A DNA stretch of 64,000 nt, from the NCBI GenBank assembly GCA_016184105.1, contig JACPDI010000040.1, positions 1-64,000 on the forward strand, written 5' to 3'. This document shows, in pieces, positions 1 through 64,000 of this stretch; within the stretch, counting starts at the first letter, position 1, and each line of letters begins with the position of its first letter. The translations under genes and the position numbers were made by a program. The DNA is from Acidobacteriota bacterium (GTDB taxonomy: Bacteria > Acidobacteriota > Vicinamibacteria > Vicinamibacterales > 2-12-FULL-66-21). Under the pieces are notes generated by a model. The model ran no database searches. It saw only the letters and a program-made list of their open reading frames with translations, and was not told the origin of the DNA.

Positions 1-24
1 ACACGCGTTGGGAGGGTTTCGACT

Positions 25-348
25 ATGAAAGCGGTTGTTGGATCAGTGGTGGCAGCGGTGGCAGCGTCCGTGTGCTGCATCGGGCCGGTGGTGGCCGCAG
101 CCATCGGCGCGGGCGCCCTTGGCGCGGCCAGTACGCGCCTAGAGCCATATCGGCCGTGGTTTCTCGGACTGACGGTCATCTTGCTGGGCATGGCGTTCGT
201 GACCACGTACCGTCGCGAGCCGGCAACCTGTGCGGACGGAAGCTGCGCGCCTTCCTCGCGGCGAACCGCGAAGATCGTCCTGTGGGTGGCGGTCGTGGTG
301 GTCGGCTTGCTGGCGACGTTCCCTTATTACGTGAAGTGGCTGGTTTAG
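25..348 (+). CDS. merT: MerT mercuric ion transport protein
   Basis: 107-residue inner-membrane protein that carries Hg(II) from the periplasm to cytoplasmic mercuric reductase. Three hydrophobic segments are visible (about residues 4-33, 45-62, 83-102). The vicinal pair Cys17-Cys18 followed by Ile-Gly-Pro lies in the first segment. A second pair, Cys69 and Cys74 (motif CADGSC), lies in the loop before the third segment; both pairs are the known Hg ligands of the family. The start is the ATG at 25 with a GGGAGGG ribosome-binding site at 10-16. The gene is followed 22 bases later by the merP remnant and then merA, the usual mer order. merR would lie left of the window. Full length, no defect seen. 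Confidence 0.9.
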   Translation: MKAVVGSVVAAVAASVCCIGPVVAAAIGAGALGAASTRLEPYRPWFLGLTVILLGMAFVTTYRREPATCADGSCAPSSRRTAKIVLWVAVVVVGLLATFPYYVKWLV

Positions 349-370
349 ATTCCCGTTGAGGAGGACAGAC

Positions 371-615
371 ATGCGAACGATAGGTGTTGTGACAGCGGTA
401 TTCGTCGTGACCTTGGCAGGTGCCGGACTACTGACGACGACTCTCGCGCAGAATCAGAAACCCGCAAGCAGCACACAGGTCGTGACCTTGACACACGCAC
501 GGCCGACGTGAAGTTCGATCCCTCGAAGACCAACGCCGAGGCGATTGCGAACGCCATCACAAAGGCAACGGGATTCAAAACCGAGGCGCCGAAAAGCGGG
601 AAGAACAAAACGTAA
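371..615 (+). pseudogene. merP: merP remnant, internal deletion and frameshift
   Basis: The ATG at 371 (GAGGAGG just upstream) opens a secretory leader with an Ala-Gln cleavage-like end, then the first beta strand of a heavy-metal-associated (HMA) domain (QVVTLT). The frame then shifts and ends at TGA 509-511. From about 495 the next frame down encodes the C-terminal half of MerP (TADVKFDPSKTNAEAI, then ATGF) up to TAA 613-615. The missing middle is where the GMTCxxC mercury site should be. MerP normally holds Hg(II) in the periplasm and hands it to MerT, so this copy cannot bind metal. Deletion in the cell or assembly collapse are both possible. It is too short and broken to appear as one open frame. 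Confidence 0.8.
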
Positions 616-804
616 AGCGGTTGCAGCGCCTCGACCTCAGCGCACGCAGAACGATGGTCCGTCGCCACGTGGGGCTGGTGGCCCAGCTTTTGCCGCCGAC
701 GTCACGACGGGGCGAGCACTTCGCGAGCCGATCGGCTTGGTGAGGTGTGCATGTGTGCCCGCCTGTACCTGCGAGGAGCATCACGGAGGAGGAGTATCAC
801 GGAG
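616..804 (+). other. Non-coding gap between merP remnant and merA
   Basis: I see no supportable gene here. A reading frame running through it encodes a cysteine cluster (RCACVPACTC) near 741-770. It has no start site of its own and shares no frame with a neighbour, so I do not call it. GGAGGAGG at 785-792 and GGAG at 801-804 lie in front of the ATG at 805. Confidence 0.5.
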
Positions 805-893
805 ATGGAAAAGCACAGAGTGGAGCTTGCCATTGAGGGCATGACCTGCGATCACTGCGCGGTGACGATCCAGCGGGCGCTCACTGATGTGCG
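805..893 (+). pseudogene. Broken N-terminal HMA domain of mercuric reductase
   Basis: From the ATG at 805 the frame encodes MEKHRVELAIEGMTCDHC and then a helix ending RALTDV, the first half of an HMA domain with an intact GMTCxxC site. The next residues of the domain are absent. Its last helix (ALVDAVEQAGYRAS) continues in the next frame down from about 891. A stop in that frame at 885-887 separates the pieces, so the native N-terminus of MerA is interrupted by an internal deletion with a frame change. The hexamer gcgctc occurs at both edges (877-882 and 891-896) and could have served as a recombination point. This parallels the damage in merP. Confidence 0.75.
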
Positions 894-896
894 CTC

Positions 897-2390
897 GTGG
901 ATGCGGTCGAGCAGGCCGGCTACCGGGCGTCGGTTGTCGAGCGGCCGAACTCCAAGGCGTCACGGCCGAGTGCGCCGCACCTGTCATCCGGCCGTACGCC
1001 CGACGTCATCGTGCTCGGCGGGGGATCGGCCGGATTTGCCGCATCGATCCGTGCGGCCGATCTCGGCGCGCGCGTCACGCTCATGGAAGGCAGCACGCTG
1101 GGGGGCACCTGCGTGAACGTTGGATGCGTGCCGTCGAAAACGCTGATCCGCGCCGCGGAAGTTCAGCGTCGCGCCGCGCATCATCCGTTCGACGGCGTGC
1201 GCACAGCGGCGCGGGCGCCCGAGTTTCCAAAAGTGATGGCGCAAAAGGATGCGCTCGTGACCGCACTGCGCCAGGAGAAGTACTGGGACGTGCTTTCCGC
1301 GTACCCGAACGTTACCTTGTGCCAGGGCCGCGGCATGGTCAACCGCGACTTGTCGATCACCGTCGACGGCGAAGTACTGAAGCCGGGACGCCTCATCGTC
1401 ACAACGGGCGCGTCGCCGTGGGCACCGCCAATCCCCGGACTGGCCGACGCTGGCTCCTTGACGAGCACCGAAGCGCTGGCCCTCACGAAGCGCCCGGTCT
1501 CGATAATCGTGATCGGTGGTAGTGCCGTCGGCCTCGAGATCGCGCAACTCTACGCGCGGCTCGGCACGTGTGTCACCGTGCTCGAGGCGATGCCGACGCT
1601 CGTGCCGGCGGAAGATGGCGAGATCGGCACGGCGCTCGCCGGTTACCTGCGCGAGGAAGGACTTGAGGTCCGAACCGGATTGTCGATTGGTCGCGTCAGC
1701 CGCGCCAGTGGTGGATACACCGTGGAGGCCACGACGGACGGACGTGCGGAGACGTTCACAGCCGAGCAACTGCTCGTCGCCACAGGCCGGCGCGCGAACA
1801 CGCGCGGCTTCGGCCTTGAAGAAGCGGGCGTCGAGCTTGGCAAGAAGGGTGAAATCCGGGTGAACGAACACTTGCAGACGTCACGGTCCGAAGTGTATGC
1901 GGCCGGCGACGTCATCGGCGACCCGATGTTCGTCTACGTTGCGGCGTACGGCGGCAATCTGGCCGCGGACAACGCGCTGAACGGCAACTCACGACGCTAC
2001 GACCTCTCCGCGCTGCCGCGCGTAACGTTTACCGACCCACAGGTCGCGTCTGTCGGACTCACGGAAGAGGAGGCGCGAAACAAGGGCATCGAGCTGGCGA
2101 CGTCGAAGCTGCCGCTGTCGCATGTGCCGCGGGCCCTGGCGGCTCGCGAGACGCGCGGCTTCATCAAGCTGGTCGCGGACCGGCGCACGAACCGGCTCGT
2201 GGGCGCGCATATCCTGGCCACCGAGGCGGGCGAAATGATTCAGGAACCGACGCTGGCGATAAAGTACGGGATCAGCATCGACGATCTGGCCGCGGCGTTC
2301 CATCCGTATCTCACCCTAGCGGAAGGCGTCAAGCTCGCCGCGCAAACCTTCACGAAAGACGTGAAGAAGCTCTCGTGCTGCGCGGCGTGA
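897..2390 (+). CDS. merA: Mercuric reductase catalytic core
   Basis: Flavin disulfide oxidoreductase that reduces Hg(II) to volatile Hg(0) with NADPH in the cytoplasm. From the GTG at 897 it has 497 residues: FAD-binding GGGSAG (41-46), redox-active Cys72 and Cys77 in GGTCVNVGCVPSK, a central NADPH domain with GGSAVGLEIA, a second FAD contact (YAAGDV), and the dimerisation domain. It ends with the Cys494-Cys495 pair that collects Hg from the partner subunit. The N-terminal HMA domain is out of frame upstream. That domain is dispensable in the family, so the core may still be active if translation starts at GTG 897. No strong ribosome-binding site is seen there, so expression is uncertain. Confidence 0.9.
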   Translation: MDAVEQAGYRASVVERPNSKASRPSAPHLSSGRTPDVIVLGGGSAGFAASIRAADLGARVTLMEGSTLGGTCVNVGCVPSKTLIRAAEVQRRAAHHPFDGVRTAARAPEFPKVMAQKDALVTALRQEKYWDVLSAYPNVTLCQGRGMVNRDLSITVDGEVLKPGRLIVTTGASPWAPPIPGLADAGSLTSTEALALTKRPVSIIVIGGSAVGLEIAQLYARLGTCVTVLEAMPTLVPAEDGEIGTALAGYLREEGLEVRTGLSIGRVSRASGGYTVEATTDGRAETFTAEQLLVATGRRANTRGFGLEEAGVELGKKGEIRVNEHLQTSRSEVYAAGDVIGDPMFVYVAAYGGNLAADNALNGNSRRYDLSALPRVTFTDPQVASVGLTEEEARNKGIELATSKLPLSHVPRALAARETRGFIKLVADRRTNRLVGAHILATEAGEMIQEPTLAIKYGISIDDLAAAFHPYLTLAEGVKLAAQTFTKDVKKLSCCAA

Positions 2391-2467
2391 TTCTCGCCTA
2401 ACCGCAAGAGCGCCTCAGACGTTTTCGTCAGATGGAACGCCGCGCACACGCGCGGCGCTCAACGCCC

Positions 2468-4969
2468 ATGCCAGTCCATACCGACGCTGAACCCGCCCCA
2501 CCGCTAGGCGCGCTTCACCTCATTGGTCACGGCGAGGCGTTCGGCTGGCCCGGCCTCGAGCCCCGCTGGGCACCTGGCGCCAAGCAAGGCGTGGGGACGG
2601 CCCGTTCCGACGGATCCCGCGTCTGGTTCACGATTGCCGAGGGCGTCCTCACCGAGATCTTCTATCCCTATGTCGACGTCGCCAACTCGCGCGATCTACA
2701 GTTCCTGGTGACCGACGGCGAGACGTTCTTTCACGAGGATCGCCGCGACCTCCGGCACACGGTCAGCTATGCCGATCAGCGCGCACCCGCGTACCTCGTC
2801 GCCAGCGTCGACCCACGCGGCGATTACCTCCTCTCGAAGATCATCATCTGCGACCCCGACGCGGACGCGGTGGTGATGCGGGTCCGCTTCGAGCCGCTGA
2901 CGGAGCGGGCGAACTCGTATCAGCTCTATCTGCTGTTCGCGCCCCAGATCGGCAACCGCGGTTACGGCAATGCCGCTCGGGTTGTGGGCTGCGGGTCGCA
3001 TCGATTCCTTGTCGCATCGAGGGACAAGGTCGTCGCTGCGGTTGCCGCTTCGGTGGGATTCCGTAGGGCGTCCGCGGGTTTCGTGGGCCATTCTGACGGC
3101 TGGCAAGACCTCCACGGTAATCTCCGGATGGATTGGACGTTCGCCACGGCGACCGACGGCCATGTCGCATTGACGGGCGAGATCGATCTGCGCAAGCACA
3201 GGGACTTCAGCGTGGCCGTGGCTTTCGGCCACACGGACGAGGACGCGTGTCGCGCTGCGCTGGAGTCATCGCATAAACCCTCCGCCGATCTGCTGGCGCG
3301 GTACGCCGGCGAGTGGCATCGCTGGTGCGCGGGCCTTGCGGATCTCCGCCGCGAAGCGCGGGATGCGGGGCGCACGTTCTGCACGGGCGCGATGGTGCTG
3401 CAGATGCATCAGGACAAGACGCACGCCGGCGCCGGTGTGGCGTCACTCGCGATCCCGTGGGGAGAGTTGGCCGGGGACGCCAACGCGGGCGGCTACCATC
3501 TGGTCTGGCCGCGCGATCTCTACAAGACGGCCATGGGGTTTCTCGCGATCGACGACGCCGGCTCGGTCCTGCGCATCCTGCGATATCTCGAGCGCACGCA
3601 GGCCGCGGACGGTCACTGGCCGCAGAACTTCTGGCTCGATGGCACCCCGTACTGGCAGGCCGTGCAGCTCGATGAAACGTCGTACCCGATCATTCTCGCG
3701 TGGCGCCTCTCCACGCTCGGAGCCATTCCGGCCGGCGAGACGATCGAGATGGTGCGCCGTGCCGCCGCGTATCTGCTCCGGAACGGTCCGGTCACCGAGC
3801 AGGAGCGCTGGGAAGAGAACAGCGGCTTTTCGCCCGCCACCATCGCGGCAGTTGTCGCCGCACTTATCTGCGCGGCCGAGCTCCTGGACGGGTCGGGCGG
3901 CCGCCGGGATGTGGGGTATCTGCGCGAGATTGCTGATGCGTGGAACGCGCAAATCGAGCGCTGGACGTACACGCAGTGTAGCGCGCTCCTGCCCGGCCAT
4001 CCCGAACACTACGAGCGAATCGCGACGATCGCTCCCTCGGCGCTCGATCCCTTGGACGCAGAGTGCCGCGTGTTTCTACCGATCCAGAATCTGCCACCGT
4101 CAGCGCAGCCTTCCATCTCGCAGTGCTGTGTCATCGACGGCGGCTTCCTCGACCTGGTTCGCTTCGGCCTGCGGGCTGCCAACGATCCGCACGTGCTCAA
4201 GACGCTGGCCGTCTATGACGCCGTGTTGCGGGTCGACACGCGCGTTGGCCCGGTGTGGCATCGCTACAACTACGACGGATATGGAGAGAAGGCCGACGGT
4301 TCGCCGTACGATGGCACAGGCATCGGTCGAGGATGGTCATTGCTGACTGGCGAGCGCGGACAGTACGAGCTCGCGGCAGGCCGATCGGCAGACCTGCACA
4401 TCGAAGCGATGGAACGATTCGCGAACGATGGCGGCATGATTCCCGAGCAAGTGTGGGATGCGGACGATGTGCCCGAGCGAGGGTTACGAAACGGGAAGGG
4501 CACCGGCTCGGCCACGCCGCTCGTGTGGGCGCATGCCGAGTACTTGATGCTGCTTCGCTCGAAGCGCGACAGGCAGCCGTTCGAGCGTGTGGAGCCTGTG
4601 TACGAACGCTTCGTGCGCCAGCAGCAGCGCTCGATGCTCCAGATCTGGCGCTTCAACTTGCCTGTGCCGACGATCGCGGCGCATGAACGGCTTCGATTGC
4701 AGGTCGACGCGCCCGCTATCGTCCACTGGAGCGCAGACGGCTGGATAACAGTTCACGACACGCCAACGGAGCCGACCGGCTTCGGCGTCCACGTCTTTGA
4801 CTTCCCGCGAGATGCGTACACGGGAAGCGACCTCGTCTTCACGTTCTACTGGCCGGAGGCCGACCGTTGGGAAGGTCGTGACTTCGTCGTGACGCTGCGT
4901 GGCGACGAAGAAGACGTGAATGCCGCTGAAACGCGCGCGGCCGATGCCGAACTGAACAATCGTTCATGA
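2468..4969 (+). CDS. Glycoside hydrolase family 15 glucoamylase-like enzyme
   Basis: 833 residues from the ATG at 2468; an in-frame ATG at 2432 adds a basic, non-conserved dozen residues. GH15 enzymes release glucose from the non-reducing end of alpha-glucans with inversion. An N-terminal beta-sandwich of about 280 residues precedes an (alpha/alpha)6 barrel. The barrel carries WPRDLYKTAMGF, the acid region RWEENSGFS (Glu449/Glu450) and the base region MIPEQVWD (Glu660), then a C-terminal beta domain after about 700. This is the bacterial glucodextranase/glucoamylase arrangement. No signal peptide is seen, so it probably acts in the cytoplasm on glycogen or malto-oligosaccharides. Neighbours (mer genes, IS remnant) do not suggest an operon. 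Confidence 0.85.
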   Translation: MPVHTDAEPAPPLGALHLIGHGEAFGWPGLEPRWAPGAKQGVGTARSDGSRVWFTIAEGVLTEIFYPYVDVANSRDLQFLVTDGETFFHEDRRDLRHTVSYADQRAPAYLVASVDPRGDYLLSKIIICDPDADAVVMRVRFEPLTERANSYQLYLLFAPQIGNRGYGNAARVVGCGSHRFLVASRDKVVAAVAASVGFRRASAGFVGHSDGWQDLHGNLRMDWTFATATDGHVALTGEIDLRKHRDFSVAVAFGHTDEDACRAALESSHKPSADLLARYAGEWHRWCAGLADLRREARDAGRTFCTGAMVLQMHQDKTHAGAGVASLAIPWGELAGDANAGGYHLVWPRDLYKTAMGFLAIDDAGSVLRILRYLERTQAADGHWPQNFWLDGTPYWQAVQLDETSYPIILAWRLSTLGAIPAGETIEMVRRAAAYLLRNGPVTEQERWEENSGFSPATIAAVVAALICAAELLDGSGGRRDVGYLREIADAWNAQIERWTYTQCSALLPGHPEHYERIATIAPSALDPLDAECRVFLPIQNLPPSAQPSISQCCVIDGGFLDLVRFGLRAANDPHVLKTLAVYDAVLRVDTRVGPVWHRYNYDGYGEKADGSPYDGTGIGRGWSLLTGERGQYELAAGRSADLHIEAMERFANDGGMIPEQVWDADDVPERGLRNGKGTGSATPLVWAHAEYLMLLRSKRDRQPFERVEPVYERFVRQQQRSMLQIWRFNLPVPTIAAHERLRLQVDAPAIVHWSADGWITVHDTPTEPTGFGVHVFDFPRDAYTGSDLVFTFYWPEADRWEGRDFVVTLRGDEEDVNAAETRAADAELNNRS

Positions 4970-5443
4970 ATCGAGCTGCGTGGCCGTGACAGACCGCAAA
5001 TCTTGCAAGCAGGGTCAAGCCTCGCGCCCAGCCCCCAGGCCCGGACGCCCGTCCCAAGCGCGACGGTCACGGCCACCTGGCAATTCGCGATCTTCCCGCG
5101 CGCCCCACAGTACTGCCGCGCGACGCCGACCGAGGCCGTGCCCTGTTTCGGAAAGCTCGTGCCGTCGAGAATCAGGATGCCCGTGCGCTTCCGGAACCAC
5201 CGCGCGAACTCGCTTCCAGAGCGATTCGGCGTCCCACAGCGCATGCGTGATGAAATGCTGGAACGCCTGATAGGTGCCAGGTCAGCAAACGCCGCAGCCA
5301 CGCACTCGCCGTGCGATCCAGCACTGCGATGCAGCGTGGCGGAACTGTGAAAAAAGTACAATGACCTCAAAAGTGATCACTCGCGGATTCCCGCAGGAAT
5401 TCGTTAAAGTGACAAAGTAGTACGAGGGTCAGGGTCAGAAAAG
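4970..5443. other. Intergenic stretch with IS remnant
   Basis: Apart from the decayed IS701-type transposase piece (about 5045-5276, minus strand) I see no gene in this stretch. The last 70 bases form the leader of the selenoprotein candidate; a GGTCAGGGTCAG direct duplication lies at 5427-5438 before its ATG. Confidence 0.5.
5045..5276 (-). pseudogene. IS701-type (DDE) transposase remnant
   Basis: Read on the minus strand, one frame gives TYQAFQHFITHALWDAESLW and then KRVRAVVPEA. A second frame continues with GILILDGTSFPKQG, then SVGVARQYCGARGKIANCQV and AVTVAL. Both are hallmarks of the IS701-family transposase core; the Asp of LDGTSFPKQG is the first DDE acid. The two segments are joined by a frameshift near 5190. 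The N-terminal third and the rest of the catalytic domain after TVAL are missing. It is a dead fragment of an insertion sequence. It marks past mobility at the junction between the mercury/glucoamylase segment and the housekeeping genes. Confidence 0.75.
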
Positions 5444-5911
5444 ATGAGCGAGAGGACGTTCCGCGCGGCGTCGCCGTTTTCGTTACCGGACAACCGCGGC
5501 GTCGTTCACACGCTCGAGGAGTTCCTGCAGCGCGGCCCCGTGCTGCTCGCCTTTCACCGCGGCACGTGGTGACCGAATTGCCGGCGCCAGTTCGGCGCTC
5601 TTGCACACAACAGCGCGGCCTATCTCGAGCGGGGCGTCACGACGGTTGCAGTCGTCGCGCAGAAATCGAGCGCCGTCGTGAATTTCCTCAACGCCAACCC
5701 GCTGCCCTTCCACGTGCTGATAGACGAGTCGCGCGACGTCCTGCGCGCGTACGGCGTGTGGCACCGCGTGGGGATCGATGCCTGGAACATCGCCCGCCCC
5801 GCGCCGTTCCTGATCGCGCGCGACAGGCGCGTGGTGAGGAGGTTCGCGGCGACACGGCAGGATCAGTTTCCGAGCCACGCGACAATCCTCGCCTGGCTCG
5901 AGGCTCTATGA
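5444..5911 (+). CDS. Peroxiredoxin-like selenoprotein (TGA read as Sec43)
   Basis: From ATG 5444 to TGA 5909-5911 there is one frame of 155 residues if the in-frame TGA at 5570-5572 is read as selenocysteine. The active site is then FHRGTW-U-PNC-R, a UxxC motif (Sec43, Cys46). The thioredoxin fold continues with VTTVAVVAQKSS, PLPFHVLIDES, LRAYGVWHRVG and ARPAPFLIARD. Known cysteine homologues of this AhpC/TSA-like family carry Cys exactly at this place (GTWCPNC). The family reduces peroxides or disulfides through this pair, probably in the cytoplasm since no signal peptide is seen. Codons after TGA are fully conserved in character, which argues against decay. A SECIS-like hairpin follows. The alternative is a simple Cys-to-stop mutation. 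selA, selB and selC are not in the window. It lies just before, and convergent with, superoxide dismutase. Confidence 0.8.
5570..5605 (+). promoter_or_regulatory. Candidate bacterial SECIS element
   Basis: Directly after the TGA (5570-5572), GCGCC (5584-5588) can pair with GGCGC (5594-5598) around a five-base loop AGTTC. TGC (5579-5581) can pair with GCA (5603-5605) below an internal loop. The apical loop begins 17 bases past the TGA and has G at its second position followed by T. This matches the known bacterial rule: a short stem whose loop lies about 16-37 bases downstream with an early G (GU contacts SelB). A competing stem CCGAA/TTCGG (5573-5577 with 5590-5594) is also possible. Confidence 0.6.
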
Positions 5912-5932
5912 ATTTGAGGCCGGGCGCGGTCA

Positions 5933-6550
5933 CTACCGCCCGAAGCGCGCCGCGACCGCCTCCCAATTCACGACGTTCCACCACGCGCCGCAGTAGTCCG
6001 CGCGGCGGTTCTGATATTTCAGGTAGTAGGCGTGCTCCCACACGTCCAGCCCCATGACGGGCTTCTTCCCCTCCATCATCGGGTTGTCCTGGTTCGGCGT
6101 GCTCTCGATCGCGAGCTTGCCGCCGGCATCCACCAGCCAGGCCCAGCCGCTGCCGAAGCGCCCGAGCGCCGCCTTGTTGAACTGGTCCTTGAACGCGTCG
6201 AACCCGCCGAAGGTCGAGTCGATGGCATCGGCCAGCGCGCCCTTCGGCCCGCCGCCCGCGTTGGGCGCCATGATTTCCCAGAACATCGTGTGGTTCACGT
6301 GGCCGCCGCCGTTGTTGCGCACCGCCGTCCGGATGTCCTCGGGCACCGAGTTGATGCCGCGCACCAGGTCGTCAACCGACTTCCCCGACAGCTGCGGATG
6401 CTTTTCCAGCGCGGCGTTCAGGTTGGTCACGTACGTGCCGTGATGCTTGTCGTGATGAATCCGCATCGTCTGCTCGTCGATGTGCGGCTCGAGGGCGTTG
6501 TACGCGTACGGCAGCGGGGGCAATTCGAAAGGCACGGGCAGCTCCTCCAT
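5933..6550 (-). CDS. sodA: Superoxide dismutase, Mn/Fe family
   Basis: 205 residues; converts superoxide to hydrogen peroxide and oxygen. Metal ligands are visible at His32 (MRIHHDKHH), His87 (GHVNHTMFW), Asp169 and His173 (DVWEHAYY). The GSGWAWLV and GGGHVNH surroundings favour the manganese type, but the metal cannot be settled from sequence. No signal peptide, so cytoplasmic. The start is ATG 6550 ([17 protein letters not shown]), with GAGG upstream in a repeated CTCAAATTC-type tract. A longer frame back to 6646 adds non-family sequence that overlaps nadA. It lies ten bases downstream of nadA on the same strand. The selenoprotein candidate is convergent, so two oxidative-stress enzymes sit tail to tail. 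Confidence 0.95.
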
Positions 6551-6551
6551 C

Positions 6552-6572
6552 CTCAAATTCTCAAATTTCAAG
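6552..6572. repeat. CTCAAATT short tandem tract
   Basis: Two near-perfect 8-base units (CTCAAATT CTCAAATT) sit between nadA and sodA. Related tracts occur at 32660-32684 and 47709-47727. The stop of nadA lies inside the tract. Confidence 0.5.
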
Positions 6573-7694
6573 CATCCGATCGAGCGCACGCTTCGCCTGC
6601 GACCTGATCGGCTCCGGCACCACGATCTCGTTGTGCACGCGGCCATCCACGAGGCCTTCGAGCACCCACAGCAGGTGATTCGGCGACACGCGGAACATCG
6701 TCGAGCAGAGACAGCCGAACGGATCGAGCGTTTCGACGGCCTTGTCCGGCGCCACTTCCTGCGCCAGGCGCGACACCAGATGGATCTCGGTGCCCACCGC
6801 CCACACCGTGCCCTTCGGGCTGTTCTTCACCGTGCGGATGATGTGTTCCGTCGAGCCGCTGTCGTCGGCCGCCTGCACGACGTCCCACGTGCACTCCGGG
6901 TGCACGATGACGCGACCTTCCGGATGCCTCCGGCGGAACGCTTCGATCTGCCTCGTGTTAAAGCGCGTGTGGACCGAGCAGTGCCCCTTCCAGAGCAGCA
7001 GGCGCGCGTTGGCCACCGCTTCCGGCGTGAGCCCGCCCCAGATTTCGTTCGGATCCCACACCACCATCCGATCGAGCGGCACGCCCATCTTGTACGCCGT
7101 GTTCCGGCCCAGGTGCTGGTCCGGCAGCATGAGCACTTTCCCGCCGCGGTCCCACGCCCACTTCATCACGCCCGCCGCGTTGGTCGACGTGCAGACGACG
7201 CCCCCCCGCCCGCCGCAGAACGCCTTGATGGCCGCGCTGGAGTTGATGTAGGTCACCGGCACGATCCGATCGTGGTCGATGCCCATCTCCTCCAGCTCGC
7301 GCCAGCACATCTCGAGCTGATCGGGCGCCGCCATGTCCGCCATCGAGCAGCCGGCCGCCAGGTCCGGCAGGATGACGCGCTGGCGGGGGGCGCTGATGAT
7401 GTCGGCGCTCTCCGCCATGAAGTGCACGCCGCAGAAGACGATGAACTCGGCCTCGCCGCGGGTGGCCGCCTCGCGCGCGAGCTTCAACGAGTCGCCGGTG
7501 TAGTCGGCGAACTTGATGACCTCGCTGCGCTGGTAGTGGTGGCCGAGGATGACGACGCGCGAGGCCAGCTTCGCCCGCGCCGCGACGATGCGCCGGTCCA
7601 TTTCCTCGTCCGAAAGGCCGAGGTATTGCGGCGGGAGCGGCTGGCGCTCGCCGATGCCGGCTTTCTCGTGTTCGATCAGGAGCTCGATGTCCAT
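6561..7694 (-). CDS. nadA: Quinolinate synthase NadA
   Basis: 377 residues. Condenses iminoaspartate with dihydroxyacetone phosphate to quinolinate in de novo NAD synthesis, using a [4Fe-4S] cluster. The three internally repeated domains are visible: [12 protein letters not shown] and [11 protein letters not shown] early, [17 protein letters not shown] and [14 protein letters not shown] in the middle, and [22 protein letters not shown] and GCLCSTMF late. The conserved cluster cysteines fall in the VCTSTNA, HPEC and GCLCSTM segments. Length is normal for the longer NadA class. The start is ATG 7694. nadB and nadC are not in this window. It depends on Fe-S supply from the SUF operon at 23.5-30 kb. 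Confidence 0.95.
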
Positions 7695-7778
7695 TGGTTC
7701 TCAGCCAGGATGCTGCGGGTCGGCCGAAGCTTCCGCGAAGGCGGAAAGGTCCGCGCCACAGACACCACCCGGAACCTC

Positions 7779-8912
7779 TTATTGTACCGCAGATGCGACG
7801 GGGGTCTCGTCGTACTCCGGCCCGCGGACGACGTTGTAGAGGGTGTCGCGCTCGACCGGCTCGCGGCCCGCTGCGCGGATGAGCCTGCGGATGTCCGCGG
7901 TGGACAGCGCCTCGGGCGTGCGCGCGCCGGCCATGTGGTAGATGCGCTCCTCCTGCACGGTGCCGTCGAGGTCGTCCACGCCGAACCAGAGCGACGTCTG
8001 GGCGAGGTCGACACCGGTGGCGATCCAGAACGCCTTGACGTGAGGGATGTTGTCGCACACCAGGCGCGCGACGGCGTGCACGCGCAAGGTGTCTGACGCC
8101 GAGGGGGCCGGCAGCTTGCGCATCTGGTTGTTGTCGGGATGAAACGCGAGCGGGATGAACGCCTGGAAGCCGCCGGTCTCGTCCTGCAGCGCGCGCGCGC
8201 GCAGCATGTGATCCACGCGCTCCTCCATCGTCTCGATGTGCCCGTAGAGCATCGTCACGTTCGACCGCATGCCGAGGCCGTGCGCGAGGCGGTGGATCGC
8301 GAGGTAGCGGTCCCCGTCGCACTTGTCGTGGCAGATCTTCCGGCGCACGCGCTCGGCGAAAATCTCGGCGCCGCCGCCCGGCAGCGAGTCCAGCCCGGCG
8401 TCGGCCAGCTCGCGCAGCACGCGCTGGTCGGTCATGCCGTACAGGTCCGCGAAAAACGCGATCTCCACCGCGGTGAAGCATTTCAAGTGGATGTCGGGGC
8501 GGATCCGCTTGAAGCCGCGGAGCAGGTCCGTGTAGTAGTCGAACGGCAGGTCGGGATGCAGGCCGTTGACCACGTGGATCTCGGTGAGCGGCTGGTCGGC
8601 GCGGACGCGAAGCTTCTCCCACGCCTGCTCCAGGCTCATCGTGTAGGCGTGATCGTCGCCCGGCTTGAGGCGCGCGAACGAGCAGAACAGGCAGTTGGCG
8701 ACGCAGACGTTGGTCGCCTCGATGCGGATGTTGTGGTTGTAATAGGCGCGCGCGCCGTGCAGCCGCTCGCGTTCGCGATTCGCCAGCCAGGCCACCGCGA
8801 GGAGGTCGGGCGATTCGAACAGCCGGACGCCGTCGGCGAGCGTCAGCCGCTCGCGCGCCTCGAGCTTCTCCGCGATGTCGAGGATGCCGGCGGCTGCCAG
8901 GCGGCTATGCAA
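7779..8912 (-). CDS. mqnE: Aminofutalosine synthase MqnE (radical SAM)
   Basis: 377 residues. Joins SAM to the chorismate-derived enolpyruvyl-benzoate to give aminofutalosine, an early step of the futalosine menaquinone pathway. The radical-SAM cluster motif CVANCLFC is preceded by NIRIEATNV. MqnE features follow: HVVNGLHPDLPFDYY, GLDSLPGGGAEIFAERVR, TMLYGHIETMEERVDHM and GTVQEERIYHMAGARTP. The HMAGA tail separates it from the related dehydratase-cyclase MqnC. The only in-frame start after an upstream stop is TTG 8912, which overlaps the end of yjbQ by eight bases; translational coupling is likely. MqnD lies at 14.8 kb. Confidence 0.9.
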   Translation of the reverse strand: MHSRLAAAGILDIAEKLEARERLTLADGVRLFESPDLLAVAWLANRERERLHGARAYYNHNIRIEATNVCVANCLFCSFARLKPGDDHAYTMSLEQAWEKLRVRADQPLTEIHVVNGLHPDLPFDYYTDLLRGFKRIRPDIHLKCFTAVEIAFFADLYGMTDQRVLRELADAGLDSLPGGGAEIFAERVRRKICHDKCDGDRYLAIHRLAHGLGMRSNVTMLYGHIETMEERVDHMLRARALQDETGGFQAFIPLAFHPDNNQMRKLPAPSASDTLRVHAVARLVCDNIPHVKAFWIATGVDLAQTSLWFGVDDLDGTVQEERIYHMAGARTPEALSTADIRRLIRAAGREPVERDTLYNVVRGPEYDETPVASAVQ

Positions 8913-9423
8913 CGCCCATCACCTGCACGCGGATCGTGCGAGTACGCGGCCCGTCGAGTTCCGCCGCCAGGACGCGCTGCCACTGCCCGAGCGCGATTTC
9001 ACCGCCCGAGATCTGCAGCGTCACGCTGTGGCCGAGCAGGAGCGAGCGCAGGTGCGAATCGGCGTTCGCGCGATCGCAATCCGAGTGGCTGGGGTCGTTG
9101 TGCTGCCACTTCTCGGTCTGGTCGACCAGCGACTCGATGTAGCGCTTCATGTCGGCGAACAGCGCCGGCTGCGACTCGTTGACGAAGACCGACAGCGTCG
9201 TGTGCATGGACCAGATGCTCGCCAGGCCTTCGCGAATGCCGGCGGCGCGCACGATCCGCATCACGCGCTCCGTGACGTCCGCGATCTCGATGCGCTCGCG
9301 CGACTCGAACGAGAACGTCTCGGCGTGGATGCGCAGGCCTCCGGCCGTGACGACGTCGGTTACCGGCGTCGCACGCACCGTCGGCGTGGAGGTCCGTGTC
9401 ATGCCAGTCCCTGATTCTGCCAT
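8905..9423 (-). CDS. yjbQ: YjbQ-family protein (UPF0047)
   Basis: 172 residues from ATG 9423. The family shows secondary thiamine-phosphate synthase activity in vitro, but its true role is unsettled. Conserved features are the N-terminal strand with THTLS-like SMHTTLSVFVNES, the metal site region KWQHNDPSHSDCDRANADSHLRS, the LLGHSVTLQISGGEIALGQWQRV stretch, and an end in RVQVMG. The body is about 140 residues as usual; the first 20 residues are a variable extension, and ATG 9402 is an alternative start. It overlaps mqnE downstream. Its start codon abuts the -10 element of the divergent cobalamin operon. Confidence 0.85.
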   Translation of the reverse strand: MAESGTGMTRTSTPTVRATPVTDVVTAGGLRIHAETFSFESRERIEIADVTERVMRIVRAAGIREGLASIWSMHTTLSVFVNESQPALFADMKRYIESLVDQTEKWQHNDPSHSDCDRANADSHLRSLLLGHSVTLQISGGEIALGQWQRVLAAELDGPRTRTIRVQVMGVA

Positions 9424-9431
9424 GCTATACT
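9423..9431 (+). promoter_or_regulatory. Extended -10 promoter of the btu operon
   Basis: TGCTATACT at 9423-9431 fits an extended -10 (TGnTATAAT with one change). No good -35 is seen at the right distance, as is common for extended -10 promoters. Transcription would start near 9438, just ahead of the riboswitch. The element abuts the yjbQ start codon on the other strand. Confidence 0.5.
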
Positions 9432-9435
9432 CGCG

Positions 9436-9635
9436 GTGACAACTCAACCGGCTCTCCGCCCCGCGGCCACGCGAAGTGGGTGTGAATCCCACACGGTGCC
9501 GCCACTGTGAGCGGGCAGCGGTCTCCCAGGCGCGGCCATGCAGCCGCGCAGCCACTGTGCATCGGCATGGGAAGGCGGGACGGCCGCGATTGATCCAAAC
9601 GATCAATGCCCCGCAAGTCAGGATACCTGGTCGTC
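9436..9635 (+). ncRNA. Cobalamin (adenosylcobalamin-type) riboswitch
   Basis: The leader carries the family's landmarks in order: GTGGGTGTGAATCCCACACGG (split here as GTGGGTGTGAATCCC then ACACGG, 9476-9495), GCCGCCACTGTGA (9497-9509), a variable arm, AGCCACTGTGCATCGG with GGGAAGGCGGG, and CCCGCAAGTCAGGATACCTG with the B12 box at about 9615-9630. The aptamer ends some 40 bases before the btuB ribosome-binding site (AAGGAGG, 9670-9676). Control of translation or of termination in the short remaining leader is therefore plausible. In known systems binding of cobalamin turns the operon off. Confidence 0.92.
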
Positions 9636-9681
9636 AGGGGCGCTTCTCGATCGGCGCGAGATCACGCCGAAGGAGGCGCAC

Positions 9682-11922
9682 ATGCACCGTCCAGCTCGTT
9701 TTTCCTTTTTCCTTTCTTCTTTTGCCTTGGCGTTCTCGATCGCGAGCGTCGCGAGCGCCGCGTCGATTCGCGGCGCGGTCCGCGACCCCGACGGCGCGGC
9801 GGTCGCGCACGCGCACGTCCTCGTCACCGCACGGGGCGCGGTCGTCGCCACGACGACGACGGATGCGGCCGGCGCGTTCGAGGCGCGGGATCTCGCGGCC
9901 GATCGGTACGAGCTGCTCGTCGTGCGGGAGGGGTTCCGCGCCGCGCCGCTGGCGCTCGACCTGGCCGCGCACGACGACCGATCCGTGACCGTCACGCTGC
10001 AGCTCAGCGCCGTGAGCGAGTCCATCGTCGTCTCGGCGGCGCACGTCGACCAGCCGCTCTCGCGCACGCCGGCCAGCACGACCGTCGTCACGCGCGGGGA
10101 TCTGCGCAGCTTTCAGCACGAGAGCGTCGCGAGCGCGCTCCGGCGCGTGCCCGGGGTGTCCGTGGCGCGCAACGGCGGCGAGGGCGCGGTCACGAGCCTC
10201 TTCTCGCGCGGCGGCGAGTCGGACTTCACCGCCGTGGTGATTGACGGCGTGCCGGTCAATACCTTCGGCGGCAGCTTCAACTTCGGGAATCTCACGACCG
10301 GGAATGTCGAACGCGTGGAGGTGGTGAGGGGGCCGCAAAGCGCCCTGTGGAGCGGCGGGGCGATCGGGGGAGTCGTGCAGGTCGTGACACGCCCCGAGGC
10401 ACGGCGCCTGCTCGACGCCTCGGCGGAGGCCGGCTCGCGCGAGTCGAGACGGGCCGCCGCGGGCGGCGCGTTTCCCATCGGCGCGTGGCGGCTCTCGGCG
10501 GGCGGCGGCCGCGCCGCGTCTGACGGCTTCACCGGCGGCGCGCGAAACGGCGAGACGGTGAGCAACGACGACTGGACATCCGAGCACGCGAGCGCCGGCG
10601 TCCGCCACGAGGGGGTGACGCGCGCCCAGATCACGTCGCGGCTGGAGCGGAGCGAGCGCGGCAGCCCGGGACCCTTCGGCTCCGATCCCGGCGGCACGTA
10701 CTCCGGCATCGATCGCGTCTCGCGCGGCAGGAATCGAGCCGCTCTGCTCGGCGGCTCCCTCGCGCGCGCGTTCTCGCGCGTTCGCCCGGGTGTCCGGGCG
10801 TCCTGGTATCGCCTCGAGAGCGACTTCGACAGCCCGTTCGGGACGTCCGAGTCCGCATCGCGCCGGCTGACGGCTCGCGCCGACGCCGACGTGCGCCTTG
10901 CCGATTCCCTCGACGCCACCGTCGGCGCCGAGTTCCTGCGCGAGGAGGCGACGAGCACGTTCATCACCGGGTCGACGGGCGCGACGATCCCCGTGAAACG
11001 CAGCATCGAATCGGCGTTCGCCGAAGCGAGGTACGACGCCGGCGCGCTCGTCGTCACCGGCGGCGCGCGTGTCGAGCGGATCGCACGCAGGCGGCTCGAT
11101 GAAGATCCCAACCCATTCTCTCCGCGGCCGGTGCTGCCCGACGACACGACGACCGCGGTCACGCCGCGTGTATCGGCCGCGTGGTTTGCGCGTCCGGCCA
11201 ACCAGGACGGAGAGTGGACCCGCCTGCGCGCCAGCGCGGGGCTCGGCATCCGCCCTCCGGACGCGTTCGAGCTGGCGTTCACGGACAACCCGGGACTGAA
11301 ACCGGAGCGCACGCGGAGCGTCGAGGCAGGCGTGGAGCACGCGCTGGCCGGCGGCCTGCTGGTGGCCGAGGCGACCGCGTTCGCCAACCGGTACTCCGAT
11401 CTCATCGTGACGGTCGGCCGGTCGCTTGCTGACGCCAGCCGCTACCAGAGCGACAACATCTCGAACGCTCGCGCGCGCGGCGTGGAGTTGCTGGTCAGCG
11501 GGCGCACCCGTGGATCAATCCGCGTCTCGGCGTCCTACACCTTCCTGGATACGGACGTTCTCGCCGTCGATCGGCTTGGCGTCGCGCCGCCGCCGTTCAA
11601 GCCCGGCGACGCCCTCCTGCGACGCCCGCGCCACCAGCTGTGGGCGGACGCGATCTGGCGGCGCGGCGCGGCGAGCGCATTCCTCACCGCCGGCGCGCGC
11701 GGCCGCACGCTGGACGTCGATCCGAGCTGGGGCGCGTTCGGCGGCCTCTTCGAGAACCCGGGATATGCATCCGTTGACGCGGGCGGCGGCTGGCGCGTGA
11801 CGGCCGCGCTCGAGGTGTTCGGCCGCGTCACCAATCTCTTCGACCGTCGCTACGAGGACGTGCTCGGCTTTCCCGCCGCGCGCCGCAGCGCGTACGTCGG
11901 CGTGCGGTTTCCCGGCCGCTGA
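9682..11922 (+). CDS. btuB: TonB-dependent vitamin B12 receptor BtuB
   Basis: 746 residues from ATG 9682. A Sec signal (about 1-28, ending VASA) is followed by a carboxypeptidase-regulatory-like beta domain (about 28-110), the plug domain (RGGESDFTAVVIDGVPVN, RVEVVRGPQSALWSGGAIGG), and a long beta barrel ending in VRFPGR. The N-terminal regulatory domain before the plug is typical of Acidobacteriota and Bacteroidota receptors. The riboswitch directly upstream and the btuDCF genes directly downstream identify the substrate as cobalamin or related corrinoids. It acts in the outer membrane, powered by TonB-ExbBD encoded elsewhere. The frame extends upstream through the riboswitch, but the ATG with AAGGAGG is the clear start. 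Confidence 0.92.
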   Translation: MHRPARFSFFLSSFALAFSIASVASAASIRGAVRDPDGAAVAHAHVLVTARGAVVATTTTDAAGAFEARDLAADRYELLVVREGFRAAPLALDLAAHDDRSVTVTLQLSAVSESIVVSAAHVDQPLSRTPASTTVVTRGDLRSFQHESVASALRRVPGVSVARNGGEGAVTSLFSRGGESDFTAVVIDGVPVNTFGGSFNFGNLTTGNVERVEVVRGPQSALWSGGAIGGVVQVVTRPEARRLLDASAEAGSRESRRAAAGGAFPIGAWRLSAGGGRAASDGFTGGARNGETVSNDDWTSEHASAGVRHEGVTRAQITSRLERSERGSPGPFGSDPGGTYSGIDRVSRGRNRAALLGGSLARAFSRVRPGVRASWYRLESDFDSPFGTSESASRRLTARADADVRLADSLDATVGAEFLREEATSTFITGSTGATIPVKRSIESAFAEARYDAGALVVTGGARVERIARRRLDEDPNPFSPRPVLPDDTTTAVTPRVSAAWFARPANQDGEWTRLRASAGLGIRPPDAFELAFTDNPGLKPERTRSVEAGVEHALAGGLLVAEATAFANRYSDLIVTVGRSLADASRYQSDNISNARARGVELLVSGRTRGSIRVSASYTFLDTDVLAVDRLGVAPPPFKPGDALLRRPRHQLWADAIWRRGAASAFLTAGARGRTLDVDPSWGAFGGLFENPGYASVDAGGGWRVTAALEVFGRVTNLFDRRYEDVLGFPAARRSAYVGVRFPGR

Positions 11923-11930
11923 GCCACGCC

Positions 11931-12782
11931 ATGCTCGCAGCCGACGACGTCTCCTTTGCGTACGAACGCGGCGCCCCCGTGCTCCGGGGCGTCACGATCG
12001 GAGCCGCGCCGGGGGAGATTGTCGGGATCCTCGGACCGAACGGGTCCGGCAAGACGACGCTCCTGAAGGTGCTGGCCGGCCTGGTGCGCCCGCAGGCGGG
12101 GCGCGTGCTGCTCGACGGGCGGCCGCTCGCCTCGCTCCATCGGCGCGCCATCGCACAACGCATGAGCGTCGTGCCGCAGGAAACCCGCCTGGCGTTCGAT
12201 TACTCCGTGCTCGAAGTGGTCCTGATGGGGCGCTACGCGCACCTCGGCGCGTTCGAGCTCGAAGGGCCGGACGACTTTGCCGCCGCGCGCGCGGCGCTCG
12301 CGATGACGGGGACGGCGGCGTTCGAGCGCCGCCCGTTCGAGTCGCTCAGCGGCGGTGAAAAACAGCGGGTGATCATCGCCGCGGCCCTCGCCCAATTGAG
12401 TGTAGCCGCCGGCCTTCAGGCCGGCGGATCAACCAGTCTGCCCGGCGGCGGATCAACCTACCTTCTTCTCGATGAGCCCACCGCGTCGCTCGACCTCGGC
12501 TACCAGCTCGAGGTGCTCGCGGTGCTGCGCCGGCTTCACCGCGAGCGCCGCCCCGGCATCATCGTCTCGATCCACGATCTCAACCTGGCCGCGGCGTTGT
12601 GCAGCCGGCTCGTCCTCCTGCGGGACGGGCGCGTCCTGGCCGACGGCGCGACGCGCGACGTGCTGACGCCCGAACACGTCCGCGAGTTGTACGGCGTGGA
12701 CGTGGAGGTCGTTCCCCACGAAGGGGCGGGTCATCCGGTCGTGGTGCCGCTGGCGCGTGCAGGAGGACGCAGCGGGCCATGA
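11931..12782 (+). CDS. btuD: Cobalamin ABC transporter ATPase BtuD
   Basis: 283 residues; energises the inner-membrane step of corrinoid import. Walker A is GPNGSGKTT (35-43), the signature LSGGEKQR (139-146), Walker B with the catalytic Glu LLLDEPTASLD (178-188), and the switch His in SIHDLNLA. Between ALAQL (to 156) and Tyr177 there is an insert of 20 residues, SVAAGLQAGGSTSLPGGGST. It is encoded by a palindrome-containing segment (12399-12458) where relatives have only a few residues. The reading frame is kept. Position 157-176 is the loop after the signature helix and before Walker B, probably solvent-exposed. The stop overlaps the btuC start (ATGA). Confidence 0.9.
   Translation: MLAADDVSFAYERGAPVLRGVTIGAAPGEIVGILGPNGSGKTTLLKVLAGLVRPQAGRVLLDGRPLASLHRRAIAQRMSVVPQETRLAFDYSVLEVVLMGRYAHLGAFELEGPDDFAAARAALAMTGTAAFERRPFESLSGGEKQRVIIAAALAQLSVAAGLQAGGSTSLPGGGSTYLLLDEPTASLDLGYQLEVLAVLRRLHRERRPGIIVSIHDLNLAAALCSRLVLLRDGRVLADGATRDVLTPEHVRELYGVDVEVVPHEGAGHPVVVPLARAGGRSGP
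12399..12458 (+). repeat. Palindromic element inserted in frame in btuD
   Basis: 12406-12427 is a perfect inverted repeat with ten-base arms (CCGCCGGCCT and AGGCCGGCGG) around a two-base loop. It is followed by two copies of GGCGGATCAACC (12423-12434 and 12447-12458). The whole segment is 60 bases, a multiple of three, with no stop in the btuD frame. Confidence 0.75.
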
Positions 12783-13780
12783 CCCGGGCGCGGCTGCTGC
12801 GGGTGTGCGTGCTGTTCGGCGTGCCTGCCGCGATCGTGTGCGTGCTCGCGCCGACCCTGGGCAGCGTGCAGGTGAGCCTGCCGCGCGCGCTCGACGCGTC
12901 GATCCCCTTCGAGCGCAACATTGACGCGCAGATCCTGTTTGTCGCCAGGCTTCCGCGCCTCCTCGCCGGCATCGTCGTCGGCGCGGCGCTCGCCACCGCG
13001 GGCGTGGTGTTCCAGGGGCTGCTGCGAAATCCGCTGGCAACGCCGTTCACTTTGGGGGTGTCTTCCGGCGCGGCGCTGGGCGCCATGCTCGCGATCACGT
13101 TTCACTGGACGGTCGCGACGGGACCGTTCTCCGCCGTGCCCCTCGCGAGCTTTGCCGGCTCCCTGGTGGCGGTCCTGGTCGTGTACGCGCTGGCGGCCGC
13201 GCGCGCGCGCCGCGGCCTCTCCACCAACGTGCTGCTGCTCGCGGGGGTGACGCTCAACGCGTTCTTCTCCGCGCTGATCCTGTTCATCCAGTACTTCGCG
13301 GACTTCGCCGACGCGTTTCGCGCCATTCGCTGGCTGATGGGGGACCTCGACGTCGGCAGCTACCAGCCGATCGTGGCGGCGCTGCCCCTGCTGGCGATCG
13401 CGGGCCTCGCGTTCGCGTGGCTGCCGAAGGCGCTGAACGTGCTGACGCTCGGGCCGGATGCCGCCGAGGCCCGCGGCGTCAGCGTCACCGGCGCGCAGCG
13501 CGTCGCGTTCTTCAGCGCGTCGCTCGCGACCGGGGCGGCTGTGTCGATCGGCGGCCCGATCGGCTTTATCGGGATCATCGTGCCGCACCTGGTGCGGCTC
13601 ATGGTCGGCGCCGACCACCGGGTCGTGATGCTCGCGTCGGCCATGTTCGGCGCCGCGTTTCTCGTGGCCTGCGACACCATCGCGCGCACCATCATCGCGC
13701 CGATTGAACTGCCCGTCGGCGTTGTCACCGCGCTCATCGGAGGCCCGTTCTTCCTGTGGCTGCTCATCTCCAAGCGGTAG
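12779..13780 (+). CDS. btuC: Cobalamin ABC transporter permease BtuC
   Basis: 333 residues of the FecCD permease family with about ten membrane helices. Family motifs are LPRLLAGIVVGAALATAGVVFQGLLRNPLATPFTLG split over the second and third helices, SSGAALGA, GPIGFIGIIVPHLVRL near the coupling helix, and the end PVGVVTALIGGPFFLWLL. It forms the inner-membrane channel for corrinoid and pairs with BtuD. The start is ATG 12779, overlapping the btuD stop by four bases. A longer frame from 12599 is a shadow of btuD. The end overlaps the start of btuF by 25 bases. Confidence 0.93.
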   Translation: MTRARLLRVCVLFGVPAAIVCVLAPTLGSVQVSLPRALDASIPFERNIDAQILFVARLPRLLAGIVVGAALATAGVVFQGLLRNPLATPFTLGVSSGAALGAMLAITFHWTVATGPFSAVPLASFAGSLVAVLVVYALAAARARRGLSTNVLLLAGVTLNAFFSALILFIQYFADFADAFRAIRWLMGDLDVGSYQPIVAALPLLAIAGLAFAWLPKALNVLTLGPDAAEARGVSVTGAQRVAFFSASLATGAAVSIGGPIGFIGIIVPHLVRLMVGADHRVVMLASAMFGAAFLVACDTIARTIIAPIELPVGVVTALIGGPFFLWLLISKR

Positions 13781-14679
13781 CGCGCGCCGCCCGCTCGCTC
13801 GGCACGCTCGTCGCGATTTCGTACCTGGCCTTTGGGTACCTGGCCTCTGGTACCTGGTACCTGGTACCTGTATCCGCGCAGCCGGCCCCCCGCCGCGTCG
13901 TCTCCCTCGTCCCCAACGTCACGGAGATGATCTTCGCCATCGGCGCCGGCGATCGCCTGGTGGGCGTCTCCAGCTTCGATGCGTATCCGCCGGACGTGAA
14001 CCGGATCGCCCGCGTCGGCGGGCTGCTGGACCCGGACCTCGAGCGCATCTTCGCGCTGCGCCCGGCGCTGGCCGTCATCTACGGCTCGCAGCAGGACCTG
14101 CGGCGGCAGCTCGAGCGCGCGGGCATTGCCACCTACGCGTACCGGCACGGCGGCGTCGCTGACGTGCCGCGGACGATGCGCGAGCTGGGCGTCAGGCTCG
14201 GCGTGCGAGAGTCCGCGGAGCGCGCCGCCGCGAGCCTCGAGTCGGGGCTGCACGCCGTGCGGGCGCGCGTGGCGGGGCGCCCGCGCCCGCGCGTGATGCT
14301 GGTGTTCGGCCGCGAGAAGGGGGCGCTGCGATCGATTTACGCGAGCGGAGGCCGCGGCTTTCTGCACGACCTGGTGGAGATTGCCGGTGGCGATGATGTC
14401 TTTGCGGATATCGATCGCGAATCGGTGCAGGCCACGGTGGAGCTCGTCCTCGGACGGTCGCCGGAGGTCATCGTGGAGATCCACGGCGGCGAAGTGCTGA
14501 GCGAGGCGGCTGCGGCGCGCGAAGCGCAGGTGTGGTCGGCGCTCGCCGGCCTCCCGGCGGTGCGCCGCCAGCGCGTCCACGTCCTCTCGGGCCAGGAGCT
14601 CGTCACCGCCGGCCCGCGGCTGGTGCGGGCCGCCGAGCGCCTCGCGCGCGCGATCCATCCCGAGGCGCACGGTCGCTGA
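13756..14679 (+). CDS. btuF: Cobalamin-binding periplasmic protein BtuF
   Basis: 307 residues from GTG 13756. A hydrophobic leader (about 10-42, ending VSAQPA) is followed by the class III binding-protein fold: RRVVSLVPNVTEMIFAIGAGDRLVGVSSF, YPPDV, RVGGLLDPDLERI with ALRPALAVIYG, and C-terminal VSALAG-like and LVTAGPRLVRAAERLA segments. It captures corrinoid in the periplasm and delivers it to BtuCD. The leader is odd. It is largely encoded by a GTACCTG repeat tract (13821-13870) that gives SYLAFGYLASGTWYLVPVS, so part of the signal peptide derives from a short repeat. The upstream 25-base overlap with btuC supports co-translation. Confidence 0.88.
   Translation: MAAHLQAVARAARSLGTLVAISYLAFGYLASGTWYLVPVSAQPAPRRVVSLVPNVTEMIFAIGAGDRLVGVSSFDAYPPDVNRIARVGGLLDPDLERIFALRPALAVIYGSQQDLRRQLERAGIATYAYRHGGVADVPRTMRELGVRLGVRESAERAAASLESGLHAVRARVAGRPRPRVMLVFGREKGALRSIYASGGRGFLHDLVEIAGGDDVFADIDRESVQATVELVLGRSPEVIVEIHGGEVLSEAAAAREAQVWSALAGLPAVRRQRVHVLSGQELVTAGPRLVRAAERLARAIHPEAHGR
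13821..13870 (+). repeat. GGTACCT heptamer tandem repeat inside btuF leader
   Basis: Three perfect 7-base units GGTACCT at 13849-13869 are preceded by two degenerate GTACCTGGCC units (13821 and 13836). The tract lies in the signal-peptide codons of btuF. Confidence 0.7.
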
Positions 14680-14771
14680 CCACAAAGGCCACGAAGCGCA
14701 CCAAGGAGCACACGACGGCCTCGAAAAGAACCCGTCGTGGCCTGCTTCGTGTTCTTCGTGGCCTTCGTGGT
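14679..14771. repeat. Imperfect inverted repeat between btuF and mqnD
   Basis: ACCACAAAGGCCACGAAG at 14679-14696 is mirrored by CTTCGTGGCCTTCGTGGT at 14754-14771, with one mismatch. An inner pair, CGACGG and CCGTCG, lies between. It begins on the last base of the btuF stop and lies between convergent genes, so it may also act as a bidirectional terminator. Confidence 0.6.
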
Positions 14772-14785
14772 GTATCGGCGTCGTC

Positions 14786-15610
14786 TCACACGAACTCGAC
14801 CGGCACCCGCTTCGGGATGAGGCCCTTGTCGAACGACTCCTCGAACAAGCGCTTCACCGCCGCGCGGCCGCGGTCGCCGTAGTCCAGCGTGAGATCGTTG
14901 ACGTACATCCCCACGAAGCGATCGGTCCGCTGCGTGTCGAGGCCGCGCCCGAACCGCTGCGCGTAGGTCACCGCGTCCTGCCGGTGCGCGAGCGCGTACG
15001 CGATGCTGTCGTGCAGCAGGCGGGAGACTTCGCGGATCGCCTCCGCCCCGAGGTCTCGACGGATCACGTTTCCGCCGAGCGGCAGCGGCAGCCCGCCGGT
15101 CCGGTCCGCCCACCACTCGCCGAGGTCCACGATCTTCTGCAGCCCCTCTTCGGCGTAGGTAAGCTGCCCCTCGTGGATCAGCAGCCCGGCCTGCGCGCGG
15201 CCGTCGCGCACCGCGTTCTGGATCTCATCGAATGGCATGACGTCGTACTCGACGTCCGGGCGATACAGGCGCAGGGCGAGAAACGCGGTCGTCAGCGTGC
15301 CCGGGATCGCCACCTTCACACCGTCGAGCGAAGAGGGGCCGCCGCGGCGCGTCACGAGCACGGGGCCGTACCGATCGCCCATGCTCGCGCCGTGCGGCAG
15401 CAGCGCGTACGTGTCGAAGAGGTGCGCGTACGCGTGGAAGGAGACCGCCGTGACCTCGTAGCGTCCCTGGAACGCCGCGCGATTCAGCGACTCGATGTCG
15501 GACAGGACCTGGCCGATTTCGTACGTGTCGGATCCGATCGCTCCGCTCGCCAGGCCGTAGAACATGAACGCGTCGTCGGAATCAGGGCTGTGGGCCACCA
15601 CGATTTTCAT
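14786..15610 (-). CDS. mqnD: MqnD-like 1,4-dihydroxy-6-naphthoate synthase
   Basis: 274 residues. Cleaves cyclic dehypoxanthine futalosine to 1,4-dihydroxy-6-naphthoate in the menaquinone pathway. The substrate-binding-protein-like fold shows SPDSDDAFMFYGL at the N-terminus, VLSDIESLNRAAFQGRYEVTAVSFHAYAHL, YALLPHGASMGDRYGPVLV, KVAIPGTLTTAFLALRL and LLIHEGQLTY. The His in IHEGQLTY corresponds to the catalytic His of the family. The related MqnA has a different start and lacks the ESLNR segment, so MqnD is preferred. It lies 12 bases downstream of ilvE on the same strand and may be read from the ilv operon. MqnE is at 7.8 kb. Confidence 0.85.
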   Translation of the reverse strand: MKIVVAHSPDSDDAFMFYGLASGAIGSDTYEIGQVLSDIESLNRAAFQGRYEVTAVSFHAYAHLFDTYALLPHGASMGDRYGPVLVTRRGGPSSLDGVKVAIPGTLTTAFLALRLYRPDVEYDVMPFDEIQNAVRDGRAQAGLLIHEGQLTYAEEGLQKIVDLGEWWADRTGGLPLPLGGNVIRRDLGAEAIREVSRLLHDSIAYALAHRQDAVTYAQRFGRGLDTQRTDRFVGMYVNDLTLDYGDRGRAAVKRLFEESFDKGLIPKRVPVEFV

Positions 15611-15622
15611 GACCCTGCCAGT

Positions 15623-16570
15623 TTATCCCACGACTTGCGATTCAGCCTCCGCGCCGGAACGGACGTACGCGAGCCACTCTTCGGAGCGCGGGTGCTCACC
15701 GCGGACCACCGCGTGATACGCCTGCTGGAGCTGCCGCGTGATGGGCCCCGTCCGGCCTGATCCGATGCGACGGAAGTCCACCTCGCGAAGGCCGATCACC
15801 TCCGCCGCGGTGCCACAGACGAAGATCTCGTCGGCGCGGTACAGATCGTCGCGGCTCACCGGCTGCTCCACCACGGGCAGGCCGGCGTCGCCGGCGAGCG
15901 TGATGATCGCGTCGCGCGTCAGGCCCTCGAGAATCGCCGAGGTCGGCGGCGTGAGCAGGCGGCCGCGGTTGACGACGAAGATGTTTTCGCCGGTGCACTC
16001 CGCCACGTAACCTTGCGGATCCAGCAGGATCGCCTCGTCGAAGCCGAGCCTGACCGACTCGGTCTTCGCGAGCACCGAGTTCACGTAGTTGCCCGAGATC
16101 TTGGCCTTCGTCATCGCGACGTTGGGATGCAGCCGCGTGAACGACGAGATGTTCGCCCGGACCCCCTGCTCGAGCGCGTCCGCGCCGAGATACGTATCCC
16201 AGCGCCACACGGCAATGGTGCAGCGCGGCACGCCGGTATCGACCGTCAGGTTCCAGCCGCCGTCGGCCAGGTAGACGAGCGGGCGAATGTAGCATTCCTC
16301 GAAACCGCTGGCGAGGATCGTCTCGTGCGTGGCCTGCGCCAGCTCCGCGGGCGTGTAGCCCAGCTCGCGGAAGCCGAGGATCGCGGCCGAGTCGGCGAGC
16401 CGCGCCATGTGTTCCTGCAGCCGGAACACCGCGGGACCCCGCCGCGTGGCGTAGCAGCGGATGCCCTCGAACACGGCAACGCCGTAGTGCAGGGCGGGCG
16501 TGAGCACGGGGACGGTCGCCTGCTCGGGAGGCACCAGCCGTCCGTCCATCCAGACATGCGCGGACCGCAT
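15623..16570 (-). CDS. ilvE: Branched-chain amino acid aminotransferase IlvE
   Basis: 315 residues; class IV PLP aminotransferase making valine, leucine and isoleucine from the 2-oxo acids. Motifs: ALHYGVAVFEGIRCY, IRPLVYLADGG, the catalytic lysine in AMTKAKISGNYVNSVLAK, GFDEAILLDPQGYVAECTGENIFVV, and EQPVSRDDLYRADEIFVCGTAAEV. Length is as usual. Start ATG 16570; it follows ilvC by six bases in the ilvDBNCE order and is followed by mqnD. Confidence 0.95.
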   Translation of the reverse strand: MRSAHVWMDGRLVPPEQATVPVLTPALHYGVAVFEGIRCYATRRGPAVFRLQEHMARLADSAAILGFRELGYTPAELAQATHETILASGFEECYIRPLVYLADGGWNLTVDTGVPRCTIAVWRWDTYLGADALEQGVRANISSFTRLHPNVAMTKAKISGNYVNSVLAKTESVRLGFDEAILLDPQGYVAECTGENIFVVNRGRLLTPPTSAILEGLTRDAIITLAGDAGLPVVEQPVSRDDLYRADEIFVCGTAAEVIGLREVDFRRIGSGRTGPITRQLQQAYHAVVRGEHPRSEEWLAYVRSGAEAESQVVG

Positions 16571-16576
16571 GACGCC

Positions 16577-17632
16577 CTACACTCCGGCCACGCCGGCCGC
16601 AGATGGCGATTGCGGCCGCGTGCCGGCGGGAGTGACGGTCACCGGTTTGACGAACGGCATCATCGCGCGGAGCGTCGCGCCGACCTGCTCGAGCAGCTGA
16701 TCCTGCTGGCGCGCCCGCTCGGCGCTGAACCACGGCCGGCCCGCCTCGTTCTCGTGGACCCACCGCCGCGCGTAGCTGCCGTCGCGCACCTCGTCGAGCA
16801 GCGCGCGCATCGCGCGGCGCGTGTCATCCGTGACGATGCGCGGGCCGCCGGTATAGTCGCCGTGCTCCGCCGTGTCGCTCACGGAGTACCGCATGTAGTT
16901 GAGGCCGCCGCGGTACATCAGGTCCACGATCAGTTTCAGCTCGTGCAGGCACTCGAAGTACGCGATCTCGGGCTGGTAGCCGGCCTCGACCAGCGTCTCG
17001 AATCCGGCGCGCACCAGCGCGCTGACGCCGCCGCACAGCACCGCCTGCTCGCCGAAGAGATCCGTCTCGGTCTCCTCCGCGAAGGTCGTTTCGATGACGC
17101 CGGCACGCGTCGCGCCGAGCGCGCGGGCGTACGACAAGGTCAGCGCCTTGGCGCGGCCCGTCGCGTCCTGGTGCACCGCGAGCAGCGCCGGCGTGCCTCC
17201 CCCTTCCACGAAGACCTCGCGCAGGCGGTGGCCCGGCGTCTTGGGGGCGACCATCGTCACGTCGATGCCCGGCCCCGGCACGATCGTCCCGAACCGGACG
17301 TTGAACCCGTGCGCGAACATCAACATCTTTCCAGGTGCGAGGTGCGGCGCGATCGACTCCCGATAGACCTGCGGCTGCGACGTGTCCGGGACGAGCATCA
17401 TCACCACGTCCGCCCACGTCGCGACCTCCGCCGGCGTGCCGACGGTGAGGCCCGCCGCGGTCGCGGCGGCACGCGATGCGCTCGCGGGCGCCAGCCCGAC
17501 GCGGACCGTCACGCCGCTGTCGTGCAGGTTCAGCGCGTGCGCGTGCCCCTGCGATCCGTAGCCGATGATCCCCACCTTGCGCCCGCGGATGAGCGAAAGA
17601 TCCGCCGAGTCGTCGTAATACATCGTCGCCAT
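16577..17632 (-). CDS. ilvC: Ketol-acid reductoisomerase IlvC
   Basis: 351 residues, class I length. Isomerises and reduces acetolactate or acetohydroxybutyrate with NADPH and Mg. The Rossmann motif is [17 protein letters not shown]. The catalytic part shows [41 protein letters not shown] with the metal-binding Asp and Glu, and [22 protein letters not shown]. The start is ATG 17632 with GGAGCAGG just upstream; the frame could run to 17656 but that lacks support. It lies 11 bases after ilvN. Confidence 0.96.
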
Positions 17633-17643
17633 TGTTCCTGCTC

Positions 17644-18201
17644 CTACACTGAACACGAGATGCCGGGCGTCTCAACCGGCGCCTGGCCGGGCAGCTGGCG
17701 CGGCCCCTCCGCCCGTGCCGCCGGGCGCGCGCCGCGCGCGATCGCGATCCGCCCGGTTCTCACCAGCTCCAGCACGCCGTACGGCCGCAGCACCTCCACG
17801 AGCCCGTCCACCTTGTCTTCCGTCCCGGTGATCTCGATCACCAGCGAGTCGGGCGCCACGTCCACGATGCGCGCCCGGAACACCTCGGCGAGCTGGACGA
17901 CGGACGATCGCGTCTGCTCGGTGGCGGCAACCTTGACGAGGGCCATGTCGCGCACGATCGACGGCGAGGTCGTGATGTTCTGCACCTGCAGCACGTTGAG
18001 GAGCTTGTACAGGTTGGCTTCGATCCGCCTCGCGCCGTCCGCGTCCGTGTCCACGACGATCGTCATCCGCGAGACGTCGGGCTGCTCGGAGCGGCCGACG
18101 GCCAGCGAGATGATGTTGAACGCGCGCCGCCGGATCAGCGACGCCACGCGATCGAGCGATCCGGGTTTGTCTTCGACGTGAACGGACAGCGTGACAGCCA
18201 C
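17644..18201 (-). CDS. ilvN: Acetolactate synthase small (regulatory) subunit
   Basis: 185 residues. An N-terminal ACT domain ([28 protein letters not shown]) gives valine feedback, and a C-terminal domain carries the [20 protein letters not shown] segment. It binds and activates IlvB. The family is usually about 160-180 residues; the last 30 residues (Ala/Pro/Gly-rich, ending CSV) are a non-conserved tail. Start ATG 18201, 18 bases after ilvB. Confidence 0.93.
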
Positions 18202-18219
18202 TCGTTCCTCCTGACTTCC

Positions 18220-19950
18220 CTAGTCCGGGTCGGCGCCCGTTTCCGCGATCGGGCTCGGGCGCCGGATCATGTCGTGCAGTGCCGCGCCGGCAGGCACCAT
18301 CGGGTAGACGGTGTCCTCCTGCTCCACGCGGAAGTCGACGAGCATCGCGCCGCGGTGCGCGCGCGCGGCTTCAACCGCGCGGCTCACCTCGGAGCGCCGG
18401 CTGACCGTGACCCCGGGCACGCCGTACGCCCCGGCCAGCGCCACGAAGTCCGGGCTGAGCAGCGGCGTCGCCGCATACCGGCGCTCGTAGAAGAACTCCT
18501 GCCACTGCCGCACCATCCCGAGATACCCGTTGTTGATGATGCCGATCTTGATGTCGAGCTGCTCCTGCGCGATCGTCGCCAGCTCCGCCATCGTCATCTG
18601 GAAGCCGCCATCGCCGGCGATCGCCCAGACCTCGGCGTCGGGCCGCGCCAGCTTGGCGCCGATCGCGGCCGGCAGCGCGAATCCCATCGTGCCCAGCCCG
18701 CCCGACGTGATCAGGGAGCGCGGCGAGTCGTGGTGGTAGTACTGCGCCTCCCACATCTGGTGCTGGCCGACGTCGGTGACGACGAGCGCGCGACCGCCGG
18801 TGGCGCGCCACAGGTCGTGAATCACGTGCGCGGCGTACAGATGGCCGTTGTCCGGCAGGTTCTGGATGTCGAGGACGGCCGAGTCTCCCTTGAGATCGCG
18901 GATACGCGCCAGCCAGGCGCGGCGGCCCGGCGGCGGCGGCGCGATGCCGGGCAGCAGATCGTCGAGCACGTCGCGCAGGTCGCCGACCAGGGCGAGGTCC
19001 ACCTTGACGTTCTTGTTCACCTCGGCGGGATCGATCTCGACGTGAATCTTCCGCGCGCCGGTGGCGTACGTCCGGATGTTGCCGGTCACGCGATCGTCGA
19101 ACCGCATCCCGAGCGCAATGAGCAGATCCGATTCCTGGATCGCGGTGTTCACCCACGCCTCGCCGTGCATGCCCATCATGCCGAGGCTGAGCGGGTGCGA
19201 GGCGGGGAACCCGCCGAGGCCGAGCAGCGTCGCGGCGACCGGAACCTGCGCGCGCTCGGCCAGCGCCCGGAGCGCGCTCGACGTGCCCGACTGGATGACG
19301 CCGTTCCCGGCGAGGATCACCGGCCGTTCCGCCGCGTTGATGAGCGCGAGCGCCGCCGCAATCTCGTCGGCGCACGGCCGCGGAACCGGCCGGCGCGCGC
19401 GCGCAGGGGCCGCCGCGTCGTAGTCGAACGCGCACGATCCCTGCTGCGCGTCCTTGGTGATGTCGACCAGCACCGGCCCCGGCCGTCCGGATCGCGCCAC
19501 GTGAAACGCCTCGCGCACGGCGGGCGCGACGTCTTCCGGACGCGTCACGAGGTAGTTGTGCTTCGTGATCGGGAGCGTGACGCCGGTGATGTCGGTTTCC
19601 TGGAACGCGTCGGTGCCAATCAGCCGGCTGCCGACCTGCCCGGTGATGCACACGATCGGCGAGGAGTCCATCATCGCCGTCGCGATGCCGGTCACCATGT
19701 TGGTCGCGCCCGGCCCGGACGTCGCGACCGCGACCCCCACGCGGCCCGACGCGCGCGCGTAGCCGTCCGCCATGTGCGTCGCCCCCTGCTCGTGGCGCAC
19801 GCGCACGTGCCGGATGGGGAACTCCAGCATCGCGTCGTACGCCGGGAGGATGGCGCCGCCGGGATAGCCGAACACGTCGCGCACGCCTTCGCGTACGACG
19901 CACTCCCAGAGAATCTGCGCGCCGGTGCGGCGTTGGCCAGAATCCGTCAT
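18220..19950 (-). CDS. ilvB: Acetolactate synthase large (catalytic) subunit
   Basis: 576 residues; thiamine-diphosphate enzyme condensing pyruvate to acetolactate. It has the three-domain layout: FGYPGGAILPAYDAM with the catalytic Glu in RHEQGATHMADGYARASG, the central FAD domain (GMMGMHGEAWVNTAIQESDLLIALGMRFDDRVTG), and the ThDP pyrophosphate motif GDGGFQMTMAELATIAQEQLDIKIGIINNGYLGMVRQWQ (split here over the GDG-N region). Start ATG 19950, four bases after ilvD. Confidence 0.96.
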   Translation of the reverse strand: MTDSGQRRTGAQILWECVVREGVRDVFGYPGGAILPAYDAMLEFPIRHVRVRHEQGATHMADGYARASGRVGVAVATSGPGATNMVTGIATAMMDSSPIVCITGQVGSRLIGTDAFQETDITGVTLPITKHNYLVTRPEDVAPAVREAFHVARSGRPGPVLVDITKDAQQGSCAFDYDAAAPARARRPVPRPCADEIAAALALINAAERPVILAGNGVIQSGTSSALRALAERAQVPVAATLLGLGGFPASHPLSLGMMGMHGEAWVNTAIQESDLLIALGMRFDDRVTGNIRTYATGARKIHVEIDPAEVNKNVKVDLALVGDLRDVLDDLLPGIAPPPPGRRAWLARIRDLKGDSAVLDIQNLPDNGHLYAAHVIHDLWRATGGRALVVTDVGQHQMWEAQYYHHDSPRSLITSGGLGTMGFALPAAIGAKLARPDAEVWAIAGDGGFQMTMAELATIAQEQLDIKIGIINNGYLGMVRQWQEFFYERRYAATPLLSPDFVALAGAYGVPGVTVSRRSEVSRAVEAARAHRGAMLVDFRVEQEDTVYPMVPAGAALHDMIRRPSPIAETGADPD

Positions 19951-19953
19951 CGC

Positions 19954-21618
19954 TTATCCCGTCACCGCTCCGGCGGACGCCGAGGCCACCAGGCGGCTGT
20001 ACTTCGCGAGCACGCCGGTCGCATAGCGGGGAGCAGGGGCGGTCCACCGCGACAGGCGGTCGGCGAGCGTGGTGTCGCTCACCTCGACGCGAAGCTGGCG
20101 CGCGGGCACGTCGAACGCGACGGTGTCGCCGTCTTCGACCGCGGCGATCGGCCCGCCGCTGGCCGCTTCCGGGGCGACATGCCCCGCCATCAGGCCGTGC
20201 GTCGCGCCGGAGAACCGGCCGTCGGTGACGAGCGCCACCGAGTCGGCGAGGCCCGCACCGACGATCGCCGCCGTCACCGCGAGCATCTCCCGCATGCCGG
20301 GCCCGCCGCGCGGCCCCTCGTACCGGATGACGACAACGTCACCGGCGCGAATGGCGCCGCGCTGCACCGCCTCGAACGCGGCCTCTTCGCTGTCGAACAC
20401 GCGCGCCGGCCCCGCGTGGCGCCGAAGCGAGTGCCCCGCGAGCTTGACGACGCACCCGTCCGGCGCGAGATTCCCGCGCAGGATCGCCAGGCCGCCGGAT
20501 TCAGCGATCGGGCGATCGACCGGCCGGACGACGAGCTGCCCCGGCGTTTCCTCGGCGGCGCTCGCCTCTTCGCCAATCGTGCGCCCCGACACGGTGATCG
20601 CGTTCTCGTGCAGCAGCCCCGCCTGGCGCAGGCGCTCGGCGAGGAGCCGCGTGCCCCCCGCACGATGCAGATCGGTGGCGACAAACCGGCCGCCCGGCTT
20701 GAGGTCCGCGAGCAGCGGCACGCGCGCGCTGATGCGATCGAAGGCGTCGAGATCGAGCGCGAGCCCCGCTTCACGCGCGATCGCGAGCAGGTGCAGCACG
20801 CCGTTCGTCGATCCGCCGGTGGTGGCGATGGATGCGATCGCGTTTTCAATGGATGCCGCCGTGATGACCTGCCGCGGCCGCGGGCCGTCGGCCACCAGCT
20901 TCATCACGAGGCGCCCGGCATCGCGGGCCACGCCCGCCTTCGCGGAGTCGACGGCCGGCACCGAGCCGCTGCCCATCGGCGAGATGCCCAGGAACTCGCA
21001 GACGGTGGCCATCGTGTTCGCGGTGAACTGCCCGCCACACGCGCCGGCGCCGGGACAGGCGCCATCCTCGATCCGCCGCAGCGCCGCGGCGTCGATCCGG
21101 CCGGCCGCGTGCGCGCCCACGGCCTCGAAGACGTCCTGCACCGTCACGTCGCGGCCGTCCACGCGGCCCGGCGCAATGGAGCCGCCGTAGAGCACCAGGC
21201 CGGGAACATCCAGGCGCGCGAGCGCCATCACCGCACCCGGGATCGTCTTGTCGCAGCCGACGAGCGCGACGACACCGTCCAGCTGATTGCCGCGCGCGAC
21301 CAGCTCGATCGAGTCCGCAATCACCTCGCGGCTCACGAGCGACGTGCGCATGCCCTCGGTGCCCATCGTGATGCCGTCGGAGATCGAAACCGTGTTGAAC
21401 TCCATCGGCGTGCCGCCGGCCGCGCGCACCCCTTCCTTCACCGCGACGGCGAGATCGCGGAGGTGGAAGTTGCACGGTCCGATTTCGGTCCAGGTGTTGG
21501 CGATGCCGATGAGGGGGCGCCGCAGGTCATCGTCTGTGAAGCCGATGGCCTTCAGCATGGCGCGCGCGGGTGCACGGTGCGCGCCCTGCGTGACGGTGCG
21601 GCTGCGCGGGTGGTCCAT
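19954..21618 (-). CDS. ilvD: Dihydroxy-acid dehydratase IlvD
   Basis: 554 residues; Fe-S dehydratase forming the 2-oxo acids of valine and isoleucine. Cluster cysteines are visible in [11 protein letters not shown] and [18 protein letters not shown], plus one nearer the N-terminus (IGPCNFH). The C-terminal [15 protein letters not shown] and [10 protein letters not shown] segments are conserved. It is the first gene of the ilvDBNCE run, preceded by an AT-rich promoter-like stretch. It is a client of the SUF system encoded just upstream. Confidence 0.96.
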
Positions 21619-21699
21619 GCCCTACTGTGTACGGGGCGGGACCATTGGTCAAATTGATAGTGTTAAACGTTATATAAAAGATAGTTATATTGGCGGATT
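21619..21699 (-). promoter_or_regulatory. AT-rich leader of the ilv operon
   Basis: 21650-21696 is sharply AT-rich compared with its surroundings. It probably holds the ilvD promoter, though I cannot assign -35 and -10 boxes with confidence. An 11-base perfect palindrome GACCATTGGTC lies at 21640-21650, about 22 bases before the ilvD start, and could be an operator. Confidence 0.4.
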
Positions 21700-22140
21700 T
21701 CAGCGCCCCGGCGTGGTGCCGCCGGCGCGCTTCCGGGCGTACCAGTTCAGGAGCGCGGCGATGGCGCCGGAGATGTCGGCGGCCGGAGCGCGGAATTCCT
21801 CGGGCGTCACCACGTGGAGGAATTCGCGGTGTGTCATACCGCCGTACATGACAGGCGCCGTGGCGACGTTCTCTTCGGGCGTGAACAGCGCCAGGCGCGG
21901 CGCCTGTCCGTACACCTCGATGAAGTACTCGAGCTTGAGCCCGTCGCGCGATTCCCTCGTGCGCGCCTGCACGGCGAGGCCGCGGCGGATCCGTTCGAGC
22001 GACACTGGCGGGTCAGGGTTCGGCGCGGCGGGCTTCGCGGGCCCGGAGCCCGGCCCCTCCGCCGTCTGCGACAGCGCTTCGGCCGGCACCAGCAGGACCG
22101 ACAAGAGGACGAATGCGACCGCCTTGCGAGCAGGATCCAT
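21700..22140 (-). CDS. Secreted protein of unknown function
   Basis: 146 residues from ATG 22140 (GTG 22149 is an alternative). The N-terminus is a signal peptide (KAVAFVLLSVLLVPAEALS). After a Pro-rich linker follows a compact domain: VSLERIRRGLAVQARTRES, LKLEYFIEVYGQAPRLALF, and GGMTHREFLHVVTPEEF. I do not recognise a named family. Signal and small size suggest a periplasmic or exported protein. It lies between iscS and ilvD on the same strand with a 54-base gap to iscS, and ends at the edge of the AT-rich ilv leader. Confidence 0.65.
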   Translation of the reverse strand: MDPARKAVAFVLLSVLLVPAEALSQTAEGPGSGPAKPAAPNPDPPVSLERIRRGLAVQARTRESRDGLKLEYFIEVYGQAPRLALFTPEENVATAPVMYGGMTHREFLHVVTPEEFRAPAADISGAIAALLNWYARKRAGGTTPGR

Positions 22141-22194
22141 GGAGGCCACCGTGTTCTTTAAGACGCCCGCCGAGCGCTTCCGGTCGAGCCGAGC

Positions 22195-23367
22195 TCAGCG
22201 CGCGACGCCGAGCCGCGCGGCCTTTTCCCTGAGCTGCCGCACGGCGTTGGCGACCCGGTCGGCGGCAAAGTCGATCTCCTCTTCGGTCGTAAACCGGCCG
22301 AGACCGAAGCGGAGTGATGCCCGCGCCAGGTCGTCGCCGAGTCCCAGCGCGGTCAGCACGTGCGAAGGGGCCGCGCTTGCCGAAGCGCACGCGGATCCGG
22401 TCGAGATCGCAAGATCGCCGAGACTCATGAGCAGCGCCTCCGGCTCGACCCCCGCGAACGCGACGTTCAGATTATGTGGCAATCGGCGTTCCAGCGATCC
22501 GTTCACGGTGACGCCGCCCAGCTCGCGCAGGCGGCCGAGCAGGCGGTCGCGCAGCGAGGCCAGCCGGGGGGCCTCCGTCTCGAGCTCCGCCGCGCAGATC
22601 TCCGCCGCCCGGCCGAATCCGACGATCCCCGGAACGTTGAGCGTGCCCGATCGCAGTCCCTGCTCGTGGCGGCCGCCGTGCATCATCGCCTCGATCTCGA
22701 TGCCAGGCTTGCGCCGGCGCACCACCAGCGCGCCGATTCCCTTCGGGCCGTACATCTTGTGCGCCGACATCGACGCGAGATCGACGCCGAGCGCCGCGAC
22801 GTCGAACGGAACCTTGCCCGCGGCCTGCACCGCGTCGGTGTGAAACGGCACGCCGCGTTTCGCGGCAATCGCGGCCGCTTCGCGAATCGGCTGCAGCACG
22901 CCGATCTCGTTGTTCCCGGCCATCACGCTGACGAGCAGCGTGCGATCGTCGAGCGCGTCCTCGAGCCGGTTCAAGTCGATCAGGCCGTCGGCGCCGACCG
23001 GAAGGACGGTGACGCGAAACCCTTCTTCTTCCAGGTGCCGGGCCGTGTCGATCACCGAGCTGTGCTCGGTGCACGCGGTCACGATGTGATTGCCGCGCGC
23101 GCGGTTCGCGCGGGCCGCCCCCTGCACCGCGAGATTGTTCGCCTCGGTGCCGCCGCTGGTGAAGCAGATCTCTTTCGCGCTGACGCCCACGAGCCGCGCC
23201 ACCTGCTCGCGGGCGAGCTGCACGGCATCGGCCGCATCCCACCCATAGGGGTGCGTCTTCGAAGCGGCGTTGCCGAACGTCTCGCAGAAGTACGGAAGCA
23301 TCGCGTCGCAGACGCGACGGTCGACCGGCGTGGTGGCGTGGTAGTCGAGATAGACGGGACGCTTCAC
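22195..23367 (-). CDS. iscS: Cysteine desulfurase, IscS/NifS type
   Basis: 390 residues; PLP enzyme releasing sulfur from cysteine as an enzyme persulfide. It shows [11 protein letters not shown], the [15 protein letters not shown] segment, the PLP lysine in [38 protein letters not shown], and the active Cys in [18 protein letters not shown] on a long class I loop. It is distinct from SufS at 24.3 kb (class II). It probably supplies sulfur for tRNA thiolation or other uses. It is downstream of sufT across a palindromic spacer, so it may be a separate unit. Confidence 0.93.
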
Positions 23368-23383
23368 GGCTGCTCAAAGTGTA

Positions 23384-23447
23384 ACCGCAGAACCCGCCGA
23401 AAACGCTGAAGACGTCGTTGTTCTGCGGGTTCCGCGTGTTCTGCGGT
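23384..23447. repeat. Imperfect palindrome between iscS and sufT
   Basis: ACCGCAGAACCCGC (23384-23397) has two partial partners: GTTCTGCGGGTT (23420-23431) and TTCTGCGGT (23439-23447). A long hairpin can form. It separates the SUF genes from iscS and could act as a terminator or mRNA-end stabiliser. Confidence 0.5.
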
Positions 23448-23452
23448 GAGGA

Positions 23453-23857
23453 CTACCAGAGCCCGAGCTGCAATTTTGCCGTGTCGCTCATCCGGTCCTT
23501 GGTCCACGCCGGCTCCCAGACGATCTCCACGCGGGCGCTCCGGACGCCGGGAACCGCGGCCACCTTGTTGCGGACCTCCACCGGGAGGGACTGCGCCGCC
23601 GGGCAGGCCGGCGCGGTGAGTGTCATGCGGATGCCCGCGTTCGCGTCCCTGTCGACGACGATGTCGTAAATCAGCCCCAGCTCGTGGATATTGACGGGGA
23701 TCTCGGGGTCGAACACGGTCTTCAAGGCATCCACAATCGGCGGTTGCAGTTCCGCGATTTTCCCGGGATCGGGCACGATGTCCGCGATGGAGTCACTCGG
23801 AAGCGAGTCGGTACCGGGTATGTCGAAGTGATCTGGAATCACGGGCAGGTTCTTCAT
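23453..23857 (-). CDS. sufT: SufT-like DUF59 Fe-S maturation protein
   Basis: 134 residues from ATG 23857. The MIP18/DUF59 domain shows ALKTVFDPEIPVNIHELGLIYDIVV and then TLTAPACPAAQSLPVEVRNKVAAVPGV, with the conserved Cys in APACP. The first 30 residues are a family-specific acidic extension. SufT assists Fe-S transfer to apo-proteins. It is the last gene of the suf run, 14 bases after sufU. A longer frame upstream to 24421 is a shadow of sufU. Confidence 0.88.
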   Translation of the reverse strand: MKNLPVIPDHFDIPGTDSLPSDSIADIVPDPGKIAELQPPIVDALKTVFDPEIPVNIHELGLIYDIVVDRDANAGIRMTLTAPACPAAQSLPVEVRNKVAAVPGVRSARVEIVWEPAWTKDRMSDTAKLQLGLW

Positions 23858-23871
23858 GGGAAAAGTCCGCC

Positions 23872-24336
23872 TCAGGCGGACGGATCTTCCGTGGACACCG
23901 GGGCGGGCGCGCCGCTGGCTTTGACCGCCGCCTTGAGCGTGTGCCACGCCAGGCTGGCGCACTTCACGCGCGTCGGGAACTCGCGGACCCCTGCGAGGAC
24001 CGACAGCTTGCCGAGGTCTCCGGCCGCCGTGTCCGTGGGCGAGGTGACCATCTCGTGGAAGCGGTCGAAGAGCCGCTCGGCCTCGGCGACCGTCTTCCCT
24101 TTCAGCGCGTCGGTCATCAGGGACGCGGAGGCCTTCGAGATCGCGCAGCCGGATCCGACGAAGCTGAGGTCGCGGATGACCTCGCCGTCGAGATCGACGT
24201 AGAGCGTCAGACGGTCGCCGCAGAGCGGGTTGAAGCCCTCGGCGCGGCGCGCGGGTGGCGGCTGCTCGCGAAAATTCCGCGGCCGGCGGTTGTGATCGAG
24301 GATGACCTCCTGGTAGAGGTCCTGCAGCTCCGACAT
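23872..24336 (-). CDS. sufU: SufU sulfur-transfer/scaffold protein
   Basis: 154 residues. IscU-like fold: LYQEVILDHNRRPRNF, NPLCGDRLTLYVDL with the first Cys-Asp, GSGCAISKASASLMTDALKG with the second Cys, and VKCASLAWHTLKAAV with the third. In Gram-positive bacteria this zinc-binding form accepts sulfur from SufS. The insert between the second and third Cys (about 60 residues here) is typical of SufU. Start ATG 24336 overlaps the sufS stop by one base (TGATG). Confidence 0.92.
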   Translation of the reverse strand: MSELQDLYQEVILDHNRRPRNFREQPPPARRAEGFNPLCGDRLTLYVDLDGEVIRDLSFVGSGCAISKASASLMTDALKGKTVAEAERLFDRFHEMVTSPTDTAAGDLGKLSVLAGVREFPTRVKCASLAWHTLKAAVKASGAPAPVSTEDPSA

Positions 24337-25583
24337 CAGGCGAACACCTCGCGCACCTTGTCGAGGGCGCGCGCGAGCGCGTCCAGATCCTCGCGCGTGT
24401 TGTACATCGCCAGCGACGCACGCGCCGTCGCCGGAACGCCGAAGCGCTCCATCACCGGCTGCGCGCAGTGATGCCCGGTCCGGATCGCGACCCCCTCGCG
24501 GTCCACGATCGTCCCGATGTCATGCGGGTGGATGCCGTCCATGACAAACGAGAGAATGCTCGCCTTCCCGCTCGCCGTGCCGATGATCCGCAGGCCGGGG
24601 ATCTGCTCGAGCAGCGATGTGCCGTAGGCGAGCAGCCCGGCCTCGTGGGCGGCAATGCGATCGCGCCCGACCGCGTCGATGTAGTCGACGGCGGCGCCGA
24701 GCCCCACCGCGCCCGCGATATGCGGGGTGCCTGCCTCGAATTTATAGGGGGGCACGTTGTACGTCGTCTTCTCGAAGGTGACGGAACTGATCATGTCACC
24801 GCCCCCCTGGTACGGAGGCATCGACTCGAGCAGCGCGTGGCGGCCGTACAGGACACCGATGCCCGTCGGACCGTACAGCTTGTGCCCGGTCGCCGCGTAG
24901 AAGTCGCAGTCGAGATCCCGCACGTCCACCTTGAGGTGATAGGCGGCCTGCGAGCCGTCCAGGAGCACCGCGGCCCCGCGGGCGTGGGCCATCGCGGCAA
25001 TCTGCTTCACCGGGTTGATCGTGCCGAGCGCGTTGGAGAGATGGGTGACGGCCACGATCCTCGTGCGCGGGCCGATCAGGGCGTCAAGGCGTTCGAGATC
25101 CAGCTCGCCGGCGTCCGAGATCGGCGCCACGCGGAGCCGCGCCCGCTGCCGCTCGCAGATCATCTGCCACGGGACGATGTTCGAGTGGTGCTCCATTTCC
25201 GTAATCACCACTTCACCGCCGGCACCGAGGTTCTGCGCGCCGAAGGTCTGCGCCACCAGGTTGATGGCTTCCGTCGCGTTGCGCGTGAAGATGATCTCGC
25301 GGTTCGTCCCGGCGTTCAGGAACTGCCGCACTTTCTCGCGGGCCGCTTCGAACGCGGCCGTGGCCCGCTCGCTCAGCTCGTGCACGCCACGGTGCACGTT
25401 CGCGTTCTCCCCGGAGTAGTACTGAAGGAGCGCATCCAGCACCGCCTGCGGCTTCTGGGTCGTCGCGGCGTTGTCGAGATACACGAGCGGCTTCCCGCCG
25501 CGGACGGTGCGGGAGAGGATGGGGAAATCCGCGCGAACCCGCGCGACGTCGAGCGCCGCGGCTGTGGCCGTCGTGAGCATCAC
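24336..25583 (-). CDS. sufS: SufS cysteine desulfurase
   Basis: 415 residues; class II PLP desulfurase of the SUF pathway. Motifs: YLDNAATTQKPQAV, REIIFTRNATEAINLVAQ, EMEHHSNIVPWQ, the PLP lysine in YAATGHKLYGPTGIGVLYG, GGGDMISSV, and active Cys in IRTGHHCAQPVMERFGV. It passes persulfide sulfur to SufU. It lies between sufD and sufU; the 57-base gap to sufD is the largest within the operon body. Confidence 0.95.
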   Translation of the reverse strand: MMLTTATAAALDVARVRADFPILSRTVRGGKPLVYLDNAATTQKPQAVLDALLQYYSGENANVHRGVHELSERATAAFEAAREKVRQFLNAGTNREIIFTRNATEAINLVAQTFGAQNLGAGGEVVITEMEHHSNIVPWQMICERQRARLRVAPISDAGELDLERLDALIGPRTRIVAVTHLSNALGTINPVKQIAAMAHARGAAVLLDGSQAAYHLKVDVRDLDCDFYAATGHKLYGPTGIGVLYGRHALLESMPPYQGGGDMISSVTFEKTTYNVPPYKFEAGTPHIAGAVGLGAAVDYIDAVGRDRIAAHEAGLLAYGTSLLEQIPGLRIIGTASGKASILSFVMDGIHPHDIGTIVDREGVAIRTGHHCAQPVMERFGVPATARASLAMYNTREDLDALARALDKVREVFA

Positions 25584-25640
25584 CGTCTTCCTGTGGCGCG
25601 AGCCTTCCGGGCTCGCGCGCGCGGACCTGGAAGGCCCGCG

Positions 25641-26996
25641 CTACATAACGCCGTCGCGCTGCAGCTGCGCAAACAGCTCGGTCTCGAGCTGCGCGCGCAG
25701 CGTGTCGATCTTGACGCGGTTCAGAATGTCTCCCGCGAACGCGTGGATGAGCATGTCGCGCGCCTCCCGCGCCGTCAGCCCGCGGGCGCGAAGGTAGAAC
25801 AGCGCCTCCTCATCGAGCTGACCGATCGCCGCCCCGTGCGTGCACTTCACGTCGTCGGCAAAGATCTCCAGCTGCGGCTTGGTGTTGATCTGCGCCTCGT
25901 CGGAGAGCACCAGCGCGCGGTTGGTCTGCTTCGCGTCGGTCTTCTGCGCGTCGGGCCGCACGATGATCTTGCCGTTGAACACCGCGCGCGAGCGCCCCGC
26001 GAGGATGCCCTTGTACAGCTCGTGGCTGCCGCAGTGGGGCTGGGCGTGGTCGATGAGCGTGTGGTTGTCCACCAGGCGCTGGCCGTCGCTGAGATAGAGG
26101 CCGTTCAGCGTGCAGTCCACCCCTTCGCCGTTGAGGATGGCGATCGCCTCGTTGCGCACGATCTGGCCGCCGAGCGTGAAGGCGTGCGACAGGAACGTGC
26201 TGCTCCGCGCGCAGCGGACCGCCTGCAGGCCGATATGAAAGCCCGCCGGCGCCTCGCGCTGATCCTTGTAGTGATCCACGATGGCGTTCTCGCCAATCTC
26301 GAACTCGGCCACGGCGTTCGTGAGGTACCGGGAGCCCTCCGCGCCCACGTAGCTCTCGACGATCCTGACCTGCGCGCCGTCGCCGACGATGCCGAGCACG
26401 CGCGGGTGTGTCATCACCGGCTCGGCGGCCGAAGCCGCCGACACGAACACGAGATGCACCGGGCGCTCGACGATCGCGCCGCGCGGCACGCGCAGGAACA
26501 CGCCGTCCTGCAGGAACGCGGTATTGAGCGCGACGAACGCACGGCTGTCGAACGCCGCGATCCGCCCCAGGAGCCCCTCGACCTCGCTGCCGCCTCTGGC
26601 CAGCGCCGCGGCGAGGCTTTCCACCTTCACCCCGCGCTGCCACTGCGCGGACGACAGCTCCGCCGAATACCGCCCGTTGATGACGACGACGCGCTGGGCG
26701 CGGCCGGTGTCGACCGCCTCGAGGAGCGCCGCCGCCGCGCCGCCCGCCTCTCCCGCCATCCGGAACGGCGTTTCGCCGATCGGCGAGATGTTCGTGAACC
26801 GCCACTCCTCGTCGCGCGTGGTCGGAATGCCCAGCTCGGCGAAGCGCGTCAGCGCCCGGCCGCGCAGCTCGCGCAGCCACGCGGCGTGCGATGCGCCGGC
26901 ACCGGCATTCAGGCGGTCGTACTCCAGAAGAAACGTGTTGGCGTGCGCGGTTTCCGCCACGCCGGTTGCGCCCTGTCCGATCGTGCGATCGCTCAC
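25641..26996 (-). CDS. sufD: SufD Fe-S cluster assembly protein
   Basis: 451 residues from GTG 26996, whose start overlaps the sufC stop (GTGA). The frame could run to ATG 27035, but that adds a basic shadow sequence. The beta-helix core of the SufB/SufD family shows IVDHYKDQREAPAGFHIGLQ, LNGLYLSDGQRLVDNHTLIDH, SHELYKGILAGRSRAVFNGKIIV and QINTKPQLEIFADDVKCTHGAAIG, with the conserved C-terminal His/Cys region. It forms the SufBC2D scaffold. Confidence 0.93.
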   Translation of the reverse strand: MSDRTIGQGATGVAETAHANTFLLEYDRLNAGAGASHAAWLRELRGRALTRFAELGIPTTRDEEWRFTNISPIGETPFRMAGEAGGAAAALLEAVDTGRAQRVVVINGRYSAELSSAQWQRGVKVESLAAALARGGSEVEGLLGRIAAFDSRAFVALNTAFLQDGVFLRVPRGAIVERPVHLVFVSAASAAEPVMTHPRVLGIVGDGAQVRIVESYVGAEGSRYLTNAVAEFEIGENAIVDHYKDQREAPAGFHIGLQAVRCARSSTFLSHAFTLGGQIVRNEAIAILNGEGVDCTLNGLYLSDGQRLVDNHTLIDHAQPHCGSHELYKGILAGRSRAVFNGKIIVRPDAQKTDAKQTNRALVLSDEAQINTKPQLEIFADDVKCTHGAAIGQLDEEALFYLRARGLTAREARDMLIHAFAGDILNRVKIDTLRAQLETELFAQLQRDGVM

Positions 26997-27763
26997 GCCC
27001 GGAGCGCCTCTGCGCGGGCGGCGTCCTCGACCCAACCGTAGCCCTTCTCTTCGAGCTCGAGCGCCAGGTCCTTGCGGCCGGACTTGACGATGCGCCCGTC
27101 AACGAGCACGTGCACGAAGTCGGGCACGATGTAGTTCAGCAGACGCTGGTAGTGCGTGACCACGATCATCGAACGATCCGGGGAGCGCAGCGCGTTGACG
27201 CCGGTCGACACCGTCTTCAGCGCGTCGATGTCCAGCCCCGAGTCGGTCTCGTCGAGGATCGCCAGCCGCGGCTCGAGCACCGTCATCTGGAAGATCTCGT
27301 TCCGCTTCTTCTCGCCGCCCGAGAATCCCTCGTTCACCGATCGCCCGAGCATCGCCTGGTCGATGTCGAGCAGCTGCGCCTTCTCGCGGATGAACTGCAT
27401 GAACTCCACGGCGTCGAGCTCCGGCTGCCCCTGGTGCGCGCGCTTCGCATTCAGCGCGGCCTTCAGGAAGTACGCGTTGTTCACGCCGGTGATCTCGACC
27501 GGGTACTGGAACGCCATGAAGACCCCTTCACGCGCCCGCTCGTCCGGATCCATCGAGAGCAGGTCCTTGCCGTCGTAGGTGACCTCGCCGCCGGTCACCT
27601 CGTATTGCGGGTGACCGGAGAGGGCGCGCGCGAGCGTGCTCTTCCCGGAGCCGTTCGGGCCCATGATGGCGTGCACTTCGCCACGGTCCACCCTGAGGTC
27701 GATCCCGCGCAGGATCTGCTTCCCTTCCGCGCGGACCTGCAGATTGCGAATCTCGAGCATCAT
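26993..27763 (-). CDS. sufC: SufC ATPase of the Fe-S scaffold complex
   Basis: 256 residues. ABC-type ATPase with Walker A GPNGSGKST, the SufC-specific FMAFQYPVEITGV stretch, signature EGFSGGEKKRNEIFQM, Walker B LAILDETDSGLDIDALKTV and switch VVTHYQRLLNYI. Two adjacent ATGs (27763 and 27760); the first overlaps the sufB stop by one base (TAATG). It powers conformational change in SufBC2D. Confidence 0.96.
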   Translation of the reverse strand: MMLEIRNLQVRAEGKQILRGIDLRVDRGEVHAIMGPNGSGKSTLARALSGHPQYEVTGGEVTYDGKDLLSMDPDERAREGVFMAFQYPVEITGVNNAYFLKAALNAKRAHQGQPELDAVEFMQFIREKAQLLDIDQAMLGRSVNEGFSGGEKKRNEIFQMTVLEPRLAILDETDSGLDIDALKTVSTGVNALRSPDRSMIVVTHYQRLLNYIVPDFVHVLVDGRIVKSGRKDLALELEEKGYGWVEDAARAEALRA

Positions 27764-29208
27764 TACCCTACTGATCCTTCCAGGCTGACGCTGAGGAGCT
27801 TCTGGGCCTCCACAGCGAATTCCATCGGCAGCTCGCGGAATACTTCCTTGCAGAAGCCGCTGACGATCATGTTCACCGCGTCCTCGGTGGGCAGGCCGCG
27901 CTGGCGCAGGTAGAAGATCTGGTCTTCGCCGATCTTCGACGTCGACGCCTCGTGCTCGACCTGCGCGGTCGTGTTCTTGATCTCGAGGTACGGGAACGTG
28001 TGCGCGCCGCACTTGTCGCCGATGAGCAGCGAGTCGCACTGCGAGTAGTTCCGCGCGTTCGCCGCGTTCTTGCCGACCTTCACGGCACCGCGATACGTGT
28101 TCTGGCCGAAGCCGGCCGAGATCCCCTTCGACACGATGGTGCTCTTCGTGCCCTTGCCGAGGTGGATCATCTTCGTGCCGGTGTCCGCCTGCTGCCGGTT
28201 GTTCGTGACGGCGACCGAGTAGAACTCGCCCACCGAGTAGTCCCCCTGCAGGATGCAGCTCGGATACTTCCACGTGATCGCCGAGCCGGTCTCCACCTGG
28301 GTCCACGTGATCTTCGACCGCGTCCCCTTGCAGAGACCGCGCTTGGTCACGAAGTTGTAGATGCCCCCCTTGCCGTCCTTGTCGCCGGGGTACCAGTTCT
28401 GCACCGTCGAGTACTTGATCGTGGCATCCTGCAGCGCGACCAGCTCCACGACCGCCGCGTGCAGCTGGTTTTCATCGCGCATCGGCGCCGTGCATCCCTC
28501 GAGGTAGCTCACCGACGCCCCCTCTTCCGCGACGATCAGCGTCCGCTCGAACTGCCCCGTGTTCTTCGCGTTGATCCGGAAGTACGTGGACAGCTCCATC
28601 GGGCACTTCACCCCCCTGGGGATGTAGGCGAACGAGCCGTCGCTGAAGACCGCGGAGTTCAGCGCGGCGAAGTAGTTGTCCGAGTACGGCACGACCGACC
28701 CGAGGTACTTCCGCACCAGGTCCGGATGCGCCTGCACCGCCTCGGAGAACGAGCAGAAGATGATCCCGAGCCCCTTCAGCTTCTCGCGGAAGGTCGTCGC
28801 GACCGACACGCTGTCGAACACCGCGTCCACGGCGACACCCGCCAGCAGCTTCTGCTCCTCGAGCGGAATCCCCAGCTTCTCGAACGTCCGCCGCACCTCG
28901 GGGTCGACCTCATCCAGCGAGTTGAGCTTCGGCCGGTTCTTCGGCGCCGAGTAGTAGACGATGCTCTGGTAGTCGATCGGGTCGTAGTGCACGTTGTGCC
29001 ACGTGGGCTCCTTCATCGTGAGCCAGAGGCGATACGCCTTCAGGCGCCACTCGAGCAGCCACTCGGGCTCGTGCTTCTTCGACGAGATCAGCCGGATGAC
29101 ATCCTCGTCGAGCCCCTTCGGGATCTCCTCCGTTTCAACGTGCGTCTCGAAGCCGTACTTGTATTCCTGCTTCGCGAGCTGTTCGATCGTTTCGTTGGCT
29201 GTCGACAT
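27763..29208 (-). CDS. sufB: SufB Fe-S scaffold protein
   Basis: 481 residues from ATG 29208 ([20 protein letters not shown]). The beta-helix core shows [46 protein letters not shown], the TRGLCKG-like [16 protein letters not shown] segment, [18 protein letters not shown] and [16 protein letters not shown]. Conserved cysteines assemble the nascent cluster. Very strongly conserved. A CCTGAAC heptamer array lies between it and sufA. Confidence 0.96.
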
Positions 29209-29211
29209 CGT

Positions 29212-29232
29212 CCTGAACCCTGAACCCTGAAC
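29212..29232. repeat. CCTGAAC heptamer array
   Basis: Three perfect tandem 7-base units CCTGAAC at 29212-29232, in the 26-base gap between the sufB start and the sufA stop. Confidence 0.75.
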
Positions 29233-29234
29233 GC

Positions 29235-29561
29235 TTAGACGCTGAACGACGTCCCGCACCCGCACGTGGACTTCGCGTTCGGATTCTGAAAAATGAACCC
29301 CTTGCTGAGCAGGCTCGTGTCGTAGTCGAGCACCGTTCCGTCGAGCACGCGCAGGCTCTTAGGGTCGACGAACACCCTCGCCCCGTTCGGGCCCTCGAAC
29401 ACACGATCGGCATCCTTCGGACCGGCTTCCCATCCGAAGACGTAGCTGAATCCGGAGCAGCCGCCCGCCTTGACGCCGATGCGCAGGCCACCGCCCGTCA
29501 GCCCGTTCTTGTCGAGCATCCTGGTGATGATTCCCGCGGCGTTCTCGCTAATCTGCAACAT
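29235..29561 (-). CDS. sufA: SufA/IscA-type A-carrier protein
   Basis: 108 residues from ATG 29561. HesB/IscA fold: [28 protein letters not shown] with the first Cys, [19 protein letters not shown], and the terminal CGCGTSF pair. It carries assembled clusters to targets. It lies between the Rrf2 regulator and sufB; a longer frame to 29615 overlaps the regulator and is not used. Confidence 0.94.
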
Positions 29562-29568
29562 CGTCCGC

Positions 29569-30030
29569 CTAGCTCCGCACTTCGAGTTTCTTCGTGAACG
29601 CCGCCGGAGCGGCAACCGGCTCGTCGATCGTCAGATCCTGCACGCTGCAGGTCGCCAGCGCCGAGACGATCCGATCCTTGATGCGCCACAGCGGGTCGCG
29701 CACGCTGCAGGAGGAGTACTGGTCGCAGTCGGTGTCCTCGACCGAGCACGCGGTGACCGTCAGGGGTCCGTCAATCGCCTGGATGACGTCGGCGACGGAG
29801 ATGGCCGTCGCCGGGCGCGCCAGCCGGTACCCGCCACGCGTGCCCTGGTGCGACGACAGCAGACCGCGCTGCACGAGGCGCTGCAGCACCTTCGCGAGCA
29901 GCTCGACGGGAATGTCGTACTGCCGCGCGATCTCCCGAGCGCTCGCCGCACCGCGGTCCGACTGGGCGGCCAGGTGCTTCATCGCGATCAACGCGTAATC
30001 CGACTTCTTCGAGAGCCTCAGCATAGACAC
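29569..30030 (-). CDS. Rrf2-family Fe-S sensing repressor of the suf operon
   Basis: 153 residues. Winged helix-turn-helix: LRLSKKSDYALIAMKHLA, SAREIARQYDIPVELLAKVLQRL, GLLSSHQGTRGGYRLARP. The sensing loop CSVEDTDCDQYSSC supplies three cysteines for a cluster as in IscR and SufR-type Rrf2 proteins. First gene of the suf run (rrf2-sufABCDSUT), so it most likely autoregulates the operon according to Fe-S status. MSMLRL and MLRL starts are both possible. Palindromes overlap its promoter. Confidence 0.92.
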   Translation of the reverse strand: MSMLRLSKKSDYALIAMKHLAAQSDRGAASAREIARQYDIPVELLAKVLQRLVQRGLLSSHQGTRGGYRLARPATAISVADVIQAIDGPLTVTACSVEDTDCDQYSSCSVRDPLWRIKDRIVSALATCSVQDLTIDEPVAAPAAFTKKLEVRS

Positions 30031-30040
30031 TCCGGTGTAA

Positions 30041-30089
30041 TTCCGACCGGAAACGTCCTATTTTAATCCGACCGTTCCGGTCGGATCAA
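30041..30089 (-). promoter_or_regulatory. suf operon promoter with two palindromic operators
   Basis: On the minus strand TTGATC (30089-30084) and TAAAAT (30065-30060) form a -35/-10 pair 18 bases apart. The spacer is filled by ATCCGACCG-N3-CGGTCGGAT (30066-30086, perfect nine-base arms). A second palindrome TTCCG-AC-CGGAA (30041-30052) sits near the expected start of transcription. Both contain CCGACCGGAA-like cores. The placement suits repression by the Rrf2 protein. Confidence 0.65.
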
Positions 30090-30125
30090 GCAGGACCCGA
30101 GCAACTCGTGCTAAGTCCCTGGATA

Positions 30126-31256
30126 TCAATACTTAGGCTGGGTCGGATCGATGCGATCGATCCACGCGAGGATGCCCCCTTCGAGGTTGTGGGCGTTTCG
30201 GTATCCCTGCCCCCGGAGGAAGTGCGTGGCCCGCGCGCTTCTGAGGCCCGACCGGCACTGGAGGATGACCTCGCGATCCTTGGGGATTTCAGCCAGGCGC
30301 TCGCTGAGCTGTCCGAGTGGGATGAGTTGCGCCCCCGGGATCCGGCAGATGTCGTACTCGGACGGCTCCCGCACGTCCACGAGCACGAAGTCCGCGCGCC
30401 GATCCATCCGCTCCTTCAGTTCTTCAACAGTCACGCTGTCGGAATCCTCCGTCACGATGCCGTCGCAGTACTCGTCGTAATCCTGCAGGGTCGTGATCGC
30501 CGGCGCGTCCCCACAGACCGGGCACTGCGGGTCGCGATCCAATTTCAGCTCGCGGAAGCGCATCGCGAGCGCGTCGAAGACGAGGAGGCGGCCGATGAGC
30601 GGCTCTCCTTCACCGAGCGCCAGCTTCGTGGCTTCCGCGGCCTGGATTGCGCCGATGATGCCCGGCAGGACGCCCAGCACGCCCCCTTCGGCGCAGTTCT
30701 GAATCAACCCTGGCGGCGGCGGATCGGGATGGAGGCAACGGTAGCAGGGTCCCCCCTTCGCCGCGAAGACCGCGGCCTGCCCCTCGAACCGGAAGATGCT
30801 GCCGTACACGTTCGGCCGTCCCGACAGCACGCACGCGTCGTTCACCAGGTAGCGCGTCGCGAAGTTGTCGCTCCCGTCCACCACGATGTCGTAGTCGCGC
30901 ACCAGGTCCAGGGCGACGGCCGCGCGGAACGGCGTGTCGTGCTCGCGGACCGTGATCGCCGGGTTGAGCGCGCGGAGGCGCGCGGCGGCGACGGCGAGCT
31001 TGGGGCGCCCCACGTCCGCGTCGGTGTAGAGCACCTGGCGCTGGAGATTGTGAACGTCGACGCGGTCGAACTCGACGAGACCGAGGGTGCCGATTCCGGC
31101 CGCCGCGAGGTAGAGCGTCGCGGGAGACCCCAGCCCTCCGGCGCCGATGCACAGCACGCGCGCCGCTTTCAGGCGTTGCTGCCCGGCCACGCCGACCTCG
31201 GGCATCGCGAGATGGCGCGCATAACGGCGGCGTTCGTCGGCGGACAGCTCAGGCAT
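30126..31256 (-). CDS. MoeB/ThiF-type adenylyltransferase with rhodanese domain
   Basis: 376 residues. The N-terminal E1-like domain shows RYARHLAMPEVGVAGQQRLK, VLCIGAGGLGSPATLYLAAAG, DGSDNFATRYLVNDAC, and zinc cysteines in CYRCLHP and CPVCG. The C-terminal rhodanese domain (about 275-376) has active Cys in ILQCRSGLRS. Such MoeZ/MoeBR proteins adenylate and sulfurate ThiS/MoaD-like carrier proteins for cysteine, molybdopterin or thiamine synthesis. It is transcribed towards the suf operon, ending 95 bases before the rrf2 start, but the suf promoter lies in that gap. Confidence 0.9.
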   Translation of the reverse strand: MPELSADERRRYARHLAMPEVGVAGQQRLKAARVLCIGAGGLGSPATLYLAAAGIGTLGLVEFDRVDVHNLQRQVLYTDADVGRPKLAVAAARLRALNPAITVREHDTPFRAAVALDLVRDYDIVVDGSDNFATRYLVNDACVLSGRPNVYGSIFRFEGQAAVFAAKGGPCYRCLHPDPPPPGLIQNCAEGGVLGVLPGIIGAIQAAEATKLALGEGEPLIGRLLVFDALAMRFRELKLDRDPQCPVCGDAPAITTLQDYDEYCDGIVTEDSDSVTVEELKERMDRRADFVLVDVREPSEYDICRIPGAQLIPLGQLSERLAEIPKDREVILQCRSGLRSARATHFLRGQGYRNAHNLEGGILAWIDRIDPTQPKY

Positions 31257-31300
31257 GCGACCCTCTAGATCATACCGCCGCTTTCGCCTAACATTCGAGC

Positions 31301-32584
31301 GTGGTTCCCGAACAATTCATCGCCGGCCTCGCGCTCGGCCTCGGCGCGGCGGTGGCCGTGTATCTCTGGGTTCGCGGGCGCAGCGCTGCCGAGGTCGCCG
31401 ATGCCCGCGCGCGCCTCGACGCGGAGCGCCGCGCGGGCGAGGAGAAGCTGGCGCTGCTTCGCGACACGGAATCGCGCATGAAGGACACGTTCGACGCGCT
31501 GTCGAAGCACGCGCTCGAGACCAACAACCGATCGTTCCTCGCGCTGGCGGAAACCAAGTTCGCGCAGCTCAAACAGCACGCCGAGACGGACCTCACCGCG
31601 CGGCAGAAGGCGTTCACCGATATCGTCCAGCCGCTCACAGACACGCTGGCGAAGGTGGACACCAAGCTGCAGGATGTCGAGAAGCAGCGGGTCGGCGACT
31701 ACTCGGCGCTGAGCGAGCAGCTCAAGTCGCTCGCGACCACACAGGTCGACCTCAAGCAGGAAACCTCGAAGCTCGTCACCGCCCTGCGCACGCCTCACAT
31801 CCGCGGGCGCTGGGGAGAAATCCAGCTTCGCCGCGTCGTCGAGATGGCGGAGATGGTGGAACACTGCGACTTCGTCGAGCAGCAGCGCGCGACATCCGGC
31901 GATGACCGGCGGCTCACGCCGGACCTCATCGTGCGGCTGCCCGGTGGAAAGAACATCATCGTGGACGCGAAGGCCCCCCTGGCCGCGTACCTCGACTCGA
32001 TCGAGTGCGCCGACGAGGGGACGAAGGAACTGAAGCTGCGCGATCACGCGCGGCAGGTCCGCCAGCACATGGAGGCGCTGGGATCCAAGGCGTACTGGGA
32101 CCAGTTCGAACACACGCCGGACATGGTGTTCATGTTCCTGCCGGGCGAGACCTTCTTCAGCGCGGCGCTGCAGCACGACCCCACGCTCATCGAATACGGC
32201 GTGGCGCGACGCGTCATCCCCGCGAGCCCGACGACGCTCATCGCGCTGCTGCGGGCGGTGGCGTACGGCTGGCGCCAGGAGAAACTGACGGAGAACGCGC
32301 AGGAGATCAGCGCGCTCGGGCGTGAGCTGTACGACCGCGTGCGCGTGATGGCGACACACCTCGACAGGCTCGGAAAGAGCCTGGACCGCGCCGTGGAGGG
32401 CTACAACAAGACGCTCCGGTCGGTGGAGAGCCGCGTGCTGGTCACCGCGCGCAAGTTCCGCGAGATGGGCGTGACGTCTCCCGATGACCTCCCGGAGCTC
32501 GAACCCATCGAGCGCGTCCCGCAGAGCGTCGGGCAGCCGGAGATTGCGGGACTTATCGAGGACGCAGAGGCGGAGGAGGTTTAG
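31301..32584 (+). CDS. rmuC: RmuC-family DNA recombination protein
   Basis: 427 residues from GTG 31301. A single N-terminal membrane helix ([18 protein letters not shown]) is followed by a long coiled coil (about 30-160). The RmuC domain then shows [65 protein letters not shown] and [21 protein letters not shown]. The domain is restriction-endonuclease-like (D..DAK). RmuC limits inversions at short inverted repeats in E. coli, which is of interest in this palindrome-rich window. It is divergent from the MoeB/rhodanese gene. Confidence 0.92.
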
Positions 32585-32633
32585 AAAGGCCAAACGCACG
32601 CGTCCCGGCGTCCAATCTGCTGTGGGAGCTTCC

Positions 32634-33371
32634 GTGTTGAAAATCCTCACATCCTCCGGTTCTCAAATTCTCAGATTCACGCTCGTGCTGGGTCTGGCCG
32701 CCCCCGCTGCCTTCGCGCAGGCGGCGCAGCCCGCCGACGTGCGCGTGCCGACCGTCGTGACTCACGGCGAGGCCACCGTCAGGCGCGCGCCGGACCGGGC
32801 GTTTGTCGACCTCGCGGTCGAGACCCGCGCGCAGACGCCGAAAGACGCGAGCACGCGCAACGCCCAACTGATGACGGCGGTGCAGGAGAAGGTCCGCGCG
32901 CTGGGCGTGCCCGCCGACGCGCTGCGCACGCGCGGCTACCAGCTGAACCCGGAGTTCGATTACGTGAACGGCCGTCAGATCCCGCGCGGCTACACGGCCC
33001 GGAATCACATCGAGGTGCGCCTGGACAAGCTGGAGCAGCTCGGCGACGTGATCGACACGGCAATCGCCGCCGGTGCCACCCACGCCGGTTCGGTCCGCTT
33101 CGACCTGCGTGAGCGGGACCTCCTGGAGCGCGAGGCGCTCAAGCAGGCGGTGGCGGACGCGCGGGCGCGCGCCGAGGCCGCCGCGGCCGGCGCCGGATCT
33201 GCCGTCGCGCGGATCCTGAAGATCGAGGAAGGGGCCACCGACGTCCCGCCGCCGATCCCCTACATGGCCGCCGCGCGCATGGAAGCCAAACAGGCGATGC
33301 CCACGCCGATTGCCGCTGGCGAGATCGAAATCCGCGCCACGGTCACGCTGACCGCGGAACTGAAACCCTGA
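32634..33371 (+). CDS. SIMPL-domain periplasmic protein
   Basis: 245 residues from GTG 32634 (GGGAGC upstream). A signal peptide (about 1-28, ending AFAQA) is followed by the SIMPL/DUF541 domain: VVTHGEATVRRAPDRAFVDLAVETRAQTP, VRALGVPADALRTRGYQLNPEFDY and a C-terminal AGEIEIRATVTLTAEL strand. The family is exported and of poorly known function, often linked to oxidative or membrane stress. The leader codons include a CTCAAATTC-type short repeat. It lies 49 bases after rmuC and is probably co-transcribed. Confidence 0.85.
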   Translation: MLKILTSSGSQILRFTLVLGLAAPAAFAQAAQPADVRVPTVVTHGEATVRRAPDRAFVDLAVETRAQTPKDASTRNAQLMTAVQEKVRALGVPADALRTRGYQLNPEFDYVNGRQIPRGYTARNHIEVRLDKLEQLGDVIDTAIAAGATHAGSVRFDLRERDLLEREALKQAVADARARAEAAAAGAGSAVARILKIEEGATDVPPPIPYMAAARMEAKQAMPTPIAAGEIEIRATVTLTAELKP

Positions 33372-33375
33372 CGGT

Positions 33376-34170
33376 CTAGTCCACCGGGCAGGCGATGCGG
33401 AACCCGATGCTGTAGGAGTACGTGTCGGGGGGCACCTTGTGACGGTAGCTGCAGGTGAGCATCTTCGGGTCGGAGGTGGGCCATCCGCCCCCGCGGAGCA
33501 CGCGCAGCGCGCCGCGCGAGGGGCCGCGCGGATTCCGCTCGGGCGAGCGCGTGTAGTAGTCCGCCGCGTACCAGGCGGACACCCATTCCCACACGTTGCC
33601 GATCACGTCGCAGACGCCGAACGCGTTCGGCTCGTAGCGGTGCACCGGCGTCGTGCCGGCGGCGGCCCTGTCGTGCGGATTCAGCAGGAAGTTGGCGCGC
33701 GACGGGTCGAGCGCGTCTCCCCACGGCAGGCGGTCGGTCGATCCCGCCCGCGCCGCATACTCCCACTCGGCCTCCGTGGCGAGGCGGACAGGCCGCCCCA
33801 GCAAAGACGTTAACCACTGGCAGTACGCGAACGCGTCCTCCCACCGGACGAGGGTCACCGGGTGGTCCGCGCGTTCCTCGGGCTGAAGGCCGTCAACCCA
33901 CGCGTAAGCCGCCGCCGCGGCGCGGAACGCGTGCTCGCGATCGCGCCCCCCGGTCGCCACGATGAGGGGAAGTTCGTGCACGGCCGGCGGGCGGTGCCCT
34001 GTCTCCCGCAGGAAGCGCGCGTACTGGGCCACGGTCACCGGGTGGACACCGATCTCGAACGGGTCGATCGCCACGACGTGCGCGGGACGTTCGTCCTCCT
34101 CCCCGTCGTCGGCGCCCATGATGAACTGACCCGCGGCGATTCTGACCGTTTCCGGCAAAGTGTCCGGCAT
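33376..34170 (-). CDS. FGE/SUMF1-family protein
   Basis: 264 residues. The C-type-lectin-like FGE-sulfatase fold: AAGQFIMGADDGEEDERPAHVV, FEIGVHPVTVAQYARFL, HPVTLVRWEDAFAYCQWL, RLATEAEWEYAARAG, NVWEWVSAWY and LRGGGW. True formylglycine-generating enzymes use two C-terminal cysteines; here the region reads MLTCSYRHKVPPDTYSYSIGFRIACP. The spacing is unlike the catalytic pair, so it may instead be one of the many non-sulfatase FGE-like proteins. No signal peptide and no adjacent sulfatase. It is convergent with the SIMPL gene, four bases apart. Confidence 0.85.
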   Translation of the reverse strand: MPDTLPETVRIAAGQFIMGADDGEEDERPAHVVAIDPFEIGVHPVTVAQYARFLRETGHRPPAVHELPLIVATGGRDREHAFRAAAAAYAWVDGLQPEERADHPVTLVRWEDAFAYCQWLTSLLGRPVRLATEAEWEYAARAGSTDRLPWGDALDPSRANFLLNPHDRAAAGTTPVHRYEPNAFGVCDVIGNVWEWVSAWYAADYYTRSPERNPRGPSRGALRVLRGGGWPTSDPKMLTCSYRHKVPPDTYSYSIGFRIACPVD

Positions 34171-34214
34171 GCCCGCCGACGGGGAACACTACCAGATTCG
34201 ACTAGACTGATGCC

Positions 34215-35351
34215 ATGCGTCTCGAACAGTTCGCCATGGAACGCATGCAGTCGACGTGGGAGAACCGCGTGGAGATCAACCTCTCCGAGAGCGGCGTCCA
34301 CCCCCTGCGTGTTGAAGAACTCTGCACCACAGAGGAGTTGCAGTCGCTCCTCCTGCGGCAGGAACTGGTGTACACGCAGTCGAACGGCACGCCGGAACTG
34401 CGCGGGATGATCGCCGCCATCTATCCCGGCGCGACGGCGGACCACGTCGAGGTCACCAACGGCGGCTCGGAGGCCAACTGCATTTCGGTGTGGAACCTGG
34501 TCGATCCTGGCGACGACGTCGTCATGATGGTGCCCAACTACATGCAGGCGTGGGGGCTCGCGCGGGGTTTCGGCGGCACGGTGAAGCCCTGGGCGCTGCG
34601 GGAGGTCCGCGAAGGATCAGCCACGCGCTGGCGCGTGGACCTCGACGCGCTCGCCTCGCTGGTCACCGCGAAGACGAAGCTGATTCTGATCTGCAATCCC
34701 AATAACCCGACGGGCGCCAGGCTGACCGACGCCGACCTCGAGGCCATCTGCCGCATCGCCGCGGCGCACGGCGCCTGGGTGCTGTCAGACGAGATCTACC
34801 GCGGCGCCGAGCTTGACGGTGTGGAGACGCCTTCGGTCTGGGGACGATACGACCGCGCGATCGTGACGAGCGGGCTGTCGAAGGCGTACGGCCTGCCCGG
34901 CCTGCGGATCGGATGGATCGTCGCGCCGCCCGAACTCATCGCGCGCCTGTGGTCGTACCACGACTACACGACGATCGCGCCTGGGGCCATGAGCGACCTG
35001 CTCGCGCGCGTGGCGCTCGAGCCCGCGCGGCGCCGGCAGATCCTCGCGCGGACGCGCCAGATGATCGCCGCCAACTATCCCGTGGTGCGCGAATGGCTCG
35101 CCGCGTACGGCGACCAGTTCCGGCACGCGCCGCCCGAAGCCGGCGCGATCGTGTACGTGGCCTACAAGTACCCGATCAACTCCACGGAGCTGATCCTGCG
35201 GCTGAAGGACGAGCACAGCGTGCTCATCGTGCCGGGCGATCACTTCCACATGGACGGGTACTTCCGCCTGGGATTCGGATCGCACACCGGGTACCTGCGG
35301 GAGGGACTGGGGCGGCTGAACGTGCTGCTGGAGTCGCTGGCCAAGGTATAG
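34215..35351 (+). CDS. Class I/II PLP aminotransferase
   Basis: 378 residues. It shows ELVYTQSNGTPELRGMIAAIYPG, VTNGGSEANCISVW, LILICNPNNPTGARLTDADL, SDEIYRGAEL, and the PLP lysine in TSGLSKAYGLPGLRIGWIVAPP. It resembles the aspartate-aminotransferase fold I group that also contains capreomycidine-synthase-like enzymes. The substrate is not evident. The next gene, seven bases downstream, is a homoserine-dehydrogenase-like protein, so an amino-acid pathway around homoserine, threonine or methionine is plausible. Confidence 0.88.
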   Translation: MRLEQFAMERMQSTWENRVEINLSESGVHPLRVEELCTTEELQSLLLRQELVYTQSNGTPELRGMIAAIYPGATADHVEVTNGGSEANCISVWNLVDPGDDVVMMVPNYMQAWGLARGFGGTVKPWALREVREGSATRWRVDLDALASLVTAKTKLILICNPNNPTGARLTDADLEAICRIAAAHGAWVLSDEIYRGAELDGVETPSVWGRYDRAIVTSGLSKAYGLPGLRIGWIVAPPELIARLWSYHDYTTIAPGAMSDLLARVALEPARRRQILARTRQMIAANYPVVREWLAAYGDQFRHAPPEAGAIVYVAYKYPINSTELILRLKDEHSVLIVPGDHFHMDGYFRLGFGSHTGYLREGLGRLNVLLESLAKV

Positions 35352-35358
35352 GCGTCCC

Positions 35359-36387
35359 GTGACCTTCGATCTCCTCCTCGTCGGCTTCGGCAATGTCGCG
35401 CGGCGGTTCGCCTCGCTGCTCGACGAGCGCCGCGAGCGCCTGGCTCGCGACCACAACTTGCACGCGCGCGTCGTCGGCATCGCCACGGGGCGCCGCGGCG
35501 GCATGTTCGCGCCCGGCGGTGTGGACGTCTCGCGCGCGCTCGCAGGCGGCGGCCCGCTCGGACCCATCGCCGGCGGCCTGGAGTTGATCGCGGCGGCGGC
35601 GTCTCCGTCAGAAGCGCCCCGCGTCGTCGTGGAAACGACGCCGCTCGACATCAGGGAGGCGCGGCCGGCCATCGATCATGTCCGCCTCGCACTCCTCTCC
35701 CGGATGCACGTCGTCAGCGCGAACAAGGGACCGGTCGCGCTCGCGTACCGGGAGCTGCGGGAGCTGGCGGCGCGTATGGGCGTGCGCTACCTGTTCGAAG
35801 GGGCGGTGATGGACGGCATCCCGGTGTTCAACCTGGTCCGCGAGACCATGCCGGCCGTCGAGATCACCGGGTTTCGCGGCGTCGTGAACAGCACGACCAA
35901 CTACATCATCACCAGGCTCGAGGAGGGGGGGGAGTTCGAGCCTGCTCTCGCCGAGATGCAGCAGCAGGGCATCGCCGAAGCCGACGCGTCGCTCGACGTG
36001 GACGGCTGGGATGCCGCGGCCAAGACGGCTGCGCTCGTCAACGTCCTGATGGACGGCGCGATGACGCCGCGCGAGGTCGATCGCACCGGCATCGCGCACC
36101 TCACCGGCGCGGCCGTGCGCGACGCGCTCGCGCGCGGCCGCCGGATCCGCCTCGTGGCTTCCGCGCGTCGCGAGGGAAAAGCGATCCGCGCGCGCGTGGC
36201 GCCGGAGGAGCTCGAACGCGAAGACCCGCTGTCGCTGCTGCGGGGCATGTCGAACGCGCTCTACGTGGAGAGCGACCTGCTCGGCCGCGTCGGGATCACG
36301 CAGCTCGACGGCGGCCTCACGCAAACCGCCTACGCCCTGCTCTCCGACCTGGTCACGCTGAATCGTTCCCTGCGGGCGCGCTCGTGA
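35359..36387 (+). CDS. Homoserine dehydrogenase-like oxidoreductase
   Basis: 342 residues from GTG 35359. Rossmann start LLLVGFGNVARRFASLL; catalytic region HVVSANKGPVALAYREL, FEGAVMDGIPVFN, GFRGVVNSTTNYIITRLEEG, and EADASLDVDGWDAAAKTAALVNVLM. The active Lys is in ANKGPVA. The C-terminal ACT domain for threonine feedback is absent, giving the short form. It reduces aspartate semialdehyde to homoserine or acts on a related substrate. It follows the aminotransferase by seven bases and overlaps the convergent glutaredoxin-like remnant. Confidence 0.88.
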   Translation: MTFDLLLVGFGNVARRFASLLDERRERLARDHNLHARVVGIATGRRGGMFAPGGVDVSRALAGGGPLGPIAGGLELIAAAASPSEAPRVVVETTPLDIREARPAIDHVRLALLSRMHVVSANKGPVALAYRELRELAARMGVRYLFEGAVMDGIPVFNLVRETMPAVEITGFRGVVNSTTNYIITRLEEGGEFEPALAEMQQQGIAEADASLDVDGWDAAAKTAALVNVLMDGAMTPREVDRTGIAHLTGAAVRDALARGRRIRLVASARREGKAIRARVAPEELEREDPLSLLRGMSNALYVESDLLGRVGITQLDGGLTQTAYALLSDLVTLNRSLRARS

Positions 36388-36605
36388 GGGCGGCGGGCTC
36401 GAGTCCCCCGACGATGCGGCGGCCCGGCGCCGACGACGGTCACCGGGACGCTGCGGAGGTTGAGCGCCATCAGCTCGCGATGGGCGTCATCGTCTTCATC
36501 CACGTTCCTGACCGTGAATACCCGTCCTGCGCGTGAAAGAAACTCCTTCACCTGTTCGCACGCGAGTCGATGCGAGCCGCTGAAGACGACGATCGGTTTC
36601 ACCAT
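36353..36605 (-). pseudogene. Glutaredoxin-like gene with C-terminal frameshift
   Basis: From ATG 36605 the frame gives VVFSGSHRLACEQVKEFL, then FTVRNVDEDDDAHRELMALN and RSVPVTVVGAG, the thioredoxin fold with cis-Pro (SVPVT). It then leaves the family. Dropping one base of a GGG run near 36428-36434 restores GRRIVGGLEPAALTSA up to TGA 36355-36353, as expected for the last helix. The usual CxxC reads RLAC, so only the second Cys is present even in the intact part. The uncorrected frame ends at 36330. This is one indel, real or sequencing-derived. Convergent overlap with the preceding gene is 35 bases. Confidence 0.6.
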
Positions 36606-36616
36606 CGAGTTGTCTT

Positions 36617-37822
36617 ATGTCCCTATCATCCGACTCCAACGCGCCGCTCGCGGGAACGACGGTACTGGACCTGAGCCGCGTGCTCTCCGGACCGTACTGC
36701 ACGATGCAGCTCGCCGACATGGGCGCGCGCGTGATCAAGGTCGAGCAGCCGGGGCGTGGCGACGACACGCGGGCGTGGGGGCCGCCGTTTCCCGGCGGCG
36801 AGAGCGCGTACTACCTCAGCATCAACCGCAACAAGGAAAGCCTCACGCTCGACCTGAAACATCCAGCCGCGCGCGACATTCTCGATCCGCTCCTCGAACG
36901 CGCCGACATCGTCGTTGAGAACTTCAGGCCGGGCACGGTCGATCGCCTTGGGCTGTCGTACGCGCAGCTCGGGCCGCGCTTCCCGCGGCTGATTTACTGC
37001 TCGATCTCGGGGTTCGGCCAGACGGGGCCGCGGCGCGACGCGCCCGGCTACGACTCGGTTGTGCAGGCCGAAGGCGGGCTGATGAGCGTCACCGGCCACG
37101 CGGATCGGCCGGCAGTCCGGCTCGGCGTGGCGATCGGCGACATGACGGCCGGCTTGTACGCGGCGTATGCGATCGCCCTGGCGCTCCTCGCGCGGCAGCG
37201 AACGGGCCGCGGACAGTTCATCGATGTCGGGATGCTCGACTCGGTCGTGTCGCTGCTCACCTACCAGGCCGGCCTCTTCTTCGCCGCCGGCACCACGCCG
37301 CGGCGCATGGGCAACCGGCACCCGACGATCGCGCCCTACGATACGTTCCCGGCCGCCGATGGCGACTTCGTGCTCGCGGTCGGCAACGACGAGCAGTGGC
37401 GCCGCCTGTGCGGCGCCATGCAGCTCGAGCCGCTGGCGCGCGACGCGAAGTTCGCCACCAACGAGCAGCGCGTCCTCAACTACGACACGCTCCGGCCGAT
37501 CCTGATCGAAAAGTTCCGGGCGTTCACGCGGGGCCAATGCCTGGAGACGCTGCTCGGCGCGGGCGTCCCCTGCGGATCGGTTCGCGACATCCCGGAAGTG
37601 CTCGCCGACCCGCAGCTTGCGGCACGCGACATGATCGTTTCGCTGGAGCACGCGACCGCCGGCACGATCAGGCTGCTGGGCGTGCCGGCCAGGCTCTCCG
37701 AGACACCCGGGCGCGTGTCGACGCCGCCGCCACGGCTGGGGGAGCACACGGAGGCGATCCTGCGGGAGCTGGGTTTCGGGAGCGAGCGGATCCGCGTGCT
37801 GCGCTCGGAGGGCGCGATCTAG
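36617..37822 (+). CDS. CaiB/BaiF family CoA transferase
   Basis: 401 residues. Class III CoA transferase: TTVLDLSRVLSGPYCTMQLADMGARVIKVEQP, DDTRAWGPPF, YYLSINRNKESLTLDLKHP, VENFRPGTVDRLGLSYAQL, PGYDSVVQAEGGLMSVTG with the catalytic Asp in the FGQTGPRRDAPGYDS area, and GRGQFIDVGMLDS. It moves CoA between organic acids; the substrate is unknown. Start ATG 36617 lies 11 bases from the divergent glutaredoxin-like start. A palindromic repeat follows the stop directly. Confidence 0.92.
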   Translation: MSLSSDSNAPLAGTTVLDLSRVLSGPYCTMQLADMGARVIKVEQPGRGDDTRAWGPPFPGGESAYYLSINRNKESLTLDLKHPAARDILDPLLERADIVVENFRPGTVDRLGLSYAQLGPRFPRLIYCSISGFGQTGPRRDAPGYDSVVQAEGGLMSVTGHADRPAVRLGVAIGDMTAGLYAAYAIALALLARQRTGRGQFIDVGMLDSVVSLLTYQAGLFFAAGTTPRRMGNRHPTIAPYDTFPAADGDFVLAVGNDEQWRRLCGAMQLEPLARDAKFATNEQRVLNYDTLRPILIEKFRAFTRGQCLETLLGAGVPCGSVRDIPEVLADPQLAARDMIVSLEHATAGTIRLLGVPARLSETPGRVSTPPPRLGEHTEAILRELGFGSERIRVLRSEGAI

Positions 37823-37824
37823 AA

Positions 37825-37886
37825 AATAAGTGGGACAGTCACACTTTCCTGGGCCTGCTTCGGAAAGTGTGACTGTCCCACTTATT
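37825..37886. repeat. GTGTGACTGTCCC palindrome, copy 1
   Basis: Perfect inverted repeat with 25-base arms, left 37825-37849 (AATAAGTGGGACAGTCACAC then TTTCC) and right 37862-37886, loop of 12. It lies between the convergent CoA transferase and an unknown gene and could act as a terminator. Related copies are at 41166, 58124 and 61964. Confidence 0.9.
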
Positions 37887-37891
37887 GCTCC

Positions 37892-38317
37892 CTACACGAA
37901 TCGATCGATCTCCGCGAGCACGAAGTCGATCACGTCTCCTTCGCTCAATTCGCCGATGGCCGTGGCTTCGCGCACCGGCCGCTCGATCGTCGTCACGCGC
38001 CCGCCGTGCGACCGGTTGACCCGGCCGATCACCTGCGGCGCCTCTGAACCCGTGTCGAGCTCGACCTCGAAGTAGTCGTCGCGCGAGTTGGTGAATGCCA
38101 TGCGCACGCCGCCCGCCGGCGTGAACACCTTGAACGGGTAGCCTTCCGCCGAGAGCACCGACGCCACCATGCGAAATGCGGGCGTGGCGACGTCCCTCAG
38201 GAAGATCTCGTACTCTTGCGATGCGCGATCGGCCGCGATCCTGCGTGCGTCCCCGCGCTTCCTGGCTTCTTCGATGCGCGCGCGGAACTTCCGGCGCACA
38301 TCAGCGACTTCAACCAC
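37892..38317 (-). CDS. Conserved protein of unknown function
   Basis: 141 residues from GTG 38317, which overlaps the stop of the PilT-like gene (TAGTG). The N-terminal half is charged and helical (VADVRRKFRARIEEARKRGDARR). The C-terminal half is strand-rich (PFKVFTPAGGVRMAFTNSRDDYFEVELD, GRVTTIERPVREA) and ends in a short acidic helix. No family recognised. It is the last gene of the seven-gene run that starts at the multicopper oxidase, so it is translated with the ATPase. Confidence 0.7.
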   Translation of the reverse strand: MVEVADVRRKFRARIEEARKRGDARRIAADRASQEYEIFLRDVATPAFRMVASVLSAEGYPFKVFTPAGGVRMAFTNSRDDYFEVELDTGSEAPQVIGRVNRSHGGRVTTIERPVREATAIGELSEGDVIDFVLAEIDRFV

Positions 38318-40332
38318 TACGCCAACCTTTCCACGTCGACTCCTTCGCGCCGGAGCAGCGCCAGCAGCCCCTCACGGTCGTACGCCTTGCGCCAGGCCTC
38401 TCCCGCATCCACGACGCCGTCGCGAACGAGCGCGGCGAGCGAGTCGTTCAGCGGCACGCAGCCGAGCTTCCGGCCGCTCTCGAGGGCCGCGGGCAGCTGG
38501 AAGAGCTTTCCGTCGGCGATCACGGACGCGGCCGCCGCCGTGCTGAGCAGCAATTCACGCGCCGCCACGCGCCCCCCGCCGCGCTTGCGCAGCAGCGTCT
38601 GCACGACGACCGCACGCAGGCTCGCCGACAGGCTCACCAGCGCCTGGTTGCGCCGCTCGGCGGGCAGTTGTTCAATCAGCCGCTCGAGCGCGGGGCCGGC
38701 ACCTGGCGCGCGGATGCCGGCGAGCACCAGCAGGCCGGACTCGGCGGCTTCGAGCACGGCCGCAACGACCTCCGGAGCGCGGAGCTCCTCGATCACCAGA
38801 ACGTCCGGATCCTCGCGCAGCGCGGCGCGGATCGCCGAAACGACGTCCTGCGACTCTCCGCGCACTTCGCGCTGGCTGATGAACGACCGCCGGCTCTCGT
38901 GCACGAAGGTAATCTGGCGCTCGATCGAAATGACGTGGTCCGCCCGCGTGCGGTTGATCAGGTCGACGAACGTGGCAATGAGCGTGGACTTGCCGCTGGC
39001 ACGCGGGCCGCTCACCAGCACGAGCCCTTCGTGTTGAGTGCAGACCGCCTGGATGTCCTTCGAGATGCCCAGCTGCTCGGCCGAGATCGCCCGTGCCGGC
39101 AACATGCGCACGAGCAGCCCTGGGCCGCGGTGATCGCGGAAGCCGAGACACCGCACGCGTCCCAGTTCGGGCACGTCGTAGAACCATTCGGACGTCTCGC
39201 GGCCGTCGAGGAGGTCGGCGTTTGATCCCGGCGAGAGCGCCAGCACGAACGCCTCGACGTCGCTCGGGGCGAGCGCGTCCTCGCCTTCGAGCTGCTGCGT
39301 TTCCCCCTCGACGCGGATGGCCGGCACCGATCGGCTGACAAGATACAGGCCGGATGCGCCTCTGGCGGCGGCGATGCTCAGCAGGCGATCCAGGTCCGGC
39401 GCCGTCGAGACGGGTGGCGGCGCCGGCGGCGGTTCGTGCACCGTTCGCACGAGCGGCACCACGACGGCCGTGCGCGGCTCCGCGTCTCGATCGGGCTCCC
39501 GCGCGGACTCCTGGGCCCGTGCGGCTTCAAGGCGGGCCTCTTCGTCGCGGCGGGCCGCCTCCAGGCTGTCGAGCTCCTCGGCATGCGCCACTTCCAGCCG
39601 CGCCAGTTCCTCCGCGTGGGCGGCCTCACGCCGCGCGAGCTCCTGTGCGTGGGCCGCCTCGAGCCGCGACAGTTCCGCCGCGCGCGCCGCCGCGGCCTCT
39701 TCCGCGGCCTCTTCCGCGGCCACGACGGCGGCGTTGGGTCTCTGGTCCTCCATCGCTTCAGGCGTGCCGGGTTCGATCAGTCCTGAGGACTCGAGCAGTT
39801 GCGTCACGTCTGCGGCCCCCGGCTCCTGCTGCGCGACGTCGGCGACGATCTCCAATGAGGGATGGCCGTCCGGCGCGGCAAGCGCCTGCGGCTCGGGCAC
39901 GGCGTTGCCCGACGGCAACGCGTAGTCCTCCTGAGGCTCCTCCTCGCGCTTCGCCCGCAGCGGCCGGATCTCGACCCAGATGTCGTCGCCGCCACGCGCC
40001 GCGACGACGGTGAACGCCGGGCGGTCTCCGGTCGCCGCGAGCTCATGCTCGACGGCGCCAAGCTCGTTCAGCACGCGCCGCTGCTCGGGCGTGAGCATTT
40101 GATCCAGCATGCTCTCGACCGTTTCCGTCGTTAACGTGCGCGTGGACAGCTCCACCTGGCCCCACGCCAGCGGCCCTCGGAAGGCATTCATCGAGGAAGA
40201 GGACGTGACGACGTAGGGCTTCTCACCCGTGTGGAGCACGAGGGAATCGCCGTCGAGGCGAATGATGGCGCTGAAGAGCGACTCGACTAGAGACACGCGG
40301 ACTGATCCGGAATTCTTGTCGGCGGATGACAT
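38317..40332 (-). CDS. PilT/PilU-like ATPase with coiled-coil linker
   Basis: 671 residues. Three parts are seen: an N-terminal domain (about 1-130) unlike classical PilT, a highly charged repeat region (about 217-277) built of units such as LEAAHAQELARREAAHAEEL, and a C-terminal secretion-type ATPase. The ATPase has Walker A GPRASGKST (near 440), His-box-like FVHESRRSFISQREV, and Walker B DPDVLVIEELR. The last is LRAPEV rather than the usual DExRD-type run. Such ATPases retract or modify type IV pili. No pilin or pilus gene is nearby; instead it is in a run with oxidase, ZIP and methyltransferase genes. Function is inferred from the C-terminal domain only. Confidence 0.8.
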   Translation of the reverse strand: MSSADKNSGSVRVSLVESLFSAIIRLDGDSLVLHTGEKPYVVTSSSSMNAFRGPLAWGQVELSTRTLTTETVESMLDQMLTPEQRRVLNELGAVEHELAATGDRPAFTVVAARGGDDIWVEIRPLRAKREEEPQEDYALPSGNAVPEPQALAAPDGHPSLEIVADVAQQEPGAADVTQLLESSGLIEPGTPEAMEDQRPNAAVVAAEEAAEEAAAARAAELSRLEAAHAQELARREAAHAEELARLEVAHAEELDSLEAARRDEEARLEAARAQESAREPDRDAEPRTAVVVPLVRTVHEPPPAPPPVSTAPDLDRLLSIAAARGASGLYLVSRSVPAIRVEGETQQLEGEDALAPSDVEAFVLALSPGSNADLLDGRETSEWFYDVPELGRVRCLGFRDHRGPGLLVRMLPARAISAEQLGISKDIQAVCTQHEGLVLVSGPRASGKSTLIATFVDLINRTRADHVISIERQITFVHESRRSFISQREVRGESQDVVSAIRAALREDPDVLVIEELRAPEVVAAVLEAAESGLLVLAGIRAPGAGPALERLIEQLPAERRNQALVSLSASLRAVVVQTLLRKRGGGRVAARELLLSTAAAASVIADGKLFQLPAALESGRKLGCVPLNDSLAALVRDGVVDAGEAWRKAYDREGLLALLRREGVDVERLA

Positions 40333-40340
40333 GCTGCGCT

Positions 40341-40766
40341 TTAGCGCGGGACCGTACCCGCGCGGTAAATGCGGACCAGCTCGATGATCTTGACGCCCTT
40401 CGTCTGGTAGGGCGCGACCACCCGCTCCGTCCGAAGATACTGGATCATTCCTGGATCTGCATAATCCGGCGCGCCAATGCGTGCGGCCGCCGAGAGGATC
40501 GAGGAGAGGCCGTCCAGGTCCAGGCGGGGCGCGGGGCGCGTCCGCGAGTAGGGCACGACCCCCAGGAGCCGGCGCCGCTCGCGCACCTCGGTGGTCGCGA
40601 ACGTGACGTACACCTCGTTGACGATGAAGTTGTAGCCCGTTTCGGCGCGCGACGCGGGCGCGTCTTCGACCCTGACGGCGAGCACGTCGGGCAGATCGCG
40701 CAGTGCATCGACGAGCACTTGCGTGAAGCCGCCGTCGCCCGACCAGCGCGTGGTATCAACGTCCAT
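40341..40766 (-). CDS. Conserved protein of unknown function
   Basis: 141 residues. Features: FTQVLVDALRDLPDVLAVRVED, ETGYNFIVNEVYVTFATTEVRERRRLLG, LSSILSAAARIGAPDYADPGMIQYLRTERVV, and a C-terminal IIELVRIYRAG strand. No signal or membrane helix and no family recognised. Its start is one base from the ubiE stop and its end is eight bases from the ATPase start. It is therefore locked between these two genes and may be an adaptor of the ATPase. Confidence 0.7.
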   Translation of the reverse strand: MDVDTTRWSGDGGFTQVLVDALRDLPDVLAVRVEDAPASRAETGYNFIVNEVYVTFATTEVRERRRLLGVVPYSRTRPAPRLDLDGLSSILSAAARIGAPDYADPGMIQYLRTERVVAPYQTKGVKIIELVRIYRAGTVPR

Positions 40767-41534
40767 CTACGTCCTGCGCGCGCGATGGATCGCCATCAGG
40801 CCTCCAAGGACCGGAATCCACTCCGCGAGCGCAAAGCCATTCTCGCGCATCAGCGTGGCGACGCGGGGCGCACCCGGGTAGCGGCGAATCGAGGCTGGAA
40901 TGTAGCGGTACGTGTCCGGGTCGCGGTGCAGCGCCCAGCCGAGCATGCTGCCGGCCAACTCGAGATATGCGAGGTACACGACGCGCAGGATCGCCGGGTC
41001 GGGCCGGTTGAAATCGAGTGACAGCAGCGTCCCGCCCGGCCGCAGCACGCGCGCGATCTCCCGAAGCGCCGGCTCGAGCAGCGGGACGTTGCGGATGCCG
41101 TAGCCGGTGGTGACGACGTCGAAGGCGCCATCTGCGAACGGCAGCGCCATCATGTCCCCGACGAGAAAAGTGGGACAGTCACACTTTCCCGGCTCAGATC
41201 TCCGGAAAGTGTGACTGTCCCCCTTTTTTCCCGCAAGCCGCACCATCCGCTCCGTGATGTCCAGCCCCACGACGTGCGCGCCGCGGGTCGCCGCCTCGAA
41301 CGCGATGTCGCCGGTGCCACAGGCGAGGTCGAGCACGCGGCTGCCGGGGCCGATCGACGCGAGGGACACGAGCCGCCGCTTCCAGGAACGGTCGCGGCCA
41401 AAAGACAGCAGCACCGTGATCAGGTCGTAGCGACCGGCGATGGTGTGGAAGAGCTGGCGGACGTAACGACGCTTCGCGTCGGGCGTCGCGAGCCCCTCGC
41501 GGAGGGACTGGCGGGGTGTCCCGGCGATGGTCAC
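40767..41534 (-). CDS. UbiE/MenG-type quinone C-methyltransferase with in-frame repeat insert
   Basis: 255 residues from GTG 41534, whose start overlaps the cupredoxin stop (GTGA). SAM methyltransferase: VRQLFHTIAGRYDLITVLLSFG, RVLDLACGTGDIAFEAATRGA (SAM motif I), LVGDMMALPFADGAFDVVTTGYGIRNV, and LREIARVLRPGGTLLSLDF. It is likely to methylate demethylmenaquinone or a related quinone. Between ERMVRLAG and LVGDMM the protein contains KKGDSHTFRRSEPGKCDCPTF, wholly encoded by a copy of the palindromic repeat (41166-41229). Reading stays open. The insert lies between SAM-binding strands, near residue 102-123, so activity could be altered. It may also be dead. Confidence 0.85.
   Translation of the reverse strand: MTIAGTPRQSLREGLATPDAKRRYVRQLFHTIAGRYDLITVLLSFGRDRSWKRRLVSLASIGPGSRVLDLACGTGDIAFEAATRGAHVVGLDITERMVRLAGKKGDSHTFRRSEPGKCDCPTFLVGDMMALPFADGAFDVVTTGYGIRNVPLLEPALREIARVLRPGGTLLSLDFNRPDPAILRVVYLAYLELAGSMLGWALHRDPDTYRYIPASIRRYPGAPRVATLMRENGFALAEWIPVLGGLMAIHRARRT
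41166..41229. repeat. GTGTGACTGTCCC palindrome, copy 2, inside ubiE
   Basis: Left arm 41166-41189 (AAAAGTGGGACAGTCACAC then TTTCC), right arm 41204-41229, with one mismatch in the arms. The loop length puts the TGA of GTGTGACTG out of the ubiE frame, so the gene remains open. Confidence 0.9.
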
Positions 41535-41965
41535 CTGATCTCGATCGTGCCGCGCATCATCACGGAGTGCGGCGTGCATTCGTACGCCTGCCGCCCCTTG
41601 CTGGCCGGCACTACGAACTCCAGCTCCGTGGTGCCCTCCCCGTTTAATTCGCGGGTGAACACATCCCAGGCGGGCACCGAGAAATTATGCGTGATGCCGG
41701 GCTCTTCGTTGCGCAGCACGAGGCGCACTCGCGCGCCGGCCGCAAACCGCAGCGGCGGGTTCGGTCGCCCGAAGTCGCCGTCGTGGTAAAACGCCATATT
41801 CCTCGCCACGAGGACGACTTCGGTGACGGCGCGATCGGCGTCACTGGTGCCGTCCCCCGCCGTCAGCGGCAGCCATCGAAAGGCGACGAACGCGAGCGTG
41901 AGCGCCAGGATGGTGACCGCGCCGCGTGTGATCCATCCGTTCGGCGAGCGGCTCATGCGCGTCAT
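41531..41965 (-). CDS. Cupredoxin (type 1 copper) protein
   Basis: 144 residues from ATG 41965, overlapping the ZIP stop (ATGA). One N-terminal membrane segment (ITRGAVTILALTLAFVAFRWL) anchors or exports it. The blue-copper ligands appear as His in GITHNFSVP and Cys, His, Met in YECTPHSVMM. A cupredoxin passes single electrons; next to a multicopper oxidase and a metal transporter it is a likely redox partner of the oxidase or a copper donor to it. Confidence 0.88.
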   Translation of the reverse strand: MTRMSRSPNGWITRGAVTILALTLAFVAFRWLPLTAGDGTSDADRAVTEVVLVARNMAFYHDGDFGRPNPPLRFAAGARVRLVLRNEEPGITHNFSVPAWDVFTRELNGEGTTELEFVVPASKGRQAYECTPHSVMMRGTIEIR

Positions 41966-43158
41966 CCCACCAGCATGCCGGTCGAGTACATGATCGCGAA
42001 GCCGGCGAGCAGGCCGGCCAGCGCCGTCCGCGTCGAGAAGAATGTCATCATCGGCCGCTCGCCCGCCAGCTGCCTCGAGATCTGCGCCACGACCTGCGCG
42101 ATCGCGCCCGCGCCGACCGCGAGGAACACGACAGACCAGACGGGCGAATACACGAGCCCGCCGAGCCACGCGCCGAAAATCGTCGGCACGCCGCCAACCA
42201 GACCGAGGCGCACCAGGTCCGCGACGCGTACTCTCGTGCGCGCGAGCGGTGCGACGATCGCGATCCCTTCGGTCGTGTTGTGCAGCGTGAAGCCGACGAT
42301 CAGCAGGGTGCCGAGCGCCGCTTCGCCCAGCGCGAAGGCGGCCCCAATGGCCAGTCCCTCGCCGAAGTTGTGCAGGCCGATCCCGATGGCGACCAGCAGC
42401 GCGAGCACGCGGGCCTGGCCACCTTCGACCGCCTGGCGGCGCGCGCGCAGCCAGGCGCCCAGCGTCTCCAGCGCGAGGAAGGCGGCAGCGGCCGCCATCG
42501 CGAACAGCGCAAAGCCCTGGAACGACCCGGGAAGCGCCTGCGCGGTCTCGATCCCTTCGTGCACCGCATCGGCAAGCAGGAACAGCAGCAGCCCGATCGT
42601 GAGCGCCAGCACGAAATCCAGCCCGGTTCGACCGAGCCTGCCAATCAGCGGATACCAGAGCAGCCCGATGGCCACCGGCAGCACGCCCACGTAAATTCCA
42701 ACGAGCGTGAAGACGCCGAGCACGCGCCCGCTCGCGCGCGGCGCGGGCAGCGCCACCGCGATCTCATGCTCGAAGGTCACGCCGGTCGCGGTCATGACCT
42801 TCAGCCGGTGCGTTTCGCCGTGCACCCAGGGGTACGGCACGGTGATCGTCGTGCGCGCGAGATGGGTGAGCGTCTTCGGCCCATCCACGTGGAACGACCA
42901 GAACGCGTCGTCCACGTTCACCTGGGCGATCGTCACCGGATCAGGGCCGTCGTTCAGGACCTGCGCGTGAATGCCGGCGGTGTCGAGCGTCACGCGCTGG
43001 AACGCGAGCCGCTCGACGGGCGGCACGTTGTCTCCGCGCAGCGCGTCGCCCGGACCGCTGCGCACGATCAGCCACAGGAGCGCCGACAGCAGCACGACGG
43101 GTATCACGGCCGCCATCCACAGCCGCGCCCGCGGCCGCATCGCCGTCGCGGGAACCAT
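41962..43158 (-). CDS. ZIP-type metal transporter with extracytoplasmic domain
   Basis: 398 residues from ATG 43158. One membrane helix (ARLWMAAVIPVVLLSALLWLIV) is followed by an Ig-like beta domain (about 40-145: RVTLDTAGIHAQVLNDGPDPVT, DGPKTLTHLARTTITVPYP). A ZIP channel of about eight helices follows, with metal motifs HNFGEGLAIG and HNTTEGIAIV and an earlier DAVHEGIE. ZIP proteins import Zn, Fe or Mn. The external domain, probably periplasmic, is unusual for the family and may receive metal from the oxidase or cupredoxin encoded on either side. Its start is one base from the oxidase stop. Confidence 0.88.
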   Translation of the reverse strand: MVPATAMRPRARLWMAAVIPVVLLSALLWLIVRSGPGDALRGDNVPPVERLAFQRVTLDTAGIHAQVLNDGPDPVTIAQVNVDDAFWSFHVDGPKTLTHLARTTITVPYPWVHGETHRLKVMTATGVTFEHEIAVALPAPRASGRVLGVFTLVGIYVGVLPVAIGLLWYPLIGRLGRTGLDFVLALTIGLLLFLLADAVHEGIETAQALPGSFQGFALFAMAAAAAFLALETLGAWLRARRQAVEGGQARVLALLVAIGIGLHNFGEGLAIGAAFALGEAALGTLLIVGFTLHNTTEGIAIVAPLARTRVRVADLVRLGLVGGVPTIFGAWLGGLVYSPVWSVVFLAVGAGAIAQVVAQISRQLAGERPMMTFFSTRTALAGLLAGFAIMYSTGMLVG

Positions 43159-43159
43159 C

Positions 43160-44227
43160 TCAGCTCTCACGGCTCGCCGCCTCCGCACGGAACAGGCCCA
43201 TCCAGCCAAGCTCCGCAAACTCAGTCTGGTGCGCGTGGAACATGAAGTCGCCCGGATAACGGAACCGCGTCTCCAGGATGGCGCGCTCTCCCTGGCACAG
43301 CATGATCGTGTCGGTGTGATCCGTCGCATCGCGGCGCGTGCCCGTGCGATGGGCGTCGAAGAACATCCCGTGCAGGTGGAAACTGTTGATCAGGTCGAAC
43401 TCCGTCAGGTTGACGAGATACACCCGCACCAGCCCGCCGACACGCACGCGAATCGGCTCGTACATGTAGTGATGCGCCACGGTGTTGACCGCGTACACCT
43501 CGTTGTCGCTGTCGAAGTTCGTGTCGAACCCGTTCATCACCATGATCAATTCGTCGGCTTCCGCGCGCGCATCCTTCGGATCGACGATGAACACCCCGTA
43601 GAGACCCTTGTGGATGTGGCGCTTCAGCGGCACCGCATGGCAGTGATACAAGTGCATGCCGTACGGCTCCGCGTCGAACTCGTACACGAACGATCCACCG
43701 GGCATCACCTGGTGCTCCGGAAGCGAGCCGTCCATCCCGGGGGGGTGCCAGCCGTGGAAGTGGATCGTGTGGGGATGCGATCCCTGGTTCACGAAGCGCA
43801 CGCGCACGCGGTCCCCTTCGGTCGCGCGCAGCGTGGGTCCCGGCACCTGTCCGTTGAAGGTCCACGCGGGAAAGAACACGCCGGGGGCGATTTCGATCTC
43901 GCGGTCCACGGCGAAGATCTCGTACTCGCGAAGCAGCGTGCCGTCCGGCCGGCGCGTTTCGCGATAGAAGTCCGCGCGCCGCTCGGGCGCCAGCTCTGAG
44001 AAATTCCAGGAGCGCAGGTAGGTCGTCGGGTTGAACCCCCCGGCAGCCACGTGTCCCACCGGCCCCATCGCGTGGGCCGCGTGCTCCATGACCGGAACAC
44101 CGAGATTGTGGTCCTGGGCCGACACGCGACGCGCGAGCAGTCCGCTCCCGGCACCGAGCGAGCCGAGCCCCGCGAGCCGGAGCCACGTGCGCCGGGAGAG
44201 ACTTTGCGTTCGTGGGTTCCAAAACAT
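43160..44227 (-). CDS. Two-domain multicopper oxidase
   Basis: 355 residues. A Tat-like leader (SRRTWLRLAGLGSLGAGSGLLARRVSA) is followed by two cupredoxin domains. Domain 1 has HPHTIHFHG and YHCHAVPLKRHIHKGLYG, carrying copper-type 1 Cys and His with type 2/3 histidines. Domain 2 has FHLHGMFF and FMFHAHQTEFAELGWMG, with HxH pairs but no Cys. A type 1 site only in domain 1 is the pattern known as type C two-domain laccase. Trimers of such enzymes oxidise metals, phenols or nitrite. It is divergent from a DtxR regulator and heads a run with ZIP and cupredoxin genes, so a metal oxidase is the leading guess. Confidence 0.9.
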   Translation of the reverse strand: MFWNPRTQSLSRRTWLRLAGLGSLGAGSGLLARRVSAQDHNLGVPVMEHAAHAMGPVGHVAAGGFNPTTYLRSWNFSELAPERRADFYRETRRPDGTLLREYEIFAVDREIEIAPGVFFPAWTFNGQVPGPTLRATEGDRVRVRFVNQGSHPHTIHFHGWHPPGMDGSLPEHQVMPGGSFVYEFDAEPYGMHLYHCHAVPLKRHIHKGLYGVFIVDPKDARAEADELIMVMNGFDTNFDSDNEVYAVNTVAHHYMYEPIRVRVGGLVRVYLVNLTEFDLINSFHLHGMFFDAHRTGTRRDATDHTDTIMLCQGERAILETRFRYPGDFMFHAHQTEFAELGWMGLFRAEAASRES

Positions 44228-44228
44228 A

Positions 44229-44246
44229 ATTTTGATAACTCAAAAT
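44229..44246. promoter_or_regulatory. Palindromic operator between oxidase and DtxR genes
   Basis: ATTTTGATAACTCAAAAT is a perfect palindrome of seven-base arms around TAAC in an AT-rich 27-base gap. It lies one base from the oxidase start and eight from the DtxR start, so one bound dimer would cover both start regions. DtxR/MntR-family operators are known to be AT-rich palindromes of this size. Confidence 0.65.
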
Positions 44247-44254
44247 ATAGTAGT

Positions 44255-45730
44255 ATGCTCATCGTAAGTCAAGTCGAAACGCTTCAAAACGTGGCCGCCA
44301 CAACCTCTTACACCGTCGAGAACTACCTCAAGGCGATTTACCAGGCACAGGTACAGGCGCACGGCGAACGCGTGGCGATGGGCCACCTGGCCGCCGCCCT
44401 TGGCGTCGTCCCCGGCACCGCGACGACGATGGTGAAGGCGCTGGCCGAGTCGGGGCTGGTGGAATACGAGCCGTACGTCGGGGTGCGGCTGACGAGCGCG
44501 GGCGAGAAGCTGGCGGCGCTCGTGTTGCGGCGCCACCGCCTCATCGAGCTGTTCCTCGTGCAGGTGATGGGGATGAGCTGGGCCGAGGTCCACGACGAAG
44601 CCGAACACCTGGAGCACGCCGTGTCCGATCGACTCATCGATCGGATCGACGAGATGCTTGGCCGCCCGAAGGTCGACCCGCATGGCGACCCGATTCCCAA
44701 CGAGGAAGGGCAGCTGGCGGCGCCCCACTACGACAACCTGCTGACGTGCCAGCTGCACGTTCCCATGAGGGTGACCCGGGTGACCGATCAGGACGCGGAC
44801 TTCTTGCGATTCATCGAGAACAGCCAGTTGAAACCGGGAGAGATCGTGCAGATTGAAGATCGCGACGCGGCGGCAGACCGCGTCATGCTGAAGCGGCGAG
44901 ACGACGTGATTGCCATCGGCACGCGCGCGGCGGCCAAGCTGATGGTGCAGACCGCGCTCCTGCTGCTCGTCGTGTTGACCGGCGGCGCCCGCGCGCAGGC
45001 GTCGCCGCCGAACGAAGCCTCGCGGCCGTTCGAGATTCTCGACAACTCGTTTCTCGTCGAAGAAGCGTTCAACCAGGAGGCGGGGATCGTCCAGAACATT
45101 TTCGGCTTCGAGCGGGGCGCGGGCGCGTGGGAGCTGGCGTTCACGCAGGAGTGGCCGGTCGGCTCGCAAACCCACCAGCTCTCGTACACGCTGCCTTTTG
45201 TCGGCGGCGATGGCTCGCAGGGGATCGGTGACGCGCTCCTGAACTATCGCTACCAGGTGTGGACGGAGGACGGCAGCCGTCCGGCATTCGCGCCGCGCGG
45301 GTCGCTCGTGCTGCCCACCGGCGGCCGCGAGCGGGGACTCGACGCGCTCGGCTACCAGGTCAACCTGCCGTTCAGCAAGCAGTTCGACGACGTGTACGTG
45401 CACTGGAACGCCGGCTTCACGTCTTTCCCGGGCGTCGAGGTGGATGGCACCACGGAGCAGGCGACGCTCTTCACGCCCCATCTGAGCGGCAGCCTCATCT
45501 GGCGCGCCCGACCGATGATCCACCCGATGCTCGAGGCCGTCTTCCAATCCGAGGACTCGCCGGCCGGCCGCGCGTCGCTCCTCACGCTGTCGCCCGGCAT
45601 GCGCCTGGGGAAAAACTACGGCGATCACCAGGTGGTGATGGGCCTCGCCCTGCCGGTCACGTTCTACGACGAAGGATCCGACGCCGCGGTGCTCGTGTAT
45701 TTCTCGTACGAATTGCCGTTCAGGCGATAA
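44255..45730 (+). CDS. DtxR/MntR-family regulator fused in frame to outer-membrane protein
   Basis: 491 residues from ATG 44255 in one frame. Residues 1-229 are a metal-dependent regulator: HTH (TVENYLKAIYQ, GTATTMVKALAESGLVEYEPYVGVRLT), metal-binding helix DEAEHLEHAVSDRL, DPHGDPIPN, and a C-terminal FeoA-like SH3 domain ending AIGTRAAAKLM. From Met230 (ATG 44942) the sequence becomes a typical secreted protein: signal peptide VQTALLLLVVLTGGARAQA, then a strand-rich transporter-like barrel (LSYTLPFVGGDGSQGIGDALLNYRYQ, ending FSYELPFRR). No stop lies between. Either the first protein lost its stop, or the second is made by internal initiation at 44942. A functional fusion would be topologically odd. 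Confidence 0.85.
   Translation: MLIVSQVETLQNVAATTSYTVENYLKAIYQAQVQAHGERVAMGHLAAALGVVPGTATTMVKALAESGLVEYEPYVGVRLTSAGEKLAALVLRRHRLIELFLVQVMGMSWAEVHDEAEHLEHAVSDRLIDRIDEMLGRPKVDPHGDPIPNEEGQLAAPHYDNLLTCQLHVPMRVTRVTDQDADFLRFIENSQLKPGEIVQIEDRDAAADRVMLKRRDDVIAIGTRAAAKLMVQTALLLLVVLTGGARAQASPPNEASRPFEILDNSFLVEEAFNQEAGIVQNIFGFERGAGAWELAFTQEWPVGSQTHQLSYTLPFVGGDGSQGIGDALLNYRYQVWTEDGSRPAFAPRGSLVLPTGGRERGLDALGYQVNLPFSKQFDDVYVHWNAGFTSFPGVEVDGTTEQATLFTPHLSGSLIWRARPMIHPMLEAVFQSEDSPAGRASLLTLSPGMRLGKNYGDHQVVMGLALPVTFYDEGSDAAVLVYFSYELPFRR
44942..45730 (+). CDS. Outer-membrane transporter-like protein (alternative start)
   Basis: 262 residues if translated from the internal ATG 44942. An Ala-Gln-Ala cleavage site ends a 20-residue signal, followed by about 240 residues rich in alternating strands ending in aromatic-rich FSYELPF. 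This is as in Phenol_MetA_deg/transporter-type barrels. No convincing ribosome-binding site precedes the ATG (GGCGGCC only). It could be the outer-membrane port of the neighbouring metal system. The same bases are also part of the fused frame starting at 44255. Confidence 0.55.
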   Translation: MVQTALLLLVVLTGGARAQASPPNEASRPFEILDNSFLVEEAFNQEAGIVQNIFGFERGAGAWELAFTQEWPVGSQTHQLSYTLPFVGGDGSQGIGDALLNYRYQVWTEDGSRPAFAPRGSLVLPTGGRERGLDALGYQVNLPFSKQFDDVYVHWNAGFTSFPGVEVDGTTEQATLFTPHLSGSLIWRARPMIHPMLEAVFQSEDSPAGRASLLTLSPGMRLGKNYGDHQVVMGLALPVTFYDEGSDAAVLVYFSYELPFRR

Positions 45731-45757
45731 GGGAGTCGCACGCGATACACTAGATTC

Positions 45758-46162
45758 ATGTACGTCGTCACCAAGCGCATCGATTTCTGTTACGGGCACC
45801 GGCTCCTCGACTACGATGGCGTCTGCAAGCACCCGCACGGCCACAATGCGGTTGTCGAAGTCGAGGTGCGCACGGATCGGCTCGACCGGCGCAACATGGT
45901 CGCCGATTTCAGCGACATCAAGCGGCTCGTGAAAGGCTGGATCGACCGCGAGCTGGATCACAAGATGATCCTGCGCCACGACGACCCGCTGGTGGAGCCG
46001 CTGCAGGCGCTTGGCGAGCCGGTGTATGTCATCGACAGCAATCCCACCGTCGAGCGCATCGCGAGGCTGATTTTCGACCAGGGGCGCTCGCTCGGCCTCG
46101 ACATCGTGACTATCAGGGTGTGGGAAACACCGACCTCACTCGCCACATACACGGGCGGCTAG
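45758..46162 (+). CDS. queD: 6-pyruvoyl-tetrahydropterin synthase/QueD family
   Basis: 134 residues. The zinc site is His14 (FCYGHRL), His27 and His29 (CKHPHGH), with catalytic Cys23. C-terminal NPTVERIARLIFDQGR and VRVWETPTSLATY are typical. It makes 6-carboxytetrahydropterin from dihydroneopterin triphosphate in queuosine synthesis, or the pterin equivalent. The TAG stop overlaps the queC GTG start (TAGTG), which supports the deazapurine role. Confidence 0.9.
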   Translation: MYVVTKRIDFCYGHRLLDYDGVCKHPHGHNAVVEVEVRTDRLDRRNMVADFSDIKRLVKGWIDRELDHKMILRHDDPLVEPLQALGEPVYVIDSNPTVERIARLIFDQGRSLGLDIVTIRVWETPTSLATYTGG

Positions 46163-46833
46163 TGGATACGTCCCTTGTCCTGTGCTCGGCCGGCCTCGAC
46201 AGCGCCGTGCTCGTCGCGCTCGAAGCGCGCGAGCGGCGGGTGCAGCCCGTGTATGTGTCGGTGGGTCTGGCGTGGGAGGCCGCGGAGCGCGCCATGCTGG
46301 ATCGCCTGCTGCCGGCGCTCGCACGCGACACCCGCATCGCGCCCGCCGCGCGGCTCACGGTCGACATGCTCGACGTGTATCCGGCCGCGCACTGGGCGGT
46401 GCGAGGAACGCCCCCCCGGTACGACTCTCCCGACGAAGAGGTCTACCTCGAGGGACGCAACATCGTGCTGCTGTCGAAGGCCGCCGTGTTCGCGGCCCGC
46501 GAGCGCATCACCAGGGTCGCCATCGGGCCGCTGGCCGGCAACCCGTTCCCGGATGCGACGCAGGAATTCTTCGGCGCGATGGCGCGGGCGCTGTCAATCG
46601 GACTCGATCACCCGATCGACGTCGTCGCACCCCTGGCGAGCCTGACGAAGGCTGACGTGATTGGCCTGGGATTGACGCTGAAGGTGCCGCTCGAGCTCAC
46701 CATGTCCTGCATGAACCCGCAGGGGAATCTGCACTGCGGCCGGTGCAGCAAGTGCCGCGAACGGCTCGAGGCATTCCGCGAAGTGGGGGTCGAGGACCCT
46801 GCGCGATACGCGGCTACCAGTTCCGCAGACTGA
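46162..46833 (+). CDS. queC: QueC-like 7-cyano-7-deazaguanine synthase
   Basis: 223 residues from GTG 46162. PP-loop ATPase with a variant loop CSAGLDSAVL (usual SGGxDS), YLEGRNIVLLSKAAVFA, IGPLAGNPFPDATQEFF, and the zinc ligands Cys in MSCMNPQGNLHCGRCSKCRERLEAF. Converts 7-carboxy-7-deazaguanine to preQ0 with ammonia and ATP. QueE is not adjacent. Its end overlaps the convergent DUF4097 gene by 20 bases. Confidence 0.88.
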   Translation: MDTSLVLCSAGLDSAVLVALEARERRVQPVYVSVGLAWEAAERAMLDRLLPALARDTRIAPAARLTVDMLDVYPAAHWAVRGTPPRYDSPDEEVYLEGRNIVLLSKAAVFAARERITRVAIGPLAGNPFPDATQEFFGAMARALSIGLDHPIDVVAPLASLTKADVIGLGLTLKVPLELTMSCMNPQGNLHCGRCSKCRERLEAFREVGVEDPARYAATSSAD

Positions 46834-47704
46834 TCGATCCGTCTCCCGTGCGGATCCGCAGCTGGTGGCCGCCGCCGCCGATCTTTCCGCGCACCCAGCG
46901 CCGGCGGTGCCCGTCCTCGCGCTCGGCCTCCAACTCGAAATCGCTGCGCACGCGGCCGTCGTCGGTCTGCGCGTCCACCTCCGCGGCGAACGGCTCGGGG
47001 AGATAGACCGCCACCGCGCCGTCTTCAGTGATGATGGACCAGCCCGCGGCCATGACGCTGCCGCGATCCGCACGAATCGTGACAGAACCATCGCCGGTCT
47101 TGGCTTTCAGAATGGAGAGGCGTCCCGACACGTTGATGCCGCCGTCGCGCGTGGAGAGCGTCGCCTCGCCGTCAACTTCATCGGCGGTGATGGAGCCGTC
47201 GTGCGTCTCGACGTCGAGGGTGCCCTTCACCTCATCGGCACGCACGCTGCCGTCGCTCGTCCTTAGCTCGATGCGCCCTTCCAGCCGGTCGGCCCGGATC
47301 GAGCCGTCGCCCGAGCGCACCTGGAGGACCACGCGCCGGGGCACCGTGACCGTGAGGCGGGCGGCCGTGCCGATGTGGATGCCGATCCCGACGAAGTTGT
47401 CCCGTCCCGACGGGCGCGTCACGTCCACCTCGATGCGGTTGCCCTGCTGCTCGGCCCGCACCCTGATCGACTTCAGGGCCTCCTCGTCCGGGCCGCGCTT
47501 TTCCACTTCGACGAGCACCTCGTCGCGGTCCCAGGAATGGACCTCGATCGAGCCGTCGAAGGTTGCCACGCGCACTTCCGGTTCCGCGGCAACCTTGAAG
47601 CGCTTCTCCTCGCGCGCGGTGTGCTCCTCGGAATCCACCCGCACCGTGCAGGCGCCGGCCGCCAGGCCAAGCACAACGGTCGCGACAAGGGCAGCGATTC
47701 TCAA
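46814..47704 (-). CDS. DUF4097 beta-helix lipoprotein
   Basis: 296 residues. A lipoprotein signal with lipobox LAAGAC (Cys19). The mature part is a repeated beta-helix: VRSGDGSIRADRLEGRIELRTSDGSVRADEVKG and onward, with units of about 20 residues carrying DGSI/DGSV turns (shown in parts only). DUF4097 proteins are envelope-located and of unknown role, often next to stress or sigma-factor genes. Upstream of its start is a CTCAACTCCTCAAATTC-like tract. Confidence 0.85.
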   Translation of the reverse strand: MRIAALVATVVLGLAAGACTVRVDSEEHTAREEKRFKVAAEPEVRVATFDGSIEVHSWDRDEVLVEVEKRGPDEEALKSIRVRAEQQGNRIEVDVTRPSGRDNFVGIGIHIGTAARLTVTVPRRVVLQVRSGDGSIRADRLEGRIELRTSDGSVRADEVKGTLDVETHDGSITADEVDGEATLSTRDGGINVSGRLSILKAKTGDGSVTIRADRGSVMAAGWSIITEDGAVAVYLPEPFAAEVDAQTDDGRVRSDFELEAEREDGHRRRWVRGKIGGGGHQLRIRTGDGSISLRNW

Positions 47705-47716
47705 GCCCTCAACTCC

Positions 47717-48910
47717 TCAAATTCCTAGACGATCCCCGGCCCACGCAAGTTCACCCCCGACCCAGGTCTGCACGACGTGATACGCCGCGTCGAGGACCAC
47801 CAGGTCCGCCACCGTGCCTGGCGCCAAGACACCGTGGCCGTGGAGCCCCAGCTCGCGGGCCGGGGTCGTGGACGTCATGAGGGCGGCCTCCACGGGGGAC
47901 AGCCCGGCGAGGGTGGTCAGCCGGGCGAACGCGCGGTCCATGGTGAGCACGCTCCCCGCCAGCGTCCCGTCATCGAGCCGTGCGACGTCGGTGACCGTGA
48001 TGGGGCGGCCGCCGAGCGTTGCGCGGGAGCCGGCGGGCATGCCCGAACCGGATGTGCCGTCGGTGATGGCGATCATGCGGGACGCCCCCTTGGCGGCGAT
48101 GGCGGCGCGCATGGCGGCAGGATGCACGTGAACGCCGTCGGCAATGAGCTCGGCGGCCACCTCCTCGCTTTCGAGCACCGCCCCTACGACGCCCGGCTCA
48201 TGGTGCGTCAGCGGCGTCATGCGATTGAACAGGTGGGTCGCGTGGCGGGCGCCTGCGTCGATCCCGGCGCGTGCCTGTTCGTAGGTCGCGCCGGTGTGGC
48301 CGATCGACACGCGGTGGCCGCGCGAGACGAGCGACCGCACGAGGTCGATGGCGCCCTCCAGTTCCGGCGCGAGCGTGACGATGCCCACGTCGGGGCGCGC
48401 GCGGTCGATTTCGTCGAGGATCTCGGCGCCGGTGAACTCGCCTTCGGGGCGGCTGCCGCGCGGCACGCGCAGGCATTCGACCGGCTGCGCCCCCGCGAAG
48501 GCCGGGCTGATGAAGTTGCTCTCGAGGTGCGCCGGCAGGACGCGGGCCCCCCGCCGCGGCCGATTCGCGCGCGCGCGGCCGACAGCGGCAAGCAGGGCGC
48601 GCAGCGTCGCGGGGGCGCACGCGATGCTCGTGGGACAGAACGCCGTCACGCCGAACCGCGGAAGCCGGAGCGACATCCGCTCGACGCCATCCGCCTGCGC
48701 GAGCGCATCACAGCCATCGACGCCGTGCACGTGCACGTCGATGAATCCGGGCACCACGAGGTGTCCGGTCGCGTCGATCGCCACGTCGGCGGTGCTGCCG
48801 CCGCGCGACCCGTCGCGCACGTCCACGATGCGATCCCCTTCGATGACAACGGTGGCCGGCCCGGAGACGCGGTCGGGAAGGACGAGCCCTCCGGCTCGCA
48901 GGAAGATCAC
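47717..48910 (-). CDS. nagA: N-acetylglucosamine-6-phosphate deacetylase
   Basis: 397 residues from GTG 48910, overlapping the ROK stop (GTGA). Amidohydrolase fold: GHLVVPGFIDVHVHGVDG with the HxH-type metal site, HLESNFISPAFAGAQ, VSIGHTGATYEQARAGIDAGARHATHLFNRMTPL and MIAITDGTSGSG with the catalytic Asp. It removes the acetyl group in amino-sugar recycling or chitin use. The frame runs on to 49069 in a shadow of the ROK gene. Confidence 0.92.
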   Translation of the reverse strand: MIFLRAGGLVLPDRVSGPATVVIEGDRIVDVRDGSRGGSTADVAIDATGHLVVPGFIDVHVHGVDGCDALAQADGVERMSLRLPRFGVTAFCPTSIACAPATLRALLAAVGRARANRPRRGARVLPAHLESNFISPAFAGAQPVECLRVPRGSRPEGEFTGAEILDEIDRARPDVGIVTLAPELEGAIDLVRSLVSRGHRVSIGHTGATYEQARAGIDAGARHATHLFNRMTPLTHHEPGVVGAVLESEEVAAELIADGVHVHPAAMRAAIAAKGASRMIAITDGTSGSGMPAGSRATLGGRPITVTDVARLDDGTLAGSVLTMDRAFARLTTLAGLSPVEAALMTSTTPARELGLHGHGVLAPGTVADLVVLDAAYHVVQTWVGGELAWAGDRLGI

Positions 48911-49797
48911 GGCAGTGCAAGCCGCGCGGCGCCGATGGCGGCAGCCTCTTCGGCCAATGTGGAGAATTCGAGGCGGAGCGCCTGGGCGAGCGGCTGCGGC
49001 AGCCGGCGCGCGGCCTCCTGCCGGACCGGATCGCGCAGCAGATCGACCGCGCGGCTCGCCTCGCCGCACAACACCACGACCTCGGGATCGAGCGTGACGA
49101 CGAAGTTGGCGACGGCCATGCCGATGTACTTCGCGGTGTCGCGCACCACGGAAACGGCGACCCCGTCGCCGGCCCGCGCCGCGTCGTACACATGGTCCGC
49201 GGTCATCGCGTCGAGGCTGCCGCCGGCTCGTTCAAGCGCCGCCGAGCGATCGCCGGCCTCGATCCGCCACGCGAGGCGCCGGGCGACGCCGCGCGAGCTG
49301 ACCTCCGCGTCGAGGCACCCGGACCTGCGGTAATCCTGGCGCTCGACAGGATTGAGCGCGAGCCACGCGGCCGACCCGGCCAGGCCGTGCGTGCCGGTGT
49401 AGGGCGCGCCGCCGATCAGCACCCCTGCCGAGATCTGTTCGCCGATGGTGAGGACGACAACGTTTCCGGCGCCGCGCGCCGCGCCGATCCAGGATTCCGC
49501 AATTGCCGCCGCCGTGCCGGCGCCAGCCACGTCCCCCTCGACGCGCACGATTGCCGCCATGGCCCGCACCGCCTCGCGCACCGCTTCGCCGGCCGGATCG
49601 TGCGCGCAGGCGCGCGCCGGCAGTCGGTCGCGCACGCTGGCCTCGACGAGCGCCTGGGCGGCGGCCTTCGCGGCGCGCGGCATCCCGCGGTCCGTCGCGC
49701 GGCGCTCCGCGCGGGCAACCACCCGCCCGTCACGGTCGACGACGACCAGGCGCACGCCATGGGGCAAGATCTCGACGCCGATTGCGCGTGTGGTCAT
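48907..49797 (-). CDS. ROK-family sugar kinase or regulator-like protein
   Basis: 296 residues from ATG 49797, which overlaps the PIN-like stop (ATGA). It has the actin-like fold: GVEILPHGVRLVVVDRDGRVVARAE, VVVLTIGEQISAGVLIGGAPYTGTHGLAGSAAWLAL, and a C-terminal PEVVVLCGEAS segment. The ROK zinc cluster is not clear (only a single SGCLD). With NagA it is likely an N-acetylglucosamine kinase. No HTH is present, so it is the enzyme-only form. Confidence 0.8.
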   Translation of the reverse strand: MTTRAIGVEILPHGVRLVVVDRDGRVVARAERRATDRGMPRAAKAAAQALVEASVRDRLPARACAHDPAGEAVREAVRAMAAIVRVEGDVAGAGTAAAIAESWIGAARGAGNVVVLTIGEQISAGVLIGGAPYTGTHGLAGSAAWLALNPVERQDYRRSGCLDAEVSSRGVARRLAWRIEAGDRSAALERAGGSLDAMTADHVYDAARAGDGVAVSVVRDTAKYIGMAVANFVVTLDPEVVVLCGEASRAVDLLRDPVRQEAARRLPQPLAQALRLEFSTLAEEAAAIGAARLALP

Positions 49798-50225
49798 GTG
49801 CTGGGCTGCTCGGTGGGGGCCTCGGCGCCGTAGTCCCACCGCAGCTTTCTCCCCATCAGCGACGCGGAGATCTCCGTGCGGAACAACGAACGGTCTGCCG
49901 CGGCCAGCAGGACGCGCAGCCGCTCCTCGTCGGGAGCGGACATCACGATCACCCCGCCGCTCTCGGCGGGCGGAAAGCGCTTCGCGTCGAAGTAATCGCG
50001 GTCGAGCGAGAGCAGCGTGCGCCGCAGCTGCCGCGCGAGGCGGTAGTGCTCGGTGTCGCGCGCGCGGCGCAGGTCATCGTGCTCGAGGACGAAAAACACG
50101 TCCCATCCGAGATCGTTGCGCATGAACGAGACGGCGCCCGCCGGCAGGTTCGCGTCCGCGTAGATGCGCGGCTGCGCGGCATGCTCGTGCACGTGCGGGC
50201 CCAGCTCCGACGCCAGTGTGCCCAC
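49794..50225 (-). CDS. PIN-like (DUF5615-type) protein
   Basis: 143 residues from GTG 50225, directly after the stop of the preceding gene. PIN-like acid motifs are YADANLPAGAVSFMRNDLGW, FVLEHDDLRRARD and LSLDRDYFDAKRFPP. The C-terminal half is less defined. DUF5615/PIN-like proteins are predicted nucleases, often toxins with a partner antitoxin; none is next to it here. Its place between deoxyhypusine-synthase-like and sugar-kinase genes is unexplained. Confidence 0.7.
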   Translation of the reverse strand: MGTLASELGPHVHEHAAQPRIYADANLPAGAVSFMRNDLGWDVFFVLEHDDLRRARDTEHYRLARQLRRTLLSLDRDYFDAKRFPPAESGGVIVMSAPDEERLRVLLAAADRSLFRTEISASLMGRKLRWDYGAEAPTEQPST

Positions 50226-51392
50226 TTACCTGTGCCGCTCCAGATTCGGCATGACCTCGGCGGGCTCCGGGGGCGCGCCACGACCGCGCGCCCCCATTGC
50301 CTGTCGTTTGAGATCGGCGACCAGTGCGTCGCGCTTGAGATACAGCTCGCGCCGCGCGCGGCGGCCATGCTCCGAGGCGAGCGCGTACTCGCAGAACAGC
50401 GGAAACGCGATCGTCGAGTCCGCGTACGCGACCACCGTGTCGGGCAGGACGCCGGGATTCACCTTGCCCCAGCTCACCGCCTCGGACGGCGTCGCCCCCG
50501 AGAGCCCGCCCCAGACCACCTGGTCGGTCGTGATCTGGATGAAGTAGTCGTTGCCCCCCTTGGGAATGCCGTAGACCTCCCAGAGCGTCGGCTGCCCCTG
50601 CAGGTAGAAGTTCTTCGGCGAGCCGCCGCCAAGGATGACGCACCCGTTCTTCCTGCCGGCCAGAATGATCGCGCAGACCTCGTTGACGTCGCGGTTCGGA
50701 TCGATCATGAGGGTGCCGTCGTTCATCAGCTCGTGGTAGGCGATGTTCATGCCGATCGAGCTGTCGCCGGGCGACGAGGTGTAGATCGGCACGTGGCACT
50801 TCGCCGCGCGCGCCACCACCGAGTGCTCGTCGCAGCCGGGGAACGTTCGCAGCAGGTCCTGGCCGAGACGGTAGTGCAGCTCGGCGGTTGACATCGCGCC
50901 GGTGAGCTTCTCCCGCAACAGGAAGTCGCGGATGTACTTGTCGGTCTCGAGGAGCACGCCGGCCGGGAACAGCACGTCATAGATGCGGATGATCCCCTGC
51001 TCGTACAGCTCCACGTCGTCGAGGAAGGGGGACCCGCGATGCAGCGTGAAGTTCAGGGCGTAGTGGAGGTCGTGATAGAGGTTCGCGCCCGTACTGATGA
51101 TGAAGTCGACCAGCCCCCGATCCATCAGCTCGATGACGCATCCGCCGAGTCCCGCGGGAGTGAGGGCACCGGCCACCGTCAGACCGATCGTCGTATCGTT
51201 TTCGGGCGCGAGCATCTTCTCGGCGTAAATCTGGCAGGCCTCGGACAGGCGGCCGGCGTTGAACGCCTGGAAGCCGTGGCCGATCAGGTCCCGGACCTCG
51301 CGGCTGCCCTTGGGACGGTAGTACTTGATTGGACGGCCGGTGAGGTAGCGCTGGGGATCTCTGCCCGGCGACCCGGGCGCGCGATGGGGCAT
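50226..51392 (-). CDS. Deoxyhypusine-synthase-family protein
   Basis: 388 residues. Rossmann-like family: VRDLIGHGFQAFNAGRLSEACQIYAEKM, TTIGLTVAGALTPAGLGGCVIELM, DFIISTGANLYHDLHYALN, TSSPGDSSIGMNIAYHEL, and the active-site Lys region PSEAVSWGKVNPG. Bacteria lack hypusinated eIF5A. These relatives are thought to act in polyamine metabolism, for example homospermidine synthesis, or on an unknown protein. First gene of a four-gene run with PIN-like, ROK and nagA. A 46-base direct repeat lies in its leader. Confidence 0.88.
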   Translation of the reverse strand: MPHRAPGSPGRDPQRYLTGRPIKYYRPKGSREVRDLIGHGFQAFNAGRLSEACQIYAEKMLAPENDTTIGLTVAGALTPAGLGGCVIELMDRGLVDFIISTGANLYHDLHYALNFTLHRGSPFLDDVELYEQGIIRIYDVLFPAGVLLETDKYIRDFLLREKLTGAMSTAELHYRLGQDLLRTFPGCDEHSVVARAAKCHVPIYTSSPGDSSIGMNIAYHELMNDGTLMIDPNRDVNEVCAIILAGRKNGCVILGGGSPKNFYLQGQPTLWEVYGIPKGGNDYFIQITTDQVVWGGLSGATPSEAVSWGKVNPGVLPDTVVAYADSTIAFPLFCEYALASEHGRRARRELYLKRDALVADLKRQAMGARGRGAPPEPAEVMPNLERHR

Positions 51393-51401
51393 CTTTTTTG
51401 T

Positions 51402-51504
51402 CCTCGCGGGCGGCCTGTTCGCTGCCCTTTGGCGGTACCTTGCGGCGGCCTTCCCCTGCCTCGCGGGCGGCCTGTTCGCTGCCCTTTGGCGGTACCTTGC
51501 GGCG
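51402..51504. repeat. 46-base direct repeat, two copies
   Basis: 51402-51447 is repeated exactly at 51459-51504, period 57, separated by an 11-base spacer. It lies in the gap between the divergent deoxyhypusine-synthase-like gene (start 51392) and the membrane protein at 51604. A GGCGGTACCTTGCGGCG end is common to both. Confidence 0.8.
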
Positions 51505-51603
51505 CGAATTTGCTCAAGTTTACCGCACGAGCGGCCGAAACAGTGCTTGACAGCCGGGCGGGGCCGAAGGATTGTACCGGTCCTCCATCGTCAGAGCGCA
51601 CAC

Positions 51604-52065
51604 ATGAATTCCGAGACCGGGTGGGTCTGGATCGTCCTGTTCGCCGTTGCGGCGGCGGTCGCCGCGTTTGGCTGGGTGGTCTACCGAAAGGGGCGGCCGA
51701 TGGCGGGGACGCACGTCTTCCGCGCCAGTCGCCTGAGTCCCGGCAACCGCCTGCTGCCGACACAGGTCGGCATCGACGAGCGGAGCGTCGTGCATTATCA
51801 GCCGCAGTGGATCGGCCGGTTGGAGCACTCCATTCATATCGCGCACGTCGCCTCGGTCCGCATCGACACGAACCTGCTCTTCTCTGACGTGTACATCGAG
51901 ACGAGCGGCGGCGCGAGCCCGATTCGCTGCCGCGGCCATCGAAAGCGGGATGCCGAGGAAATGAAGCGTCTCATCGAGCGATTCCAGTCGGCGTATTACC
52001 AGGGGCGTGGGGCACAGCCGGGCGCGCAGCCCGCCGCGCAGGGGGGCACAGACGACAGTGCCTGA
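51604..52065 (+). CDS. Small membrane protein with PH-like domain
   Basis: 153 residues from ATG 51604. One N-terminal helix (VWIVLFAVAAAVAAFGWVVY) is followed by a domain rich in strands (LLPTQVGIDERSVVHYQP, HIAHVASVRIDTNLLFSDVYIE, PIRCRGHRKRDAEEMKRLIERFQ). This resembles bacterial PH-like (DUF304-type) folds. The C-terminal tail is Gly/Gln/Ala-rich. Unknown function. It precedes the sigma-54 activator by one base and is likely co-transcribed with it. Confidence 0.7.
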   Translation: MNSETGWVWIVLFAVAAAVAAFGWVVYRKGRPMAGTHVFRASRLSPGNRLLPTQVGIDERSVVHYQPQWIGRLEHSIHIAHVASVRIDTNLLFSDVYIETSGGASPIRCRGHRKRDAEEMKRLIERFQSAYYQGRGAQPGAQPAAQGGTDDSA

Positions 52066-52066
52066 G

Positions 52067-53410
52067 ATGGATCCGGTGAGCGTGTCGGAGCGCCGCGACA
52101 TGCCGAGCGAGCTCGAAGCGCGCTTCCAGTCGCTCGTGCAGTCCCCCTTGCGCGCCGGGCTGCTCCGGTTCCTGCGCTCGCGCCCGGGCGAGGCGTTCGA
52201 CATCGAGGCGCTGATGCAGACGTTCGGGCGCATGCGTCTCGACGTGGACAACTGCATGCGCGAGCTGGTGGCGTTCGGCCTCGTGCAGCGCGCCGGCAGC
52301 TCCGCGCACCCGCGCTATGCCTTCCACGCACCGGACTCGGACACCGTCCGCACGCTGCTCGAGGACTTCTTCCAGGCGCGGGTCACCGTCAGCCACGAGG
52401 ATCGCTCGCCGGCGGTGCAGCGGTTCCGCGAGATGATCGGCCGCGACGAGAAGATGCTGATCATCTTCGAGTGGATCCGCACCGCGGCGAAGTCCGACAT
52501 CTCGGTGCTCATCCTGGGACCGACCGGCTCGGGCAAGGAAGTGGTCGCGCGAATGATCCACGAGCTGAGCCGGCGCGGCTCGAACAAGTTCCAGGCGGTC
52601 AACTGCGCGGCGCTGCCCGACACGCTCTTCGAATCCGAGATCTTCGGCTACGAGAAAGGCGCGTTCACGGGCGCCCACGAACGCAAGCCGGGACGCCTCG
52701 AGCTGGCCAATAACGGCACGCTGTTCCTCGACGAGATCGGCGACCTGTCGATCGTGGCGCAGGCCAAGCTGCTGCGGGTGCTCGCGGAACGCCGTTTCGA
52801 GCGGCTGGGCGGCAACCATTCGATCGAGGTGAACTTCCGCCTGATCTCGGCGACCAACCGCCCGCTCGATCAGTTCGTGCGCGAGAGCCGCTTCCGCGAG
52901 GACCTGTTCTACCGCGTCAACGCGTTTTCGATCCGCCTGCCGTCGCTGCGCGAGCGCGCGATCGACATTCCCGTGCTGGCGCAGCGCTTCCTCGCACGGT
53001 ACTGCGTGAACAACGGCCTCCCGGTGGATGCGAAGATGTTCTCGAAGGAGACCGTCGATCTCCTGATGCAATACCACTGGCCCGGCAACATCCGGGAGCT
53101 GGAAAGCACGGTCTCGCGTGCGGCGCTCTCCTCGTCCGAGACGCTCATCAAGCCGCATGACGTCGAGTTCCTGCACGCGCCGGAAGCCGTGGCGGAACCG
53201 TCGCCGGACCGCCTGCCCACGCTGCGCGAGGCGGAGCGCGCTCACATCAGGCTCGTGCTCGACAGCGTGGACGGGAACAAGAAGCAGGCGGCCCGCATCC
53301 TCGATATCAGCCGCGGCACGCTGTACCGGAAGATCCTGGAATACAGTCTTGAAACTTCACCGACAGGATCGTCCCGAAACAGGACATCCACCGCCGCGCA
53401 GGACGAGTAG
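52067..53410 (+). CDS. Sigma-54-dependent enhancer-binding regulator
   Basis: 447 residues from ATG 52067. An N-terminal winged-helix-like domain (about 10-100: [40 protein letters not shown]) takes the place of the usual receiver or GAF domain. The AAA+ domain has Walker A GPTGSGKE (about 151), the sigma-54 contact GAFTGA (about 198), [15 protein letters not shown] and [23 protein letters not shown]. The Fis-type HTH ends with [19 protein letters not shown]. With no receiver it may be controlled by protein-protein contact or level. A candidate -24/-12 promoter lies just downstream. Confidence 0.92.
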
Positions 53411-53522
53411 TTCCGGAAAATTCCTTAACTATCAACACGTTAGCTGTGTTCTATTTCGAGCCATATACGCAGTCAGAAGCCCAGCTGTTAAGTCATTCAG
53501 TAGCAGCTACTTACAACTGTGG

Positions 53523-53539
53523 TGTCCCGTTACGGGACA
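53523..53539 (+). promoter_or_regulatory. Palindrome, candidate upstream activator site
   Basis: TGTCCCGTTACGGGACA is a 17-base perfect palindrome around a single T. It lies about 110-125 bases before the candidate -24/-12 box, the distance usual for enhancer sites of sigma-54 activators with Fis-type HTH domains, such as the one encoded upstream. Confidence 0.55.
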
Positions 53540-53647
53540 AGTTTTGTAAGCCGTCGAAGCGTCGTCGCGCGCCCAGCGGCGCACGGAAGGCCAGGTAAGC
53601 AACTGATTCTAAAGGAGAGGAGGCGCGGTACGCCGCCGAGCCTCGCA

Positions 53648-53663
53648 GGGCAGCGCTCTTGCA
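53648..53663 (+). promoter_or_regulatory. Candidate sigma-54 (-24/-12) promoter
   Basis: GGGCAGCGCTCTTGCA has the invariant GG and GC at exactly ten bases' distance (GG 53649-53650, GC 53661-53662) and matches TGGCAC-N5-TTGCA at most positions. Transcription would start near 53674, ahead of the GTG start of the HD-GYP gene at 53739. Confidence 0.6.
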
Positions 53664-53738
53664 CACGAAGGCACGTCCTGGCGCCATCGGGCACCCTGCG
53701 AAATCTCACATGCATGTCTCTGGGTTAGGTCTCTAACC

Positions 53739-56234
53739 GTGTTCCGGGATCTGCCGGTCTTCGCGCGCCTCTACGTTGGCGCTGTCGTCGCACTCGGCGC
53801 GAGCTTCATCCTCCTCCTGTTCCTGCAATTCCCCACGGCCGGTTTCCGCAGCTCCGCGATCTTCCTGATGCTGCTGGTGCTGTCCTCGCTCACCTCGATG
53901 TTCAAGGTGCAGCTGCCGCTCACCCGCAGCGGCTCGACGATGTCCGTGTCGTACGCCGTGGACTTCGCATCGCTCCTCCTGCTCGGGCCGTACCCGACGA
54001 TGCTCGTGGCGGCGGCGAGCGCGTGGAGCCAGTGCACGTTCCGCATCCGCGAGCGCAACCCGCTGTACCGCACGCTGTTCAGCATGGCGTGCCTGGCGGT
54101 CACGGTGCAGGGGGCCGGGCACGTGTACCTGTGGCTCGGCGGGACGCCGGGAGTTGTGGCGCTGAGCCATCTGCCGAAGCCGCTGGTCGGCGCCGCGACG
54201 ACCTACTTCGTCCTGAACACGGCGACGATCGCGACCGCGATCGCGCTCTCCACCCGGCAGCCCCTCTTCAAGGTCTGGAACGAGAACTTCCTGTGGAGCG
54301 CGCCGAGCTACTTCGTCGGCGCCGTGGCCGCCGCGGTCGCCGCGTGGTTCGTGCAGTCCTCGCGCCTCTGGTTCGTGCCGCTCGCGATCGCGCCGCTGTA
54401 TCTCACGTATCGCACCTACAAGGTGTACCTGGGCCGCATCGAGGACGAGCGGCGCCACGTGCAGCAGATGTCGGAGCTGCACCTGGCGACGATCGAGGCG
54501 CTGGCTCTCGCGATCGATGCGAAGGACCAGACCTCGCAGACGCACATCCGGCGCGTGCAGCTCTACGCGGCGTCGCTGGCGCGCGCGCTCGGCATGTCGG
54601 AGAACGAGATCCAGGGGGTGAAGACCGCCGCGCTCCTGCACGACATCGGCAAGCTTGCCGTGCCCGAGCACATCCTCTCGAAGCCGGGCCCGCTGACGCA
54701 GGAGGAGTTCCAGAAGATCCGCGCGCACCCCAAGGTGGGCGCCGAGATCATCGGCACGGTCCCCTTCCCCTATCCCGTGGCCCCGTTGATCCTCAGCCAC
54801 CACGAGCGATGGGATGGCAAGGGGTACCCGCACGGCCTCAAGGGAGAAGAGGTGCCGCTCGGCGCGCGCATCCTCTCGGTCGTCGACTACTTCGACGCGC
54901 TGATGGCGGAGCGGCCGTACCACAAGGCGATGGGGCAGGAAGCGGCTGTCGCGCTGCTGCGCCAGGAGGCTGGCAAGGGGCTCGACCCGGTGATCGTGGA
55001 CAAGTTCATCGAGATGCTGCCCGGGCTGCAGAAGGAGGCGGCGACGCTCGAGCAGCAGATCGTGCGCCGCCTGAGCCTTGACGCCGAGCCCTCCGACATC
55101 CGCCCGGCGACGGGGCTCTCGCCCGGGCCGACGAAGAAGAAGAACGTCTTCGAGGACATCGCGCTGGCGCACCGCGAGATCTACGCGCTCTACGAGATTG
55201 CGCAGGCGATGGGGACCAGCCTTGGCGTGGCGGACACGATGGCGCTCATCGCCGCCAAGCTGACGAACCTCGTGCCGTTCTCGTGCTGCGCGCTGTTCCT
55301 GTACCACGAGGACTCGGACACGCTGCGCTGCGCGTTCGCGACGGGCATGGACGCCGAGCTGGTGCAGCAGCTCGAGGTGCGGAGCGGCGAAGGGCTCACG
55401 GGCTGGGTCGCCCGCAACCGCCGGCCGCTGGTGAACGCGCGGCCGAGCGCCGACCTCGAGGCCGCGGGTCGCGACGGCGCGACGGCGCTGCAGTCGGCCC
55501 TCGTCTGCCCGCTGGTCTTCAACGAAAAGTTCATCGGCACGCTGACCGTCTACCACACGCACCCGGCGTTCTACACCGACGATCATCGGCGCCTGCTCGA
55601 CCGGATCTCGGAACAGGCATCAGCCGTCATCAACAACTCGGTCGTCTTCGAGACGACCCGCGAAGACTCGCTGACCGACCCGCTGACGGGCCTGCCGAAC
55701 ACGCGCTTCCTGTTCATGCATCTGAGCCGCGAGCTGGCGCGCGCCGAGCGGCTGAAGGGCGAGGTCTCGCTGCTCGTCATGGACCTCGATCACTTCAAGG
55801 ACATCAACGACAACCACGGCCACCACATCGGCGACCGCGCGCTCTGCGAGGTCGCGCGCGTGCTGCGCACCGCCATCCGGCCGTACGACATCTGCGTCCG
55901 CTACGCCGGCGACGAGTTCATCGTCGTGCTCTCGGGCTGCGCCGCCGACGAGGCGGAAGGCAAGCGGCTGGAACTGCAGCGCGCGGTGGACGAGGTGTAC
56001 TTCGAGGCCCGGCCCGGGAAGCGCCTGCCGCTCGGCATCAGCATCGGCTGCGCGGTGTTCCCGCAGGACGGCGAGTCGTACGAGACCCTGCTCGCCACGG
56101 CTGACAGCCGCATGTACCAGGACAAGGCCCTCCGGAAGCGCGGCGCGGCCGAGGGCGTGCTTCTGGAGCCGCCGGAGTGGACCGCGACCATCAGCCACTT
56201 CGACGTCGAGCGCGCGGCGGCAGGGGTACTCTAG
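53739..56234 (+). CDS. HD-GYP, GAF and GGDEF signalling protein
   Basis: 831 residues from GTG 53739. The N-terminus has about six membrane helices (to 230), then HD-GYP (AALLHDIGKLAVPEH near 300; HHERWDGKGYPHGLKGEEVPL near 353; VVDYFDALMAERPY). A GAF domain follows (about 480-640: IALAHREIYALYEIAQAMG, SGEGLTGWVARNRRPLV), and a GGDEF domain (about 650-820) with the active-site-like YAGDEF near 724. It could both make and break cyclic di-GMP; AGDEF departs from GGDEF only at the first Gly. Downstream of the sigma-54 box. Confidence 0.93.
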   Translation: MFRDLPVFARLYVGAVVALGASFILLLFLQFPTAGFRSSAIFLMLLVLSSLTSMFKVQLPLTRSGSTMSVSYAVDFASLLLLGPYPTMLVAAASAWSQCTFRIRERNPLYRTLFSMACLAVTVQGAGHVYLWLGGTPGVVALSHLPKPLVGAATTYFVLNTATIATAIALSTRQPLFKVWNENFLWSAPSYFVGAVAAAVAAWFVQSSRLWFVPLAIAPLYLTYRTYKVYLGRIEDERRHVQQMSELHLATIEALALAIDAKDQTSQTHIRRVQLYAASLARALGMSENEIQGVKTAALLHDIGKLAVPEHILSKPGPLTQEEFQKIRAHPKVGAEIIGTVPFPYPVAPLILSHHERWDGKGYPHGLKGEEVPLGARILSVVDYFDALMAERPYHKAMGQEAAVALLRQEAGKGLDPVIVDKFIEMLPGLQKEAATLEQQIVRRLSLDAEPSDIRPATGLSPGPTKKKNVFEDIALAHREIYALYEIAQAMGTSLGVADTMALIAAKLTNLVPFSCCALFLYHEDSDTLRCAFATGMDAELVQQLEVRSGEGLTGWVARNRRPLVNARPSADLEAAGRDGATALQSALVCPLVFNEKFIGTLTVYHTHPAFYTDDHRRLLDRISEQASAVINNSVVFETTREDSLTDPLTGLPNTRFLFMHLSRELARAERLKGEVSLLVMDLDHFKDINDNHGHHIGDRALCEVARVLRTAIRPYDICVRYAGDEFIVVLSGCAADEAEGKRLELQRAVDEVYFEARPGKRLPLGISIGCAVFPQDGESYETLLATADSRMYQDKALRKRGAAEGVLLEPPEWTATISHFDVERAAAGVL

Positions 56235-56243
56235 AATCGGTTC

Positions 56244-56930
56244 GTGCCCGCTCTCACCGCCCGCGTGCGCAGCAACACGCGGGCGACTCCCACCACTCGC
56301 CTCCTGACCATCGATGCGCCGGCGCAGCCGTTCGAGTACAAGGCCGGCCAGTGGGCGCGCGTCGGCGTGAATGCCGCCGGCGCCCGGCCGTACTCAATCG
56401 CCAGTGCGCCGTCAGAGGCGCCGGAGAAGGGGATCCAGTTCCTGGTGCGGGCGGACGGCTCCGGCGTGGAGCTGGCGGCGCTTCGACGGGGCGCCGTCGT
56501 GCACGTCGAAGGGCCGCACGGCCGCTTCTGCCTGCCCGACGAGTTCTTCACCTGGCCGGACGCGCTGTTTGTCGCGGGGGGGACGGGCATCGCACCGATC
56601 CGCGCGATGCTGGTCGAGGCGCTCCGGCGTCCGTTGCATCCTGCCTGCCGGCTCGTTTACAGCGCGCGCAACTCGGATGAATTCGCGTTCCTGCGCGAGC
56701 TGCGGCAGCCGGCGCGCAGCGGGGCGATCCGCCTGGCGCTGACCGCCACGCGCGAGGCGCACAGCCGGTGGAAGGGGCTCTCGACCCGCGTCAACCGGCC
56801 GCTGCTGGAGACGATCCTCGACACGCCCGACACGCACGCCTTCATCTGCGGGCCCGAGGGGTTCGTCACCGACGTGCGCCGGGCGCTGGAACACCTCGGC
56901 GTCAGGCGGATACGGACCGAGGAGCAGTGA
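56244..56930 (+). CDS. Ferredoxin-reductase-type FAD/NAD oxidoreductase
   Basis: 228 residues from GTG 56244, nine bases after the preceding stop. FAD-binding motif RPYSIASAPSEAPEKGIQF, VEGPHGRFCLPDEF, NAD-binding FVAGGTGIAPIRAML and FICGPEGFVTDVRRALEHLGV with a short EEQ end. No iron-sulfur domain is attached, so it may serve a separate ferredoxin or act as a reductase component. The partner is not in the window. Confidence 0.85.
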   Translation: MPALTARVRSNTRATPTTRLLTIDAPAQPFEYKAGQWARVGVNAAGARPYSIASAPSEAPEKGIQFLVRADGSGVELAALRRGAVVHVEGPHGRFCLPDEFFTWPDALFVAGGTGIAPIRAMLVEALRRPLHPACRLVYSARNSDEFAFLRELRQPARSGAIRLALTATREAHSRWKGLSTRVNRPLLETILDTPDTHAFICGPEGFVTDVRRALEHLGVRRIRTEEQ

Positions 56931-56938
56931 GACCTGAC

Positions 56939-56966
56939 GTGCTGGGTGCTACGTGCTAAGTGCTGT
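56939..56966. repeat. GTGCTNN heptamer array
   Basis: Four tandem 7-base units at 56939-56966: GTGCTGG, GTGCTAC, GTGCTAA and GTGCTGT, in the gap between the oxidoreductase and the convergent BON protein gene. Note the same period of seven as the arrays at 13849 and 29212. Confidence 0.7.
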
Positions 56967-56971
56967 ACACC

Positions 56972-57286
56972 TCAAGGATTCACCTGCAGCGTCGACTTGA
57001 CGTCTTTGACGCCGCCGATCTTGCGCGCGACGGCGACCGCCTTGTCGGCTTCGGCCTGGCTCTTGACCACGCCCGAGAGCGTCCCGACACCGACGGTCGT
57101 GTCCACGTCGATGCGCAGGCCGCCGACGTCGGGATCGTTGAGCAGCGCGGTCTTCACGCGCGTGGTGATCGTCGCGTCATCGATGGTCTCGCCCACGGTC
57201 TTTCCGCAGCTGATCGTGCCGACGGTCACCGGCGCGAGCATCGCGCACGCAAGCAGAACGGACACGAGAACGCGGCGCGTCTTCAT
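56972..57286 (-). CDS. BON-domain envelope protein
   Basis: 104 residues. A signal-type N-terminus (RRVLVSVLLACAMLAP, a single Cys) precedes one BON domain: TIDDATITTRVKTALLNDPDVGGLRIDVDTTVGVGTLSGVVKSQAEADKAVAVARKI (shown in part as TRVKTALLNDPDV and LSGVVKSQAEADKA). BON domains bind membranes or phospholipid and occur in osmotic-stress proteins such as OsmY. A stand-alone copy of this size is usual. Confidence 0.88.
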   Translation of the reverse strand: MKTRRVLVSVLLACAMLAPVTVGTISCGKTVGETIDDATITTRVKTALLNDPDVGGLRIDVDTTVGVGTLSGVVKSQAEADKAVAVARKIGGVKDVKSTLQVNP

Positions 57287-57336
57287 ACGTCACTTCCCTC
57301 CGCCGCGTACGGCTGCAAACTGAGTGCCCTGTGTGT

Positions 57337-58110
57337 TCAGATCCCCATGGCGTGGTAGCCGCCGTCGACGAGAAGAACCTCAGCCGTGACGGCGCGCCCA
57401 CCAGGGCCGAGCAGGAACATCGCCGCATCCGCCACCTCGGAAGCCTCCACGGTACGCCTCAGCGGCGTGCGGTCGCGGTACGTCTGCAGGATATTCGAAA
57501 AACCCGAGATCCCCGAGGCGGCCAGCGTCTTGATCGGGCCCGCCGAGATCGCGTTCACCCGGATGTTCTGCGGCCCCAGCTCGGACGCGAGATACCGGAC
57601 CGAACATTCCAGCGCCGCCTTGGCCACCCCCATCACGTTGTAGTTGGGGAACACGCGCTGGCTCCCGATGTAGGTGAGCGTGACGATGCTGCCGCCGCCG
57701 CGTCGCTCCATGAGCGGCACCGCGCCACGGGATAGCGCGATGAGCGAGTACGCGCTGACGTCGAGCGCCACGCGGAACCCCTCGCGGCTCGTGTGCAGGA
57801 ACGGCGCGGACAGCTCCTCGCGCGGCGCGAACGCCGCGCCGTGCACGAGGAAATCAAGCCCGCCGAACTCCCGGCCGATCGCCTCGTAGGTCTGTGCGAT
57901 CTGCTCGTCGCTGGTCACGTCGAGCGGCATCAATAACGGGTCCTCGAGCCCCTCGGACAGCTCGCGCACGTTCTCCGCGAGCCGCTCCCCCTGGTACGTC
58001 AACGCGAGCCGCGCGCCCGCCTCGGCCGCCGCCTGCGCGATGGCCCAGGCAATCGAGCGCCTGTTGGCAACGCCGACAATCAGCCCACGCTGCCCCTTCA
58101 TATCAGCCAT
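57337..58110 (-). CDS. fabI: Enoyl-ACP reductase FabI
   Basis: 257 residues. Reduces trans-2-enoyl-ACP with NADH, the last step of each fatty-acid elongation round. SDR-like Rossmann start with RGLIVGVANRRSIAWAIAQAAAEAGARLALTYQGE (in part, GVANRRSIAWAIAQ), DFLVHGAAFAPREEL, and catalytic Tyr and Lys in the YIGSQRVFPNYNVMGVAKAAL segment with FabI spacing, then VNAISAGPIKTLAASGI. Start ATG 58110 (a second at 58101). A palindromic repeat lies 14 bases upstream. Confidence 0.94.
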   Translation of the reverse strand: MADMKGQRGLIVGVANRRSIAWAIAQAAAEAGARLALTYQGERLAENVRELSEGLEDPLLMPLDVTSDEQIAQTYEAIGREFGGLDFLVHGAAFAPREELSAPFLHTSREGFRVALDVSAYSLIALSRGAVPLMERRGGGSIVTLTYIGSQRVFPNYNVMGVAKAALECSVRYLASELGPQNIRVNAISAGPIKTLAASGISGFSNILQTYRDRTPLRRTVEASEVADAAMFLLGPGGRAVTAEVLLVDGGYHAMGI

Positions 58111-58123
58111 AAGCGATCTATTC

Positions 58124-58183
58124 TAAGGGGACAGTCACACTTTTCAGACACGCCCGGGAAAAGTGTGACTGTCCCCCTTTATT
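58124..58183. repeat. GTGTGACTGTCCC palindrome, copy 3
   Basis: Left arm TAAGGGGACAGTCACACTTTT from 58124 (in part) and right arm AAAAGTGTGACTGTCCCCC to 58183, with a short loop. It lies between the fabI start and the stop of the amidase; its right edge supplies the TAA stop of that gene (58179-58181). Confidence 0.88.
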
Positions 58184-59147
58184 TGGGCAGCAGCCGCTTC
58201 GGGAACTTCGCCATGACGGTGTAATTCGGATCGACGACGTTCGCCACGCGCGAGTGCCCGGCCTGCGAGACGATCTGGTACGCGTCGATCTTGTCGAAAC
58301 CGTAGTCGGCCACGAGCCATTCGATCAGCTCCACCTGCGCGATCCGGAACGCGTCGACGAGCGGCCGCCCGCTGCCGGCCACCATGATGTCGTCTGCGTC
58401 CTCCATCCGCGGCCAGCGGATGCGCCGCCCCTTGATCAGATCGAACTGCAGCGTCACGTCCATCGTCGTCTCGAGGCCGGAGCCGCAGATCTCGCCGTCA
58501 CCCTGGAGCGCGTGGCCGTCGCCAAAGTAGAAGTACGCACCGTCGTGGAACACGGGCAGGTACACAGTGGTGCCCTCGCGCGCGTCCGCCGTATCCATGT
58601 TGCCGCCGAAGTTGCCCGGCCAGAGACCGCCGAATGCCTCCTCGCCGGCGGGCGCGACGGCAAGGCGCCCGAGCATGGGCCTCAGCGCGACCTCGAACCG
58701 CCTGGATCGCGAGCCGGGAATGTCGATCGCGCCGGTGAGCTTCGTCAGATCGAGCTGCCAGACGAAACGGCGGGCGGGGAGCGGATCGTTCAGCATCCGC
58801 GTCCGCGCATCGGCCGCGACCGCGCTGATCCCGTTCGGGTTGTGCTGCGAGACCGCGGTGGCGCGGTTCGGCCGGACCTTGAGGATGCGCACCACGAGCG
58901 TGTCGTCCGGCGTCGCCCCCTCGATGAAGAACGGGCCGACCTCTCCGGGCCACGCGCCCCCTTGCCGCTCGTAGTAGTCGCCGGGCTGCGTGAACGTGCG
59001 GGTTTCCACCGTGTCGCCCGGCTTCACCCGAAGGACGGGCTCCCGCACGGCAAAAGTCTGCTCGCCCCGCGAGGGAGTGAACTTGATCGTTTCGGCCGAA
59101 GCCGTTGCTGCCGCGAGCAGGCAGGCAGCCGCCATCGTCATGCGCAT
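58179..59147 (-). CDS. Secreted acetamidase/formamidase-family protein
   Basis: 322 residues. A signal peptide (MTMAAACLLAAATASA) precedes an FmdA/AmdA fold: VLRVKPGDTVETRTFTQPGDYY, GPFFIEGATPDDTLVVRILKVRP, LGRLAVAPAGEEAF, NFGGNMDTADAREGTTVYLPVFHDGAYFYFGDGHALQGDGEICG (in part, GGNMDT and GDGHALQGDGE), and a C-terminal AYQIVSQAG. The family hydrolyses short amides to ammonia. Export is unusual for characterised members. The stop codon is contributed by palindrome copy 3, so the extreme C-terminus may be slightly altered. Confidence 0.88.
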   Translation of the reverse strand: MRMTMAAACLLAAATASAETIKFTPSRGEQTFAVREPVLRVKPGDTVETRTFTQPGDYYERQGGAWPGEVGPFFIEGATPDDTLVVRILKVRPNRATAVSQHNPNGISAVAADARTRMLNDPLPARRFVWQLDLTKLTGAIDIPGSRSRRFEVALRPMLGRLAVAPAGEEAFGGLWPGNFGGNMDTADAREGTTVYLPVFHDGAYFYFGDGHALQGDGEICGSGLETTMDVTLQFDLIKGRRIRWPRMEDADDIMVAGSGRPLVDAFRIAQVELIEWLVADYGFDKIDAYQIVSQAGHSRVANVVDPNYTVMAKFPKRLLPK

Positions 59148-59200
59148 ACAGGCTCCAGGAAAGAAAGATCCGGCGAATTCCGGGAAAGACCGCGGGGATT

Positions 59201-59818
59201 CTACCGCGAGCGCTTCTTGTGAGGTGCGGGGCGGCCGTGGCGGCGCGAGGGCTGATGCGAGCCGCCAGGACGTCCCGGGCGCCCCTGCCCCTGGTGCTGG
59301 TGATTGCCGTTGCGGCCACCGGTGCGGAACCCGCCGCCGCGGAAATCGTCACGGAAGCGCCCGCGCGTTCCCGACTGGCGGATGGTGAACTCGGGGATCT
59401 TGCGCTCGGCCGGCACGCCCCCTTCCGGGCGCGGGAGCGTTGCGCGAATCAACGGACGGTGCACAGGGCCTTCGTCAGCGAGGTCCGCCGGCGGCGCGTC
59501 AGGACCCGTGGCGGCTTCGGCGGCCGCGGGCGCCGGCACGTCGCGGTCCGGTGCGGGCTCGGCGGGTGGAGCGACAGGAGTCGGGTTGTCGGTCACGTTC
59601 GCGAGCACTTCGTCGTACAACGCCCCAGGCGCGGCCTTGCGCCGCGGCTTCGGCGTGCGAGCTTCCTTGTAGGGATGCTCGCTCTCGCAGGCGGCGCAAC
59701 GGGTCTGGCGGATTGTGTCGTCGATCATCGCCACGATCGCATGGTCGGTCACGCGGCGCTCGCGCGGACAATAGTCGTCCACGATGTCACCGACTTTCAG
59801 CCGGCGCTGGTCCATCAA
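59201..59818 (-). CDS. Protein with N-terminal Cys cluster and RGG-rich tail
   Basis: 205 residues. The N-terminus (about 1-60) has Cys in DYCPRERRVTDHAIVAMIDD and RCAACESEHPYKEA, a possible zinc ribbon. A Pro/Ala-rich linker (about 70-130) follows. The C-terminus (about 150-205) is rich in Arg-Gly and Gly-Asn-His, for example RGRFRDDFRGGGFRTGG and then NHQHQGQGRPGRPGGSHQP, ending KKRSR. Such tails bind RNA or nucleic acid in many proteins. I know no named family. No signal peptide. Between the amidase and an S41 protease. Confidence 0.75.
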   Translation of the reverse strand: MMDQRRLKVGDIVDDYCPRERRVTDHAIVAMIDDTIRQTRCAACESEHPYKEARTPKPRRKAAPGALYDEVLANVTDNPTPVAPPAEPAPDRDVPAPAAAEAATGPDAPPADLADEGPVHRPLIRATLPRPEGGVPAERKIPEFTIRQSGTRGRFRDDFRGGGFRTGGRNGNHQHQGQGRPGRPGGSHQPSRRHGRPAPHKKRSR

Positions 59819-59911
59819 TTCCCCCGGAACAAACCTCTGGCTGGAAATAGAAGTGGGAGCAGGTAATTGGAGTCTATCAAACGTCGCCCCAGCCCGGCAA
59901 CTCCGGATCTC

Positions 59912-61195
59912 TTACCGCTGACCGGCCCATTCCACGGCCAGGTCCAAGGCGGAATCGCGCCCCTCGATCAACGCCCCCCGCGACCAGGGGGCCCCCACGT
60001 CGGGCTCCACGCCGCGCCCCTCGAGACGGGTGTTTGATGCCGTCACGAAATCCGCGTAGGCGTGCACCAGCACGTCACCGCTCGGCAGGCGGTCGAACAG
60101 CGCGGGCAGCGCCTGGCCCATCGTGCGCTCGCCAAACACCCGCGCCCGGCCGATTGACTGCATCCCCCCCGCGAAGCACTCCGACGCGCTCCCGGTGAGC
60201 GCGTCCACGAGGATGGCCACCCGTCCGGCAAACGGCGTCACCGGGCGACCATCTGGCGCAACTTTCCTCGGGTTCGCGTAGAACCTGAGCGCGCCTTCGC
60301 GCGTGCGCATCTCGCCAAGAGACACGCGATCGGGAACGAAGTGCCCGGCAACACCCATCAGCATGGCCGCGAGCCCGCCGGGGTTGCCGCGGAGATCGAT
60401 GACGATCCCGTCAGCGCCGCGATGCGCGTCGACCGCACGCGCGATGAAGGGGTCGACCGGAGTGAGCCAGACGCTGAAGCGCAGGTACCCCACCTTCCCG
60501 CCCGACGCTGCCTGCATGGAACGTTCCGCGGTGCGGACGTGAAGAGTTGGGAACGTGCCGAGCTTGACCGGTTCCCCCTCCTCTGCGCGACGTTCGACGC
60601 GGATCTCGCGGCGGCTGCCGTGGCCGTCCACGAGAGACAAGTGGGCGCGGCTGCCAATCGGCCCGCGCAGTTTTTCCGTGAGCAGGCGCCACGCTTCGAG
60701 CGAACCGAGCCTCGGCCCGGCGGCGGCTGCGGCCTGGCTCAGCGCCGGCTCGACCGGCTCCCCGTCGACAGCGTGGATCAGCCACCCGGGGCGGACCCCA
60801 GCCTCCTTCGCCGGCCCGTCGTCGGCAACCCCGACGATGAGCGCGGTGCGTTCGTGGTAGCGGACGTCGATGCCCGGATCGCCGCTGGTCGCGCGTGCGG
60901 CCCGCGTGGCGGCCGGCGTCTGCCCGTTCGGGATCAGCACGAAGTGCGAGTCGCCGAGCCGTCCGATCATCTCGCGTATCGCGCTGCGCACCTCGTCAGG
61001 GGTCGATGCCGCCTCGGCGCGCGGGCGCAGATCACGCCTCACCGCGGGCCAGTCCACGCCGTTGAACGCGGGGTCGTAGTAGGTCTCGTCGATGATGCGC
61101 CAGGCCGCGTCGAAACTCTGGAGCCAGACCGGATCGAGGGGCGCGGACCACGCGAGGGTCAGCAGCGCGGCGCCCGCGATCGCCAGTCGGCTCAC
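59912..61195 (-). CDS. Secreted S41-family peptidase
   Basis: 427 residues from GTG 61195, overlapping the previous stop. A signal peptide (AIAGAALLTLAWSAP) precedes a helical domain, a PDZ-like domain (VGVADDGPAKEAGVRPGWLIHAVDGEPVEP) and the protease core with IDLRGNPGGLAAMLMG and nucleophile Ser in DALTGSASECFAGGMQ. After it the text reads GERTMGQALP, lacking the Lys of CtpA, as in the retinoid-binding-protein-like S41 group. It may be an envelope protease. Confidence 0.88.
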   Translation of the reverse strand: MSRLAIAGAALLTLAWSAPLDPVWLQSFDAAWRIIDETYYDPAFNGVDWPAVRRDLRPRAEAASTPDEVRSAIREMIGRLGDSHFVLIPNGQTPAATRAARATSGDPGIDVRYHERTALIVGVADDGPAKEAGVRPGWLIHAVDGEPVEPALSQAAAAAGPRLGSLEAWRLLTEKLRGPIGSRAHLSLVDGHGSRREIRVERRAEEGEPVKLGTFPTLHVRTAERSMQAASGGKVGYLRFSVWLTPVDPFIARAVDAHRGADGIVIDLRGNPGGLAAMLMGVAGHFVPDRVSLGEMRTREGALRFYANPRKVAPDGRPVTPFAGRVAILVDALTGSASECFAGGMQSIGRARVFGERTMGQALPALFDRLPSGDVLVHAYADFVTASNTRLEGRGVEPDVGAPWSRGALIEGRDSALDLAVEWAGQR

Positions 61196-61941
61196 TTCAC
61201 GAGTGCCTGGATCTGCGCGGGGGGCGCGAACGCGGCTTTGTCCACCGTGTCGAACTCGACGGCGGTGATCGTGATGATCTGTTCGGTGCCCATCAGGCGC
61301 TGCGTGATCTTCGACGCGATCTTCGTCCCGCCGAACTCCCGGTAGTCCGAGGTCACGTGCGTGGCCTTGACCGGGCCCATCGGCGACTCGCGGGTGACGA
61401 CCGCGCCGAGCATCAGGCCGGTTTCCACGTCGAAGAACTCGAGGTCCTCGTCGCCGGTCGGTCGGACGGCCCTGACCTTGTAGGCGGGGCGTCCTTCGAA
61501 CGTTGTCTTCTCAATCGTCTCGAGCGAGGTGAACTGCCTGTCGGAGTGGAGCGCCGAGTCGAAGTCGGCGTCGAGCTTCATCTGCTCGAGCGACTTGCCC
61601 TGCTGCAGCATCGGGCCGGTCAGCGGGTTCACGGTCCACGCGACGCGGCCGTCGTATCCGGATTGAATGTCACCGACGCCCGGCAAGGTCATGCGCAGCC
61701 GCATCAGGTCGGGACGCGCCGCGAGAATCTCCAGCTCCCCCTCGACGCCCTGCGCCGGCATGCTGATCTTGCCAATCGCGCGCCGCGACGAGTGCTTCGC
61801 CAGCGCGCTGCGGCCGCCGGTGGCCTCGATGTAGCGGTCGACGACGGCGCGGGCCGGGGGAAGGGCCTCCTGCGCGTGGAGATGCACGGGCAGCACGGCG
61901 AGGGCGGCAAGCCACGCAAGGAGGAACGATCGCGTCCGCAT
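61192..61941 (-). CDS. Periplasmic LolA-like protein of unknown function
   Basis: 249 residues from ATG 61941 (ATG 61956 is 15 bases earlier). Signal peptide (LLAWLAALAVLPVHLHA), then RYIEATGGRSAL, a series of strands (GELEILAARPDLMRLRMTLPG, VAWTVNPLTGPMLQQGKSLEQM, YKVRAVRPTGDEDLEFFDVETGLMLGAVV) and FGGTKIASKITQRL. It resembles the convex sheet of LolA/lipoprotein-sorting and DUF4292-type proteins. It overlaps the S41 gene. The start is 23 bases from a palindromic repeat. Confidence 0.75.
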   Translation of the reverse strand: MRTRSFLLAWLAALAVLPVHLHAQEALPPARAVVDRYIEATGGRSALAKHSSRRAIGKISMPAQGVEGELEILAARPDLMRLRMTLPGVGDIQSGYDGRVAWTVNPLTGPMLQQGKSLEQMKLDADFDSALHSDRQFTSLETIEKTTFEGRPAYKVRAVRPTGDEDLEFFDVETGLMLGAVVTRESPMGPVKATHVTSDYREFGGTKIASKITQRLMGTEQIITITAVEFDTVDKAAFAPPAQIQALVK

Positions 61942-61963
61942 GGGCAAAGTGTACACTGGAGAG

Positions 61964-62028
61964 AATAAGGGGGACAGTCACACTTTTCCAAGGCCGAGGC
62001 CCCGGAAAGTGTGACTGTCCCCCTTATT
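61964..62028. repeat. GTGTGACTGTCCC palindrome, copy 4
   Basis: Left arm 61964-61989 (AATAAGGGGGACAGTCACAC then TTTTCC), right arm 62004-62028, loop of 14. It ends in the coding region of the gene at 61978-62271, whose last residues and stop it supplies. Confidence 0.9.
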
Positions 62029-62271
62029 CGGCACGTTGCAACTCACCACCTCGTAGCCGGCGGGCAGCACGACGGCGTTCCGGTTGATGCCGAGCGGCCG
62101 CGCGAACACGATCGTGCTCCCGTCCACCGCTGTGACGTCGTATACAACGCGGAATTTCGCCGTCGGGGGGTCGAGCAGCTCGTATCGCGTGTACTCGTCG
62201 CTGCTGGCGTTCTGGGGAAAGGCGGGCGCTGCCAGTGCGAGCAGCGCGCAGGCGAGAACAGTTCTCCTCAT
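61978..62271 (-). CDS. Short secreted protein, C-terminus replaced by a repeat
   Basis: 97 residues from ATG 62271. A signal peptide (LACALLALAAPAFPQ) is followed by SDEYTRYELLDPPTAKFRVVYDVTAVDGST and IVFARPLGINRNAVVLPAGYEVVSCNVP (each given in part: ELLDPPTAKFRVVYDV, VVLPAGYEVVSCNVP). Then NKGDSHTFRGLGLGKV is encoded by palindrome copy 4, and its TGA ends the gene. The native protein was probably longer, so this is truncated. Its start overlaps the next gene by four bases. Confidence 0.6.
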   Translation of the reverse strand: MRRTVLACALLALAAPAFPQNASSDEYTRYELLDPPTAKFRVVYDVTAVDGSTIVFARPLGINRNAVVLPAGYEVVSCNVPNKGDSHTFRGLGLGKV

Positions 62272-62834
62272 CGGATCACCCTCTCAAATGTCGCGGGCGC
62301 GCTGAAGTCGCGCTCCTCGCGCGCGCGGAGCCACGAACGGATCGCGGGCGTCGCGCCGGTCAACACGACGTTGTGCCGCTCGTCCAGGGCGGCTGCCACT
62401 CGGCCGCGTGCAGTGCGGCCAGGCAGGGCGCGCGCGCGATCGTAGTCGATCGCCGCCACGTGCCATCTCTCGCCGTCGCGCGTCAGCCGCAGGATGATGT
62501 GGGTCGGGATGAGCCCGGTGCCGTGTTCCACGCCGCGCAGGGGCATCAGGTCCAGGTAGTACGTGTTCTCCACCGCGGTCAGGTGTGCCGTGAAGACGCT
62601 TTCGGCGACGGGGTGCTTGTACTGAATGCGGTAGGAGCGCCACTCGCCGCGCTCGACGATCACCTGGACGTTGTCCTCCGTCGCGCGCCACTCCCCGAGC
62701 AACGCCTCGTCGAAGGCGATGGTCTGGTCGTCGTACGCAGGGTGCAACGACAGCACGAGACACCCCGCGGAGAGCGACGCGGCGAGCAGCGCGACGGCAA
62801 TCACAGCTCGCGGCCGCGCGTTTCCGGGATCCAT
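62268..62834 (-). CDS. Lipoprotein of unknown function
   Basis: 188 residues from ATG 62834. A lipobox LSAGC near residue 25 after VIAVALLAASLSAG. The mature part: FDEALLGEWRATEDNVQVIVERGEWRSYRIQY, TAVENTYYLDLMPLRGVEHGTGLIPTHIILRLTRDGERWHVAAIDYD (in part, LMPLRGVEHGTGLI) and ALDERHNVVLTG. A beta-rich envelope lipoprotein. It overlaps the MFS stop by 34 bases and the next gene by four, so it is co-translated with both. Confidence 0.7.
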   Translation of the reverse strand: MDPGNARPRAVIAVALLAASLSAGCLVLSLHPAYDDQTIAFDEALLGEWRATEDNVQVIVERGEWRSYRIQYKHPVAESVFTAHLTAVENTYYLDLMPLRGVEHGTGLIPTHIILRLTRDGERWHVAAIDYDRARALPGRTARGRVAAALDERHNVVLTGATPAIRSWLRAREERDFSAPATFERVIR

Positions 62835-64000
62835 ATCCACGTCACTGCCGCCAGCAGAAATGCGACGGATGCCATCGCGAGCGCGAAGCCGAAGCCGCGC
62901 GTCTCGGCGACGCGCCCCACGAGAAACGGCGCGACCGCACTCGCGATCCGCCCGAGATTGTACGTGAAGCCCTGCGCGGTCGCGCGGATCCCGGTGGGAT
63001 AGATCTCCGCGGTCACCGCGCCGAACCCCGTGAAGTAACCGGTGCCGAAGAACGCGACGAACGGGCCCAGCACGAGGAGCACCCAGGGAGTTCTCGTGAG
63101 GCCGTAGCTGAAGATGAGCACCGCCGCCGTCACCAGATAGACGATGTAGGTCCGCTTGCGGCCGAAGCTGTCGCTGACGAATCCGAACGTCACGTAGCCG
63201 AACCACATGCCGACCTGCATGGCGATGATGAAGCCGGACATCACGTGCGGCGCGAGGCCGATGCCGCCCGCCGACGGGGGCAGCGAAAGGTATGCGGGGA
63301 TCCAGAGGTTGAATCCCCACCAGGCGAACATGGTGCACGCGTTCATCAGCGTGACCGCGAGCGTCAGGCGGCCGAGCGGTCCGCGGAATATCGCGGCCAG
63401 CGATCCCCGGGGCGCGGCCTGCTCCCGCGTGCGCTGCCACAGCACCGGCTCTTCCACCCGGCGGCGGATCCAGATCGTGAACAGGGCTGGAAGCACGCCG
63501 ACGAAGAACACGGCCCGCCAGCCCCACAGGGGGAGCACCACCGCGGTGACCGCGGCCGCCGCGGCATAGCCGACCGCCCACGCGCTCTGCATCAGCCCGA
63601 GCGCCTTTCCGCGGTGTGCGGCCGGCCACGTCTCGGAGACGAGCGCGGCGCCGCTCGCCCACTCGCCGCCCATCCCGATCCCGAGGAGCGCGCGGAACAC
63701 GGCCAGCTGCAGCACCGTCTGCGCGAGGCCGCTCGCGGCGGTGAACACCGAGTAAATGAGGATGCTGCCCACCAGCGCGCGCGTGCGGCCGTACCGGTCT
63801 GCGATGACGCCGAAGATCAGCCCTCCCGCGGCGGACGCGATGAGCGTCGCGGAGCCGAGCAGCCCCGCGGTGGCCTTCGTCATCCCGAGGTCGGTCATGA
63901 GGGAGGCGAGGACGAGGGCGTACAGCATCACGTCGAACGCGTCGAGCATCCACCCGAGCCCCGCCGCGACCAGCGCGCGCCTCGCCCCGGGGGAGGCCGC
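62801..64000 (-). CDS. MFS transporter, 5' end outside the window
   Basis: At least 399 residues; the frame continues past 64000 (RRALVAAGLGWMLDAFDVMLYAL), so the ATG at 63949 is not the true start. About twelve helices with VIADRYGRTRALVGSILIY, GGEWASGAALVSETWPAAHRGKALGLMQSAWAVG, VRRRVEEPVLW, GFIIAMQVGMWFGYVTFGFVSD and a C-terminal ATVAFLLA-type end. The DAFDVMLY and DRYGR motifs match the metabolite:H+ symporter group (sialate, shikimate, aromatic acid). The substrate is unknown. Confidence 0.88.
   Translation of the reverse strand, partial: AASPGARRALVAAGLGWMLDAFDVMLYALVLASLMTDLGMTKATAGLLGSATLIASAAGGLIFGVIADRYGRTRALVGSILIYSVFTAASGLAQTVLQLAVFRALLGIGMGGEWASGAALVSETWPAAHRGKALGLMQSAWAVGYAAAAAVTAVVLPLWGWRAVFFVGVLPALFTIWIRRRVEEPVLWQRTREQAAPRGSLAAIFRGPLGRLTLAVTLMNACTMFAWWGFNLWIPAYLSLPPSAGGIGLAPHVMSGFIIAMQVGMWFGYVTFGFVSDSFGRKRTYIVYLVTAAVLIFSYGLTRTPWVLLVLGPFVAFFGTGYFTGFGAVTAEIYPTGIRATAQGFTYNLGRIASAVAPFLVGRVAETRGFGFALAMASVAFLLAAVTWIWIPETRGREL

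Follow-up and report, generated by a model that had tools for sequence, protein, structure and literature searches.

The window analysed here, the whole stretch of 64,000 nt, contains a frame that codes for 155 residues and closes with a terminal TGA; its sole internal TGA is followed by 112 sense codons (Table 1). The original prediction described this frame as open save for that one codon, and this was borne out by translation, as was the position of the TGA at the active-site motif, where it gives a UxxC (U43-P-N-C46). The start ATG precedes the TGA by 42 codons, and the candidate ATGs of the orthologues do so by 42–48 codons. The read-through protein has Pfam AhpC-TSA as its top match (79 bits, cut-off 26), together with Redoxin (70 bits, cut-off 26.6), in agreement with the claim that a peroxiredoxin-like fold is kept over the codons downstream of the TGA; the predicted fold is Bcp/PrxQ-like. 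In an alignment of 19 sequences, the active-site residues are all intact in the window copy. A supposed first intact ATG at 5678 turned out to be an error: the codon at 5678–5680 reads GTG, and beyond residue 1 the read-through protein contains no Met. Ordinary annotation would break this predicted selenoprotein gene in two.

Table 1. The predicted selenoprotein gene and its surroundings, with positions in the window.
Feature	Position	Strand	Details
Transposase (DDE_5) remnant	4846–5370	−	Upstream of the gene, between it and a GH15 glucodextranase-like gene
Predicted selenoprotein gene, 155-residue UxxC Prx-like redoxin	5444–5911	+	ATG 5444, stop TGA 5909–5911
Predicted Sec-encoding TGA, residue 43	5570–5572	+	GTW-U-PNC; TGA in 18/18 orthologues and 13/13 named loci
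Cys46 codon TGC, putative resolving Cys	5579–5581	+	Second half of UxxC; invariant in 19 sequences
SECIS-like hairpin	5583–5599	+	6-bp stem GGCGCC/GGCGCU (5583–5588/5594–5599), loop AGUUC (5589–5593)
Fe/Mn superoxide dismutase	5933–6646	−	Convergent neighbour; Pfam Sod_Fe_N, Sod_Fe_C; common to several relatives

Conservation of the in-frame TGA and the Sec machinery

The search of 193 genomes of the class yielded 18 orthologues with 51–61% identity, all belonging to the same order. Since all of them share the TGA at the same codon, its presence is far beyond chance. The scan of 84,980 species genomes found 13 loci, all with TGA, in named Acidobacteria/Vicinamibacteria/Vicinamibacterales MAGs, a set that largely overlaps with the 18 orthologues. 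The Cys form was absent from both the orthologues and the scan, whose patterns included FHRGTWCP with Cys codons and whose sensitivity was limited by exact-pattern matching. TGC at 5570 in related genomes, or a genome devoid of Sec machinery, had been proposed as refutations of a selenoprotein; neither was encountered, the relatives always having TGA and never TGC.

Across the phylum, each of the 20 best matches has one TGA. The first TGA-free matches among the retrieved loci scored about 80 bits: a peroxiredoxin of another kind (AFSGTC) and GGWCPFC proteins. In more distant families, Sec occurs in FxRGTWUPxC, FYRGxWUPxC or GGWUPFC contexts. From these sequences, the subfamily is apparently Sec-only and restricted so far to Acidobacteriota MAGs. 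No viral relatives were found in the IMG/VR scan, and the plasmid records gave distant homologues only, none above 80% of the query. Another family of the same class (f18; loci L044–L049, L051 and L053) has a further type of Sec redoxin, GGWUPFC, whose N-terminus resembles a signal peptide.

In a codon comparison, pN was much lower than pS both before and after the TGA; downstream of it, the values for the window were 0.27–0.37 for pN versus 0.47–0.67 for pS. The dN/dS downstream of the TGA was 0.14–0.21 in closer pairs. Judged by these ratios, protein-level selection persists past the TGA.

The original prediction called for selA, selB, selC and selD in the rest of the genome, and all of them were found in the source assembly (4.24 Mb, 96% complete, 69 contigs). 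This genome has selA, in two collinear pieces that share a frame (494 bits in total), selB (356 bits) and selD (352 bits; contig C12:83064-83993), and a tRNA-Sec with anticodon UCA (56.9 bits) is located on contig C47. The selD gene carries its own TGA at the catalytic site (MKKRLTDYAACAGUASK), predicting a Sec-containing SelD, so that at least two genes in the genome have a TGA at a known Cys/Sec position. No formate dehydrogenase match above the cut-off was obtained in the same genome, and a window-wide listing of further in-frame TGAs with high GC3 on both sides gave no recognisable redox-motif candidate.

Sec decoding is widespread in the order, with selA above the cut-off in 121 of 162 genomes; little discussion of Sec decoding in the phylum Acidobacteriota was found in openly searchable selenoprotein papers. 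Within the order, selA was detected in 54 of the 56 genomes with TGA-bearing redoxins versus 16 of the 28 without them (Fisher p = 1.5e-5), where "with" denotes at least one TGA-bearing match, mostly to distant homologues with the TGA position unchecked, and where the p-value overstates certainty and is only indicative because the genomes are related and not independent. Two TGA genomes had no selA: one of them (G063) has a tRNA-Sec, and its missing selA is therefore probably an assembly gap, while the other (G036) lacks both selA and a clear tRNA-Sec.

The hairpin downstream of the TGA

The bSECIS model comprises a loop of 3–9 nt, a stem of 4–16 bp, a G within the first two nucleotides of the loop, a distance of 16–37 nt from the UGA and an MFE <= -7.5 (PMC13188914). 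The hairpin in the window agrees with this published model, its loop beginning 16 nt after the TGA and the MFE being -13.1 kcal/mol for 5570–5614, although it is statistically weak for the window alone. Its stem length is marginal against chance (p 0.052), and the folding energy shows no excess over synonymous recodings, being ordinary for the composition. The SECIS-like hairpin that had been predicted after the TGA is thus present and of the expected shape, but taken by itself it is weak evidence (p ~0.05), because the region is so GC-rich. No SECIS match was found in Rfam for this region. A single sub-threshold CRISPR-repeat match in Rfam was rejected as noise.

As the folding energy gives no signal in the window, the SECIS argument relies on the test of shaped hairpins across homologues. 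The mean SECIS-like stem was 6.88 bp in 42 different Sec homologues versus 4.67 (sd 0.24) in synonymous recodings, a strong excess whose certainty is likewise overstated given the relatedness of the genomes. The stems in four Cys homologues were only 1–4 bp. Most orthologues share the hairpin GCCRGUUC-GGU-GAACUGGC, which is broken in the window, where a neighbouring hairpin is found instead. The same replacement seems to occur in four genomes of one family (f9), in which the 5´ codon CGU accompanies GAC. Pair covariation is weak within the 19 orthologues, because coding constraint fixes most columns.

Fold, active-site layout and alternative readings

The AF2 model of the read-through protein (pLDDT 88.9, pTM 0.86) was compared with known structures by Foldseek, giving TM-scores of 0.78–0.89 for Bcp/PrxQ and 0.69–0.74 for ResA. 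Profile alignment to Aeropyrum Bcp (2cx3) pairs U43 with the Ser of SPVC, where peroxiredoxins have Thr/Ser, and C46 with the Cys of this motif. In the alignment to ResA, U43-C46 falls on the CxxC, with Sec at the first Cys. The TxxU layout of Sec peroxiredoxin, with Thr three positions ahead of a peroxidatic Sec, is not the one found here. Since Sec43 occupies the Thr/Ser position and Cys46 the peroxidatic one, the protein is assigned to the UxxC Prx-like thiol:disulfide oxidoreductase type and not to the TxxU peroxiredoxins. The original prediction of a Sec peroxidase or disulfide reductase is supported as regards Sec; of its two activities, disulfide reductase is the better fit, as the alignments match Sec to the first Cys in the ResA CxxC and not to the peroxidatic Cys.

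Reviews list a Prx-like thiol:disulfide oxidoreductase (PF00578, UxxC/UxxU) with WP_010940744.1 as its representative (PMC13188914 Table 1), and related Prx-like selenoprotein types have been described (PMC9312934, PMC1088965, and "Prx-like 1" in PMC2398784). The features shared with these proteins, as seen without an alignment to WP_010940744.1, are the AhpC-TSA domain, Sec in a thioredoxin-like UxxC, the single-domain organisation and a hairpin just downstream. The gene studied here differs in its FHRGTWUPNC signature, in its apparently Sec-only occurrence and in the mog-moeA link of its relatives. Its sequence features place it within the UxxC Prx-like selenoproteins already known, as part of an apparently Sec-only subfamily of Vicinamibacterales, and it is an expected addition to a known family. 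In the open papers covered by a limited literature search, neither the Sec-only distribution nor the moeA link seems to have been described.

No NCBIfam model covers the gene above its cut-off. All 19 members match the SelL-related redox protein model (NF040769) over the same UxxC/CxxC region, but the window copy reaches 45.4 bits versus a curated cut-off of 120. The likeness to peroxiredoxin Q/Bcp (2cx3/4gqf, 3hjp, 5epf) extends to the fold and the peroxidatic position of Cys46; however, Sec replaces the catalytic Thr/Ser, and identity is only 17–23%. ResA (1st9, 3c71) shows ~29% identity and a TM of ~0.72, and its CxxC aligns with the UxxC, whereas the protein of the window is seemingly cytosolic (no signal sequence seen), has Sec for the first Cys and possesses a Prx-like C-terminal half.

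Taken on the sequence evidence, the TGA at 5570–5572 is almost certainly a selenocysteine codon and not a lesion, and the gene would encode a selenoprotein. The points that count against this reading are the marginal hairpin of the window, the broken shared hairpin, the longest end branch, the lost operon context and the missing promoter match (see the next section for the last three). A private nonsense mutation or assembly error in a pseudogene would be in keeping with the fragmented assembly (69 contigs) and with a window copy that has diverged more than any other in its clade and lies beside a transposase remnant. However, it is refuted by the same-codon TGA shared by 18 independent MAGs from several families, and with selection acting on the downstream protein and an intact active site it is very unlikely. 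Lineage-wide decoding of TGA as Trp or Cys would produce a similar picture, namely a conserved gene with a TGA in frame, but the gene itself ends in TGA, which is therefore also a stop, and the genome has selA, selB, selD and the UCA tRNA-Sec, as well as a Sec at the SelD active site, leaving hardly any probability for such a recoding. It is also highly improbable that the locus yields two products, a 42-residue peptide ending at the TGA and a separate protein starting from GTG 5678: ordinary gene callers would report something similar, yet the active-site helix is encoded between these two codons, and conservation is unbroken across the TGA.

A serious rival concerns the chemistry of the predicted selenoprotein, which could be a true peroxidase (peroxiredoxin) with Sec43 or Cys46 reducing hydroperoxides. 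The best TM-scores (up to 0.89, for Bcp/PrxQ), the top Pfam match to AhpC-TSA, the alignment of Cys46 on the peroxidatic Cys and the presence of SOD as convergent neighbour all speak for a peroxidase, which is a real, if lesser, possibility. It is opposed by the presence of Sec where peroxiredoxins have their catalytic Thr/Ser, by the UxxC, which is the thioredoxin/ResA layout, and by the reviewed Sec peroxiredoxin, which has TxxU instead (PMC13188914). A thiol:disulfide oxidoreductase working through a selenenylsulfide cycle is moderately favoured by the active-site alignments.

The product of the gene would be a Prx-like selenoprotein with a single domain, located in the cytosol. During its translation, SelB–Sec-tRNA(Sec) and the short hairpin just downstream would guide the ribosome to insert Sec at UGA 5570. 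Sec43 may then attack a disulfide or a peroxide as a selenolate, with Cys46 resolving this Sec as a selenenylsulfide that would be reduced by a thioredoxin-type partner.

Genomic neighbourhood

In the 13 named loci without exception, mog (MoCF_biosynth) and moeA lie directly upstream of the redoxin gene on the same strand. In five of these loci (L055, L060, L061, L062 and L064), one base is common to the stop codon of moeA and the start codon of the redoxin (TGATG), an overlap that suggests translational coupling within a coupled operon. In the genome of the window, mog-moeA is located on another contig (C32), unlinked to the gene, which has the transposase remnant upstream instead. Within its clade, the window copy has the longest terminal branch (0.47), so that it may have undergone some relaxation since the move. 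No match to a sigma-70-like promoter was found upstream of the window gene.

Because the redoxin follows mog-moeA in all 13 relatives, with overlapping starts in five, it is tentatively proposed, as a rather unlikely role, that it acts together with Mog and MoeA in the metabolism of the molybdenum cofactor, where it might for instance keep a thiol or dithiolene intermediate reduced. Many UxxC redoxins have no known role, and for this one the moeA linkage offers a concrete functional clue.

Elsewhere in the window, positions 25–2390 carry mercury genes: merT (MerT) at 25–348, the start of an HMA domain (GMTCDHC, in the frame of 745) and a mercuric-reductase-like flavoprotein at 897–2390. The latter two are in different frames, and a frameshift or assembly error near 890–900 seems to split an HMA-MerA fusion.
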